A DNA stretch of 51,087 nt from IMG/VR virus record IMGVR_UViG_3300030106_004641, positions 1 to 51,087 of that record. The stretch is one strand, 5' to 3'. Positions 1-51,087 of this stretch are shown here, piece after piece. The DNA is from a virus. Below the pieces are notes generated by a model. That model ran no database searches. It was not told the DNA's origin and saw only the letters and a program-made list of their open reading frames with translations. Made by a program: the position numbers and the translations under genes. Each line of letters opens with the position of its first letter. Position 1 is the stretch's first letter.

Positions 1-102
1 TTTTTTAGATTTTATTTTATTATCAATAAAGAATTGAGTTGAGTCAGAAATGTAATGAATTTCGTCATTTGGTAATATTGATTGTAGTTTATTATAAGTC
101 AT
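1..102 (-). CDS. N-terminal fragment of a leftward gene, function unknown
   Basis: Reading leftward from an ATG at 102-100, 34 codons stay open to the window edge. The product begins MTYNKLQSILPNDEIHYISD and continues beyond position 1, so only the N-terminus is visible. The start is preceded by an A-rich leader (AATAAACAATAAACAATT) like those before other genes here, with no Shine-Dalgarno. An open frame of this length in such AT-rich sequence, where TAA is common, supports a real gene. It would be divergent from the late block and would probably belong to the early or replication half of the genome. No family is recognised. Confidence 0.6.
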   Translation of the reverse strand, partial: MTYNKLQSILPNDEIHYISDSTQFFIDNKIKSKK

Positions 103-181
103 AATTGTTTATTGTTTATTATATTATCAAGTTATATTAGTATTATAGTTCGAAAGTGTATATTTGTTTATATGTGAATAA

Positions 182-217
182 TGTCAGTATGTCACTGCGC
201 AATGTGTCATTGTGTCA
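182..217. repeat. Four TGTCA direct repeats
   Basis: TGTCA occurs at 182-186, 190-194, 205-209 and 213-217, with start-to-start spacings of 8, 15 and 8 bp. This makes two identically spaced pairs around a central TGCGCA palindrome (196-201). The arrangement suggests a protein-binding array such as an operator or iteron-like site in the divergent control region. Binding is inferred, not shown. Confidence 0.45.
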
Positions 218-417
218 TATAGTAATATTTAAATATTAAGATATTAAATGATATATGAGTAATATAAATGAGAATATAAATAATGAAGTTAATGATGTTA
301 AGAATGATTTAATTATTATTGATTTTAAATTGTGCATTGTTAAAAGTTTTATTTGTTACATATATATTATCAGAGTATATTCGTATTAACTTTCGCTATA
401 TATAAAAATGAAAATAT

Positions 418-452
418 GGGTAAAAAGGTGGAACCCGGGTAAAAAAGTTGAA
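418..452. repeat. Pair of 16-nt direct repeats
   Basis: GGGTAAAAAGGTGGAA (418-433) and GGGTAAAAAAGTTGAA (437-452) match at 14 of 16 positions and start 19 bp apart. Their junction forms the palindrome ACCCGGGT (433-440). The sites lie about 220-250 bp upstream of the first late gene and are candidate regulator-binding sites. Confidence 0.45.
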
Positions 453-482
453 TTTTTCTGGAGTTTGGCATGGTTTTTGAGG

Positions 483-564
483 AGGGGGGACGCCAACCCT
501 CGTATTATGTGATACTTTTCTGAAATATCTTCCCCCCTTATGATATTATACTACGTATAATATC
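483..564. promoter_or_regulatory. GC-rich inverted repeat followed by a perfect 10-bp palindrome
   Basis: AGGGGGGA (483-490) is the exact reverse complement of TCCCCCCT (531-538), with a 40-nt loop. Immediately after it, GATATTATAC (542-551) and GTATAATATC (555-564) form a perfect 10-bp inverted repeat with a 3-nt spacer. The right arm contains TATAAT (556-561). This could be a structured leader or a late promoter/operator just upstream of the first rightward gene. The base pairing is visible in the sequence; the role is inferred. Confidence 0.45.
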
Positions 565-670
565 TAGATAGGAGTAAGGTATTATATAATAGATTATCTA
601 TATTACACAGTAAAAAGTAAATTTACCTGTTTTTGTGTAAGTATATTCTATGTATACTAAAAATAAAAAT

Positions 671-940
671 ATGGCAATAATTTCTTCATATCCATTAGCT
701 GCGCCAAGCGTAGACGATTATGTAGTTGGCACAAAACTACAGACAGATGGTGTAAATATAAACCCTACTAAAAACTTTACAATAAGAGAAGTTGTAGAAG
801 TAGGAGTAGCAGGTATTCCTAAAGCAATTGACAATGCAGATGCGTTAGCACAGGGCTTAGTTGCGGGTCAATTATACCAAACAGATGGTACTGGTGCAGC
901 ACCTTTAAATGTACCGGGAATAGTAATGATAGTTGTATAA
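671..940 (+). CDS. Short fibre-like protein with the shared MAI-SYP N-terminal module
   Basis: The 89-residue product starts MAIISSYPLAAPSVDDYVVG. An in-frame ATG at 650 exists, but I chose 671 because the next two proteins begin with the same module (MAIIYSYP, MAIVYSYP) and because this ATG has the usual AAATAAAAAT leader. The shared pattern is MAI-x-SYP, then D, then PTK about 30 residues later, then a hydrophobic helix-like stretch. The rest is short and ends in a hydrophobic GIVMIVV tail. It is probably a small virion or fibre-associated protein, related to its neighbours through the N-terminus. It could also be a truncated fibre that keeps only the attachment module. No enzymatic signature is visible. 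Confidence 0.6.
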   Translation: MAIISSYPLAAPSVDDYVVGTKLQTDGVNINPTKNFTIREVVEVGVAGIPKAIDNADALAQGLVAGQLYQTDGTGAAPLNVPGIVMIVV

Positions 941-957
941 TTGCATAAAGACAGCAT

Positions 958-2205
958 ATGGCAATAATATATTCGTATCCAGAAGTTAAAAAACCTTTAA
1001 AATTAGACGGTAAAGATCTTTTTGTTTTAAGCAAGATGGATGCAGCTGGCAGACCTACAAAAAGTGTAAAACTAAGTGATTTAAAAAGCTATATAAATAG
1101 TGGAGGAGGTTCTGGTGGTGGAGTTTCAGGTAGTGGTACTATAGATACTATACCAAAATGGACTGCAGCTGATACGTTAGGTGATTCTTTAATTAGACAA
1201 TCCCCTAGTAATCCACAAATATTTATATCAACTGATCCAGCTTATGTTTCACAAGGTAGATTAGATGTAGATGGAACAACTAGAACTAAATCATTGAATG
1301 TTAGCTCTGGTAAATTTTTTGTAAACGTCAATCCTGGATTTAGTTACATACAAGCAAATAACTACGGACAAGGTAATTACTTTACTACTGGACAAGCTGT
1401 TAACCAACCAAAATATATACCAGCTTTTGGAGATACTGGTAAAATAATAGAAAGTTCTAGATATAAAACAATAAAAATAACAAATACAGATACTACTACA
1501 GGTAGACTTGCTAGTGGAACTGTAACGGGTTTTACAGGAACAAACGCTGCTCCTACGTCAATAACATTAGATGTAGATTCTGGAACAATTAATATAGGTG
1601 ATGTAATACAAGTTGCTCAAAACGCATATGTACCTAATTTAATTGTTGCTGGTATAACACCTAACGGTGGTGTTAGCTTTACAGTAACATTTACAGGTTG
1701 GCCACTTGCAGGAACAGATGTGTTTATAGGAAACTATATACAGTTTCTTGAATTTGGTTTTGATGGTGTAGAAATAATACCATCTCCTGGTCAAGGTAGT
1801 TTTAATTATGTACAAGAATTATTATTTTTCTATGATAATAACGGTGGTCAATATAATTTTGCACCTAATCCTGGCGCAAATGTTAAAGAGGCATTTATAA
1901 TAAAATATGCAGACGCGCCCGCTGGTACTCTAGTAAAGCGTGAAATTGCAAATGTTGATGAATCTCCATTTAATGTAGCTGCATTTGAAGACTGGTATAT
2001 GAATTTAAATGTGCTTACTGAAAGAACAACGCCTACCGGTGCATCAATACGTCCTTGGGCTTTTAAAAATAGAGCTGTTCTTTTACAAACTGATAATATA
2101 AGAGGTACAACTGGTGGTTCTCCTGTTTCTTACATAAGAATAAAATACTGTGTATTGAACGACGACTATAGCTGGATATTTAACTCTGATCAAACAATTT
2201 CATAA
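958..2205 (+). CDS. Putative tail fibre or receptor-binding protein, MAI-SYP family
   Basis: The 415-residue product has the shared N-terminal module (residues 1-45: MAIIYSYP, KMDAAGRPTKSV, LSDLKSYI), then a glycine/serine hinge (about 46-62), then a long beta-rich region with many T, G, N and V residues and no catalytic motif. A short anchoring head, a flexible hinge and a variable beta-rich body are the plan of many phage fibres, so I infer a virion-attached fibre or adhesin. It lies 17 nt after the first paralogue and 1 nt before the next. C-terminal assignment to receptor binding is inference only. Confidence 0.6.
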   Translation: MAIIYSYPEVKKPLKLDGKDLFVLSKMDAAGRPTKSVKLSDLKSYINSGGGSGGGVSGSGTIDTIPKWTAADTLGDSLIRQSPSNPQIFISTDPAYVSQGRLDVDGTTRTKSLNVSSGKFFVNVNPGFSYIQANNYGQGNYFTTGQAVNQPKYIPAFGDTGKIIESSRYKTIKITNTDTTTGRLASGTVTGFTGTNAAPTSITLDVDSGTINIGDVIQVAQNAYVPNLIVAGITPNGGVSFTVTFTGWPLAGTDVFIGNYIQFLEFGFDGVEIIPSPGQGSFNYVQELLFFYDNNGGQYNFAPNPGANVKEAFIIKYADAPAGTLVKREIANVDESPFNVAAFEDWYMNLNVLTERTTPTGASIRPWAFKNRAVLLQTDNIRGTTGGSPVSYIRIKYCVLNDDYSWIFNSDQTIS

Positions 2206-2206
2206 C

Positions 2207-3472
2207 ATGGCAATAGTATATTCATACCCTCAAATAACAGAATTAAACGCTAATGATAAATTTATTGTTAGTAAAATGGATCAAGATAATAATCCTACTA
2301 AAACAGTAACACTGGCTCAATTAGCTAGTTTTATAAACTCGACAGGGTTTTCGGGATTTGGAACAACTGATACTTTACCTATATGGAAAGATGGACCAAA
2401 CGGGATACTTGGTGATTCAGTTATTAAACAAGCGCCTGCAGGAGCGGCGAATACTGTTAATATAATACCAATTGATGGCGGAGGTAATTTTTCAGATTTT
2501 TCATTTAATTCTGGCGGTGCTTTAAAATTAGACACTGCAGGTTTTACTGAATATGAATTTAGAGCACAAAATGGAGGGTTTTACAATAGAAGTTTTAAAT
2601 TTCAATCAAAAGAAGGAATATCTATAGGTAGAACTTCAATATCAGGTAATGTAATTTTAGATGTAGGAGATTCTGGAGACACAAAACCGGCAGCTTGGTT
2701 TAGAAACGGCGTAGTAGTTTCAAATAATCCAAGTGGTGTACAAGTTGACAACACATCAATGGTAATTGGAGCTGGTAATAATGATATTGTTTCTGGTTCT
2801 GATAATTCTTTAGCTGTAGGTAATAATAATCAAATATTAGCTGATTCAGATCATTCATTAGCAGTTGGTCAAGGAAACACCATGACCAATGCTGATAACT
2901 CTATAGTGGTTGGTCAACAAAATAATTTAACTGGTAATAGATTATATGTATTAGGTTTTAGCAATGATTTAACTTGCGCATCGGCTTTTGCTTTAGGAGG
3001 CGATAATAATATAACAGGTACACAGAATAACTTTGCTATTGGTTATAATAATGTTGTTTCAGGGCCACAAAAAAATATTACAATTGGAACTAGTAATACC
3101 ATAACCAATGATGGTGGTTTAGGATATGAACAAGCTACAATAATTGGTAACTCATGTAGTTTAACTACGTCAGTAAGCGGTAACTCTACTCAATATGGTA
3201 TGATTGTTATTGGTTCTCAAAACCAACAAAAGTACCCAGGTCCTACAAGTGGCCAGCCATTTAGACCAAAAATTGTTTTAGCAGCCGAAATAAGTGGTCC
3301 AGGTTTAGATGCATTAGTAATATCAGAAGGAATAGGAGGTATTGCATCTATGTTACAGTCTCCTGCTCTACTATCACATAACTTTGCAGATGACACAGCA
3401 GCGGCTACAGGAGGCGTTCCTGTTGGTGGTTTATACCACAATGCTGGTGAAGTTAGAATAAGAACAGTGTAA
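2207..3472 (+). CDS. Putative tail fibre with YadA-like beta-roll repeats
   Basis: The 421-residue product repeats the N-terminal module of its two upstream neighbours (MAIVYSYP, KMDQDNNPTKTVTLAQL). The C-terminal half, about residues 185-310, carries a degenerate 14-15-residue repeat of the form NS-hAhG-xxN (for example DNSLAVGNNNQI, DHSLAVGQGNTM, DNSIVVGQQNNL). This is the signature of the left-handed parallel beta-roll in YadA-like trimeric adhesin heads. The protein is therefore likely to be a trimeric fibre or adhesin on the virion. The start is one base after the preceding stop region, and the leader contains no Shine-Dalgarno. The fold is known from the YadA family; the receptor is unknown. 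Confidence 0.65.
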   Translation: MAIVYSYPQITELNANDKFIVSKMDQDNNPTKTVTLAQLASFINSTGFSGFGTTDTLPIWKDGPNGILGDSVIKQAPAGAANTVNIIPIDGGGNFSDFSFNSGGALKLDTAGFTEYEFRAQNGGFYNRSFKFQSKEGISIGRTSISGNVILDVGDSGDTKPAAWFRNGVVVSNNPSGVQVDNTSMVIGAGNNDIVSGSDNSLAVGNNNQILADSDHSLAVGQGNTMTNADNSIVVGQQNNLTGNRLYVLGFSNDLTCASAFALGGDNNITGTQNNFAIGYNNVVSGPQKNITIGTSNTITNDGGLGYEQATIIGNSCSLTTSVSGNSTQYGMIVIGSQNQQKYPGPTSGQPFRPKIVLAAEISGPGLDALVISEGIGGIASMLQSPALLSHNFADDTAAATGGVPVGGLYHNAGEVRIRTV

Positions 3473-3502
3473 AAATTGTAAAAATTGTAAAAATTTAATT
3501 TA

Positions 3503-3940
3503 ATGAGTAATAATATAAGGGAAGATGGTGGTAGTAGCAAGCTACCATATCATCGTGAAAAATGGGATGAAATATGTGAAAGATATTTTAAAAAATCAAA
3601 TTGGGATATTGAAAACTTTCACGGAGACGTTTTATACGTCGGTATGGGTAGCGCTTATGGCCCAAGAAATCAGTCTAAAAATGTAAAAACTACTACAATT
3701 TTAGAAAAATACCCAGAAATAATCGAAAAATTTAACGATCCATCACAAGATTGGAACGTAATTCAAGGTTGTGCTTACAATTATGAGTTTAACAGTGAAA
3801 AGTTTGATATAATAATGATTGATATTTTTGCTAGATTTATTTATTTAGATGAATATAATAAACTATTAAATAAATATAAAAAATATTTAAAAGACAACGG
3901 TAGAATTTTAACAATAAAAACATTAAATTTTAAAAAATAG
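3503..3940 (+). CDS. Methyltransferase-like (Rossmann, SAM-binding) protein
   Basis: The 145-residue product has class I methyltransferase-like landmarks: a glycine-rich loop VGMGSAYG (46-53), an acidic residue at the end of the next strand (E68 in TTTILEKYPEII), a WNVIQG turn (85-89) that fits the adenine-binding position, and DIIMIDIF (102-109) with D107 as the motif IV acid, followed by LKDNGRILTI as the next strand. It is short, so it lacks a large substrate domain; spermidine synthase-like folds are the nearest comparison. It sits between fibre genes, so modification of a virion protein is possible. The leader contains tandem AAAAATTGT repeats. The substrate is unknown. Confidence 0.5.
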   Translation: MSNNIREDGGSSKLPYHREKWDEICERYFKKSNWDIENFHGDVLYVGMGSAYGPRNQSKNVKTTTILEKYPEIIEKFNDPSQDWNVIQGCAYNYEFNSEKFDIIMIDIFARFIYLDEYNKLLNKYKKYLKDNGRILTIKTLNFKK

Positions 3941-3944
3941 GAAT

Positions 3945-6182
3945 ATGTACGGATATATTAGGCAACCTGATGGTGTTTTAAAACCAATACAATTAAACGG
4001 TATTAAAAATATCTTTAGAGAAGGAAATTCACTAAATATAGTTTATTTTCAAGTAGGATCAACTCCATTAGAAATACCTAGAGTAGACCAAGGGGTTTAT
4101 TATTTGACTGGAAATGTTAAAACTTGTATAGAAGATCCTAGCTACCCTGGAGCATATAAGACAGATTTATATACGTTGTCTAGTACTGATTTTGTCAATG
4201 GGGATGTAAAAATTTCATTTGGAGATACTCATTTAGATATTTTAGAGGTTTTCACAAAATGGATGAATTCTATTTTATCAGGTGTAGTTCATGCTAGTAG
4301 TGATGTAACATTGAATGATTATTCTCCATCTCTTAAAGTTGGTTACGCATTTAGTGCAGAATCTTCTTTACCAACTGTATTAGCTTATAAAATTCCAGAA
4401 GGACAAGATCCATGTGAAGTTGTTCCTACAATTGAAGGATCAGAAGAGTGTGTTGTTGCATCCGACTTAACAATTAATGCGACTCCTCCTGTTCATACTA
4501 ATATTTTTAAAACTATTTGGAACGAAACAGATAAGACATTAAATTTAGAACCTTTATTTGATGGTCAATATATTTTATGGCAATGGATTGCTGCAGAAGA
4601 ATGTGCAGAAGGAGTAACATGTTATCAACCATGTGCAGCTGAAGGTGGTTCACCGCCAGCTACATATAGAAATGCTATAGCTAGTGATCCTGGTCAAGTA
4701 TTAACTACAATTTTTGCAGGTGCAATAAATGGTTATACTATATGTGAAGCTAATATACAACAAATATTTACATCTAATAGAACTTCTTATACTCCTGATG
4801 TATTTGATCCAAATAATCCAGCCGCTGGTACTCCGGTAGCTAATCCTACTGGTGGTATAGCTTATGCTATTAGTGATCCTGGGTGTTGTGGTATTGCAAC
4901 AGGAGGCGTTTGGCCTACAGCAAGTGGTCCAAGTCTTTTAGGTACTTCATTAAATGTTGGTGATCTTTATAATAGTTCAGATTTTAGAATAAGACAAACT
5001 GGACTTGGTGTTACTTGGCCTGGTGCTAGTAATAGTAATGGAACTCAAATTTCAGGATATGAAAATGAAATAGGAACTCGTTTTTGTGATTCAGTTGATA
5101 CAAATGTTTATGCTCAAGAAATAGTTATTCCATCAATTATTTCTATAGGTGGTCAAGATGGTAATCCTACTGAAGCAGATTATAATACAAAACCTGTTAT
5201 AAATCCTACATTTGGTAAAGACCAAGTATATCCTTTTAACATAAGTCTAGCTGTTCATGGTGGTATGGCTGATACAATTGTTCCACAAATAGGAATTTCA
5301 GGTATTAACATGAATGTTTTAACTATTGAAGCTGGAACATATACTTTAGCTAATGGAAGTCCAAATCCAGAATGGTTAATAATGAATGGTGTTCCAACTG
5401 TAGTAGATGCAGCTGAAGGTGGTTTATATAGATTAGATGAAAGTCTTTCACAATCAAAATTAGCTGGTACAACAAATCCAGAGAGTACATACGTAGGAGA
5501 TACTAATCCAATATTTTGGAGAAATGGAGCTCCAGAAAGCAATGCAGCGGGTGGAAATGCTTGGATAACAATAAAAGGTATAAATATGAGACCTTTATGG
5601 AGAATTAAAGGAAGTACTTGGAATCAAGTAGTAAATTCATTTACTGATGGATATACCGGCACTAAAACTTATTCAAAACTAGTAGAAGCTGGTATTATTC
5701 CACAAGGTGAAGCAGGTTATGGTTATGTACCTGAACTTACAAGCGCTAACCTAAGAATGTGGCAAAGATCAATAACAACAGATCCAAAAACAGGAGATGT
5801 AACAACAACTGATTGGACATTATATAGTCCTGCCAATACAACTGCAGCTGGTTTATTACCATTAATGACTAATGAAAGTTTTGAAGCTCAAAGTGGTCCT
5901 CCGCCGTGGGAAACGCAAAATACTGGTACGTATGTAGTAACAATTCCAATATTACTACCAGAAACAGATCCAAAACTTTTAGCTGCTGGATTTACTCATA
6001 GAGCTTTTGGTGCTGGAAGCATGAATGATACTGAGACACTTTGGAGTGGACCTCCACAAATTGGATCTATTGAAAATAAATATAGAATAAGAGGTGTTGG
6101 TATGACTCAATCAATGAGCGCACCATATCCATGGGAAGTCGCACCAATAATACAACCAAATCTAACAGGTAACTGTAGTTAA
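3945..6182 (+). CDS. Large unrecognised virion protein
   Basis: The 745-residue product starts MYGYIRQPDGVLKPIQLNGI four bases after the methyltransferase-like gene. It is rich in G, T, N, P and aromatic residues, has many cysteines (for example CVTCYQPC-like spacing near residues 220-235), and has no signal peptide, membrane segment or catalytic motif I can name. Size, composition and its place directly after the fibre genes suggest a structural protein, perhaps a fibre, a baseplate-like protein or an adhesin. I do not recognise the family. Confidence 0.55.
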   Translation: MYGYIRQPDGVLKPIQLNGIKNIFREGNSLNIVYFQVGSTPLEIPRVDQGVYYLTGNVKTCIEDPSYPGAYKTDLYTLSSTDFVNGDVKISFGDTHLDILEVFTKWMNSILSGVVHASSDVTLNDYSPSLKVGYAFSAESSLPTVLAYKIPEGQDPCEVVPTIEGSEECVVASDLTINATPPVHTNIFKTIWNETDKTLNLEPLFDGQYILWQWIAAEECAEGVTCYQPCAAEGGSPPATYRNAIASDPGQVLTTIFAGAINGYTICEANIQQIFTSNRTSYTPDVFDPNNPAAGTPVANPTGGIAYAISDPGCCGIATGGVWPTASGPSLLGTSLNVGDLYNSSDFRIRQTGLGVTWPGASNSNGTQISGYENEIGTRFCDSVDTNVYAQEIVIPSIISIGGQDGNPTEADYNTKPVINPTFGKDQVYPFNISLAVHGGMADTIVPQIGISGINMNVLTIEAGTYTLANGSPNPEWLIMNGVPTVVDAAEGGLYRLDESLSQSKLAGTTNPESTYVGDTNPIFWRNGAPESNAAGGNAWITIKGINMRPLWRIKGSTWNQVVNSFTDGYTGTKTYSKLVEAGIIPQGEAGYGYVPELTSANLRMWQRSITTDPKTGDVTTTDWTLYSPANTTAAGLLPLMTNESFEAQSGPPPWETQNTGTYVVTIPILLPETDPKLLAAGFTHRAFGAGSMNDTETLWSGPPQIGSIENKYRIRGVGMTQSMSAPYPWEVAPIIQPNLTGNCS

Positions 6183-6194
6183 AAAAAAATAAAA

Positions 6195-6539
6195 ATGAAA
6201 CACGCATATATAAAAATATATAATCAAGCAAGACAAGAAGTAGGATTACCAGCACCAAGTCCCGAAGAAGCAGCGGCTGCTGAAGCGCAAGCGCTTGCTC
6301 TTATTGAACAAGCTAGAGATTTTGCCGGACAGTTAGCTGATGGAAATCCTAATGGAGCAAATTATATTGCAAATAGTCCTTTTTGGAAATATCCATATAA
6401 TTGTGCATCAGATTCAAATCCGTGGTTATATCCAATAAGCGCTGAAAATGGTTTATTTTTTACAGATTTAACTGGACCTGATTTTTCAGATGAACAATCA
6501 CCATGTGGAGGCGGAATGGTAGAAGAAATGCTAGGATAA
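6195..6539 (+). CDS. Small hypothetical virion-block protein
   Basis: The 114-residue product starts MKHAYIKIYNQARQEVGLPA after a TAAAAAAAAATAAAAATG-type leader. The N-terminal half is alanine/glutamate-rich and predicted helical (EEAAAAEAQALALIEQA, about residues 24-40). The C-terminal half has W, P, N and Y residues and an acidic glycine-rich end. It is followed 30 nt later by another small gene with a similar acidic GG-rich tail. It is probably a minor structural or accessory fibre protein. No family is recognised. Confidence 0.5.
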   Translation: MKHAYIKIYNQARQEVGLPAPSPEEAAAAEAQALALIEQARDFAGQLADGNPNGANYIANSPFWKYPYNCASDSNPWLYPISAENGLFFTDLTGPDFSDEQSPCGGGMVEEMLG

Positions 6540-6569
6540 TTATAAGTATAAAATTAAAAATTAAAAAAA

Positions 6570-7211
6570 ATGGAAGAAGAATTCATGGAACCGGGACATT
6601 TTAGTAGTGTACTTCCGGATCTTAACGATCAAGTAGAAACATTTTATAATTTAGTAAATCGAGGTACAGAAACGGTATCACCTCAATATTTAAATTTATT
6701 AAATTGTAATAGTGTTACTAGTATATTTAGAACTATAAACACTAGTATTCCTGTTGATGAAAAAGGCGTGCTTACATTAAGCACATTAGTAACTCCTACT
6801 CTTACAATTGAGTTTTCTGAACCTGGACCACCATTAATTTTAAATTTTAATATATGGCCAGAGTTTACAAATGAAACTGATGATGCTAAGATTCAAATAA
6901 TTGAAAAAAGTAGTTTATTTTGGGGACATAATACAGCAGGAATTCCAGAATACGACCCTGAGTTTTGGCAAAAAGTACAGTATGCGCAAGAAAGAGCAGC
7001 AGTACAATTAGAAAATGATTTAATGGAAGCAATGAGAAAAGGAAGACAAGGTACTCAAGCTGTACACAGCTTTATACCTAAAGTAGGAATATTTTTATCA
7101 GCTCCACAAAATACAGAATCAGCATTAGTTACACCAGGTGGTGAAGTACCAGAAGGACCTGGCGGTGGAGATTTTCCTGAAGAAGAGTTTGCTGGCCCAG
7201 AATTCGGATAA
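6570..7211 (+). CDS. Hypothetical protein with acidic Gly/Pro-rich tail
   Basis: The 213-residue product starts MEEEFMEPGHFSSVLPDLND; an internal ATG at residue 6 is possible. The middle contains beta-like segments and an ERAAVQLENDLMEAMRKGRQ helix (about 136-155). The last 30 residues are rich in G, P and E (GGEVPEGPGGGDFPEEEF). It closes the first structural block, and 337 bases separate it from the chaperonin gene. It has no recognised domain. Position suggests a minor virion protein. Confidence 0.5.
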   Translation: MEEEFMEPGHFSSVLPDLNDQVETFYNLVNRGTETVSPQYLNLLNCNSVTSIFRTINTSIPVDEKGVLTLSTLVTPTLTIEFSEPGPPLILNFNIWPEFTNETDDAKIQIIEKSSLFWGHNTAGIPEYDPEFWQKVQYAQERAAVQLENDLMEAMRKGRQGTQAVHSFIPKVGIFLSAPQNTESALVTPGGEVPEGPGGGDFPEEEFAGPEFG

Positions 7212-7265
7212 CATACCCTGCTCGGGTAGAGCAATAAACCAAATATAAACTTAAAACCAAAAACT

Positions 7266-7524
7266 ATGACGTTTTATTACCAGACTAGATCGTGGAATAG
7301 TCAACCACAAACACCTCGCAGAAAAGAAAAACTGGAGGATAACCCAATTACCTAACGGTTTTTATCAAACTGAATACCAAGATCCCAATGAAGATACTTG
7401 GAACGACGTGACAAGAAGAGAAACTATTGAAGGAGCAGAAAAAGCTATTGATGGTTCAGTAGAACATTATGCTAAAAAAGTAGATTTCTTAAAAGGTCCA
7501 AAAGTCGTAAAAACCTTTGAATAA
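7266..7524 (+). pseudogene. Small conserved-looking gene broken by a one-base frameshift
   Basis: The 337-bp gap holds a gene split across two frames. Frame 1 starts at ATG 7266 (MTFYYQTRSWNSQPQTPRRK) and hits TAA after 29 codons. The frame one base further on is open from the A-rich tract to TAA at 7522-7524 and reads WRITQLPNGFYQTEYQ and later VTRRETIEGAEKAIDGS. Removing one A from the run AAAAA at 7327-7331 joins them as RRKENWRITQL, giving a continuous 85-residue protein. Either the genome copy is broken, the assembly has a homopolymer error, or a +1 recoding event occurs. The downstream half looks strongly protein-like (soluble, helix EGAEKAID). The function is unknown. Confidence 0.55.
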
Positions 7525-7548
7525 TTAAATTAAATTAAATTAAATTAA
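7525..7548 (+). repeat. (TTAAA)n leader before groEL
   Basis: The leader directly before the GroEL start is a tandem AATTA/TTAAA repeat of about five units, with no purine-rich Shine-Dalgarno. A shorter copy of the same repeat precedes the small gene at 13008. It may act as an unstructured A/U-rich initiation leader of the Bacteroidetes type. Confidence 0.5.
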
Positions 7549-9090
7549 ATGATAGTAAAAAATCTGAACTTTGGCGATGAAGCCAGAGACCAGGTATTTA
7601 AAGGTATAGAAAAACTCACAAATGCTGTTAGCTCCACATTAGGAGCTGGCGGTAAATGTGTGATTCTTGAAGATATGCAAGGTAACCCAATAATAACTAA
7701 AGATGGTGTTACAGTTGCTGATTCAATAACCTTATTAAATCCTGTAGAAAATATTGGCGCTAGACTTATAAAAGAAGCAGCGCGTAAAACAGTTAAAGAA
7801 GCTGGTGATGGAACAACTACTGCTACAATACTAGCACACGCTATATTAAAAGAAGCATATGCTAAACTAGATAAAACAAATGCTAGATTAATTAAAGAAG
7901 GTATTTTATCAGCTGTAGACAAAGTAATAGACTATTTAAACAACACATCTGTTCCAGTTGATGAAAAAATAAAAGAAATTGCTACAATTTCAACTAATAA
8001 TGATCCAGAACTAGGAGGTTTAATAGCTGATGCATTTATGGCTGTTGGTAAAACAGGCGTTGTAATAATGGAACCATCATCATTAGGTGAAACTAAAATA
8101 GAAATAGTTGAAGGTGTAGAATATGATAAAGGTTTATTAAATCAAAACTTTATAACAAATAAAGAAAACTCTACGTGTGAATTAGAAAAACCACTAGTAT
8201 TAATAGTTGATTCTAAAATAGATTCAATAAGACAAATACAAGGAGTTTTAGAGCACGTAATAAAAGCTAATAAAGCTTTATTAATAATAGGTCAAGTTGA
8301 AGCGCCTGTTTTATCTGCTCTTGTTATGAATAAAATAAAGGGCAATATAAAAATAAATGTTATTGATCCACCAGCGTTTGGATTAAGACGTAAAGAAATA
8401 TTAGAAGATTTATCTTTACTTACAAGTGCTCAAATAATAAACGAAGATCTTGGAGATGATCTAAATACAATACAAATAGATTACTTGGGTGAATGTTTAA
8501 AAGCTACTACTAGTAATGATCAAACTATAATTCAAGTAAATGAAATAAATAATGAAGTAGAAAATATAATTTCTAATATAAAAGAAAAATTAACTACTAA
8601 ATTAAAACCGCATCAAGTTATAGGCTATGAACAAAGATTAGCTAGATTATCTGCTAAAGTTGCTATAGTTAAAGTTGGTGCTAATTCAGATATTGAATTA
8701 AAAGAAAAACAAGATAGAGTAGAAGATGCTATATGTGCTACTAAAGCCGCTATAAAAGAAGGTATTGTTCCAGGTGGTGGAATTGCATTGTTAAACGCAG
8801 CTACAAGTATTGACGAAGAAAATATTGGCGAAGAGATATTATTAAAATCTATATTATACCCATTTAAAGTAATACTTGAAAACGCTGGCATAATTCCTAA
8901 CGTTCCTGAAAAAGAAGGTTATGGAATAAATGTAGTTACAGGAAATATGGTACACATGATAAGCGAGGGCATAATTGATCCATTATTGGTAACAAAAAGC
9001 GCTTTAACTAATGCGGCTTCTGTAGCAACTACTATATTATCTACTGATTGTGTAATTAATAATATTAGAGTAGATGAAAGCAGTAGGTAG
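7549..9090 (+). CDS. groEL: Phage-encoded GroEL-type (group I) chaperonin
   Basis: The 513-residue product aligns along the full group I chaperonin plan. ATP-site residues are in place and keep E. coli numbering at the start: ITKDGVTVA with D52 and AGDGTTTATIL with D87. The third catalytic aspartate lies in RVEDAICATKAA (D393), followed by EGIVPGGGIALL. The apical domain includes YDKGLLNQNFITN. The C-terminal equatorial segment DPLLVTKSALTNAASVATTIL is typical. It is shorter than the usual 540-550 residues and ends NNIRVDESSR with no GGM tail. It should form folding rings for phage virion proteins together with the GroES-like product of the next gene, which overlaps it by 17 nt. Confidence 0.96.
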   Translation: MIVKNLNFGDEARDQVFKGIEKLTNAVSSTLGAGGKCVILEDMQGNPIITKDGVTVADSITLLNPVENIGARLIKEAARKTVKEAGDGTTTATILAHAILKEAYAKLDKTNARLIKEGILSAVDKVIDYLNNTSVPVDEKIKEIATISTNNDPELGGLIADAFMAVGKTGVVIMEPSSLGETKIEIVEGVEYDKGLLNQNFITNKENSTCELEKPLVLIVDSKIDSIRQIQGVLEHVIKANKALLIIGQVEAPVLSALVMNKIKGNIKINVIDPPAFGLRRKEILEDLSLLTSAQIINEDLGDDLNTIQIDYLGECLKATTSNDQTIIQVNEINNEVENIISNIKEKLTTKLKPHQVIGYEQRLARLSAKVAIVKVGANSDIELKEKQDRVEDAICATKAAIKEGIVPGGGIALLNAATSIDEENIGEEILLKSILYPFKVILENAGIIPNVPEKEGYGINVVTGNMVHMISEGIIDPLLVTKSALTNAASVATTILSTDCVINNIRVDESSR

Positions 9091-9334
9091 AAATTTAATT
9101 ATACAACAAGTAGAAGAAAATATTACAAAATCTAAAGGTGGTTTGTTATTAAGTAAAAATGACAGAAGTGATATTAGATATATTGAAGCAGTTGTTGTTT
9201 CAGTAGGTGAAGAAGTTCTAGGTGTTAAAAAAGACGACAAAATATTTTACGACAGACATGCTGGTCATTTTATTGAATTAAACAATAAAAGCTATCATGT
9301 TATTAAAGACAAAGATGTCGTCGTTGTTTTATGA
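9074..9334 (+). CDS. groES: GroES-like co-chaperonin
   Basis: The 86-residue product has the GroES layout: an N-terminal strand (MKAVGRNLIIQQVEE), a flexible mobile-loop region with KGGLLLS (about 17-32) that would bind the GroEL apical domain, a central barrel strand (EAVVVSVGEEV), a DDKIFYDRHAGHFIEL segment matching the VGD-hhhh-Y-G region, and the C-terminal strand VIKDKDVVVVL. Length is slightly below the bacterial 95-97 residues. The start lies inside the end of groEL, so the two are translationally coupled. The order is groEL-groES, the reverse of the bacterial operon. Sequence identity to bacterial GroES is low, so the assignment rests on pattern and context. Confidence 0.82.
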   Translation: MKAVGRNLIIQQVEENITKSKGGLLLSKNDRSDIRYIEAVVVSVGEEVLGVKKDDKIFYDRHAGHFIELNNKSYHVIKDKDVVVVL

Positions 9335-9771
9335 AAAAGCTAGAGGCGTCAGATATTAAAGATCTGAAATTGCTGCAACATTACCGTATAATACGCAAAT
9401 GGGCTTGTAAAAACAACGGCTTAAACGATGCTGATTTAGAGTTATTAATATATTTAGATTGCATTGATTTATTTAGTAAAAAAGATTTTGAAATGGGTAG
9501 TTATTCTTATAGTTGGGATAATAGACGTTGGAATAAACTTATAAAAAATGATTGGATTGTGGTTTGGAGACATAGAAATAGAACTACACAAAAATATAAT
9601 ATATATAAAATATCATTTAAAGGTAAGCAACTTATAAAAAGAATTTATCGTATAATGCTAGGTGATGAAGACATACCAACTAGTACTAAAAGAAATAAGA
9701 TAATGAAGGGTAAAACTTATATAGATAAAGTATTACAAACTTCAATTAAAAATGTAAATAAAAACAGATGA
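9331..9771 (+). CDS. Winged-helix-like conserved phage protein
   Basis: The 146-residue product starts with ATGA overlapping the groES stop. Residues 10-85 look like a winged helix-turn-helix: helices around LLQHYRIIRKWACK and DADLELLIYLDC, then an aromatic wing region (YSYSWDNRRW) and a beta-pair DWIVVWRHRNRTTQKYNIYK. The C-terminal part is basic (IKRIYRIML, TKRNKIMKG). I infer a small DNA-binding protein that might control late transcription or bind virion DNA. No catalytic residues are seen. Its coupling to the chaperonin pair is notable, but the relation is unclear. Confidence 0.5.
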   Translation: MKKLEASDIKDLKLLQHYRIIRKWACKNNGLNDADLELLIYLDCIDLFSKKDFEMGSYSYSWDNRRWNKLIKNDWIVVWRHRNRTTQKYNIYKISFKGKQLIKRIYRIMLGDEDIPTSTKRNKIMKGKTYIDKVLQTSIKNVNKNR

Positions 9772-10094
9772 AAAAAAGTCCATTAAATTTCGGCGCATTT
9801 CAAATAGCTAGTAGATTATTTGGTAGAGGAGGAGGAAATAGGTCAGGTGGTGGCTTAGATAATAGGGTAAGAAGATTAGAGCGTTTGATGGCTGAAATTA
9901 GAGGAGAAAAAACAGGTAGTGGTACTGATGATAGTATAAAATCTGTACAGGATAATTTAATTAATCCATCATCAGCAGATATGATAGGTAATATACAACC
10001 AATGGGTTATAATGAAACAGGTTTTTCAAACGAAATGGTTAGAAATTCTGAACAAATATTTAACACACCTGAAGAAAGAAATAAAATAATTTAA
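9768..10094 (+). CDS. Small SPL-motif protein with coiled coil
   Basis: The 108-residue product starts MKKSPLNFGAFQIASRLFGR, so an SPL motif sits at the extreme N-terminus, as in several small proteins of this phage. A glycine-rich linker follows (GGGNRSGGG), then a short heptad-like helix LDNRVRRLERLMAEIR (about 30-46) and a polar, probably disordered tail. The start overlaps the previous stop by 4 nt. The N-terminal motif may be a shared targeting signal (inference). It is otherwise unrecognised. Confidence 0.55.
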   Translation: MKKSPLNFGAFQIASRLFGRGGGNRSGGGLDNRVRRLERLMAEIRGEKTGSGTDDSIKSVQDNLINPSSADMIGNIQPMGYNETGFSNEMVRNSEQIFNTPEERNKII

Positions 10095-10104
10095 AACAAT
10101 AATT

Positions 10105-10317
10105 ATGCATAGTAGAAAATACGATCCAGCAATGGAAAAATTAAAACCAGGTACTAAAGTTGGTATAGTAGGTGAATCACATATATGGGATGGGCCATTA
10201 GACCAAGTAGGAAGACCTCATGCTGAAGGTTCAAGTAGAGGACCAAATGGGCTAAGTGTGTTAAAAGCACCTGTTTCTTATAAAGGAATGCCTATTACCG
10301 AGTGTGCTAAAAGATAA
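10105..10317 (+). CDS. Small hypothetical protein
   Basis: The 70-residue product starts MHSRKYDPAMEKLKPGTKVG and contains GESHIWDGPL and GRPHAEGSSRGPNGL. It is basic and glycine/proline-rich, with no membrane segment and no catalytic pattern. It begins 10 nt after the preceding gene in a run of very small late genes, so it is probably an accessory virion or assembly protein. No family is recognised. Confidence 0.45.
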   Translation: MHSRKYDPAMEKLKPGTKVGIVGESHIWDGPLDQVGRPHAEGSSRGPNGLSVLKAPVSYKGMPITECAKR

Positions 10318-10340
10318 TATTAATAAATAAAAATATAAAA

Positions 10341-10934
10341 ATGTCAATATATAATGGAGCAATAAAAGTAAGACCTTGTACGGTAATAAATATTCCTCAA
10401 CCAGGTGTGGTTCAAGAATTAGATTTAGGTCTAACTGGTGTTTATAATAACGCTGGTCCACAACCTATTATAACAAGTCTTCCTCCTGCTACAACACAAT
10501 TATTAATTGAAAACAACGTAGGTGGTGGTGATGTTATATACGCTGCAGACACATCAACTGCAGATGAATATATTTTTCAAATAGAATATATAGACGTAGC
10601 AACAAACACTATAGTTTTATTTGATATATGTAGTCCTCCAGCAGCAATAGCATTAGGAGATTTAGTTGCAGAGGTATATAGAGGAAATTACAACCCCACA
10701 TTAGGAACAGGTGTAGGACCAGCGGGTCCAACTGGAGCAGGTAACAGTGAAGGATATAGTTTATACACTACTGCTGATGGAACAATGACGGTTTTAACAG
10801 TGAATAACGATCTCTTAATTTTACCCATGCCTGCAGAACCTAGTGTTTTAGATTTACAAGTAGTAAAAGTCTTAGAGGTAGTAGGAGCTGGACCCGCAAC
10901 CCCAGACGTTTTTGCTTTTAGAGTACAACAATAA
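10341..10934 (+). CDS. Beta-rich structural protein with short collagen-like segment
   Basis: The 197-residue product starts MSIYNGAIKVRPCTVINIPQ after a TAAATAAAAATATAAAAATG leader. Most of it is beta-rich (for example DEYIFQIEYIDVATNTIVLF). Near residues 121-132 there is a short Gly-X-Y-like stretch GVGPAGPTGAG, as in collagen-like linkers of phage structural proteins. It is probably a small virion protein such as a decoration or fibre-associated protein. The collagen-like segment is too short to form a triple helix on its own. Confidence 0.5.
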   Translation: MSIYNGAIKVRPCTVINIPQPGVVQELDLGLTGVYNNAGPQPIITSLPPATTQLLIENNVGGGDVIYAADTSTADEYIFQIEYIDVATNTIVLFDICSPPAAIALGDLVAEVYRGNYNPTLGTGVGPAGPTGAGNSEGYSLYTTADGTMTVLTVNNDLLILPMPAEPSVLDLQVVKVLEVVGAGPATPDVFAFRVQQ

Positions 10935-10946
10935 AAATTAAAAATT

Positions 10947-11165
10947 ATGGCTTATATACAATATAGTAGTCCTTTTTTACAGGAAAAATTTCCAGAAATA
11001 AAAGAGGAAAATAAAGGAAAATTTACAGCCTGGGTAAAGAAAAATATGCCTGGTAAATCAACGTGTGAAGCGGCTAGCTCAGTAATGGCTAAAAAAGATG
11101 ACTATAGTGAATCTGTAGTTAAAATGGCTAATTATGCTAAAAACTTTGGATGTTCAAAAAAATAG
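10947..11165 (+). CDS. Small basic SPF-motif protein
   Basis: The 72-residue product starts MAYIQYSSPFLQEKFPEIKE, with SSPF at residues 7-10. The rest is lysine-rich and helical (GKFTAWVKKNMPG, SVVKMANYAKNFGCSKK) with two cysteines (residues 40 and 70). It may be a small basic virion or DNA-binding protein. It shares the SPF element with its neighbours but otherwise differs from them. Its function is unknown. Confidence 0.5.
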   Translation: MAYIQYSSPFLQEKFPEIKEENKGKFTAWVKKNMPGKSTCEAASSVMAKKDDYSESVVKMANYAKNFGCSKK

Positions 11166-11168
11166 ATT

Positions 11169-11453
11169 ATGAGTTCACCATTTCAAAAAGCGTTTAGCGC
11201 TAAGTCACCATTAAATGATAAAAATGAATTATCAGCTTATAAAGGAGTAGATGCAGAAGATATTCCTGGGTATGATGATGGAGCTGGAGGTTTTGATGAA
11301 GAAGCTATGGTTTTAGCAAATAGCGCTCCAAATTCACAATATACAGATGAAGAAGCTGAAGCAGCGTTTGATAAAATTAAATATACTACTGACGCTAATA
11401 TTAGAAAAGGAGCTGGTGTAGATTTAGGTATAATTAAAAATAAAAGTAAATAA
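11169..11453 (+). CDS. SPF/SPL-motif small protein A
   Basis: The 94-residue product starts MSSPFQKAFSAKSPLNDKNE. This N-terminus is nearly identical to that of the next gene (MSSPFQKTFSAKSPLKEK), while the bodies differ, so only a signal-like head is conserved. The rest is acidic (AEDIPGYDDGAGGFDEEA) and probably flexible. Its stop overlaps the next start (TAATG). A virion-packaging or protease-recognised leader is one hypothesis; no enzyme motif is visible. Confidence 0.55.
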   Translation: MSSPFQKAFSAKSPLNDKNELSAYKGVDAEDIPGYDDGAGGFDEEAMVLANSAPNSQYTDEEAEAAFDKIKYTTDANIRKGAGVDLGIIKNKSK

Positions 11454-11761
11454 TGAGTTCACCATTCCAAAAAACATTTAGTGCTAAAAGTCCTTTAAAA
11501 GAAAAGACTTTTACTATGAAAGAATTAGATGAAAAAAGCGCAGAAGAAACAGCTAAATCTAAAGCAAATGCTGAAGTTCTTAGTAAGAAAAATATAAACA
11601 AAAGTGGCGGAGATGATGGTCCTTTTGCGGGTTATGATCCTTATGAAGACGCAAGTCATTATGAAGATGATGGTCCTTTTGCAGGTTACGATCCTTATGA
11701 AGATGGTCCACAACCTCCAACATTAAACACGCGTTGCAAATATACAAAAAAGAAAAAATAA
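11453..11761 (+). CDS. SPF/SPL-motif small protein B with duplicated acidic segment
   Basis: The 102-residue product shares its first 15 residues with the preceding protein apart from one substitution. Its second half contains a tandem duplication of DDGPFAGYDPYED (from about residue 54 and again from about 72), encoded by nearly identical DNA at 11612-11649 and 11666-11703. The C-terminus is strongly basic (CKYTKKKK). The paralogous heads and the recent internal duplication suggest fast-evolving accessory virion proteins. The function is unknown. Confidence 0.55.
   Translation: MSSPFQKTFSAKSPLKEKTFTMKELDEKSAEETAKSKANAEVLSKKNINKSGGDDGPFAGYDPYEDASHYEDDGPFAGYDPYEDGPQPPTLNTRCKYTKKKK
11612..11703 (+). 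repeat. 54-nt-period direct repeat inside a small gene
   Basis: Two 38-nt copies (11612-11649 and 11666-11703) encode DDGPFAGYDPYED twice. They differ at only two third-codon positions, which indicates recent in-frame duplication. Confidence 0.75.
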
Positions 11762-11779
11762 CATATAAAAATTAAAATT

Positions 11780-12313
11780 ATGGCAGATTACGATAAAGAC
11801 ATGGCCGAAGAAAGAATTCAAATCAGAGATGACAAAAATAAAATCTTCGAAGATGATAAGAAAAAAAGAGAAGAAGAAGGTTCTACTAATAAAATGCTAG
11901 CCAGCAATTCTCCAGCTAAAAATCAAAATAAAGGGTATGCTGATTCTAGAGAATTAACAGATATGCCACTTACTAAAGATATGACTGGTGGAAGAGGTAT
12001 GTCTTGGATGTCTAAGCATGCTACACAAAGATTTAGCTCGCCTGTAAAGGCCCACTTAAGTGATGCGCAAGAATCAAAATTACCTACAGAACTTCAAGCA
12101 GCAATGCATTACAATAAAGATGAAAAAGATGGATCTATGGCAAAAATGGTTTCACCTTTAAAAGATCAAGGTTACAACGCTAGACTTGATGACGCTTTAG
12201 GTGGAAAGCATGGTCACAAAAGCCAACCCCTTGTTGATCGTAGACATGAATCTGAAGGAATGGAAAGACATTTTGGTCATCACAAGTTTGCTGGTGATAA
12301 AGAGATGAAGTAA
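11780..12313 (+). CDS. Charged protein with three internal SP-type motifs
   Basis: The 177-residue product starts MADYDKDMAEERIQIRDDKN, a highly charged coiled-coil-like segment to about residue 35. It then carries NSPAKNQ (about 44), FSSPVKAHL (about 85-93) and MVSPLKDQG (about 122-130), internal relatives of the SPF/SPL motif at the N-termini of neighbouring proteins. The C-terminus is rich in His, Gly and Lys (HGHKSQ, HFGHHKF). A scaffold-like or cargo role in the virion is possible. No enzyme signature is seen. The next gene starts within its stop (TAATG). Confidence 0.5.
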   Translation: MADYDKDMAEERIQIRDDKNKIFEDDKKKREEEGSTNKMLASNSPAKNQNKGYADSRELTDMPLTKDMTGGRGMSWMSKHATQRFSSPVKAHLSDAQESKLPTELQAAMHYNKDEKDGSMAKMVSPLKDQGYNARLDDALGGKHGHKSQPLVDRRHESEGMERHFGHHKFAGDKEMK

Positions 12314-12678
12314 TGCCTTTTTATTTAAAACCAGGTAAACATAATCAACAAAAACCTAAAAGTATAATAGATCCTAATTATACAGAAGAAAAACCTGATT
12401 TTAGCGCTGATGAAGTTATTGAAGCGCATAATTTTGCTTCTAAAGTTCAATCTAATTCTGGCTTACCAGGAAGTGGATTTGTAGCTAAAAACTTTATAAA
12501 AGAAGGATTAAAAAAATATGTTGGACCTTTAGCTGGAAAAATTTTTGGTCTAGCGGGAATGATGTTAACAAGTGAATCAGCTTATGCTCATCAAAATGGT
12601 CAATGGGTAACTAATCCTGATGGTAGTAAAACTTTTGAAAAAGTAAAATTTTATGAACCACCAGTAGAAAATAAATAA
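12313..12678 (+). CDS. Small hypothetical protein with a hydrophobic segment
   Basis: The 121-residue product starts MPFYLKPGKHNQQKPKSIID. A hydrophobic stretch GPLAGKIFGLAGMMLTS lies near residues 72-88, enough for a single membrane-associated helix, with a basic segment before it. The C-terminus is polar. It sits between small virion-type genes and a metallopeptidase-like gene. It could be a small membrane-active virion protein; I do not recognise a family. Confidence 0.45.
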   Translation: MPFYLKPGKHNQQKPKSIIDPNYTEEKPDFSADEVIEAHNFASKVQSNSGLPGSGFVAKNFIKEGLKKYVGPLAGKIFGLAGMMLTSESAYAHQNGQWVTNPDGSKTFEKVKFYEPPVENK

Positions 12679-12680
12679 TT

Positions 12681-12992
12681 ATGGCTTTTAAATTAGGAAA
12701 ACCACCATATACATATGATCCTACACCAGTGTATCATACTCCAATGGAAGAAGGTACTTTGGGTAAAGCTAATAATAATGGAACTATTATTATTAATAAA
12801 GATTTATGTGCTTCAGAAATACCAGATGTTGTAGATCATGAAAAAGTTCATATAGATCAAATGCGTAGAGGTGATTTAGATTATGATAATGAAAATGTAT
12901 ACTGGAAAGGAAAAACTTACTCTAGAAGTAAAATGCATGAAGGAGACTCTGCATTACCATGGGAGGCTGAAGCATATAAAAAAACAAAATAA
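12681..12992 (+). CDS. Small HExxH metallopeptidase-like protein
   Basis: The 103-residue product has VVDHEKVHIDQM, a zinc-peptidase HExxH motif (H53, E54, H57). The downstream LPWEAEAYK (93-100) supplies glutamates (E95, E97) that could be the third zinc ligand in a gluzincin-like arrangement. The segment between (DYDNENVYWKGKTYSRSKMH) is compact and charged. The protein is much smaller than usual secreted peptidases and has no signal peptide, so it would act in the cytoplasm or in the virion, perhaps in virion-protein maturation. Catalysis is inferred from the motif only. Confidence 0.6.
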   Translation: MAFKLGKPPYTYDPTPVYHTPMEEGTLGKANNNGTIIINKDLCASEIPDVVDHEKVHIDQMRRGDLDYDNENVYWKGKTYSRSKMHEGDSALPWEAEAYKKTK

Positions 12993-13007
12993 ATTAAATT
13001 AAATTAA

Positions 13008-13184
13008 ATGAATAATAAAAGTAATGAATCTAAAGGTTTGGGAGATACAATACATAAATTTACAACTGCTACTGGAATTAAAAAGGTAGTAGATGTAATA
13101 TCTGAAAAAGTAGACAAACCTTGTGGTTGTAATGAAAGAAGAAACGCTTTAAATAAAATGTTTCCTTATGGCAACAAAAAATAA
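13008..13184 (+). CDS. Short conserved-type protein before the holin
   Basis: This 58-residue ORF starts MNNKSNESKGLGDTIHKFTT and includes TGIKKVVDVISEKV (an amphipathic helix), then CGCNERRNALNKMFPYG. It follows a TTAAA tandem-repeat leader like that of groEL and overlaps the holin start by 17 nt, so its translation is probably coupled to lysis-gene expression. The CxC pair next to basic residues could bind a metal or form a disulphide. The function is unknown. Confidence 0.65.
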   Translation: MNNKSNESKGLGDTIHKFTTATGIKKVVDVISEKVDKPCGCNERRNALNKMFPYGNKK

Positions 13185-13638
13185 AAAAAAATTTTCTGAA
13201 ACTAAAGTAGGTGCTTTTTTATCAAAAGCAGCGCCTGGAATTTTAGGCACTGTTGGTGATGTATTACCTGATCAAGGTGTTTTAGGTATGGTTAAAAACT
13301 TAATACATAAAGAACCTGATACAGTATTACCACCAGAAGATAAAGAAAAAGCTATTAAGCTTTTAGAAATGGATATGATAGAAATGCAAGAAGTATCAAA
13401 AAGATGGGACAGTGACATGAAATCAGATTCATGGCTAAGTAAAAACACTCGTCCTATGTCTTTAATATTTCTTACAGTTTCTATGATAATTTTAATAATA
13501 TTAGATAGTTTTCAATGGACCTTCACAGTAGATACTGGCTGGGTAGAATTATTGAAGACTTTATTAGTCACCGTTTATGTAGCGTATTTTGGCTCACGAG
13601 GTGCGGAAAAATTTAAAAGTATAAGTAATAATAAATAA
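13168..13638 (+). CDS. Holin of the GTA_holin_3TM type
   Basis: The 156-residue product has a soluble helical N-terminal half with RWDSDMKSDSWLSKNTRP (79-96), then two clear transmembrane helices: MSLIFLTVSMIILIILD (97-113) and about 126-142 (VELLKTLLVTVYVAYFG), ending in a short basic SRGAEKFKS tail. The W-SDM-SDSWLSK-TRP signature before the first TM helix is typical of the 3TM gene-transfer-agent/phage holin family. It would permeabilise the inner membrane at lysis. It lies far from the M15 peptidase near 49.7 kb, so the lysis genes are not contiguous. Confidence 0.7.
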   Translation: MATKNKKKFSETKVGAFLSKAAPGILGTVGDVLPDQGVLGMVKNLIHKEPDTVLPPEDKEKAIKLLEMDMIEMQEVSKRWDSDMKSDSWLSKNTRPMSLIFLTVSMIILIILDSFQWTFTVDTGWVELLKTLLVTVYVAYFGSRGAEKFKSISNNK

Positions 13639-13661
13639 TAACAACAACAACAACAATAATT

Positions 13662-14795
13662 ATGGCAAGTAGATATTTAAAAATTCCTGTTGTACAAAGA
13701 GTATCAACAACTATAGAAGGAGCACCGGGAGAGGAGCAAGTAGGTTCTTATAGTAAGATTCTGAAAACTTTAAGAATACCTCAAGAGTTTTTAGGAACTT
13801 CAACAGGTTCTTTATATTTTAGTGGTGAATTGTCTTCGAATAATGCACAAGCATTAAAATTAAATGACATAGCTTTAGATGAACAAAAAAAATGGACTGA
13901 TCTTTATTTTGGTATAGCACCTACGTCACAGGACGACACTGGTTTTTGGATGCAAATTCCTTTAAATGTAAGTAAAACATTATGGCAATCAACCACCGTA
14001 TCTCCTGTAGGCGGAGATGATTTTGATAACTATTTAGAATACAATGGATCTTTATGGTTAAGAATTTCTCAAGAAGTAGTGTGGGAAAATGCTGATGCAA
14101 AAGGAGGCGCAACACCTTCTAGAGTTTGGTATACATATCCTTTTTTATCAGATCTTTTTAAAGAAAACAATTCAGCATATGAATTAAGAGTTAATAATTC
14201 TGTAGCATATGTAGGAAATCAAGGATATAATCAAATACAAAAATTTTTACAAGATAAATTACAAAAAGCTTTAGTTTCAAATCCTGGAGCTAAAGAAACT
14301 TTATTAGATTTTGGAAAAACTGAAGAGAATTTAGATGCTGGACAATGGGAGTGTAAAGATGCTGCAACTCTTGTTGCTGAAGGATTAGATCCAAATGATG
14401 TGGTATTAGTAACTCAACAGTATCCAGAAGATGGTCGAGAGTTTATAAATGGTGTATGTAAATTAGTAGTTACATGTGCTGTAATAACTAACAGAGGACA
14501 AGGTGTTGGAAGTGTAGATGCAGTAGATGCTATACAATCCTATCCTACTTTAGCAGAGACATGGGGTTATGGAGACAAATTATATGACGATTCACATAAT
14601 GGAGCACTAGCAAACTCAGTTGATGTTGCAAGTCAAGCAGGTGTAGTTCAAGAAATAAATCTTAATCCAGCGCAATTATTTAGTGATGGAGTAACTACTT
14701 ATCAACAGTTCACTGGAAAAGATGATTTTACAAGTAAAACTATAGATGATAAATGCTGTGAAGGTTTTGCATCAGGACCAATAAAAGGTAAATAA
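13662..14795 (+). CDS. Structural protein, NPG-motif family member 1
   Basis: The 377-residue product starts MASRYLKIPVVQRVSTTIEG after an (AAC)n-rich leader. It is beta-rich and globular, with LQKALVSNPGAKETLLDFG near residues 202-220. The next two proteins have closely matching elements (DYLVANPGAPITDV and RLMTANPGGVKTNVGFG), so the three appear to share a domain. High acidity and lack of enzyme motifs suggest a virion surface protein such as a head decoration or fibre. Family membership is my inference from the shared motif. Confidence 0.55.
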   Translation: MASRYLKIPVVQRVSTTIEGAPGEEQVGSYSKILKTLRIPQEFLGTSTGSLYFSGELSSNNAQALKLNDIALDEQKKWTDLYFGIAPTSQDDTGFWMQIPLNVSKTLWQSTTVSPVGGDDFDNYLEYNGSLWLRISQEVVWENADAKGGATPSRVWYTYPFLSDLFKENNSAYELRVNNSVAYVGNQGYNQIQKFLQDKLQKALVSNPGAKETLLDFGKTEENLDAGQWECKDAATLVAEGLDPNDVVLVTQQYPEDGREFINGVCKLVVTCAVITNRGQGVGSVDAVDAIQSYPTLAETWGYGDKLYDDSHNGALANSVDVASQAGVVQEINLNPAQLFSDGVTTYQQFTGKDDFTSKTIDDKCCEGFASGPIKGK

Positions 14796-14816
14796 ATAAC
14801 ATAATAACATAAAACA

Positions 14817-15674
14817 ATGAACATAGAATATTTAAATTTTAGAGGTTTTAACACAACTTCTCAAACAAAACCAGTCTTCCTCGATTCAGGAAAAGGTGAA
14901 GTACTGAGTTTTGATGAAATGTACTACGGTATAGAAAACACAAGAACACTAACCGTTAATAAAGACGATGTAATGTCTATATACTCTTATATACCTGAAA
15001 TAGTAAATATTGGTAATGGGGCTTGTGAAGCTTGCAACGTTTGTTTAAGTTACAGAGTAGTATTAGGAGTAAAAAATCAAGGATATGTAGAGTTAAATAT
15101 AGTATCTGACGTACCTGTTAACAACCTAACAGGTGATGGTGAACCATTTACTACACAGACAACGGCGGCAAGCGTGAGAGCATTAACAATTCCTTTTAAA
15201 TCATGGGTATTAAATAACGGCACTGGTTATAACTGTTTACTTGGTAGTGACGCTGACTTCACTATTGCAACTCCTGTTGCGCCAATAAATGGAATTCAAT
15301 ATGAATGGACTGATGAAGCTATTAGAGCTTATTTTGGTGTATTTAATTCTAATATTGGAACTATTACTTCTGTAAGTGAATTAATAAGTAGATGGTTAGA
15401 AGCAAAAGTAAGTGATTATTTAGTAGCTAATCCAGGAGCACCAATAACAGATGTTGTTTTGGGCGAAGTAAAAGATTTTACTTACGATGGTGTAACTTAC
15501 GGAGGTTTTAAATTAAGATTTGGTGGTATTGGAGTACCTTCCCCTGCTGTTAGCTCACTAGATGAGGGCACAGTTGTTTTTATCAAAAATAATGCAACCA
15601 CTTATCCATTTAGATGGAGTGATATATACGCAATTCCTACATCAGCTGGTGGTGGTGGTGAATCAGAAGCATAA
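14817..15674 (+). CDS. Structural protein, NPG-motif family member 2
   Basis: The 285-residue product starts MNIEYLNFRGFNTTSQTKPV. It has a CEACNVC segment near residues 67-73 that could bind a metal or form disulphides. The shared element LEAKVSDYLVANPGAPITDV is at about 194-213. The C-terminus is glycine-rich and acidic (GGGGESEA). It lies between two other NPG-motif genes, which supports duplication from a common virion-protein ancestor. The exact role in the particle is unknown. Confidence 0.55.
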   Translation: MNIEYLNFRGFNTTSQTKPVFLDSGKGEVLSFDEMYYGIENTRTLTVNKDDVMSIYSYIPEIVNIGNGACEACNVCLSYRVVLGVKNQGYVELNIVSDVPVNNLTGDGEPFTTQTTAASVRALTIPFKSWVLNNGTGYNCLLGSDADFTIATPVAPINGIQYEWTDEAIRAYFGVFNSNIGTITSVSELISRWLEAKVSDYLVANPGAPITDVVLGEVKDFTYDGVTYGGFKLRFGGIGVPSPAVSSLDEGTVVFIKNNATTYPFRWSDIYAIPTSAGGGGESEA

Positions 15675-15692
15675 TAATTAATACTTTAAAAA

Positions 15693-16040
15693 ATGGCACA
15701 ATATTTAGAATTTGAAGTTGTAAATAGTTCACAGCCATCTGAAGAAGGAAAATTTGTTATAGACAAAGATGATATAAAATTTGCTTATGCAGTAGATAAC
15801 ACAACGTATCGATTAGTAATGAATGATACGTTTGGCACAAGCGGTACTAATGTAAATTTATCATTAGACACTACAGTTGATGGAAGTGGAACAGCCCCGA
15901 CAATTTCTAACAAAACGTTAAATGACAGGTGGGCAAGATTAATGACTGCTAATCCAGGTGGTGTAAAAACCAACGTTGGATTTGGTAGAGATAATAATAA
16001 TGAACCGATATATATAAGCGGAGGATTATTTGATATATAA
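15693..16040 (+). CDS. Structural protein, NPG-motif family member 3 (short)
   Basis: The 115-residue product starts MAQYLEFEVVNSSQPSEEGK and has DRWARLMTANPGGVKTNVGF at about 80-99, the clearest form of the motif shared with the two upstream proteins. Its compact beta-rich form suggests the minimal domain of the family. It ends this transcription segment, with a perfect hairpin just downstream. A small decoration or fibre-base protein is plausible. Confidence 0.55.
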   Translation: MAQYLEFEVVNSSQPSEEGKFVIDKDDIKFAYAVDNTTYRLVMNDTFGTSGTNVNLSLDTTVDGSGTAPTISNKTLNDRWARLMTANPGGVKTNVGFGRDNNNEPIYISGGLFDI

Positions 16041-16048
16041 TAACATAA

Positions 16049-16069
16049 GGGGTGTTTTTACAACACCCC
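16049..16069 (+). terminator. Intergenic hairpin after the NPG-family genes
   Basis: GGGGTGTT (16049-16056) pairs exactly with AACACCCC (16062-16069) across a 5-nt loop. No T-run follows on the plus strand, so it is not a classic intrinsic terminator. It may partly terminate transcription or protect the 3' end of the upstream mRNA. Confidence 0.5.
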
Positions 16070-16093
16070 AAATGTTGAATTAAATTTAATATA

Positions 16094-16339
16094 ATGAGTA
16101 AAAAAGCAATAACCAAAGAAGAGTTAGACAATATATTAACTCTGCAAAACACAATAGCGCAACTATTACACAAAATAGGAGTTGCAGAAACAGAAAAACA
16201 CGCGTTACTTCATGAATTAGCGGGTGTAAATCAAGATCAAGGGAAATTAAAAAATGATTTAGAAGATAAGTACGGTCCTATAGATATTAATTTAGAAGAC
16301 GGAACTTATACTGAACATAAACCTACCAAAGATGAGTAA
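16094..16339 (+). CDS. Small coiled-coil protein
   Basis: The 81-residue product starts MSKKAITKEELDNILTLQNT. Residues 10-58 are a heptad-patterned helix (LQNTIAQLLHKIGVAETEKH and onward), followed by a short beta-like tail PIDINLEDGTYTEH. It has no membrane segment. It opens the packaging block and overlaps the next gene by 8 nt. Small coiled-coil proteins in this position may act in packaging or scaffold assembly; the function is unproven. Confidence 0.6.
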   Translation: MSKKAITKEELDNILTLQNTIAQLLHKIGVAETEKHALLHELAGVNQDQGKLKNDLEDKYGPIDINLEDGTYTEHKPTKDE

Positions 16340-16559
16340 TGTAATACGAAAAATTAGTATTGGATCAGATTATAAAAATGATGCAATGCATTACTCCGTT
16401 GGCCAAGAGGTTTATGGAGGTCATATAATTTCTCATATTTTATTTGAGCCTACTGACAATTCTTATAATATACATATTAAGAAAAAAGACGAGGTGTTGC
16501 CATGGAAAAAATTTAATTCACAAATGGCAATAGCAGTAGAATACGATCTTGAATATTAA
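16332..16559 (+). CDS. Small hypothetical protein
   Basis: The 75-residue product starts MSNVIRKISIGSDYKNDAMH and appears to be a small beta-sheet protein (ISIGSDYK, HIISHILFEP, SYNIHIKKKD, AIAVEYDLEY). It overlaps both neighbours by a few bases (8 nt upstream, one base downstream in TAATG), so it is part of a tightly coupled packaging operon. No enzyme motif is visible and no family is recognised. Confidence 0.55.
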   Translation: MSNVIRKISIGSDYKNDAMHYSVGQEVYGGHIISHILFEPTDNSYNIHIKKKDEVLPWKKFNSQMAIAVEYDLEY

Positions 16560-17164
16560 TGAAAAGTTTATACGATTTTATTGTACAACCAATAGGTGAA
16601 ACATATAATAATAAAACAAAAGTAAATGGAAAAGACTTGATTTTAAATAATAAAATTGAGTCTTGGAAATTTGTAAATAGAAATGCTAAAGTTATTTCAA
16701 CACCAGCGGCTTATAAAACAAGTATAAAAATAGGTGACACAATTGTAGTGCATCAAAATATTTTTAGAAAATTTTATGATATGCAAGGTAAAAAAAAGAA
16801 TAGCAGAAGTTATTTTAAAGATAATTTATATTTTGTATCTTTAGATCAAATATATTTATATAAAAATAATGGAAAATGGCACACTTTTGGTGATAGATGT
16901 TTTATAAAACCTATAGAAAATAAAGATGTTTTAAAGCATGAAAAAACAATTCCTTATATTGGGATACTAAAACACACTAATAAGTTACTAGAAGCACGTA
17001 ATATTACTTTAAATGATGTGGTTGGTTTTAAACCTGGAGCTAATTGGGAGTTTGTTGTTGATAATGAGTTGCTTTATTGCATGAAATCTAATGATATTGT
17101 AATTAAATATGGAAGTAAAAAAAATCAAAAGGAATATAATCCAAGCTGGGCGTATAGCTGTTGA
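16559..17164 (+). CDS. GroES-like barrel candidate upstream of the terminase
   Basis: The 201-residue product starts MKSLYDFIVQPIGETYNNKT, similar in pattern to a GroES N-terminal strand. Later segments AKVISTPAAYKTSIKIGDTI and VVHQNIFRKF resemble the GroES middle (V-GD-V-F), and the end GFKPGANWEFVVDNELLYCM with NDIVIKYG resembles the GroES C-terminal barrel. It is about twice GroES length, so it could contain a duplicated or elaborated barrel. It may be a second co-chaperonin-like protein or an unrelated small beta-barrel. The fold assignment is tentative. Its 3' end overlaps the next gene by 56 nt. Confidence 0.35.
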   Translation: MKSLYDFIVQPIGETYNNKTKVNGKDLILNNKIESWKFVNRNAKVISTPAAYKTSIKIGDTIVVHQNIFRKFYDMQGKKKNSRSYFKDNLYFVSLDQIYLYKNNGKWHTFGDRCFIKPIENKDVLKHEKTIPYIGILKHTNKLLEARNITLNDVVGFKPGANWEFVVDNELLYCMKSNDIVIKYGSKKNQKEYNPSWAYSC

Positions 17165-17387
17165 TGAGTTAATAAAGGTTGCTAAAGAACCAATAATTGA
17201 CTTTGGTCCAGACATTTCCGCGGATAGATTAAAAAATGCAGCTGCTACTAAAAAATTAGCTATATTTGATGCATTTGAAATACTTTCTAAAATAAATGAA
17301 GAAGAAAATATTATAGAAGGTAAAGTAGAGCAAGAAACTAAAAAACCAAAAGAGTTTAAGGGTTTTGCAGAAGGGAGATCTAAGTAA
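17109..17387 (+). CDS. Candidate small terminase subunit
   Basis: The 92-residue product starts MEVKKIKRNIIQAGRIAVDE. It is helical, with ADRLKNAAATKKLAIFDAFE (about 39-58) and a charged C-terminal tail. It lies directly upstream of TerL with a one-base TAATG overlap, the usual place for TerS. It is shorter than typical TerS proteins and I cannot identify a clear helix-turn-helix, so the assignment rests on position and helical character. The unusual 56-nt overlap with the preceding gene follows from the only ATG available. Confidence 0.4.
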   Translation: MEVKKIKRNIIQAGRIAVDELIKVAKEPIIDFGPDISADRLKNAAATKKLAIFDAFEILSKINEEENIIEGKVEQETKKPKEFKGFAEGRSK

Positions 17388-19597
17388 TGTATAAACAAGA
17401 ATTATACAAGGTATTAAAAAACCATATAAAACCTAAAGTACTTAAACAACAGAATAGATATAAAAAGTGGAAGTATGGATATAACAAGGAGCATGATATA
17501 ATTGTTATAAGTAAAACAGGCGAAATAGGTGAAATATACGAAATACAAAATTTAAAAATAGCTTTACCACTAGAAGAAAATACTTTTAAATTTTCAGAAG
17601 ATAAATGGGAGTACACACCTCTACCTAAAGAATTAAAGCGAATAAAAACTATATTTGACTGGGAAGAATATCCTTTAGATTTTAAAGAAACTTGGTATGA
17701 TTATATAGATGAAGAATTTAATCGTAGAGAAAAAGGCTTTTGGTTTTACAACCAGGGTAAAGCAACATATTTAACAGGTAGTCATTATATGTACCTACAA
17801 TGGAGTAAAATTGATGTAGGTAAACCTGATTTTAGAGAGGCAAATAGATTATTTTTCATATTTTGGGAGGCTTGTAAAGCAGATGTTAGATCATATGGCA
17901 TGTGTTATTTAAAAAATCGACGTTCTGGTTTTTCATTTATGGCTTCAGGTGAAACAGTTAATTTAGCAACATTGAATTCTGATTCAAGATATGGTATATT
18001 ATCTAAATCTGGACCTGATGCTAAAACTATGTTTACAGATAAAGTAGTTCCTATATCAGTTAACTATCCCTTTTTCTTTAAACCTATTCAAGATGGTATG
18101 GATAGACCTAAAACAGAATTAGCATATAGAATCCCAGCTACAAAATTAACTAGAAGAAAATTAATCGCTAATGAATCCTCTAGAGAATTACAAGGACTAG
18201 ACACAACTATTGATTGGAAAAACACTGGAGATAATAGTTATGATGGTGAAAAATTAAAGTTATTAGTTCATGATGAATCTGGTAAATGGGAAAAGCCAAA
18301 TAATATTCTTAATAACTGGCGTGTAACAAAAACAACTTTAAGATTAGGTAGTAGAATTGTTGGTAAATGTATGATGGGTTCAACATCAAACGCTTTAGAT
18401 AAAGGTGGTAGAAATTTTAAAAAATTATACGATGATTCAGATGTTACACAAAGAAACGCCAATGGACAGACTCGCTCGGGATTATATAGTTTGTTCATAC
18501 CTATGGAATGGAATTACGAAGGATACATCGATTCTTATGGCATACCTGTATTCGACACACCAAAACAAGCTGTTCAAGGACCACAAGGAGAAGATATATA
18601 TTTAGGAGTAATTAGTTATTGGCAAAATGAAGTTGATGGTTTAAAAGACGATGCTGATGCTTTAAATGAATTTTATAGACAGTTTCCAAGAACCACTAAG
18701 CATGCTTTTAGAGATGAATCTAAATCTTCTTTATTCAATTTAACAAAAATTTATCAACAAATTGATTATAATGAAGATATAAATAGTAAAAAATTAGTAA
18801 CACAGGGTAATTTTCAATGGGAAAGTGGGATTAAAGATAGTAGGGTTATGTTTTATCCAAGTAATCAAGGAAGATTTTTTATTACATGGATACCTGATCA
18901 TATGATTCAAAATAGATATGTTGAAAAAAATGGTGTTAAATATCCAGGTAATGAACACATGGGCGCTTTTGGTTGCGATCCATATGATATATCTGGTACT
19001 GTAGATAAAAGAGGTTCTAACGGTTCTTTACATGGTTTAACAAAGTTTAGTATGGAAAATGCTCCTGCTAATCACTTTTTTTTAGAATATATAGCGCGAC
19101 CTCAAACAGCTGAAATATTTTTTGAAGACGTGTTAATGGCTTGTGTGTTTTATGGAATGCCAATATTAGTAGAAAATAACAAACCAAGACTTTTATATCA
19201 CTTTAAAAGAAGAGGTTACAGAGGTTTTGCAATGAATAGACCAGATAAAATTTGGAATAAATTATCAGTTACAGAAAAAGAAATAGGTGGTATACCTAAT
19301 TCAAGTGAAGATATAAAACAAGCTCACGCTGCAGCTATAGAATCTTATATAGAAACTATGGTTGGATTTAATGGTGACTCTTATGGAGATGTGTATTTTC
19401 AAAGAACATTAGAAGATTGGGCAAGATTTGATATAAATAATAGAACTACTCATGATGCGTCTATTAGTTCTGGACTAGCTTTAATGGCTTGTAATAAAAA
19501 TAGATACGCACCAGTAAGTAGAAGAAAAAGAGAACCTATAGAGTTAGGTATAAAGAAATATAACAACAGCGGTTTAGTTTCAAAAATAATTAAATAA
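17387..19597 (+). CDS. terL: Terminase large subunit (TerL)
   Basis: The 736-residue product is the ATP-driven DNA packaging motor and headful nuclease. ATPase landmarks are an atypical Walker A, KNRRSGFS (176-183), a Walker B KLLVHDESG (D296, E297), and a coupling motif GSTSN (331-335). The RNase H-like nuclease has FGCDPYD (D531), ILVENNK (E596) and THDASIS (D690) as candidate metal ligands. The R-R-x-G-F-S form of the P-loop lacks the usual GKS/T lysine and is of the kind seen in crAss-like and related Bacteroidetes phage terminases. Length is normal for the family. It is followed without a gap by the portal gene. Confidence 0.96.
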   Translation: MYKQELYKVLKNHIKPKVLKQQNRYKKWKYGYNKEHDIIVISKTGEIGEIYEIQNLKIALPLEENTFKFSEDKWEYTPLPKELKRIKTIFDWEEYPLDFKETWYDYIDEEFNRREKGFWFYNQGKATYLTGSHYMYLQWSKIDVGKPDFREANRLFFIFWEACKADVRSYGMCYLKNRRSGFSFMASGETVNLATLNSDSRYGILSKSGPDAKTMFTDKVVPISVNYPFFFKPIQDGMDRPKTELAYRIPATKLTRRKLIANESSRELQGLDTTIDWKNTGDNSYDGEKLKLLVHDESGKWEKPNNILNNWRVTKTTLRLGSRIVGKCMMGSTSNALDKGGRNFKKLYDDSDVTQRNANGQTRSGLYSLFIPMEWNYEGYIDSYGIPVFDTPKQAVQGPQGEDIYLGVISYWQNEVDGLKDDADALNEFYRQFPRTTKHAFRDESKSSLFNLTKIYQQIDYNEDINSKKLVTQGNFQWESGIKDSRVMFYPSNQGRFFITWIPDHMIQNRYVEKNGVKYPGNEHMGAFGCDPYDISGTVDKRGSNGSLHGLTKFSMENAPANHFFLEYIARPQTAEIFFEDVLMACVFYGMPILVENNKPRLLYHFKRRGYRGFAMNRPDKIWNKLSVTEKEIGGIPNSSEDIKQAHAAAIESYIETMVGFNGDSYGDVYFQRTLEDWARFDINNRTTHDASISSGLALMACNKNRYAPVSRRKREPIELGIKKYNNSGLVSKIIK

Positions 19598-21976
19598 ATG
19601 AATATTACAACAAACTACTCTAGTACTTTTCCTAGTCAGACAGTGCCTGATGCGGAAAAAGCTACTCCCGAATACGGTAGAAAAGTTGCTCAAGCTATTG
19701 AAACAGAATGGTGGAGACAAGGAGGTAATGGTACACGCTTTGCATTATCTTATAACTTGTTTCATCAAAGAAGATTATATGCTAAAGGCGAACAACCAGT
19801 TCAAAAGTATAAAGATGAATTATCTATAAATGGTGATTTATCATATCTTAATTTAGACTGGAAGCCTGTTCCTATTATAGCAAAATTTGTAGATATTGTA
19901 GTTAATGGATTATCTAATAAAGATTATGAAATAAAAGCGTTTGCTCAAGACCCAGTTGCTTTAAAAAAACGAACTGATTATGCTACAGCTATTTTACAAG
20001 ATATGGCTGCTAAACCTTATCTTGATAATCTTCAAGGTACATTAGGTTTAAATGAATATCAAACTGATCAAGCTAAATTACCTGAATCAGAAGAAGAATT
20101 AGATATGCACATGCAGCTTTCTTATAAACAATCTATAGAAATAGCTGAAGAAGAAGTTATAAATAATGAACTAAGTAAAAATAGATTTGATAATATTAAG
20201 AAAAGATTTAATCAAGATTTAGTTACATTAGGTATAGGAGCAGTAAAAACTAGTTGGAATAAAGCTAATGGAGTAACAGTAGACTATGTTGATCCAGCTT
20301 ATTTAATATATTCTTACACAGAAGATCCAAATTTTGAAGATATATATTATGTAGGTGAAGTAAAAGCAATGACTATTCCAGAAGTAGCTAAAAGATTTCC
20401 TGGTTTATCAGAAGCAGAATTAACTAAAATACAAGAAACTCAAGGATATAGTTCACAAACTATGTATGGTTGGCAGACTTATGATCCTAACACTGTTCAA
20501 GTTTTATTTTTTGAATATAAAACATATAATACGCAGGTGTTTAAAATAAAGCAAACAGATCAAGGTTTACAAAAAGCATTAGTTAAAGATGATCAATTTA
20601 ATCCACCTGAAAGTGATAATTTTGAAACTGTTTCTAGAAAAATAGAGGTATTATATCAAGGAGCTAAAATTATAGGTAATAATCAACTTATAGAGTGGAA
20701 GATGTCTGAGAACATGACAAGACCTTTTTCTGATACTACTAAGGTAGAAATGAGTTATACTATTTGTGCGCCACGTATGTATAAAGGACGTATTGAAAGT
20801 TTAGTAAGTAGAGTTACTGGATTTGCTGATATGATTCAAATAACGCATTTAAAACTACAACAAGTTATTGCTAGAATGGTACCAGATGGTGTGTTTTTAG
20901 ATATGGATGGGTTGGCTGAAGTTGATTTAGGTAATGGTACAAATTATAATCCAGCTGAAGCATTAAACATGTATTTTCAAACTGGTAGTATAGTAGGTAG
21001 ATCGTTGACACAAGAAGGAGATATGAATCCTGGTAAAGTTCCTATACAAGAGTTACAAACAGGTAGTGGTGGAGCTAAAATACAAAGCTTAATACAAACA
21101 TATCAATATTACTTACAGTTAATAAGAGATGTGACCGGGTTAAATGAAGCAAGAGATGGTAGTTTACCTGAAAAAGATACTTTAGTAGGTCTACAAAAAA
21201 TGGCAGCAAATGCTTCTAATACCGCGACAAGACATATTTTAACTGCAAGTTTGTGGTTAACACTAAGAACATGTGAAAATATTTCTCTTAAAATAGCTGA
21301 TTCATTAAAAGATCCGCTAACTTTAAATGCTTTAAAAAATTCTATATCTACTTATAATGTAGGAACATTAAGTGAAATACAAAATCTTTCTTTACATGAT
21401 TTTGGTATATTTTTAGAATTAGAGCCAGAAGAAGAAGAAAAAGCAATGTTAGAGCAAAACATACAAATGTCTCTTCAACAAGGTGGAATAGATCTAGAAG
21501 ATGCAATTGATATTAGACAAGTTAAAAATTTAAAACTTGCTAATCAAATGCTTAAGCAAAAAAGAAAGCAGAAGCAAAAACAAATGCAAGAGGCTCAGCA
21601 AGCTAATATACAGGCTCAAGCTAATGCTAATGCTGAAGCTAGCGAGAGACAAGCACAAGCTGAAATGCAAAAACAGCAAGCTTTAACTGCATCAAATGTG
21701 CAGTATGAGCAAGCTAAAAATCAAATGGAAATACAAAGGCTTCAAACTCAAGCTCAACTAGACATGGAAAAAATGCGAATGCAGCATCAATTAACCATGG
21801 AAGTAGAAAAATTAAGAGTTGAAGCTATGAAAGAAAAAGAATCTTTTATTGAAGATAGAAAAGATAAAAGAACTAAAATGGAAGGGACACAGCAAAGTAA
21901 AATGATTTCACAAAGAAATAATGATACAATGCCTATAGATTTTGAAAACAACCAAAATCAAGCTCCCTTAAATTAA
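19598..21976 (+). CDS. Portal protein
   Basis: The 792-residue product starts immediately after the TerL stop. The N-terminal 550 residues match a podovirus-type portal: EWWRQGGNGTRFALSYNLFH, then VPIIAKFVDIVVNGL (wing/stem region), LIRDVTGLNEARDG (about 507-520) and a helical crown-like region. The last 150 residues are a long Q/A/K/E-rich coiled coil (for example KQKRKQKQKQMQEAQQA), which may form an extended barrel or interact with core proteins. It forms the dodecameric DNA channel at one capsid vertex. The order TerL-portal-scaffold-MCP supports the call strongly. Confidence 0.9.
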   Translation: MNITTNYSSTFPSQTVPDAEKATPEYGRKVAQAIETEWWRQGGNGTRFALSYNLFHQRRLYAKGEQPVQKYKDELSINGDLSYLNLDWKPVPIIAKFVDIVVNGLSNKDYEIKAFAQDPVALKKRTDYATAILQDMAAKPYLDNLQGTLGLNEYQTDQAKLPESEEELDMHMQLSYKQSIEIAEEEVINNELSKNRFDNIKKRFNQDLVTLGIGAVKTSWNKANGVTVDYVDPAYLIYSYTEDPNFEDIYYVGEVKAMTIPEVAKRFPGLSEAELTKIQETQGYSSQTMYGWQTYDPNTVQVLFFEYKTYNTQVFKIKQTDQGLQKALVKDDQFNPPESDNFETVSRKIEVLYQGAKIIGNNQLIEWKMSENMTRPFSDTTKVEMSYTICAPRMYKGRIESLVSRVTGFADMIQITHLKLQQVIARMVPDGVFLDMDGLAEVDLGNGTNYNPAEALNMYFQTGSIVGRSLTQEGDMNPGKVPIQELQTGSGGAKIQSLIQTYQYYLQLIRDVTGLNEARDGSLPEKDTLVGLQKMAANASNTATRHILTASLWLTLRTCENISLKIADSLKDPLTLNALKNSISTYNVGTLSEIQNLSLHDFGIFLELEPEEEEKAMLEQNIQMSLQQGGIDLEDAIDIRQVKNLKLANQMLKQKRKQKQKQMQEAQQANIQAQANANAEASERQAQAEMQKQQALTASNVQYEQAKNQMEIQRLQTQAQLDMEKMRMQHQLTMEVEKLRVEAMKEKESFIEDRKDKRTKMEGTQQSKMISQRNNDTMPIDFENNQNQAPLN

Positions 21977-22000
21977 TAATTAATTATATAATATTTTATT

Positions 22001-23203
22001 ATGGCAGAACAAAAAGCGGCCGTAGAGGTCAAGCAAGAAGGTGACTTTAAAATAAAGTCTAAACCTAAACGAAAAACTAAAGACTTAAGTAAAACTAATA
22101 GTGAACCGGTTAAGGTTGATTTAACTAAACCAGAAGCACAAGGAGAAGTTATACCAGAAGTTGTAAAAGTTGATTTAACAGATAAAAAAGAAGAAGATGC
22201 CGTTCAAGAGCATAAAACAGAGAAATTACCTGATGATAAACCATCCGGAGATTTATCAAAAGTGGAAGACGAAATACGGGTCATCAATACAGATGAACAA
22301 CCAGAATCAACCATTGAACGTGTTGAAGAAAATGTTGAAGAAAAACCAACTGTTAAAGAAGTAAAACAAGAAATAAAAGTTCCTGAAAATTTAAATAAAC
22401 TAGTAGATTTTATGAATGAAACTGGTGGAACATTGGAAGATTATGTTAGATTAAATAGAGATTATACTGATATAAATGAAAATGTATTATTAAAGGAATA
22501 CTATAAAAATACTAAACCTCATTTAAATGACGATGAAGTATCTTTCATGCTGGAGGATAGTTTTAGTTATGATGAGGAAGTTGATGAAGAGCGAGACATC
22601 AAAAAAAAGAAACTTGCTAAAAAAGAAGCTATTGCAGAAGCTCGTAATCATTTAAATGATTTAAAAAACAAATATTATGATTCTATAAAGTCTCGTAGTA
22701 TTGTTAATGAAGATCAAAAAAAGGCTACGGAATTTTTCAATAGATATAAAGACGAACAACAAGTCGTTGAAGAACAGCATAAAAGATTTCAAGACAACAC
22801 TAAAAAATTGTTTTCTGAAGATTTCAAAGGTTTTGATTTTAAAGTAGGTGACCAAAAATTTAGATATAATGTTAAAAATCCTAACGCTGTTGCTGATAAA
22901 CAGTCTAATATTAATAACTTTGTAAACCCTTATCTTAATGAAAAGGGAGACATGGTAGATACAGCTGGTTATCATAAAGCTATGTACACAGCTATGAATC
23001 CAGATCAACTTGCTACTCATTTTTATGAGCAAGGTAAGGCTGATGGGATTAAACAAGTTGTGGACGGCTCTAAAAACCCTACTATAGATACGCCGAGGCA
23101 AGTTGCCGGTGGGGATGTATTTGTAAAAGGTTTTAAAGTCAAAGCTGTCAGTGGTACGGATTCGTCTAAACTTAGAATTAAAAAGAGAAGTTTTAACAAT
23201 TAA
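22001..23203 (+). CDS. Capsid assembly scaffold protein
   Basis: The 400-residue product starts MAEQKAAVEVKQEGDFKIKS. The N-terminal 125 residues are low-complexity, charged and rich in K, E, V, D and P. The middle has VDFMNETGGTLEDYVRLN (about 136-153) and a long charged helix DEERDIKKKKLAKKEAIAEA. The C-terminus is basic (SSKLRIKKRSFNN). A highly charged, mainly helical protein directly between portal and MCP is the standard place and composition of a scaffold. No protease motif is visible, so its removal would need another factor, or it may exit intact. Confidence 0.75.
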   Translation: MAEQKAAVEVKQEGDFKIKSKPKRKTKDLSKTNSEPVKVDLTKPEAQGEVIPEVVKVDLTDKKEEDAVQEHKTEKLPDDKPSGDLSKVEDEIRVINTDEQPESTIERVEENVEEKPTVKEVKQEIKVPENLNKLVDFMNETGGTLEDYVRLNRDYTDINENVLLKEYYKNTKPHLNDDEVSFMLEDSFSYDEEVDEERDIKKKKLAKKEAIAEARNHLNDLKNKYYDSIKSRSIVNEDQKKATEFFNRYKDEQQVVEEQHKRFQDNTKKLFSEDFKGFDFKVGDQKFRYNVKNPNAVADKQSNINNFVNPYLNEKGDMVDTAGYHKAMYTAMNPDQLATHFYEQGKADGIKQVVDGSKNPTIDTPRQVAGGDVFVKGFKVKAVSGTDSSKLRIKKRSFNN

Positions 23204-23214
23204 AATTAATAAAA

Positions 23215-24672
23215 ATGGCTTTAACCCCACAGTTTGGCTCAATTGTACCGAGTCAACAACAGGAAGTTTTACAGTCTAACTATTTACAGTGGACAGACGC
23301 TGGAGCTGCTAACTTTGCGGATTTTGCACAGCAGTATTTACCGGAAATCTACGAACAAGAAGTTGAAAGATATGGTAACAGAACTCTATCTGGATTCTTA
23401 AGAATGGTTGGTGCGGAACTTCCTATGACAAGTGACCAAGTAATCTGGTCTGAACAAAATAGATTACATATTGCATATGATGGCTGTACTGTAGCTGGTA
23501 ACGTAATTAACGTTAACCCTACTGCTGCTGCTGATATTAACAACGTTATTTCTGCTAGAGCGACTGTAGTAATTATGGACGACTTTGGTGCTGAAGTAAA
23601 AGCGTTAGTATCTATATCCGATCCAGGTGCTAGTACAATTACTGTTGAACCTTATACAGCTGCTACAATTGCAGGTGCTGGTTTAGTTGGTAATGTAAAA
23701 GTATTTGTTTACGGTGCTGAATATGCAAAAGGATCAGTTACTCCTAACTTTGTACCAGGAGCTGGTGCTACTTCAACTCTTGCAAACGGACAATACATTA
23801 GTGTTGACCCTGCATTTACTCAATTCCAAAATAACCCTATCATAATTAGAAACAAATATGTTGTTAATGGTTCTGATATGGCTCAAATCGGTTGGGTAGA
23901 AGTTGCTACAGAAGATGGAACAGGAGGATATTTATGGTATCTAAAAGCTGAATCAGAAACTAGACTTAGATTTGAAGACTATTTAGAAATGATGTGCGTT
24001 GAATCAGAATTAACTGCAGGAGGTTCTGCGGTTGCTGCTGGTGCATCAGGAGCTATTGGTTCTCAAGGTTTATTTGCTGCTATCCAAGATAGAGGTAATG
24101 TACAAGTTGGTTTCTCTACAGCTACAGGTATCGGAGATTTTGATGAAATCCTTAGAAACTTAGATACTCAAGGAGCTATTGAAGAGAACATGCTTTTCTT
24201 AAATAGAGAGACTGCTTTAGAATTTGATGATATGTTAGCTAACATTTCTTCAGGTGCTGCAGGTGGTACTGCTTATGGTTTATTTGAAAACTCAGAAGAA
24301 ATGGCATTAAACTTAGGTTTTAGCGGTTTCAGAAGAGGTTCATATGACTTCTATAAAACAGACTGGAAATACTTAAACGACGCATCTACGCGTGGTGGTA
24401 TGGTTGGTCCTGCTTCTATTGAAGGTGTATTAATACCAGCTGGTACTACTACAGTATACGATCAAGTTCTTGGTACTAACATCAGACGTCCTTTCTTACA
24501 CGTAAGATATAGAGCGTCACAAAGTGATGATAGAAGAATGAAGTCTTGGTTAACAGGTTCTGCAGGTGGAGCATTTACTTCAGATCTTGATGCTATGGAA
24601 GTTAACTTCCTATCAGAAAGATGTTTAGTAACTCAAGCTGCTAACAACTTTGTATTATTCCAAGGAGTATAA
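23215..24672 (+). CDS. Major capsid protein
   Basis: The 485-residue product starts MALTPQFGSIVPSQQQEVLQ, with an N-arm-like segment and FLRMVGAELPMTSDQVIWSE (about 62-81), then a beta-rich body and RPFLHVRYRASQSDDRRMKS (about 424-443). Position after the scaffold and absence of catalytic motifs fit an HK97-fold MCP. The gene uses C-ending codons (AAC, TTC, ATC, GAC) much more than its neighbours, as expected of the most highly expressed gene. A strong terminator follows its stop. A separate decoration protein may be one of the NPG-family proteins. Confidence 0.9.
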   Translation: MALTPQFGSIVPSQQQEVLQSNYLQWTDAGAANFADFAQQYLPEIYEQEVERYGNRTLSGFLRMVGAELPMTSDQVIWSEQNRLHIAYDGCTVAGNVINVNPTAAADINNVISARATVVIMDDFGAEVKALVSISDPGASTITVEPYTAATIAGAGLVGNVKVFVYGAEYAKGSVTPNFVPGAGATSTLANGQYISVDPAFTQFQNNPIIIRNKYVVNGSDMAQIGWVEVATEDGTGGYLWYLKAESETRLRFEDYLEMMCVESELTAGGSAVAAGASGAIGSQGLFAAIQDRGNVQVGFSTATGIGDFDEILRNLDTQGAIEENMLFLNRETALEFDDMLANISSGAAGGTAYGLFENSEEMALNLGFSGFRRGSYDFYKTDWKYLNDASTRGGMVGPASIEGVLIPAGTTTVYDQVLGTNIRRPFLHVRYRASQSDDRRMKSWLTGSAGGAFTSDLDAMEVNFLSERCLVTQAANNFVLFQGV

Positions 24673-24679
24673 CAACTAT

Positions 24680-24717
24680 AAGGTAAGGGCGCTTATGCGC
24701 CCATATACCTTTTTTTT
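24680..24717 (+). terminator. Intrinsic terminator after the MCP gene
   Basis: GGGCGC (24687-24692) pairs with GCGCCC (24697-24702) around a TTAT loop. The outer arms AAGGTA/TACCTT (24680-24685 and 24706-24711) extend the stem across a small internal loop, and a run of T follows (24710-24717). It is a textbook rho-independent terminator that would isolate the abundant capsid transcript from downstream genes. Confidence 0.88.
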
Positions 24718-24739
24718 AATTATTTAATTATATTATATT

Positions 24740-25555
24740 ATGGCAAAAAAGAAAAAAGAAGAACAGGTAGAAGAGGTTATGACGGCTCCTGCTCCTGTTA
24801 AAGAAAAACCAGTTAAAAAAAATAGCTGGGAAATAAAAGATAGAACTTATCTATTAAGAGGAAATAAAGAACCACTTACATTTACTATACCTAGTAAACA
24901 TACTAGAAGACACCCTTTGTTATGGTTTGATTCAGAAAAAAACACACAAAGAGAGTTAAGATATGCTACAAATATGAGCTCACCATTTGTTGATGAGCAA
25001 AAAGGAGAAGTAACAATGGGTCATATTATTTTTAGAGATGGAATATTGTCAGTACCTAAAGAAAATATAGGTTTACAACAACTACTTTCTCTATATCACC
25101 CTATGCGTGATAAAAAGTATATGGAGCATGTTCCTCAACGAGTTGCTCAAGATCAATTACAAGATATAGAGTTTGAAATAGAAGCATTAAATGCGGCTAA
25201 AAACATGGATATTGATCATGCAGAAGCGATAGTAAGAGTGGAGATTGGTTCAAAAGTTTCATCTTTATCATCTAAAGAATTAAAAAGAGATTTATTATTA
25301 CTTGCTAAGAAAAATCCTCAATTATTTTTAGCTCTTGCAAAAGATGATAATGTACAGCTTAGAAATTTTGGTATTAACGCTGTTGAGCTTGGTATCATTA
25401 AATTATCTTCTGATCAAAGATCTTTCCACTGGGGAAGTAATGACAGAAAATTAATGGCTGTTCCATTTGATGAAAACCCTTATTCAGCATTAGCCTCATG
25501 GTTTAAAACTGATGAAGGAGTAGAAGTATATAAGTCTATAGAAAAAAGACTATAA
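24740..25555 (+). CDS. Conserved head/neck-block protein, function unknown
   Basis: The 271-residue product starts with a lysine-rich disordered segment (MAKKKKEEQVEEVMTAPAPV), then a folded domain from about residue 28. It has a helical region ALNAAKNMDIDHAEAIVRVE (about 154-173) and SSKELKRDLLLLAKKNPQLF, then LRNFGINAVELGIIKL and SDQRSFHWGSNDRKLMAVPF. It is placed between the MCP terminator and the connector genes and is followed by its own hairpin, which suggests separate expression. It is probably a head-completion or capsid-associated protein; I cannot assign a mechanism. Confidence 0.6.
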   Translation: MAKKKKEEQVEEVMTAPAPVKEKPVKKNSWEIKDRTYLLRGNKEPLTFTIPSKHTRRHPLLWFDSEKNTQRELRYATNMSSPFVDEQKGEVTMGHIIFRDGILSVPKENIGLQQLLSLYHPMRDKKYMEHVPQRVAQDQLQDIEFEIEALNAAKNMDIDHAEAIVRVEIGSKVSSLSSKELKRDLLLLAKKNPQLFLALAKDDNVQLRNFGINAVELGIIKLSSDQRSFHWGSNDRKLMAVPFDENPYSALASWFKTDEGVEVYKSIEKRL

Positions 25556-25563
25556 TAAATATC

Positions 25564-25585
25564 AGGGGCGGATTCGTCCGCCTCT
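25564..25585 (+). terminator. Hairpin with TTCG loop
   Basis: AGGGGCGGA (25564-25572) and TCCGCCTCT (25577-25585) pair through nine positions including one G-U wobble, closed by a TTCG tetraloop. Only a weak T-containing stretch follows. It could be an attenuator or a 3'-end stabilising hairpin between the head and neck transcripts. Confidence 0.6.
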
Positions 25586-25606
25586 ATATTAAACAATAAA
25601 AATATA

Positions 25607-26308
25607 ATGGTAAACGTAAACACTGTATATAAAACCGTGTTGTTAATATTAAATCAACAACAGAGAGGATATATGACACCTGATGAGTTTAATAAAGTAT
25701 CAGCTCAAGTTCAATTAGATATATTTGAAGCTTACTTTGAAAACTTAAATCAACAATATCGTGTACCACAAAATGATACTGAGTACGCTAATAGAATAAA
25801 AAACATACAGCAAAAATTACAATTTTTTCAAAGAACAGGTGCAACAACTTTTGTTGGACCTTATTTTGAATTAACACCTACAGATGTTTATAGGGTAGGT
25901 AGTGTTTTTTATAAAGGTCAAGAGCTTACACAATATTCTCAAAGAAATGAGTTAACACAAATATTACTTTCCCCGTTAACTCAACCTACTAAACATTTTC
26001 CCATATATTTATATGAAGAAGACAAGCTTTATGTGTATCCTACTGATATACAAGATGACATTACTTTTTCATATTTAAAAACTCCTGCTGATCCTAATTG
26101 GGCTTTTGGTGTAGGAAGTTTAGGTCAATTTGTTTTCCAACCTGTAGGGCCAACATCTGCTTCTGTAGATTTTGAATTAGCTATTTCAGAACAAACAAAT
26201 ATTATAATGAGAGTATTAGCATATGCTGGAGTTATAATAAATGACCCTACAATAATACAAGTAGCTGGCCAAGCGGTAGCTGCAGAAGAACAAAACGCAA
26301 AATCATAA
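25607..26308 (+). CDS. Head-tail connector/ring-type protein
   Basis: The 233-residue product starts MVNVNTVYKTVLLILNQQQR and has GYMTPDEFNKVSAQVQLDIF (about 21-40), an alpha-helical segment, then a mixed region with FPIYLYEEDKLYVYPTDIQD (about 128-147) and a C-terminal helix-rich end. It sits between the MCP block and the tail adaptor, where podoviruses encode the first ring under the portal. The pattern (N-terminal helices plus a central beta sheet) fits a connector. The exact ring position is inferred. Confidence 0.6.
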   Translation: MVNVNTVYKTVLLILNQQQRGYMTPDEFNKVSAQVQLDIFEAYFENLNQQYRVPQNDTEYANRIKNIQQKLQFFQRTGATTFVGPYFELTPTDVYRVGSVFYKGQELTQYSQRNELTQILLSPLTQPTKHFPIYLYEEDKLYVYPTDIQDDITFSYLKTPADPNWAFGVGSLGQFVFQPVGPTSASVDFELAISEQTNIIMRVLAYAGVIINDPTIIQVAGQAVAAEEQNAKS

Positions 26309-26311
26309 AAC

Positions 26312-27547
26312 ATGGCACAACCAAATGGTGGTTTAATAACCGAAACTAATCAACAATATTACGCGGGTGCGCAGGGCTTTACAGTATCTGATCCAGCTGG
26401 TCAAAGTGATTTTACATTTACATTTGACACTGATTTAGTATTTGGTGACTATGATCCCGCTAATATAGATTATGCTAAAAATAATTTTAAACTTTATAGT
26501 AGTCCAACTGGTTTAACTTATACAGAGTATGTTTTACCATATACAGTTGAAAATAATATTGTTAAATTAACTGCACCACTAGCCCAAGGGGAAACACTAG
26601 TGTGTCAATTAAAAACAATAACAGGCGGTAATTACGGTAACAAAGATGCTTATGGTATGACCGTAGAACAAAACTATGGTGGTTATGCTTATATAACAGT
26701 AAAAGATTTAGTCAACAACTTTATGGTTGCTTATGTAGGTCAAGATAAAATAATACCTAGAGTTGATAGAACTGATGTTATATTTCATACTAAAAGAGGT
26801 TTACAAGAATTTAGTTATGATACATTAAAAAGTATTAAATCTCAAGAGTTAACAGTTCCACATAATTTAAGTTTAGCTTTACCTCAAGACTATGTTAACT
26901 ATGTAAGAATATCTAGAATAGATGCATTGGGAGTACAGCATATATTGTATCCTACAAATAACTTGACTGACTCTCCTTATGAAATGCCTTTACAAGACAA
27001 CATTGGGCAGCCAACTCAAGATAATTTTGGTGAAAATACTGAAGGTACTTCACTTACAGAGGAAAGATGGAAGAGAGCTAATACTAATTTAATTAATCAA
27101 AACTTTAATAATACTTTATTTAATGAAGGTGCTGATTGGTGGGGATATGACTGGGGTTATGGAGGTTTTTGGTATTATAATTATGGTGAATTATATGGTA
27201 TGGAACCTCAATATGCTCAATATAATGGTTGGTTTAATATGAATGAACGTGAGGGTAAAATATCTTTTTCAAGTAATTTAAAAGGACAATTAGTAATAAT
27301 TGAATATATATCTGATGGTTTAGCTTACGACTTAGATAGTAGAATACCTAAGTTAGCTGAAGAAGCAATGTACCAACATTTGCTATATTCTATACTTTCT
27401 ACAAGAACAAGTACAGTTGCAATTGCACCTCAATATAAAAAACAAAGATACGCTGCATTAAGAAATGCTAAAATAAGATTATCAAATATTAAATTAGATG
27501 AAATAGCTCAGGTAATGAGAGGTAAATCTAAATGGATTAAACGTTAG
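26312..27547 (+). CDS. Head-to-tail adaptor / tubular neck protein
   Basis: The 411-residue product starts MAQPNGGLITETNQQYYAGA. After a beta-rich N-terminal domain (about 1-125) come KIIPRVDRTDVIFHTKRGLQ and EFSYDTLKSIK (about 149-178), LALPQDYVNYVRISRID (about 188-204), an aromatic Gly/Trp/Tyr-rich insert (WWGYDWGYGGFWYYNYGELY, about 276-295) and a C-terminal helical part with RYAALRNAKIRLSNIKLDEI and a basic SKWIKR end. The last two parts resemble adaptor proteins of the T7 gp11/P22 gp4 functional class. It lies 3 nt before the next gene. Function in the neck is inferred from order and pattern. Confidence 0.6.
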   Translation: MAQPNGGLITETNQQYYAGAQGFTVSDPAGQSDFTFTFDTDLVFGDYDPANIDYAKNNFKLYSSPTGLTYTEYVLPYTVENNIVKLTAPLAQGETLVCQLKTITGGNYGNKDAYGMTVEQNYGGYAYITVKDLVNNFMVAYVGQDKIIPRVDRTDVIFHTKRGLQEFSYDTLKSIKSQELTVPHNLSLALPQDYVNYVRISRIDALGVQHILYPTNNLTDSPYEMPLQDNIGQPTQDNFGENTEGTSLTEERWKRANTNLINQNFNNTLFNEGADWWGYDWGYGGFWYYNYGELYGMEPQYAQYNGWFNMNEREGKISFSSNLKGQLVIIEYISDGLAYDLDSRIPKLAEEAMYQHLLYSILSTRTSTVAIAPQYKKQRYAALRNAKIRLSNIKLDEIAQVMRGKSKWIKR

Positions 27548-27550
27548 TAA

Positions 27551-30500
27551 ATGGCAGAAATTAAAAATACCTTTTTACAAGGTAGAATGAATCAAGACAT
27601 AGACGCTAGATTAATACCGCAAGGAGAATATCGAGCAGCTGTTAATTTATTAATTAGTAGATCAGAAGGAGCTACTGTTGGTGAGTTTGAAAATATACTA
27701 GGTAATAGTGAATTAAGCTCTACAGTAAAAGGATTGCTAAGTAATATAATTGGAGTGCATGTAGATGACATTAATAATTTAATATATACTTTTAATACTA
27801 ATTTTCCTTTACCAGCACAAACCTCAGAAAGAGCTGACAACACTAATGATTGTTATATTCAAAGACTTGATTTAAATACAAATACTTCTAGTATAATAGT
27901 AGATGGTTACTGGTTAAATTTTAGTAGACAAAAACCTATTAACCAGACTAATTTAGTAGAAGACTTACTTTTTTGGACAGATGATTTTAATCAACCAAGA
28001 CGTATAAATGTAACTTCTGCTTTTAATTCACCATCTTATTATTTTAGAGAAAGTCAAATATCTGTAGCAAGATATTATCCTTATGAAGCTTTAATACCTA
28101 TGGAAAGACAAACTGTAACAGTTTCTAATCCTAAAGGAGCTTCATCTGATACTGAAATATTTATAACTGCAGGTAATGATAAAATAAGATATGGAGATAT
28201 TGTAACAGCAAACGATAAAACTGAACCAACAACATCTATTATACAAAATTCTATTCCACCAGTTAGAGTAGTAAAAGTTGTAAATAATACTGAATTTAAA
28301 GTTTGGCCTCCTATACAGCCAGGTGCATTACCTGATGGAGCTGTTATTGATTTTTCTAGAACTACAATGGAAAATAGAGCTGATAAATATGAGCCTAATT
28401 TTTCTATACAAGAAATTACAGAAGTATGGGACGGTGTTAATCCTTTAAATCCTGATCAAATCTTAATAGATGATTGGGAAATGGGAGGGTTTCCTAGAAT
28501 AGGTGATTTAGTTAGAATAGTAACTAATATTGGTGGTAGTGTTGTACCTGATAATTTAAGAATAAAAAATATAGAGTTTATACTAGGAGATAATACTCCG
28601 CCATCAAAACCTGATTTTAGTAGATACACTCTAACTTTAAGTGAAGATGTACAAAACGGCGCGCCAGCTATTTTACAAGTTGGTGATATTATTTCTATAG
28701 CAAATAATGAAACTTATGATACTTCTTTTGATGGTGATACTAAATATTTAGATGATAAATTTGTAAGGTTTAGTTATAGATTTAGATTTGTAGAAAATGA
28801 ATATTCTTTAATAGCTCCATTTAGTCAAATAATGTTTATACCTAAACAAAAAGGAGAGTTTAATTTAGGCCAAACAAATACTTTAACACAAGCTCCTAGT
28901 AATACTTTTCAATCAACAGGTAAAACAGAAATATATAACTATTATCAAGACGAAACAGATGCTTATACTAGTACTATATTAGAATGGTTTGAAAACAATG
29001 TAGATTCAATAGAGTTAAAAATACCTCTTCCTAATTTAACATCGTCAACTAAATCTAATATTATTCAACAAATTCAAGAAAGATTTCAAATAAACTCTAT
29101 AGATATATTATATAAAGAGTCTGATGCTGAAAGTATAAAGGTTTTAGATACTTTAGATTTGTCTTTACAAAATGAAGATAAAATTGAAACAATACTATAC
29201 GATGATGATATTAACGGTTTAACAACAAAGTTATATTTAAAATATAGTTATACGTCTAATAAACCTTATAAAACACTACCAGAAGATCAAACCACAAGAG
29301 TTTATGATAAAGTACCTATTAAAGCTTTAAGTCAAGAGTTAATATCAAATAGAATAGTTTATGGTAACTATTTACAAGGTATGACACCTCCAGAGTCTAT
29401 AGAATACACAGCTAATTGGTCACCTAGAGATGCTCAAACATCAGACTATACAACTCAATATCCTTATAGTAATGTTAAACAAAACAGAACGTATCAAGTT
29501 GGATTTGTTTTAGCTGATTATTATGGAAGGCAATCAGATGTTATTTTATCTACCTTAGATCAAGTAGAGGAGTTTAAAGGTTCTACAGTTTATGTTCCAT
29601 ATAGATCAGCTGGAGACGCAATAGATGAACCTGTTATTGATTGGTTAGGTAGAAATTTAACATTAGATATTAGTGAAGAAATAGGAACAGAAATAAATCC
29701 TTCTCAAGGAAAACCTGGTATCTATAAAGAAGATGGAAATGTTGTTACTTTATCAGTAAATGATCCAGGTGAAGATTTTATAGCAAATAAAACTTATTCT
29801 ACTCTTTCTTCTATTAGTGGTTCAGGTCTTACAATAAGAGTTACAGAAGTAGATCCTGTTTCAGGAGAAATATTGGCTTTTATTATTGCTACAAGTGGAG
29901 CAAATTATGAGGTTGGTGAAATAATAACGATTCCAAGTCCTGTATTTGGATCACCAAATGCTATATTACAAGTAGACGAAGTTGGAGTAGCTAATCCATT
30001 AGGATGGTATACGTATAAAGTTGTTGTTAAACAGCAAGAACAAGAATACTATAATGTATTTTTACCTGGTTTTGTAAATGGTTTACCGATATGTAATCAG
30101 GTATGGGACGGTGTAGATAATCAAACAAGTTCTTCTCCATCCACTTCTACATGTTCTAAAGTTGATTCTATACAAACAGAAAGAGGTAAAATTGCATTTG
30201 CTACTTTATTAAGTGAAAATGTAAACAAAATTCCTAGAAGTTTAGATGAAGTAGGACCTACAGATTTAGAATTTAATAGTGATGAAATTTTATTTATTCG
30301 AGTTAATAATCCTAATGTATTAGGAGTTACAGGTAGTGATCCATCCGTGTATGATCAAATTGATGCGGTTAACAAACAGTATTATCCTAATCAATTACAA
30401 CAAAATGTTTTAACTATTGAAACTGTAAGAGACAGTGAATTACAAGCCGTTCCTTTTAAAAAATTTAGAAGATCACCTAATAGAGCTATTTGGCCTTATG

Positions 30501-32527
30501 TTACAGATGATGTAACTAATCATGCAGTACCATGTACTCATGGAGTAGCAGCTGTTGGTGTACAAGAGTATACTCAAAAATCAGGATTTAAAGGTGAATA
30601 CAATTCAAATGTATTAGTTGCTGATACGTGTAGAGTAGAAAGTAATGGACCACCTATTGTTTATAGTGGAAACGTGTTTAGTGTTTCATCTGGTTCAATT
30701 CCTTGGGGAGATGTAGGAGATACAGCTCCTTTTTACGGTGCAGATCAAAATCCTTTTATAATAAAAATTGGACAAGTAACTAATTATGAAAATCCCGTTG
30801 GAGCTATTGTTGCTGGTCCACCATTAGAAAATCAAGGATGCGCGGCGCCTAATAACATAATTCCTCATGATAGTAATTGGCCAACAGAAGATGGTGAAGG
30901 TTTAAGATCTATGCGTCCTATATTAAGTATTGCAGAAACAAAGCCAGTGTTTTCATTATTAGATATATTTTGGGAATCAACATTAAGTGGTAAATTAGAA
31001 GTTTTAAATAGCTCTATAAGCAGCAATTACAATGGTGTTGTATCTTGTAGTATTAGTGAAGTAGAATTTCCTGAAGATGCAGCTACTGGAAATACTATTT
31101 CTTCTTCATTTAATTTTGTTAATGGAAGTGGGGCAAGTGCTACAGTGAGCAATGTATCTATAGTTTCATTATACACAGAACAATCTCCAAATGTACAATT
31201 AGTGCCAAGTGACTATTTTACTGTAGTTCCTAATCCAAAAATTGCAAATGAATTTGTAATTGAAACAACAAAAGAATATTGGTATAGACAAGATTCTATA
31301 AGTAGCGGTGCAGATATTTATATTGCTTCTTTACAAGTTGAATCTAGCAGTGGTGCAGAAACTTTTACAGATATTTTAACAGATGCGATTACATTAAAAT
31401 TAGAAAACGATGCGCCGCAAATATACAACGATGCTGGTTACACAAGCAATGTAACAGGTACTAATATAGTAATACCTTCAAACCCAGATTATCCAGATAC
31501 TCCTCCAGTTACTGTAAGTGAAATACTAACTTTATGGGGTTTAAATGGAAGCGTTGATACTAATAACTATAAAAAACAAATATTATGGGAAGTTGAAGGT
31601 CCTTTAGGAACACCTACAACAGATTTTGAATTAATAGCTGGACCAGATGAAGGATCAATAATATTAAAAAATACTGTAGAATTAACACCTGAAGTACCTT
31701 ATAGCTTAACAATAAAAGCAACAGATGCTAATAATGGATTAGGCGCATTAACATCTGAAGTAGGTTTAAGTATAACTTTTGGAACTAGACCAGCTCCAAG
31801 ATCTATATCTACACCTGCTAGTGTTTGGGCTGCTCCATCAATTTGTCCAGCTAAATACACTTCGTCTCATTATCCTGCATTTGGTGGTGTAATGAAATCT
31901 GGTGAATTTAGATTTACAAGAACAGATAGTACTTATATTGTTCAAGACTGCGCTGGTTCAAGCATACAAACAATATTACCTGGAGCACAACTACCAACTG
32001 TCACAGTACCTTATTACTGCTTTAATGTTTGTGGAGGAACTACTTCTTCTATATATGCAAATGGTGGAGGATTTGATGATGAAACACCACCTGTTGGATG
32101 TCCTGTTACAGAAAAAGGTAGAGGAGATTTATTTCAAGGAACTTTAGATTTAAAAATATTTACACAAAAAGTTAGTACTAATGTTTCAGCTGGTGATGTG
32201 CCTACTACTAGATTTGTAATACAATATAGAGCAAACTCTGGTGACGCATGGAGTTATATAGATAGTGTTCCAGTAAGTAAACCAGCTGATCCAAACGCAT
32301 CAAATCAAATTTATGATTCTTCTGCACCTATTGTAATACTAGCACCAAGTAAATTAGCTATAGATCCTCAATGTACGAGATTTGGCGTTAGATATAAGTT
32401 TGATCAATTAGGTGAATATAGAGTTGTATGTTCTACTACAGGAATTAGAAGTGAAGATTGGGGTTGGTATATAGACTATGCAGACGGTACATACAGCGGA
32501 ATATCAGATGCTTGCGAACCAAGCTAG
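27551..32527 (+). CDS. Large tail-stabilisation / tail hub protein
   Basis: The 1658-residue product starts MAEIKNTFLQGRMNQDIDAR and LIPQGEYRAAVNLLISRSEG, the N-terminal signature I associate with tail-stabilisation (P22 gp10-class) proteins of Bacteroidetes podoviruses and related marine phages. The body is almost entirely beta-rich with cadherin/Ig-like segments (for example VPYSLTIKATDANNGLG, about 1383-1399). No catalytic motif is visible. It probably forms much of the tail hub or muzzle. It is one of the two largest genes here and lies just after the adaptor. Confidence 0.7.
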   Translation: MAEIKNTFLQGRMNQDIDARLIPQGEYRAAVNLLISRSEGATVGEFENILGNSELSSTVKGLLSNIIGVHVDDINNLIYTFNTNFPLPAQTSERADNTNDCYIQRLDLNTNTSSIIVDGYWLNFSRQKPINQTNLVEDLLFWTDDFNQPRRINVTSAFNSPSYYFRESQISVARYYPYEALIPMERQTVTVSNPKGASSDTEIFITAGNDKIRYGDIVTANDKTEPTTSIIQNSIPPVRVVKVVNNTEFKVWPPIQPGALPDGAVIDFSRTTMENRADKYEPNFSIQEITEVWDGVNPLNPDQILIDDWEMGGFPRIGDLVRIVTNIGGSVVPDNLRIKNIEFILGDNTPPSKPDFSRYTLTLSEDVQNGAPAILQVGDIISIANNETYDTSFDGDTKYLDDKFVRFSYRFRFVENEYSLIAPFSQIMFIPKQKGEFNLGQTNTLTQAPSNTFQSTGKTEIYNYYQDETDAYTSTILEWFENNVDSIELKIPLPNLTSSTKSNIIQQIQERFQINSIDILYKESDAESIKVLDTLDLSLQNEDKIETILYDDDINGLTTKLYLKYSYTSNKPYKTLPEDQTTRVYDKVPIKALSQELISNRIVYGNYLQGMTPPESIEYTANWSPRDAQTSDYTTQYPYSNVKQNRTYQVGFVLADYYGRQSDVILSTLDQVEEFKGSTVYVPYRSAGDAIDEPVIDWLGRNLTLDISEEIGTEINPSQGKPGIYKEDGNVVTLSVNDPGEDFIANKTYSTLSSISGSGLTIRVTEVDPVSGEILAFIIATSGANYEVGEIITIPSPVFGSPNAILQVDEVGVANPLGWYTYKVVVKQQEQEYYNVFLPGFVNGLPICNQVWDGVDNQTSSSPSTSTCSKVDSIQTERGKIAFATLLSENVNKIPRSLDEVGPTDLEFNSDEILFIRVNNPNVLGVTGSDPSVYDQIDAVNKQYYPNQLQQNVLTIETVRDSELQAVPFKKFRRSPNRAIWPYVTDDVTNHAVPCTHGVAAVGVQEYTQKSGFKGEYNSNVLVADTCRVESNGPPIVYSGNVFSVSSGSIPWGDVGDTAPFYGADQNPFIIKIGQVTNYENPVGAIVAGPPLENQGCAAPNNIIPHDSNWPTEDGEGLRSMRPILSIAETKPVFSLLDIFWESTLSGKLEVLNSSISSNYNGVVSCSISEVEFPEDAATGNTISSSFNFVNGSGASATVSNVSIVSLYTEQSPNVQLVPSDYFTVVPNPKIANEFVIETTKEYWYRQDSISSGADIYIASLQVESSSGAETFTDILTDAITLKLENDAPQIYNDAGYTSNVTGTNIVIPSNPDYPDTPPVTVSEILTLWGLNGSVDTNNYKKQILWEVEGPLGTPTTDFELIAGPDEGSIILKNTVELTPEVPYSLTIKATDANNGLGALTSEVGLSITFGTRPAPRSISTPASVWAAPSICPAKYTSSHYPAFGGVMKSGEFRFTRTDSTYIVQDCAGSSIQTILPGAQLPTVTVPYYCFNVCGGTTSSIYANGGGFDDETPPVGCPVTEKGRGDLFQGTLDLKIFTQKVSTNVSAGDVPTTRFVIQYRANSGDAWSYIDSVPVSKPADPNASNQIYDSSAPIVILAPSKLAIDPQCTRFGVRYKFDQLGEYRVVCSTTGIRSEDWGWYIDYADGTYSGISDACEPS

Positions 32528-32563
32528 TGTAATTAATATTAAAAACAAGTAATTATAAATTAA

Positions 32564-34162
32564 ATGGCTTTAACTATAGATGTAAACTATTTTAATTCCT
32601 TTTATCTAAAAAGAGTTTATGGAACAGGAAAAGTGCAATTTGGTGCTAATGCTCCAGTAGATGGAAACATACCTTATGCTTATGAACAAGGTTGGTTACC
32701 AATAGAAGGTACTATAATACCAACTACTGGTATAAGAACTTGGAGAACAAGTGATGATTCTTTTAGTAACTTTGTATTTAATACTTTTTCTGGTTCAACT
32801 GAATTAGACTGGTGTATTGAAGAAGCAAGAATTAGAGGTGGTTTTAATAACACTAGTGTAGACTTTGGAGTTAAAGCTTACATTGTAGAAGATAATCCTA
32901 ACCAACAAAGATTATCTAACACTGTTATCTATTCAGGTATTTTTAACGCTAGAACTGGTGTAAATAATACAAATCAATTTAGTGTTGGTGAAGAAATAAC
33001 TAGAGGTGTAGATCCAATAAGTGGAAGTATACAGAGACTTTATGCTGAAGATACTAACTTAATAGTATTTCAAGAAAGAAAAGTAAATGTAGCTTTAATA
33101 GATAAAGATGCTATATTTACCGCGGAAGGTTTAGGTATTAGTACAACAGGAAGACAAGTAATAGGGCAAATAACTCCTGTTCCAGGAAATTGGGGTATTG
33201 GTAAAAATCCAGAATCATTTGCCGTATATGGTTATACAAAATATTTTGCAGATAAAGAGCAAAATGCTGTGTTAAAAATGGAAGGTACCAGTATTCAAGA
33301 AATATCTTTAGCTGGAATGACAGATTTCTTTAGAGATAGATTTAATGAATTAGGACCAACAGGAAGATTAGTAGGTGGTTATGATATATATAATAAAAAC
33401 TATGTATTATCTTTACAAAGTTCTAGTGATATTGTTACTACTTTTCCAGCACAAGCTCAAGATCTTATAAATAATACGGTTGATTTATCAGGCGATATAT
33501 CTACGGGTTATACTTTATCATGGGATGAAAGAGCTAAAGGTTGGACGGGTTTTGCAACATATACTCCTAATAATATTTTTAGTTGTATAGGTAAATTTTA
33601 TTCAACTAATTTTGGAAGAGTGTATGAACATTATAGCAACCCTATAAGAAATAGTTTTTATAATCAACCAGCAGAAGCATCTATAGTTCAATTTGTTTTT
33701 AATCCGAATCCAAATATCACTAAAACATTTAAAACTATAAATTATGAAGGTAGTAATGGATGGGACGTGTTAAGTATAGAATCAGATAATACAGGTGAAA
33801 TTGAATATCCAATAGGATCTGGTATTTATAAAAACTATAACGACGATGCTACTGGTGAAGTTAGAGAAGCAGATGGTGCTGGTTCAGGTGTAATATATAA
33901 TCAAATATATAGTTATCAAGAAGGAGCATATTCAGAAAACGGAATTCAGTATAGAGCTGGATTTGATAGAAAACAAAATAAATATTACGCAGTTATACCT
34001 AATAATACACAAGATCCTATACCAGGAGAAGTTATATGGGGTAATCAAACTATGGGAATAAAAGGATATTATACAACTGTAACAATGAGTACAGATCAAA
34101 CAACAAATTTAGGCGGACCAAAAGCATTATTTGCCGCCAGTAGTGAATATATAAATAAATAA
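32564..34162 (+). CDS. Tail structural protein (beta-propeller-like hub component)
   Basis: The 532-residue product starts MALTIDVNYFNSFYLKRVYG and has LDWCIEEARIRGGFNNTSVD (about 85-104), IQRLYAEDTNLIVFQERKVN (about 156-175), WGIGKNPESFAVYGYTKYFA and EISLAGMTDFFRDRFNELGP. Short repeated strand-turn segments with FxVYGxxKYFAD-type signatures resemble the propeller part of P22 gp10-like proteins, and the gene directly follows a protein with the N-terminal half of such a system. A split two-gene tail-stabilisation assembly is plausible. The start follows a short AT-rich leader without a Shine-Dalgarno. Confidence 0.6.
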   Translation: MALTIDVNYFNSFYLKRVYGTGKVQFGANAPVDGNIPYAYEQGWLPIEGTIIPTTGIRTWRTSDDSFSNFVFNTFSGSTELDWCIEEARIRGGFNNTSVDFGVKAYIVEDNPNQQRLSNTVIYSGIFNARTGVNNTNQFSVGEEITRGVDPISGSIQRLYAEDTNLIVFQERKVNVALIDKDAIFTAEGLGISTTGRQVIGQITPVPGNWGIGKNPESFAVYGYTKYFADKEQNAVLKMEGTSIQEISLAGMTDFFRDRFNELGPTGRLVGGYDIYNKNYVLSLQSSSDIVTTFPAQAQDLINNTVDLSGDISTGYTLSWDERAKGWTGFATYTPNNIFSCIGKFYSTNFGRVYEHYSNPIRNSFYNQPAEASIVQFVFNPNPNITKTFKTINYEGSNGWDVLSIESDNTGEIEYPIGSGIYKNYNDDATGEVREADGAGSGVIYNQIYSYQEGAYSENGIQYRAGFDRKQNKYYAVIPNNTQDPIPGEVIWGNQTMGIKGYYTTVTMSTDQTTNLGGPKALFAASSEYINK

Positions 34163-34164
34163 TT

Positions 34165-34949
34165 ATGGCATTAGGAGTAGCATTAGGAATAGGAAGCAGT
34201 ATTGTCGGGGGAATACTAGGGGGTAGTAGAGCTAAAAAAGCTCAAGCTGCTGCGCAAAAAGAAGCGGCTAGACTGCAGTCAAGACTAAATACATTGGAAG
34301 CAAATAGACAACCTATTATAAATCCTTTTGAAAGTATTACAGATCTTTCAAGAATGGCTACTGATTATTCATCTCAATTTAGTAATCCTTATGCTAATTT
34401 ATCTGTTGCTACTCAAGCTGCAGAGATGCAGATAGAACAAACAGATATAGCCTTAGCTAATACACTAGATACATTAGCGCAAACTGGTGGTGGTGCTGGT
34501 GGTGCCACTGCTTTAGCAAAAGCTGCTGCTGCTAGTAAAAAAGAAGTTTCTGCTAGTATTGAACAACAAGAGGCTCAAAATGAAAAATTAAGAGCTCAAG
34601 GTGAACAACAATTAGAATCTAAAATTATTGGTGAAAAACAAAGAATAGAAGGTATACAGATGAGTCAAGCTCAAAGAGTTCAACAAGCTGAAGCTTCAGG
34701 GGCACAATTTGTATATCAACAAAGAGAAGCTAGAGAACAAATGCAAATTGATAGAACCGCAGCAATGTTAGATAACGCTAGGATGCAAGCTGCTCAAGCT
34801 GGTGCTGATAGAACAGCTGCTCTGACCGGTATGCTTGGAGGAATAACCAGTGCACTTGGTGGTTTGGGAAAGGAGTAGCCGGAGACGGCTCTAATATTCC
34901 AGATCTTACTGACAATCAAGTTGAGTTAGGTTTTGAACTACCAGAATAA
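34165..34949 (+). CDS. Internal/ejection-type virion protein with candidate -1 frameshift extension
   Basis: The in-frame product (34165-34878) is 237 residues, with a small hydrophobic N-terminus (MALGVALGIGSSIVGGILGG) and a long Ala/Gln-rich helical coiled coil, typical of ejection proteins made after the tail genes. It stops at TAG 34876-34878. A perfect slippery heptamer G GGA AAG lies at 34866-34872, followed by a hairpin AGCCG-GAGA-CGGCT (77-90 of that 100-base block). A -1 shift would continue through GVAGDGSNIPDLTDNQVELG to TAA at 34947-34949, giving about 261 residues. The extension looks coding and fills the gap before the next gene. An assembly error or mutation is the alternative. 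Confidence 0.65.
34866..34890 (+). promoter_or_regulatory. Candidate programmed -1 ribosomal frameshift site
   Basis: GGGAAAG (34866-34872) is positioned in the zero frame as G-GGA-AAG, exactly the X-XXY-YYZ arrangement; the same heptamer serves the lambda G-GT frameshift. A 5-bp stem AGCCG/CGGCT with a GAGA loop (34877-34890) begins 4 nt after it, and A74-G75 can extend the stem past one bulged T. TAG follows in frame 0 one codon after the heptamer. Confidence 0.55.
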
Positions 34950-34968
34950 AAAAATTAAATAAATAAAA

Positions 34969-36384
34969 ATGTCATATAGAAATCCTAAATACACATATCA
35001 ATCTCACGCGCCTTATTATCAAAATTTAATAGATGCAGGTGTAAAAGCTGGGCAACAAATTGATAAAAACATAGAAGATAGAAAAGAGCAAGAGAAATTA
35101 GAAAAAGAAAAGCAAGAAAAAATTAATGCAGCTAGAGTTGAAGCTGGAAGAGGAGCTAATCAAAGTCATGTAACTACTGGAGTTCAAAGTAATACTTATG
35201 GTAATGAGGTTACAAAAGGTGCAATTGGTAATTTTTTTACTGGTACTGGAGGATTAGTTGGTGATTTAACTATGCAGACAACGGGTCCTGATGCTCCTTG
35301 TAATAGAGCTGGAAACTGTGCTGAGTTAAATGCTAGACTAGCTACATTAAACAAGGCTCCAGAAGTAATTAAAGATTTTACCGAAAGAATGTTGGCTCAA
35401 GTAAATTATGATGATTATGAAAATTTTGATGAAAATCAAGGTGGTAATTTTATATTAGCTGCTAATGTATTAGGAAGTAAAGGACAATTTACTCCAGCAT
35501 ATGGTTATTCATATGATATAGAAGAAAATCAAATTGAAGGTGAAAACGGTGAAATGACATATGATGGTAGTTATAATTGGGTTTTTAAATTTGATGAAAA
35601 TAAAGCTAGAAAACAAATTGAAGCTGATTGTGAAAAAATGCCTACTCAAGCTGGGTGTGATGATATTGATGGTCTTATTGATAAAATGAAATTTGAAGGA
35701 GATAGCTTTAAAATAAATAGTGCTGGTCTTAAACAACAAACATCAGGTAATCCACCTGGCAGTGTATTTGTTAGAACACCTAAAATGTCTAATGAAATGC
35801 AAGATATAATAACAACTTCAGAATTATTAATTGGTGCAGAAAGAGATGATAAAGGTCAAATAATAAAAGGAACTGGTACTTTTGATATTCAGAAATTTAA
35901 ACTACAAGATGCAGAAGGTTTTGATGAATTTGTTACAATACAAGAAGGAACTGTAGGTGAAGGTGATACAGCTATGCCATTAAACATGTCTTATAATAAA
36001 ATTGATAGACAAAAAGTAGAAGATCATATAGGCACTGAACTTCTTACAAAGTTTAATTATTACTCAGAACCTCAAAACCAAGGTCAAGCTATTGCTCTTT
36101 GGAATAAAGTTTTATCTAAAAAAGATTTAAGTGATATAAATGTAGAAGAAGTAGAAAAAGCTATAGGATTTGTACCAACAGAAGAAGATTTAAAAATATG
36201 GAGTTATGATGATCCTAATGGTTTAAGTGATAAACAATTGAAATTGTTTAAACATTTGTATAGTGAATACGCTGTAGATGAAATTGTAGGATTAATGGGT
36301 AACGAATTATATAAACAACAAAGAGCTTATAAACCAGTTCAAGAAGGAACTGCTAATCCAAAAGTTGACAAAGATCTAATATAA
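34969..36384 (+). CDS. Internal virion protein, function unknown
   Basis: The 471-residue product starts MSYRNPKYTYQSHAPYYQNL. Residues 30-60 form a highly charged helix (EDRKEQEKLEKEKQEKINAA), followed by a mixed globular part with CNRAGNCAEL and CEKMPTQAGCDDID, giving two cysteine pairs. It lies between the ejection-type protein and the giant protein and ends 10 nt before the latter. Position suggests an internal core or ejection protein. No domain is recognised. Confidence 0.55.
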   Translation: MSYRNPKYTYQSHAPYYQNLIDAGVKAGQQIDKNIEDRKEQEKLEKEKQEKINAARVEAGRGANQSHVTTGVQSNTYGNEVTKGAIGNFFTGTGGLVGDLTMQTTGPDAPCNRAGNCAELNARLATLNKAPEVIKDFTERMLAQVNYDDYENFDENQGGNFILAANVLGSKGQFTPAYGYSYDIEENQIEGENGEMTYDGSYNWVFKFDENKARKQIEADCEKMPTQAGCDDIDGLIDKMKFEGDSFKINSAGLKQQTSGNPPGSVFVRTPKMSNEMQDIITTSELLIGAERDDKGQIIKGTGTFDIQKFKLQDAEGFDEFVTIQEGTVGEGDTAMPLNMSYNKIDRQKVEDHIGTELLTKFNYYSEPQNQGQAIALWNKVLSKKDLSDINVEEVEKAIGFVPTEEDLKIWSYDDPNGLSDKQLKLFKHLYSEYAVDEIVGLMGNELYKQQRAYKPVQEGTANPKVDKDLI

Positions 36385-36394
36385 AAATTAAATA

Positions 36395-39300
36395 ATGAGT
36401 AGAGAAGCTTTATATACTGAATTATATAAAAAATACGCTACAGATTTAACAGATGATCAAATTGCTGAAAAAGTAAAATATGCTTCATCTGTACCAGATC
36501 AACAAGCAGTTATAGATACTATTTACGAAAAGTATACTGGTAAAAAACCTACGTTTGATCAACGATTGTATATAACTAAACAAGTAGATCAACAAAATAT
36601 AAACTCTGTTATTAAAAATGAAAATGCTAGAAGGCAAGCTGCGTACGAAAAACTAGTTGAAGATCAAAAAGCTAAAAAGTTAAAAGACGAAGAAGAGTGT
36701 AACCCAGGTAGCGAATGTGCTAAACTAAAAGCTGCAGAAGACGAGAACAAAAGAATACAAGATATAAATGATGAGTTTGATTCAAACTTTATTGGTGGCA
36801 AAAACTCTAAAGATCCAGATTATCTTAGATTAAAAGACGCAGATGCTAAAGACAAAGCTCTTTATTTAAAAGAAAAAAAGTTACAAGAGGAATATGATTT
36901 AAATGATAAGGGTGAAAAAAGTTGGTGGGGTAATATAAAACAAACTTTAGCCGTAGCTACTACTGATCCTGGTTCGTTTCTTATTTTTGGATTTAATAAC
37001 CCTAAAGTTTATGCAGCTAATGCTCAACAAGAGTATGCTTATGATAAAGAAATGGAGTTAGAAGCTTTAGAGCAAGACATTGCAGCTGGAAACGTTACTC
37101 CAGAAAATAAGCAAAAACTATTAGATTTAACAGCTGATTTGCAAGGTGCTTATAGAACTGTAAATAAAGTTGATATAGTTGGAGCTCCAGAATATTTTGA
37201 TAATAAATATCAAGAAATAATAGGTAGGCAAATTACTGAGTTAAATAATCGTTATCCTACAGAAGAAGATAAAAACACAGAAGAATATGCTAGAGAATAC
37301 GCTGATATAAAAAGCCAAAGACCCGAAGATATTGAGTTAACAAAAGAAGATTTTGATAGTGAAACGGATTATAACTTATATAATCAAAGACAACAAGACA
37401 ATAATTTAGTAGATCAATTAAGAAATAAACTTTCAAAAAGATACGATATTGCGCAACAACGAGGTGAAATGCTAGACGACGCTAGTTTGTATAGTAAAAC
37501 CGAGTATGAAGCTTTAACTGAAGCTCAAAATAGTATATTTGATTATAATGATCCTATGAATGAAGAGTTTAGACTAGAAATGGATAGTATAGCTCAAAGA
37601 TTAGGCATGGAAAATGGAGAGGAATTAGCTAATGGATTACGAAAATCTACAGATAAAAATAAATATATCAACAGGCTTCAAACAAAGTTAGACAATAAAT
37701 TAAATAAAGATTATACAGCGCAAATAGACGAGCAATACGATGTAGCTGAAAATTGGTTTGGAGGAGGATATGAAATAACTATAGGCGCCAACGATGAAAG
37801 CACTACTTTTCAAGGAAAACAATTAATACCTAAACCAACTAAAGCTTTAATAGAACGTTCTCAAAAAGCTTTAGGAAATGAAGAAGATTTCATACAATCA
37901 GCTGGTAAAACTACTACAGTAGATGGTGTTGAAGTAGATGCTCAAAAAAATATACAAAATCAAGCTTTTCAAAATTTGATAACAAGTGATGCTACTATTA
38001 AAGCAATGATGAATAAATATGCGGAAGAAGCTAAACCAAAATTAGAAGCATACAAAAAACAGTTAGATACTAAATTTGATTTTACTAACAAAGAAGATGT
38101 TGAAGAAGCTAATAGATTGTTAGAACAAAAACAAAAAGAATTAACATTAGACAGGCTGTATAATGATCCAATGTTTAAGCAAATATCTACAGATTACGGT
38201 ATGGCTTTAGATACCGCGTCAAGAAATTTAGATACATCGTTTGCAAGAAAAGATTCTTGGTTTTTAAATACTATAGATAAAGTAGACGCGGCTACTCAAT
38301 ATGTTCCTATAGTGGGTTTATTAGATGAAGTAGTTGAAGGATTTGTTTCTGGAGCCGAAGGCATGCGGAGTTCTATTGCTGATAAAGCATGGGGAAGTAT
38401 TTCCGGTAATAGGTATAGAGCTAATAAAGAAAGAGGCGAACTTTTAAATAAACAAATAGAAGACGGAGATTTTACAGCAGAAGATAGGGTTTATTTTAAA
38501 GGTGGAAAATTTTATAAGTGGACACCTGAAAGTGGAGTACCTAAAAATAGATCTTATAATGCTCAAGAAAGAGCTGATAAATTACGTAAAGATAAAGATT
38601 ATTGGCAGTCTGAAATTGTAGAACAAATTGAAGACATTGCAGATAGTGAAGAATTTTTATCTGCATTTAGACAATCTGATTTTAAAGATGGAATTAGTTT
38701 TGCTGATGCGGCTTTAACAGTTGGTCAATCATTACCACATATAGCTACTGCTGGTGCGGGTGCTATAACTGGTAATCCTGTGTTAGCTTATTTAGGTACT
38801 GCCGCTATGTTTGCTCAAATGTACGGTGATAATTATTGGAGTGCTATAGAAAAAAATCTAGATAAAAAAGGATTATCTAAAGAACAATTAAAAGTTCAGT
38901 TTCCTGATAAATCTAAGGCGGAAATAGATGAGTTATATAAGCAAGCAGCAATAGGTAATTTACAAACAGGTGAAGGAGCGAATATGGCGCACTCAGCTGC
39001 AATGGCGGCTGTTCAAACCGCGCTAGAAACCTATGGTGCTAATCAAGTAATTGGCGGTACACAAAAAGCACTTGCAGGAAAATTAGCTGGAGGTCAATTA
39101 ACCATGGGTAATTTATTTAAATCATCTTGGGACGATATTGGAAACTGGATGTTAAGAGGAGCGGTTGAAAAAGGTGGTAATGCATTAGAAGAATTTGGTA
39201 CAGAATTTATGCAAGAAATTGTAGGTCAAATCTCTACAGCTCAACAAGCTGGTTTAGAATCCACAGCTCTTATAGATATGGATAGTGCTTTTCAAGCAGG

Positions 39301-42300
39301 TGTTGGTGGTGCGTTAACAGGGTTTTTCTTACCATTTTCTGGTTCAGTTATAAACCAAACAAGTACTATGTTAAGACAAAGTGCTAATGATATAGCTTTA
39401 AAATATGCTCCAGAAAGTGCTATGGCTAAATCTTATAGTGTTTCTAACGAATGGTTTAAACAAACTACTGAAAAATTAGAAAATGAGTATAAGGATAAAA
39501 TGGACGATCCTGCTAAAGCTCAAGAATATTATGAAAAATTAGCAGCAATTTCTAATAGTTACAATGCTAGTATAAAATTAGGTTTAATACCTAATATTAA
39601 AATTGGTGGATTAAATACTGTAGATAATTTTACTAAAAATATGACTGAAGGTAATAGAAGACAATTACTAGATGATTATGTTAAAATAGAAGAAATTAGT
39701 AATCAAATTAGCGCATTAGACAAAGATGATCCACAAGTAAAAGTATTAAAAGAAGAATTAGGCCAAGTACAAGATAGAGCTGCTGAGCTTATAAAAGCAG
39801 AAAAAACAACTGATAAAGTAGCTCAAGTTTTAAAAGATGCTGGTAAAACTGAGGACATGATTGTTGTAGATGATATACAGCAAGAAGCAAACAAAAGAAA
39901 TGTAGCTTTAGATGAAGACGCTGTAACAACAGGATTTTTTATATCTGATAAAGATGGTGGTAGATTTGTAGTTTCTAAAGACATGGCTGCTAAAATGAAA
40001 GAAGGCAACACAGCTGCTCATGAATTATTGCATAAAGTTTTATTTAAAACTCTTTATGAAGTAGACGGAGATGGTAATATAAAAGGTAAAAATGTAGCAA
40101 GAGGAATGGCTGCCGCACTAGACTCTGTGTTAGATACTTTAGATCCAGCAGATGTAAAAGATAGTAAATTTAAAAGAAAATTAGAACTTTATAAAAAAGA
40201 TCCAGCAGCTATTAGAGCTGAAGAAAAAATAGTTTTATTTTCAGACGCAATAGAAAGTGGTGATTTAAAATTTAATGAAAACGTATTTACTAAAATAGGT
40301 GATCAAATAAGAAGATTTTTACAAGCAGCTGGTTTAAGAGATGTTAAATTTAATAGTGGAAGAGATGTTTATAATTTCTTAAAAGATTATAATGCTTCTA
40401 TTCAAAAAGGAAAATTAAATCAAGCTCAAAAGAAAATGATGAATGAAGGAGCTGAGGTTGGTGCAGATATAAGAAGGTTTCAAGGAAGTGAAGGTAACTT
40501 AGGAAAAGTATCACAAAAATCTAATAAAGCTTTAAACGATTTAACTAATAATTATCAACAAGAGTTAAAACAAAACCCTGAAGCAAATCCTAGTAAAGAA
40601 TTAAAAGGTCAATATACAGCTGCTAGTTTAGATGCTCTTAACAGATGGGCTGCACAAAGAGGTGTTCCTTTAAATTTTTATACAAAACAAGGTGGTTTAA
40701 CTCAACAAGGTAGGGAGGCTTTATCAGCGGTAAACAATCAGTTTTCTGATATAATGAGAACTTATAAACCTGTAGTAAATGGTAAAAAAGTTTCTCTTAC
40801 AACTTATTTAGACAAAACTATTGGTCCTAGAGTTGGTACAGAGTTAGTATCAGAAGCGACTAGAAAAGGAAAACAAGTTAGTCAAGACGTTTTAAATGAA
40901 AAAGGTGTTTCATTAGAAACAACTACACAAAAAGATTTTGATGCTAAAGAACAACAAGATACAAGTAGAAAAAAGAAATATCCATCTTCTTTAAAAGCAG
41001 TTAGAGAAAATATAACACCTGAAAGTAAAAAAGCTTTAATAGGTACTGTTGACGAAGCTGGTAGAACGACTGGAGCAGCTAAAACTATAATTCAAGGTGT
41101 AGGTAAAAATATAAGTTCTGAAGGAGTAGCTAAAGATATTATAGCTTCTACAAAAGATAAATCTGTTATGCAACAGATGAGAAAAGACATCGGAAAATTT
41201 GGTAGTGATTCATATAATCAATTTGTTGATAATGTAGTAAATGAAGGTTTAACCAAAACTATTCCTGCCGCTACTATAAAACGTAGACTAGGAAGAAAGG
41301 CGAACGTAGAATCAGGCTTAATAGATTATGAACAAACAGGTACTACCCCCACTATTAATGTAACCAAAGAAGGAAAGAAAACATATTTTGATAAACCAGT
41401 TTATAAAATTAATAAAGTAGATAATACTAAACTAAAAGAATATTATAAAGCTGGAGAAAAAAGACAACAGTCTTTGTTTAGCATGTTGGCAGAAGGAACT
41501 ATTGTAGAAGGAATTAGTGATTTAAAAAATGATCAAGCATTTGTTAATAAATTAGGTGACACACTTGAATTAAAAAATAAAGAATTTAAAAATGAGTTAG
41601 ATCAATTAAAACAAGAACTAACCCAACAAGATTTAAACGCAGAAGAAGTTGCTAAAAAAATTAAAACTAGTAAAGATAATTTAACTAAAGATTATTTAGA
41701 TAATATAGCTGAACAATTAGATCAAAGAAGCAAAGAAGATACATCGTTAGATGTTGTAAAAGCGAATAAGGCTTTAGTTTCTAAAAAGAATGTAGCTAAA
41801 TTAAATGAAGCTGATTTAGCTAAAATAATGCAAACAAGTGGTATAGATGTTATAGCTAAAGATTTACCAGGCGAAACAACTGTAACTCCGGAAAATAGAA
41901 AAGCTCGACAAAAGTCTGTTTTAAAAAGTATAAAAGACGGAAAAGTTCCTTTTGAAATGCTTAAACTATTAGGACTTAAAAACTTTGGAGCTCAAAGAAT
42001 TGTAAATAACAATGGTGATTATGAATATGTTTTAGATAATGGTAAAACAATGCTTGGTAATCCTCGTTTGGATAATGGAAAAATTAGAAGAGATAAAAAT
42101 GGTAAAAAATTATATGATCCTCCAACAGTAGAACAAATACAAGAAGTTCATGGTGAAGGTGTATATCTTCAAGCTAATAGAGGATCTCTTTTTGCGGGTA
42201 AAAATGATCCAGCTTATTTAGCTTTAGAAGAAACAGCTAAAGAAAATAGTAAATCTTTTGATCAAAAAGTTTTAGATAATTTTAATAAAGTAAAAAGAAT

Positions 42301-45300
42301 TAAAATAAAAAAAGGTCAAAGGCTAACTGCTGAGATTAAAAAGAAAAACGCAGCGCAAGAAAAAATAAACATGCAAGCGCTAAATGATTTCTATAATATT
42401 TTAAATACAAGAGACAAAAATGGTAAATTAGTTATACCTATAAATGATTCAGCCTTACTTATTTCTCAAGCTTACCAAGGAACAACTTCTTTAATAAAAA
42501 TTGCAGCTCCTTTTGTAGGTGTTTCCGATACATTTGTTAGAGCAACTGATGGTAAACAAGCAAGACTTAAAGAGAATTTTATAGAAGAACACAGTCCACC
42601 AGCTTCTTCTATTGGTGCAGCTATGATTTGGGGATTAAAAAATAATCAAGTTGATGCTGTAATGAAAGGAATACGAGATAATTTTATTCAAGTTCAATTA
42701 TCTACTGCTGATGATAGAAAATTAGATTTATCAAAATTAGATAAAACTTTACCGGAAGGAATGAGTATATTAACTCCAAATGTAGGTATGTTGCGATTAG
42801 CAGCTGCCGAAGTTAACGGAGCTAATACTATTAATTTAAATACTATAACTGATTTAAAAACAGGTAAAACTTTTGCTGAAACCGTAGGATTAGTTATACC
42901 AAAATCTGAATTTAATAATCCTAGTGCTATTAATTATCAAAATAGATTAATGGTTGATATGGCCTTGAACCCTGAATTAACATTATCTGATTCAAAGAAG
43001 AGACTAAATATTAGTATGCCAATACAGTCTTTAAAAAATAATAATGTTAAAAAAGCTAATAAAGCTTTAAACTCAGAAATATTTAATGAGAATAGAACAG
43101 GTGAACAAAATAAAAATACAATGGTTAATTCTTTTGAAACTAGAGTTAAAGCTAATAAAGCTTTAAACAAAGAAACAAAAGGAATAAGTGTCTTTGATTT
43201 TGATGATACATTAGCAAGAACTAAAGAAAAGGTAATAGTTACAAATCCAGATGGAACAGTTACTGAAATATCAGCAAGTCAATTTGCTCAACAAGCGGAT
43301 ACATTAACAGAAGCTGGCGCAACATTTGATTTTAGTAATTTTGAGCAAGTTTCTACGGATACAGCAGAAGGACCATTAGCGGAACTAGCTAGAAAAAGAC
43401 AAGGTAAATTTGGTAGTAAAGATATATTTGTTCTTACCGCGAGACCTCAAACATCTGCTACAGCTATTAAAACATTTTTAGATGGAATAGGTATAAACAT
43501 ACCAATAGAAAATATAACTGGCTTAGAAGATGGTTCTCCACAAGCTAAAGCTGATTGGGTTTTAAATAAAACCGCGGAAGGATATAATGATTTTTATTTT
43601 GCAGATGATTCATTTGCTAACGTAGCAGGTGTAAAAGCTGTATTAGATGCTGTAGATGTTAAATCTAAAGTTCAAGTAGCTAAATCAAATAAAGCAGCTA
43701 AGCTAGATAATGATTTTAACAAACAATTAGAAGAAGTAACTGGTAAAGAAAGTTTTAAAGAATATTCCACAGCAAGAGCAAGATTAGAAGGCAAACAAAA
43801 GGACAGTGGATTAATAAAAAGATTTTTAAAACAATTTACAATTACTCCTTCTGCTGATGATTTCATGGGATTAATGTATGCTATGATAGGTAAAGGTGAA
43901 CAGGGTAATAGACATATGAAATTTATTAAAGATAATTTAGTAGATATTTATAATAAAGCAGAGCAAGAATTAATGTCAGCAAAAATAGCTGTAGCTAATG
44001 ATTTTGCAGCGCTTAAAAAACAGTTTCCTAATTTAAAAAGCAAGGGTTTAAAGAATCCTTTATTACAACCTATCGGAGTAGGTCCTTATACAAAATCTCA
44101 AGCAATGAGAGTTTACATGTGGAATAAACAAGGTATGGATATTCCGGGTATGTCGAAGCGAGATATAAACGCTTTGGTTGCTGCGGTAGAAGCAGATAAT
44201 GAATTAAATGTTTTTGCAGATGAGGTTATATTAATTCAAAAAGATAGTCAATATCCGCCTCCAAGTAGAAACTGGTTAGCCGGCGATATTAAAACAGATA
44301 TATTAGAAGGTTTAAACAATACGTTTAGAACTAAATTAATGGCGGAGTTTAATGAAAACGCAGATATTATATTTTCTGAAAAGAATTTAAACAAAATAGA
44401 AGCTTTATATGGTACTAAGTATAGAGAAGCTTTAGAAGATTCTTTACGTAGAATGAAATCAGGTACTAACAGACCGAACTATCAAGGACCTGGTTCTCGT
44501 GTAGTTAATGAAATGCTTGACTGGTTAAATTCATCTGTTGGTGCTGTAATGTTTTTTAACATGAGATCTGGTTTATTGCAGACGTTATCTTCTGTAAACT
44601 TTATAAATTGGGGTGATAATAATTTTATAAATGCTGCTAAAGCTTTTGCTAGTAAAGAGTATTTTCCTACAGTACTAAAATTAATGAACTCTGATTACTT
44701 AGTAAATAGACGTGATGGTTTAAAGATAAATGTTAATGAAGCTGAGCTTGCTGATGCAGGTAGAAAAGGTGGAATAAAAGGTATGATTAATTATATCCTT
44801 GATAAAGGTTTTGCTATAACAAGAATAATGGATAGTGTAGCTATAGCAACAGGTGGTGCTACATTTTTTATTAATAGAAAAAAAGCTTTATTAAATAGAG
44901 TAAATGAAGAAACTGGAAAATTATATACAGAAGCTGAAGCAGAAGCAAAAGCATTTGATGATTTTTATGCAATAGCTGAAGAAACTCAACAATCAAGTAA
45001 CCCTAGTAAAATATCATCTCAACAAGCTAGTATGGCTGGACGTGTATTGTTATCGTTTCAAAACGTAACAATGCAGTATAATAGAAAAGTTAAAAAATCT
45101 ATACAAGATCTTTATAATAGGCGTAAAAAACCAGGAATGACTCAACGTGAAAGTGATCTTAGTAATATGTCTAGTATAATATATTATGTTGGAGTACAAA
45201 ACCTTGTGTTTAACGCGTTACAACAAGCTTTATTTGCTATGGCTTTTGAAGAAGAAGATGAAAAAGAAAAAAATAGAGCAGCAAATGTAGCTAATGGTAT

Positions 45301-45928
45301 GGTTGACTCATTATTGTTTGGTCTTGGATTTGGTGGAGCTATAGTGTCTACAGTTAAAAATATAGCTATGAGAGTTGCTGATGAATCTCAAAAAAAGACT
45401 ACAGATTATGAAGATATTATATGGGATGTTTTCAATGTTTCACCAGTATTAGACTCTAAAATTCGTAAACTAAGAACTACAGCTAAAACATTTGACTGGA
45501 ATATGAAGGAAATAAAAAGGCGAGGTTGGAGTTTAGATAACCCAGCTTATTTAGCTGTTAGTCAAATAATATCTGCAACAACAAATATTCCTGTAGATCG
45601 AGTATTAAGAAAAATGATGAACGTAGGACAAGCTTTTGATGAAGAAACTAGAACATGGCAAAGAATTGCACTATTACTTGGGTGGTCTGGTTGGAATGTA
45701 GGTTTACCATATTGGGGTAGACAAAGTACTATTGAAAGAGAAGCAGCAGAAGACGAAAAATTAAAAGAAAAATTTAGCAATGATGTTCGTAAAGTAAAAG
45801 AACAAGGTTTTACTAAGCGAGTACCATTAACTGGTCCTAAGGCGGGTAAACCATCAGGAGTTTTAGGAGTAGATTATGTACAAATAGAAAGACCTGATGG
45901 TCAAATCCAATATTATAAAAAACCATGA
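36395..45928 (+). CDS. Giant multidomain virion protein with HExxH and HAD-like domains
   Basis: The 3177-residue product is highly charged with long helical N-terminal regions. Hydrophobic or membrane-like segments lie near 770-800 and 968-986 (AGVGGALTGFFLPFSG). AAHELLHKVLF holds a zinc-peptidase HExxH (H1209, E1210, H1213), with AEEKIVLF (E1276/E1277) as possible third ligand. A complete HAD phosphatase-like domain spans about 2262-2425: VFDFDDTLART (D2268, D2270, T2272), VLTARP, the KADWVL lysine, and FYFADDSFANV. The C-terminus has FFNMRSGLLQTLSSVNFINW and two more hydrophobic helices (about 2936-2990). The motif (A/S)NKAL recurs at domain boundaries. Such proteins are usually packaged and ejected with DNA; precise activities are inferred. 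Confidence 0.85.
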   Translation: MSREALYTELYKKYATDLTDDQIAEKVKYASSVPDQQAVIDTIYEKYTGKKPTFDQRLYITKQVDQQNINSVIKNENARRQAAYEKLVEDQKAKKLKDEEECNPGSECAKLKAAEDENKRIQDINDEFDSNFIGGKNSKDPDYLRLKDADAKDKALYLKEKKLQEEYDLNDKGEKSWWGNIKQTLAVATTDPGSFLIFGFNNPKVYAANAQQEYAYDKEMELEALEQDIAAGNVTPENKQKLLDLTADLQGAYRTVNKVDIVGAPEYFDNKYQEIIGRQITELNNRYPTEEDKNTEEYAREYADIKSQRPEDIELTKEDFDSETDYNLYNQRQQDNNLVDQLRNKLSKRYDIAQQRGEMLDDASLYSKTEYEALTEAQNSIFDYNDPMNEEFRLEMDSIAQRLGMENGEELANGLRKSTDKNKYINRLQTKLDNKLNKDYTAQIDEQYDVAENWFGGGYEITIGANDESTTFQGKQLIPKPTKALIERSQKALGNEEDFIQSAGKTTTVDGVEVDAQKNIQNQAFQNLITSDATIKAMMNKYAEEAKPKLEAYKKQLDTKFDFTNKEDVEEANRLLEQKQKELTLDRLYNDPMFKQISTDYGMALDTASRNLDTSFARKDSWFLNTIDKVDAATQYVPIVGLLDEVVEGFVSGAEGMRSSIADKAWGSISGNRYRANKERGELLNKQIEDGDFTAEDRVYFKGGKFYKWTPESGVPKNRSYNAQERADKLRKDKDYWQSEIVEQIEDIADSEEFLSAFRQSDFKDGISFADAALTVGQSLPHIATAGAGAITGNPVLAYLGTAAMFAQMYGDNYWSAIEKNLDKKGLSKEQLKVQFPDKSKAEIDELYKQAAIGNLQTGEGANMAHSAAMAAVQTALETYGANQVIGGTQKALAGKLAGGQLTMGNLFKSSWDDIGNWMLRGAVEKGGNALEEFGTEFMQEIVGQISTAQQAGLESTALIDMDSAFQAGVGGALTGFFLPFSGSVINQTSTMLRQSANDIALKYAPESAMAKSYSVSNEWFKQTTEKLENEYKDKMDDPAKAQEYYEKLAAISNSYNASIKLGLIPNIKIGGLNTVDNFTKNMTEGNRRQLLDDYVKIEEISNQISALDKDDPQVKVLKEELGQVQDRAAELIKAEKTTDKVAQVLKDAGKTEDMIVVDDIQQEANKRNVALDEDAVTTGFFISDKDGGRFVVSKDMAAKMKEGNTAAHELLHKVLFKTLYEVDGDGNIKGKNVARGMAAALDSVLDTLDPADVKDSKFKRKLELYKKDPAAIRAEEKIVLFSDAIESGDLKFNENVFTKIGDQIRRFLQAAGLRDVKFNSGRDVYNFLKDYNASIQKGKLNQAQKKMMNEGAEVGADIRRFQGSEGNLGKVSQKSNKALNDLTNNYQQELKQNPEANPSKELKGQYTAASLDALNRWAAQRGVPLNFYTKQGGLTQQGREALSAVNNQFSDIMRTYKPVVNGKKVSLTTYLDKTIGPRVGTELVSEATRKGKQVSQDVLNEKGVSLETTTQKDFDAKEQQDTSRKKKYPSSLKAVRENITPESKKALIGTVDEAGRTTGAAKTIIQGVGKNISSEGVAKDIIASTKDKSVMQQMRKDIGKFGSDSYNQFVDNVVNEGLTKTIPAATIKRRLGRKANVESGLIDYEQTGTTPTINVTKEGKKTYFDKPVYKINKVDNTKLKEYYKAGEKRQQSLFSMLAEGTIVEGISDLKNDQAFVNKLGDTLELKNKEFKNELDQLKQELTQQDLNAEEVAKKIKTSKDNLTKDYLDNIAEQLDQRSKEDTSLDVVKANKALVSKKNVAKLNEADLAKIMQTSGIDVIAKDLPGETTVTPENRKARQKSVLKSIKDGKVPFEMLKLLGLKNFGAQRIVNNNGDYEYVLDNGKTMLGNPRLDNGKIRRDKNGKKLYDPPTVEQIQEVHGEGVYLQANRGSLFAGKNDPAYLALEETAKENSKSFDQKVLDNFNKVKRIKIKKGQRLTAEIKKKNAAQEKINMQALNDFYNILNTRDKNGKLVIPINDSALLISQAYQGTTSLIKIAAPFVGVSDTFVRATDGKQARLKENFIEEHSPPASSIGAAMIWGLKNNQVDAVMKGIRDNFIQVQLSTADDRKLDLSKLDKTLPEGMSILTPNVGMLRLAAAEVNGANTINLNTITDLKTGKTFAETVGLVIPKSEFNNPSAINYQNRLMVDMALNPELTLSDSKKRLNISMPIQSLKNNNVKKANKALNSEIFNENRTGEQNKNTMVNSFETRVKANKALNKETKGISVFDFDDTLARTKEKVIVTNPDGTVTEISASQFAQQADTLTEAGATFDFSNFEQVSTDTAEGPLAELARKRQGKFGSKDIFVLTARPQTSATAIKTFLDGIGINIPIENITGLEDGSPQAKADWVLNKTAEGYNDFYFADDSFANVAGVKAVLDAVDVKSKVQVAKSNKAAKLDNDFNKQLEEVTGKESFKEYSTARARLEGKQKDSGLIKRFLKQFTITPSADDFMGLMYAMIGKGEQGNRHMKFIKDNLVDIYNKAEQELMSAKIAVANDFAALKKQFPNLKSKGLKNPLLQPIGVGPYTKSQAMRVYMWNKQGMDIPGMSKRDINALVAAVEADNELNVFADEVILIQKDSQYPPPSRNWLAGDIKTDILEGLNNTFRTKLMAEFNENADIIFSEKNLNKIEALYGTKYREALEDSLRRMKSGTNRPNYQGPGSRVVNEMLDWLNSSVGAVMFFNMRSGLLQTLSSVNFINWGDNNFINAAKAFASKEYFPTVLKLMNSDYLVNRRDGLKINVNEAELADAGRKGGIKGMINYILDKGFAITRIMDSVAIATGGATFFINRKKALLNRVNEETGKLYTEAEAEAKAFDDFYAIAEETQQSSNPSKISSQQASMAGRVLLSFQNVTMQYNRKVKKSIQDLYNRRKKPGMTQRESDLSNMSSIIYYVGVQNLVFNALQQALFAMAFEEEDEKEKNRAANVANGMVDSLLFGLGFGGAIVSTVKNIAMRVADESQKKTTDYEDIIWDVFNVSPVLDSKIRKLRTTAKTFDWNMKEIKRRGWSLDNPAYLAVSQIISATTNIPVDRVLRKMMNVGQAFDEETRTWQRIALLLGWSGWNVGLPYWGRQSTIEREAAEDEKLKEKFSNDVRKVKEQGFTKRVPLTGPKAGKPSGVLGVDYVQIERPDGQIQYYKKP

Positions 45929-46152
45929 AAAAATTAATTATAATTTTATTAGCGTTTACATTAACGTCTAGTGCACAAGAAACTAGAAAAAAATGTATTA
46001 CAATTACAGAAGAAAAATTACCCAACTATAAAGTAAAAGTAATTAAAACTAATAACTGTGTAGAACCTAAAGAAATAACTGTTCAAGTTTATATTTTTAC
46101 TGAGTGGGAAAAAGAAAAAAGAAAAAAACGTAAAAAAAGAAAAAATAAATAA
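45925..46152 (+). CDS. Small secreted, basic protein
   Basis: The 75-residue product starts MKKLIIILLAFTLTSSAQET, a clear type I signal peptide with cleavage likely after SAQ, a style common in Flavobacteria. The mature part of about 57 residues contains CITITEEKLPNYKVKVIKTN with two cysteines (residues 24 and 45) that could form a disulphide, and ends in a very basic tail (KEKRKKRKKRKNK). It overlaps the giant-gene stop by ATGA and the next start by TAATG, so it is translationally coupled. It acts in the periplasm. The function is unknown. Confidence 0.65.
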   Translation: MKKLIIILLAFTLTSSAQETRKKCITITEEKLPNYKVKVIKTNNCVEPKEITVQVYIFTEWEKEKRKKRKKRKNK

Positions 46153-47336
46153 TGAAAAAATTATTAGCTATTATTTTGTTAATAAGTTTCTCTTTAACTG
46201 GTCAAGAAAAACAAAAGAAAAATTTATTTAAAACATTTTATAAAGATTTTTTAGAATATGGAACCCTATATATAGCTGGTGACATACAAAATCCTAAGGA
46301 AGAAGCAAAAGATTATTTTGTAAGAACAAATCCAGATGGAAATTTATATGCACCACCAATAATTGTAGATGGAACTGACTATTATGACTATGATTATAGA
46401 TATGGTTTTGGTATAAGAAAAATTGCAAGGTTTGATTATGAAATCAAAGGCAAACAATACTATGATGGGACTGAATCTAACACTGCTATGACAGCTCCTA
46501 ACTCATCAATTAAAGGTTTAGAGTATGTTATACATATAGAAAAAGAAAGATCCAGAGATGAAGTATTTCAAAATCATAGATATTTTATAAAACATAGTGG
46601 AAAATACCATATTGTTAAAGTAGAAAGTAGAAAACAAGGTAAAGTTAATTTTGATTATAAATCTGCAGAAATTAGAGCTAAACTACCTATAGGTAAAAAG
46701 TTTAGTATATCTGCTGGAGCTATATATCGTACACATGAGCGTCCCTATGGTTATAATCCAGCGGAAATATGGTTGAACGAAACAGATAGTAATGGTTGGC
46801 CAATTAATCAATGGTATCAATTAGGTTATCAATATGGTTTTACTGATCAATCTGTTATTATAAATATTGATGGTGAAGAAGTGTATGATTGGTACTGGTA
46901 TAATCCTGCGGGTGAAATCGTAGCTTATAGTGATTTACAGTTTCGTGATACAGTTTTTGAATCTTTGTTGAATCGTTTTAATGAAGAGGCTTGGGAAGAA
47001 ATTGACGCGTTTGGTGTAGTATCTCCTGTGCTCGGTTTTGATTTTTATCATTATAAAAATGATTTTTGGCTTCACGCTTATGGATCTTATTTATTACCAT
47101 ATCATAAATATGTACAAGGTGACGAGGCTTTTAGCTATCACAATAGAAATAATTGGGGTTTAGGAGGATTAATAGAAGATGCCGAAAAAGAACAATGGGA
47201 AGATTATCAAACAGGCGTACAGTTTGGATGGAAATTAAACAAAAACATAGGTGTATTCTTTGAAGGTGAATATACTAAATTTTGGGATAGTAAAATATAT
47301 AACAGTTCAGTGGGTCTGAATATAACATTAAAATAA
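46152..47336 (+). CDS. Phage-encoded outer-membrane beta-barrel protein
   Basis: The 394-residue product starts with a signal peptide (MKKLLAIILLISFSLTGQEK, cleavage after TGQ or nearby). The mature protein has alternating hydrophobic/polar strands throughout (for example IRAKLPIGKKFSISAGAIYR, residues about 177-196) and ends GVFFEGEYTKFWDS... SSVGLNITLK, a final strand with the spacing expected for the C-terminal beta signal of an outer-membrane barrel. Tyr, Trp and Phe are enriched, as in aromatic girdles. It would be inserted in the host outer membrane late in infection, perhaps to alter receptor access or block superinfection. That role is inference. Confidence 0.65.
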   Translation: MKKLLAIILLISFSLTGQEKQKKNLFKTFYKDFLEYGTLYIAGDIQNPKEEAKDYFVRTNPDGNLYAPPIIVDGTDYYDYDYRYGFGIRKIARFDYEIKGKQYYDGTESNTAMTAPNSSIKGLEYVIHIEKERSRDEVFQNHRYFIKHSGKYHIVKVESRKQGKVNFDYKSAEIRAKLPIGKKFSISAGAIYRTHERPYGYNPAEIWLNETDSNGWPINQWYQLGYQYGFTDQSVIINIDGEEVYDWYWYNPAGEIVAYSDLQFRDTVFESLLNRFNEEAWEEIDAFGVVSPVLGFDFYHYKNDFWLHAYGSYLLPYHKYVQGDEAFSYHNRNNWGLGGLIEDAEKEQWEDYQTGVQFGWKLNKNIGVFFEGEYTKFWDSKIYNSSVGLNITLK

Positions 47337-47342
47337 ATAATT

Positions 47343-47525
47343 ATGAGTAAATTTTCAAGTCCATTTATGGCAAAAAGTCCTTTACACAGTAGAAAAGGAG
47401 ACAAAGTGTCTTGGAAGTACGGAGATGGTACATATAGCGGCACATGTTTAAATGATGATTGTAGTAGAGCAAGAACACATAACGGTAAAGTAAAATATTT
47501 ACCTAATAATAAAAAAGATGCGTAG
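47343..47525 (+). CDS. Small SPF/SPL-motif protein C
   Basis: The 60-residue product starts MSKFSSPFMAKSPLHSRKGD, close to the heads of the proteins at 11169 and 11453 (SSPF, then AKSPL about eight residues later). The remainder is basic with two cysteines (CLNDDC). It lies 36 kb from its relatives, so the motif is not just local duplication. It overlaps the next gene by 8 nt. A shared virion-targeting head is possible. Confidence 0.55.
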   Translation: MSKFSSPFMAKSPLHSRKGDKVSWKYGDGTYSGTCLNDDCSRARTHNGKVKYLPNNKKDA

Positions 47526-47802
47526 ATCACCGTTTTATATAAAAGAAGAAGCTTACGAAAAGCAAAATAGAGAAATGCGTAAAGAGCATAAAGAAGAAAC
47601 TGGCAATACCTTAGGCGATAGACAAACTTCTGGAACAGGTCCTAGAAGAGTATCCTTTGCTTGTAGATTTGCTGGTATGGCTGGAGCATTAAAAGACGCA
47701 AAAGGCGAACCTACTAAATTAGCCATGGCTCTTAAAAAGTGGGGATTTGGAAGTAAAGAAACTGCCAGAGCCTTTTGTAATAAACACAAAGAAAAAAAAT
47801 GA
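47518..47802 (+). CDS. Small basic SPF-motif protein D
   Basis: The 94-residue product starts MRRSPFYIKEEAYEKQNREM, with SPF at residues 4-6, then a charged helix, then a conserved-looking basic C-terminal domain GTGPRRVSFACRFAGMAGAL and LAMALKKWGFGSKETARAFC. It has two cysteines (about 49 and 88) and high Lys/Arg content, so it may bind nucleic acid or an acidic partner. It overlaps both neighbours by a few bases. The function is unknown. Confidence 0.55.
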   Translation: MRRSPFYIKEEAYEKQNREMRKEHKEETGNTLGDRQTSGTGPRRVSFACRFAGMAGALKDAKGEPTKLAMALKKWGFGSKETARAFCNKHKEKK

Positions 47803-48236
47803 AATTATGGAAAATTGTCCTTTATGTGGTGGCCATTGTGGCCTTTGCTAGTTGTGGAACATACACACAAGCACCATCAAACACTATTAAAGTACTAGCG
47901 GTTACGCAAGAAGGTGATACTATTCAACTTGATGTTAACTCGCTAAGACCTAGGGTATATCAAAACATTTATCACACTTATCCTTATTATTATAATTATT
48001 GGAGACCTTCATCTTATTATTGGGGAGCACCAGGTTATTATTATGTAAGGCCTAAGCCGGTAGTTGTAAATCCTAATATACCTAATGTTACATTACCAAA
48101 TAATAAACCTACAGGCACGTATAATAGACCAGCAAATGTAGGGACAGGACCATCTTTATCACCAAGTTTAAACACACCATCTAACAACACTATAAATAAA
48201 TCAAATGGCAGCACCCCAAATAAGCGAAGAAACTAA
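47799..48236 (+). CDS. Lipoprotein, Tyr- and Pro-rich; possible o-spanin
   Basis: The 145-residue product begins MKLWKIVLYVVAIVAFASCG, a lipoprotein signal peptide with the acylated cysteine at residue 19 (AFAS-C). The mature part has a striking tyrosine-rich stretch (HTYPYYYNYWRPSSYYWGAP, about 55-74) and then a proline/asparagine-rich flexible region. It is placed beside a TM/coiled-coil protein that overlaps its 3' end by 32 nt. Together they resemble a two-component spanin set, in which an outer-membrane lipoprotein contacts an inner-membrane coiled coil. The order and large size are unusual for a spanin, so a surface or exclusion lipoprotein is an alternative. Confidence 0.6.
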   Translation: MKLWKIVLYVVAIVAFASCGTYTQAPSNTIKVLAVTQEGDTIQLDVNSLRPRVYQNIYHTYPYYYNYWRPSSYYWGAPGYYYVRPKPVVVNPNIPNVTLPNNKPTGTYNRPANVGTGPSLSPSLNTPSNNTINKSNGSTPNKRRN

Positions 48237-48495
48237 AATAACAGTAGATCTTAAAACAATAGGCATGATAGTAGGTTTTGTAATTACACTTGCTGGTATG
48301 TGGTTTGGATTACAGGCAGATATAGCTGAAGCTAAAACATTACCAGAACCAGCTATTGATAGAATCGAGTATGACTTAAAAGACGAGTTGATACGTCAGA
48401 CAATTATGGATACTCAAGAAGATGTTGAAGAAATAAAAGAAACTATTGATAAAATAGATGAAAGATTGTACGAGATACAAAGTAAACAAAGATAA
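48205..48495 (+). CDS. Single-TM coiled-coil protein; possible i-spanin
   Basis: The 96-residue product starts MAAPQISEETKITVDLKTIG, has one transmembrane helix (about 19-36, GMIVGFVITLAGMWFGLQ), then a soluble coiled-coil helix to the end (DTQEDVEEIKETIDKIDERL). N-in/C-periplasm topology would place the coiled coil in the periplasm, as in i-spanins. It overlaps the lipoprotein gene. A small holin-like or membrane-anchored regulator is an alternative. The start at 48205 has an AAATCAA leader. Confidence 0.5.
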   Translation: MAAPQISEETKITVDLKTIGMIVGFVITLAGMWFGLQADIAEAKTLPEPAIDRIEYDLKDELIRQTIMDTQEDVEEIKETIDKIDERLYEIQSKQR

Positions 48496-48893
48496 TGAAA
48501 TATTTAAATATAATATTACTATTAATATCATTTAGTGGATTTTCTCAAGAGTGGATTACTGATGATAATTTTGATAGTAAAATAAACGAAAGACAGGCTT
48601 TTGGTGATGATCAATCAAAACCTGTAATAGTAGAGTTTTACGCTAAGTTTAACGATGCTAATAAATTTAGTGATTGGAATAAATTAGAAAATGTTATATA
48701 TTATAGAGCAGATATAGCCTTTTGCCCTATAGCTAAAAAGAAATATAGAGTTCGAATGGCTCCTACATTAATTATATACAAAGACGGAATAAAACAAACG
48801 GTATTCAAAGCTGGACTAGATTTAGAATTACCGGCAAATTTAAATCAAATACAAGAAGCAGTTGATGAGGTAAACACTGCCAGCCAATTTTAA
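48495..48893 (+). CDS. Secreted thioredoxin-fold protein lacking CxxC
   Basis: The 132-residue product has a signal peptide (MKYLNIILLLISFSGFSQEW, cleavage near FSQ). The mature domain follows the thioredoxin plan: VIVEFYAKF (44-52), a beta strand VIYYRADIAF, then VRMAPTLIIYKDGIK (86-100) with P90 as the cis-proline. At the active-site position, after VEFYA, there is KFNDANKF instead of WCxxC. A single cysteine, C77, remains. It is therefore unlikely to be an ordinary oxidoreductase and may bind or chaperone a periplasmic partner. The start overlaps the previous stop (TAATG). Confidence 0.65.
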   Translation: MKYLNIILLLISFSGFSQEWITDDNFDSKINERQAFGDDQSKPVIVEFYAKFNDANKFSDWNKLENVIYYRADIAFCPIAKKKYRVRMAPTLIIYKDGIKQTVFKAGLDLELPANLNQIQEAVDEVNTASQF

Positions 48894-49042
48894 TGAAAAA
48901 AAGAAAATTAAACAGTACAAATCCTAAATACTATTCTGTAAAAGAAGAGAAAGTTAAAGAACGTAAAGAATTAATTGCTACAATAAATAAAGGTAAAAAT
49001 CGTGATATAAAAGTATACGCGGTTTTTAGCGAAATAGAATAA
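48893..49042 (+). CDS. Tiny basic protein
   Basis: The 49-residue ORF starts MKKRKLNSTNPKYYSVKEEK and ends KVYAVFSEIE. It overlaps the previous stop (TAATG) and the next start by one base, exactly in the operon rhythm of neighbouring genes, which supports translation. It is lysine-rich and has no membrane segment. The function is unknown. Confidence 0.6.
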   Translation: MKKRKLNSTNPKYYSVKEEKVKERKELIATINKGKNRDIKVYAVFSEIE

Positions 49043-49692
49043 TGTGGAAAATAGGTTTTGAATTTGAATTTAATAAAATAAAAAAAGAACATATAAGATC
49101 TACAGATTTTATTGAAAAATGGGTAAATGATAAAACCTGTTACATAGAAGCTGTAACTTATCCAGTTGAATTACTACCTGATAATAAAAAAAGAAATATA
49201 ATATTTAATTTAATAAATAAAGATAGTATTATTTTAAACGAAGGAATATCAGGTAAAAACTGTGGAGGTCATATTACTGTAAGTAAACAAGGTTTAACAG
49301 GTAAAGAACTTTTTATAAAATTTAAAAAATTTATGCCTTTACTTTATTGCATATACTATAAAAGATTAAAATACAGAAGCTGTCATAGAAATGTTTTTTT
49401 AAAAGAAGGTGAAGATAATAAATTTTGTACAGTAAGAGTAAAAAAATATTTACTAGAAATTAGATTATTTCCAATGATAACATCTATTAATGATGTTTTT
49501 TATAGATATAAATTAATACAAAAAATATCTCATGCAATTGATCATGGTTTAAGTTATGAAAGTTTTTTAAATAGCGTTAATAAGCTCGTAGATAAAAGAT
49601 ATAGAGATTTTTCTTATCATTTTAAAACTATGATAGAAGAACAAAAATCAAATAAATTTGTAAGAAAATACTTGATAAATGAAAATAAGTGA
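49042..49692 (+). CDS. Amidoligase-like enzyme
   Basis: The 216-residue product starts MWKIGFEFEFNKIKKEHIRS. Three features resemble the amidoligase branch of the glutamine-synthetase-like fold: IGFEFEF at the N-terminus (E7, E9 as acidic metal ligands), CGGHITVS (G75, G76, H77) and LEIRLFP (E139, R141). Such enzymes form amide or peptide bonds using ATP. In a lysis/envelope cassette it could modify a peptide, lipid or cell-wall component. Some motif positions are changed relative to well-studied members, so activity is uncertain. It overlaps the peptidase gene by 14 nt. Confidence 0.55.
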   Translation: MWKIGFEFEFNKIKKEHIRSTDFIEKWVNDKTCYIEAVTYPVELLPDNKKRNIIFNLINKDSIILNEGISGKNCGGHITVSKQGLTGKELFIKFKKFMPLLYCIYYKRLKYRSCHRNVFLKEGEDNKFCTVRVKKYLLEIRLFPMITSINDVFYRYKLIQKISHAIDHGLSYESFLNSVNKLVDKRYRDFSYHFKTMIEEQKSNKFVRKYLINENK

Positions 49693-50140
49693 TAATATAA
49701 CTTACGCAGAAGCAATACATTCTAATACTGCTAAAAGAAAATGTATAGATAATACACCTAATCCTACACAAGTAGAAAATATGAAACTTACTGCAGAAAA
49801 AATATTCCAACCTCTTAGAGAGTGGGTTGGTGGACCAATAAAGGTTAATTCATTTTTTAGATCACCAGAACTTAATGAAGCTATTGGTGGAAGTAAAACC
49901 AGTCAACATTGTAAAGGACAAGCAATTGATATTGACGATGTGTATGGTTATAAAACAAATGCAGAAATGTATGCATGGGTTAAAATGAATTTAGATTTTG
50001 ATCAAATGATATGGGAGTTTGGTACAGACATGAATCCTAATTGGGTTCATATATCATATGTTTCAGAAGAAGATAATAGAAACAAATGTTTAAAAGCCTA
50101 TAAAGATGATATGGGTAAAACAAAATATAAAGTAATATGA
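49679..50140 (+). CDS. Peptidase M15-family endolysin candidate
   Basis: The 153-residue product starts MKISDNITYAEAIHSNTAKR. It contains the M15 signature SFFRSPELNEAIGGSKTSQH, followed by CKGQAIDID (H77, D84) and a C-terminal NWVHISY (H124), the zinc ligands of D-Ala-D-Ala-type peptidases. It has no signal peptide, so it would need the holin to reach the wall, or it may act as a virion-associated peptidase. It should cut peptidoglycan peptides at lysis. It is near the end of the late block, well away from the holin. Confidence 0.75.
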   Translation: MKISDNITYAEAIHSNTAKRKCIDNTPNPTQVENMKLTAEKIFQPLREWVGGPIKVNSFFRSPELNEAIGGSKTSQHCKGQAIDIDDVYGYKTNAEMYAWVKMNLDFDQMIWEFGTDMNPNWVHISYVSEEDNRNKCLKAYKDDMGKTKYKVI

Positions 50141-50496
50141 AAAAATTAGTACAAGGAAGTGGATTCAAAATGGTGTCTCCTTTCAAATTAGATAATCAAA
50201 CACAGACAAGTGAAGATTTTGATAAAGATTATTCTGGAACCGAAGCTGTAGATTTAGGAACTATAAAACCTAGTGAGTTTACTAAACAAAAAACAGAATT
50301 AGAGAAAGGATATGTTGATGCTGGTAAACAAAATGAGTTCATGAATGAACATGGAGGAGAGCATAATGATTTTTATTATAGTCCAGGAGAAAATAAGATT
50401 AAATCTGGTGCTATTGAATATCCTGAAGAAATGGAAGGAATTTCTGAACACTATAAAGGTAAAAATTGGGTAAAAAATATTGAAAGTGGTAAATAG
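50137..50496 (+). CDS. Last late-block protein, SPF-motif E
   Basis: The 119-residue product starts MKKLVQGSGFKMVSPFKLDN, so an SPF element occurs near residue 14, after a short basic lead. The rest is acidic and polar (DKDYSGTEAVDLGTIKP) and ends GKNWVKNIESGK. It begins in the previous stop (ATGA) and is the last rightward gene before the convergent terminator. It is probably an accessory protein of the same motif-bearing group. No enzyme motif is visible. Confidence 0.5.
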   Translation: MKKLVQGSGFKMVSPFKLDNQTQTSEDFDKDYSGTEAVDLGTIKPSEFTKQKTELEKGYVDAGKQNEFMNEHGGEHNDFYYSPGENKIKSGAIEYPEEMEGISEHYKGKNWVKNIESGK

Positions 50497-50542
50497 GATC
50501 AAAATATAACGGGCGTACCATACCCGAAGATCCTGTAACAAG

Positions 50543-50572
50543 AAGGGGAACTCATTGAGCTCCCCTTTTTTT
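50543..50572 (+). terminator. Terminator at the end of the late block
   Basis: AGGGGAACTC (50544-50553) and GAGCTCCCCT (50557-50566) form a stem of nine pairs with one A-C mismatch and a 3-nt loop, followed by a T-run to 50572. It would end rightward transcription just before the convergent ribonucleotide reductase gene. On the minus strand the mismatch becomes a G-U pair but no T-run follows. Confidence 0.8.
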
Positions 50573-50573
50573 A

Positions 50574-51087
50574 TTATCCGTCACACGCAACACATTCTTC
50601 CATAGCCTTTGCTGCTATGTCCCCACGTAAGACTGACTCAGTTCTCATATAATATAATGTTTTAATTCCTTTTTTCCATGCATCTAAATGAACTTGGTTG
50701 ATCCATTTAGGTGTTGCTTCAGCTGGAAAAGCTAAATTTAAACTAACTGATTGATCTATGTATTGTTGACGTATACCTGCTTGTCTAATTAATTCTAATT
50801 GATTTATTTCTTTAAAAGTTTTAAATATTTCTTTGTTATCTTCGTCTAATTCTGATATATCTTGTACTGAGCCGCCATCTGCTAAGATTTTGTCCCACGT
50901 TTCTTTGTTGTTAATACCGGCTTTTTCCAAAACTTTAACCAATGTAGGATTTTTCCTAATGAACGTTCCTTTAGCTGACTGTTCCGTAAATACATTAGCT
51001 GCCCAGGGTTCAATGCCGGGAGAAATATTTCCAGAAAGTTTAGAATTACTAACAGTGGGAGCAATAGCGCGTAAATGGGTATTGCGA
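50574..51087 (-). CDS. nrdA: Ribonucleotide reductase alpha subunit (class I), C-terminal part
   Basis: Reading leftward from the window edge, the frame is open to the stop at 50576-50574. The visible 170 or so residues include NTHLRAIAPTVSNSKLSGNI and SPGIEPWAANVFTE, typical of the catalytic barrel of class Ia large subunits, then a helical region with QAGIRQQYIDQSVSLNL, and the C-terminal redox tail ECVACDG with the paired cysteines reduced by thioredoxin/glutaredoxin. It reduces ribonucleotides to deoxyribonucleotides for phage DNA replication. The N-terminus lies outside the window. It is convergent with the late block. Confidence 0.93.
   Translation of the reverse strand, partial: RNTHLRAIAPTVSNSKLSGNISPGIEPWAANVFTEQSAKGTFIRKNPTLVKVLEKAGINNKETWDKILADGGSVQDISELDEDNKEIFKTFKEINQLELIRQAGIRQQYIDQSVSLNLAFPAEATPKWINQVHLDAWKKGIKTLYYMRTESVLRGDIAAKAMEECVACDG

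Follow-up and report, generated by a model that had tools for sequence, protein, structure and literature searches.

Does the gene that follows the muzzle-domain gene of this phage end at its stop codon, or do some of the ribosomes slip back by one base and append an overlapping reading frame to the protein? The window analyzed here is the whole stretch of 51,087 nucleotides, i.e., the 51-kb IMG/VR contig IMGVR_UViG_3300030106_004641, which is from a marine relative of the crAss-like phages. Its muzzle-like gene has matches in Flavobacterium, Cellulophaga, Tenacibaculum, and Maribacter phages, its portal matches phrog_6547, and the host of the phage is presumably a member of the Bacteroidota. 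Elsewhere, the window encodes a Cpn60/GroEL-family chaperonin (7549-9090, + strand; Pfam PF00118, E 3.3e-57) and perhaps a fibre-like protein (2207-3472, + strand; ice-binding beta roll and YadA head repeats, a weak match under the curated cut-offs). Two genes 3' of the gene in question lies an ORF of 3177 residues (36395-45928, + strand), with a weak, below-cut-off match to DUF7639 and no match in a PHROG search. The features at and around the locus are as follows:

32564..34162, + strand: muzzle-domain protein, upstream neighbor (Pfam PF25729 crAss_MUZ_C, E 2.3e-10)
34165..34878, + strand: 0-frame ORF of 237 residues, encoding the short form of what is probably an internal virion protein of the cargo/ejection type (hhalign to Bacteroidota phage virion proteins)
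34866..34872, + strand: slippery heptamer G_GGA_AAG in exact X_XXY_YYZ register (read in the sequence; same site class in 33 of 313 relatives)
34872..34949, + strand: -1 frame tail GVAGDGSNIPDLTDNQVELGFELPE and its stop (translation after a -1 slip)
34876..34878, + strand: 0-frame stop TAG, 3 nt past the heptamer, i.e., with one codon between (in most relatives, directly after the heptamer)
34877..34890, + strand: candidate stimulatory hairpin AGCCG-GAGA-CGGCT, 4 nt past the heptamer, with a perfect 5-bp stem
34969..36384, + strand: downstream neighbor of 471 residues, at the place where phi18:3 has another virion protein, gp121 (MS/MS annotation)

A cassette at the 3' end of the gene

The gene ends in ..GGT TTG GGA AAG GAG TAG, and the original prediction had read a -1 frameshift site into this end on the strength of three features, all of which we recovered. 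The GGGAAAG heptamer is in exact slippery register (TTG GGA AAG GAG TAG), and it is the sole in-register GGGAAAN among the 16,015 codons of the main ORFs of the window. The small hairpin 3' of it is present, with RNAfold adding two further pairs below a bulge and giving -10.8 kcal/mol (z = -1.8) for a stretch of 40 nt. A -1 slip at this site would yield K and then the 25 new residues, an extension that reaches toward the next gene, its stop codon ending at 34949 and the next ATG lying at 34969. As far as the sequence can be read, the site thus combines the three features by which a programmed ribosomal frameshifting cassette is recognized, namely the X_XXY_YYZ register, a downstream structure, and an overlapping coding -1 ORF. 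We conclude that programmed -1 ribosomal frameshifting very probably takes place close to the 3' end of the gene and would yield both a short and a tailed product.

The same kind of cassette was found at the same place in relatives, i.e., a heptamer, a spacer of 3 to 8 nt, a hairpin, and a coding -1 tail, which bears out the conservation that the original prediction had proposed to look for. Scanning at the protein level, seven times through IMG/VR and once through GTDB genomes, yielded 313 distinct sequences that include the 3' end of the gene. An in-register GGGAAAN occurred within the last five codons in 26 of these, against an expectation of 0.18 derived from the remaining parts of these genes, and the total rises to 33 with other slip sites (AAAAAAG and GGGGGGN, three each, and one AAAGGGC). 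Such end sites were absent from the 948 other ORFs of the same loci, and GGGAAA in the two wrong registers was absent among the counts listed (269 sequences). The commonest heptamer among 30 frameshift relatives was GGGAAAG (14 of 30), and the 0-frame stop stood directly behind the heptamer in 23 of them. Because dozens of related phages share the kind of signal and its position, chance or sequencing error is very unlikely. Three further candidates (L083, L032, and L099) matched through AT runs and had an unconvincing tail, so they were set aside.

Since a dinucleotide-shuffle z-score on 40 nt had little power (mean -0.68), we adopted a positional test, which counts perfect stems of 4 bp or more, of sufficient GC content, that start 3 to 8 nt past the heptamer. 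Such a hairpin was present at 22 of the 33 sites, whereas 1,000 shuffles gave 3.6 on average and never more than 10. Control windows, shifted into the tail or taken within the same genes, had hairpins in 9 to 11%. The hairpin starts peaked at offsets of 4 to 7 nt and were rare at other offsets; stimulatory structures generally start 5 to 8 nt downstream (PMC4066793). A simple hairpin was absent at 11 of the 33 sites, which may use other structures. A GTAAG.CC-type stretch past the slip site is common to six relatives (L026, L119, L166, L420, L452, and L181), mostly members without a simple hairpin, and may be a pseudoknot arm or merely a conserved peptide (SVSP/SVRP).

Alternative readings of the overlapping frame

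The 0-frame stop could be an ordinary one, with the open stretch downstream either untranslated or what remains of the coding sequence of a former tail after a frameshift mutation. Roughly half of the relatives are indeed tail-less at the same point, in line with this reading, but a -1 tail, 12 to 100 codons long, is present in 26 of 26 relatives with GGGAAAN. Moreover, the differences between the tails of relatives are concentrated at the third codon position of the -1 frame, with 85, 84, and 157 mismatches at the three codon positions over 365 codons of tail pairs that were picked by tail similarity and are non-independent. The stretch past the stop in non-frameshifting relatives, on the other hand, is AT-rich and unstructured (GC 0.18 versus 0.53). 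We consider an ordinary stop very improbable. Near the 0-frame stop of two relatives, L049 (5712) and L194, we also observed a -1 tail akin to those of the frameshift members next to no canonical heptamer, perhaps reached by single-tRNA slips.

An assembly or sequencing indel, by which a base was lost or gained in the G/A run of a gene that truly runs in one frame, is even harder to credit. It would account for the relatives that carry the tail in frame, and it fits the observation that the window's own site is seen in one assembly alone, a search for a second assembly of the exact site having found none. A pair of relatives with 95% identical cores (L079 and L222) does look like a homopolymer indel: A run of A is nine bases long in one of them and ten in the other, and the otherwise conserved tail is read in the -1 frame in the one and in frame in the other. 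An indel, an assembly error, or transcriptional slippage could underlie this pair, a homopolymer indel being probable, and because of this difference within a long A run, L079 was dropped as frameshift evidence. However, GGGAAA is no long homopolymer, and errors would not enrich in-register X_XXY_YYZ sites about 140-fold over expectation, nor set hairpins at a constant distance from them. Identical sites, furthermore, recur in contigs of different metagenomes (L034/L036, L064/L065, L112/L418, and L189/L190).

Less likely still, the second form might be made by transcriptional slippage instead of ribosomal frameshifting. Slippage of this kind is possible at the runs of eight G (L181/L184), seven G (L452), and nine A (L079), but the runs of the commonest site, GGGAAAG, are only three bases long, and the codon register together with the spaced hairpin fits ribosomes and not a polymerase. 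Least likely of all is an extension in the same frame by TAG recoding or readthrough, which is known in crAss-like phages and would suit the TAG at the 0-frame stop of the window and of 21 of 30 frameshift relatives, but the 0-frame extension is short (median of 6 codons, against 31.5 in the -1 frame and 7 in the +1 frame), TAA and TGA occur at the site as well, and the window employs all three stops (TAA 33, TAG 7, and TGA 6).

A probable internal protein with three kinds of ends

The protein that would be extended by the frameshift is ~24 kDa, with hydrophobic glycine-rich stretches at its N- and C-terminal ends. An hhalign comparison matched its core to a set of proteins of cultured Bacteroidota phages (probability 96.7, E 3.7e-10, 147 columns). 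Among its members are phi18:3 gp120 and phi38:1 gp099, both matching phrog_13764 ("virion structural protein"), and the annotation of phi18:3 gp120 and of the next gene product, gp121, comes from MS/MS. From this remote homology to virion proteins, one of them annotated from MS/MS, the window protein is probably a virion component. More direct searches found no match, neither hmmscan of P0001, L034, and L124 against phrog_13764 nor tblastn of P0001 and L034 against named phages, which were reached solely via the muzzle gene. An AlphaFold model of the core was all helical and of low confidence (pLDDT 65, pTM 0.30); a PDB fold search with it returned nothing at E <= 0.001, and weak Vipp1 fold matches were therefore disregarded. 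The original prediction had called the protein "ejection-type," a description that is plausible and indirect: Its position directly after the muzzle-domain gene and its remote homology to Cellulophaga phage virion proteins speak for it, and the "ejection" or "cargo" label itself draws on this gene order and on the crassvirus model (PMC10172136).

Across the family, about half of the relatives stop at the core, others are tailed in frame, and others frameshift. The short form of the frameshift members runs 0 to 9 residues past the conserved core, like the tail-less relatives, and the fused form runs 19 to 47. Because about half of the relatives end tail-less, the short form alone can function; conversely, because some relatives encode the tail in frame, the tail is a real protein sequence. 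For example, the in-frame tail PPTEVGETWGSYTPTL of L114 is the counterpart of the -1 tail PPVEVGEEWGSYTPSL of its relative L124. Relatives that encode both parts in one frame had been named in the original prediction as a finding that would refute it, and they exist, both in this pair and in the in-frame ends of the elemo and phi38:1 phages. The frameshift reading nevertheless stands, with other relatives keeping the -1 arrangement along with its signals.

The nearest relatives of the window, with cores 88 to 89% identical, carry different, unrelated in-frame tails and no heptamer, and related -1 tails were found on divergent cores (L118/L306/L479 and L026/L166/L420). On a FastTree phylogeny of 269 cores, the 30 frameshift tips require at least 24 state changes, compared to 27 to 30 for five shuffled labelings, counts that cover gain, loss, and module exchange alike. 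The frameshift trait therefore appears labile, its tips being scattered over the tree. On balance, we favor the view that a -1 cassette has come and gone repeatedly within a single family of internal proteins of marine Bacteroidota phages, which has switched between no tail, an obligatory tail, and a programmed mixture. Partial tailing of an injected protein would then be selectable. Tail and slip-site modules may, in this scenario, move between divergent cores.

Proposed mechanism and comparison with known systems

On G_GGA_AAG, tandem slippage of tRNA-Gly and tRNA-Lys, aided by a hairpin, is known to yield a fraction of fused product. In the window gene, most ribosomes would read GGA AAG GAG TAG and stop, which gives the 237-residue short form, while a fraction would be paused by the hairpin 4 nt downstream and slip one base back, with tRNA-Gly and tRNA-Lys re-pairing with GGG AAA. 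The slipped ribosomes would append the 25-residue tail, and the peptide across the slip site of the fused form would be of the type ..GLGKGVAGDGSNIPDL... Partial slippage would thus leave the virion or the assembly pathway with one internal (cargo/ejection-type) protein in two versions, some copies bearing the tail and some lacking it. We infer the slippage itself, its efficiency, and the virion location, and the two forms would presumably be made in the fixed ratio that was originally predicted. Most likely, the tail would serve as a docking or encapsidation contact that is wanted on only some of the subunits. Some Z bases (GGGAAAT) make weaker slip sites in E. coli, a rule that may not be that of the host. 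In E. coli, ribosomes shift very readily on G_GGA_AAG, and haloviruses use G_GGA_AAC (PMC5009743).

No earlier description of this frameshift was found in the literature searched, a scope outside of which most subscription literature lies. The mechanism is classic, and the frameshift gene and its recurrence appear to be undescribed. The G/GT frameshift of phage lambda uses the same G_GGA_AAG heptamer. Like the window site, it is a -1 shift that falls close to the 3' end of a gene for morphogenesis and gives a short and a tailed form (PMC5009743). Unlike it, G and GT are tail-assembly chaperones that are absent from virions and are encoded beside the tape-measure gene of long-tailed phages, whereas the window gene has a muzzle gene upstream and an MS/MS-annotated virion protein as a remote homolog. 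T7 10A/10B is similar in that a -1 shift near the end of a structural gene of a short-tailed phage gives two forms, but T7 gene 10 encodes the major capsid protein and has another shift site and a distant 3' stimulator (PMC5009743). The genes of phi18:3 gp120 and phi38:1 gp099 (phrog_13764), which are remotely homologous to the window protein, stand in a similar gene order; their tail, by contrast, is in frame, and the ends inspected have no slippery site at the stop. The window gene lies directly downstream of the muzzle gene, as gp45 does in PhicrAss001, where we take the muzzle to be gp44 with gp45 next. PhicrAss001 gp45 (C1) is an internal cargo protein of 90.8 kDa that is expected to be ejected via the tail (PMC10172136). 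The window protein differs from it in its far smaller size and had no match in PDB sequence searches, a set that may lack full gp45.

For Alteromonas phage H4/4, a -1 frameshift that involves overlapping endolysin and internal virion protein genes has been proposed, which is a different arrangement. Standard gene calls would miss the tail of the window gene. Among tailed phages, the most familiar cases of frameshifting are those of the tail chaperones and of the T7 capsid. The present one would affect a probable cargo/ejection protein of phages related to the crass group, and it shows up at many points of a single tree. This recurrence amounts to a comparative experiment set up by nature, one that asks why a phage would benefit from making an internal protein partly with and partly without a tail.
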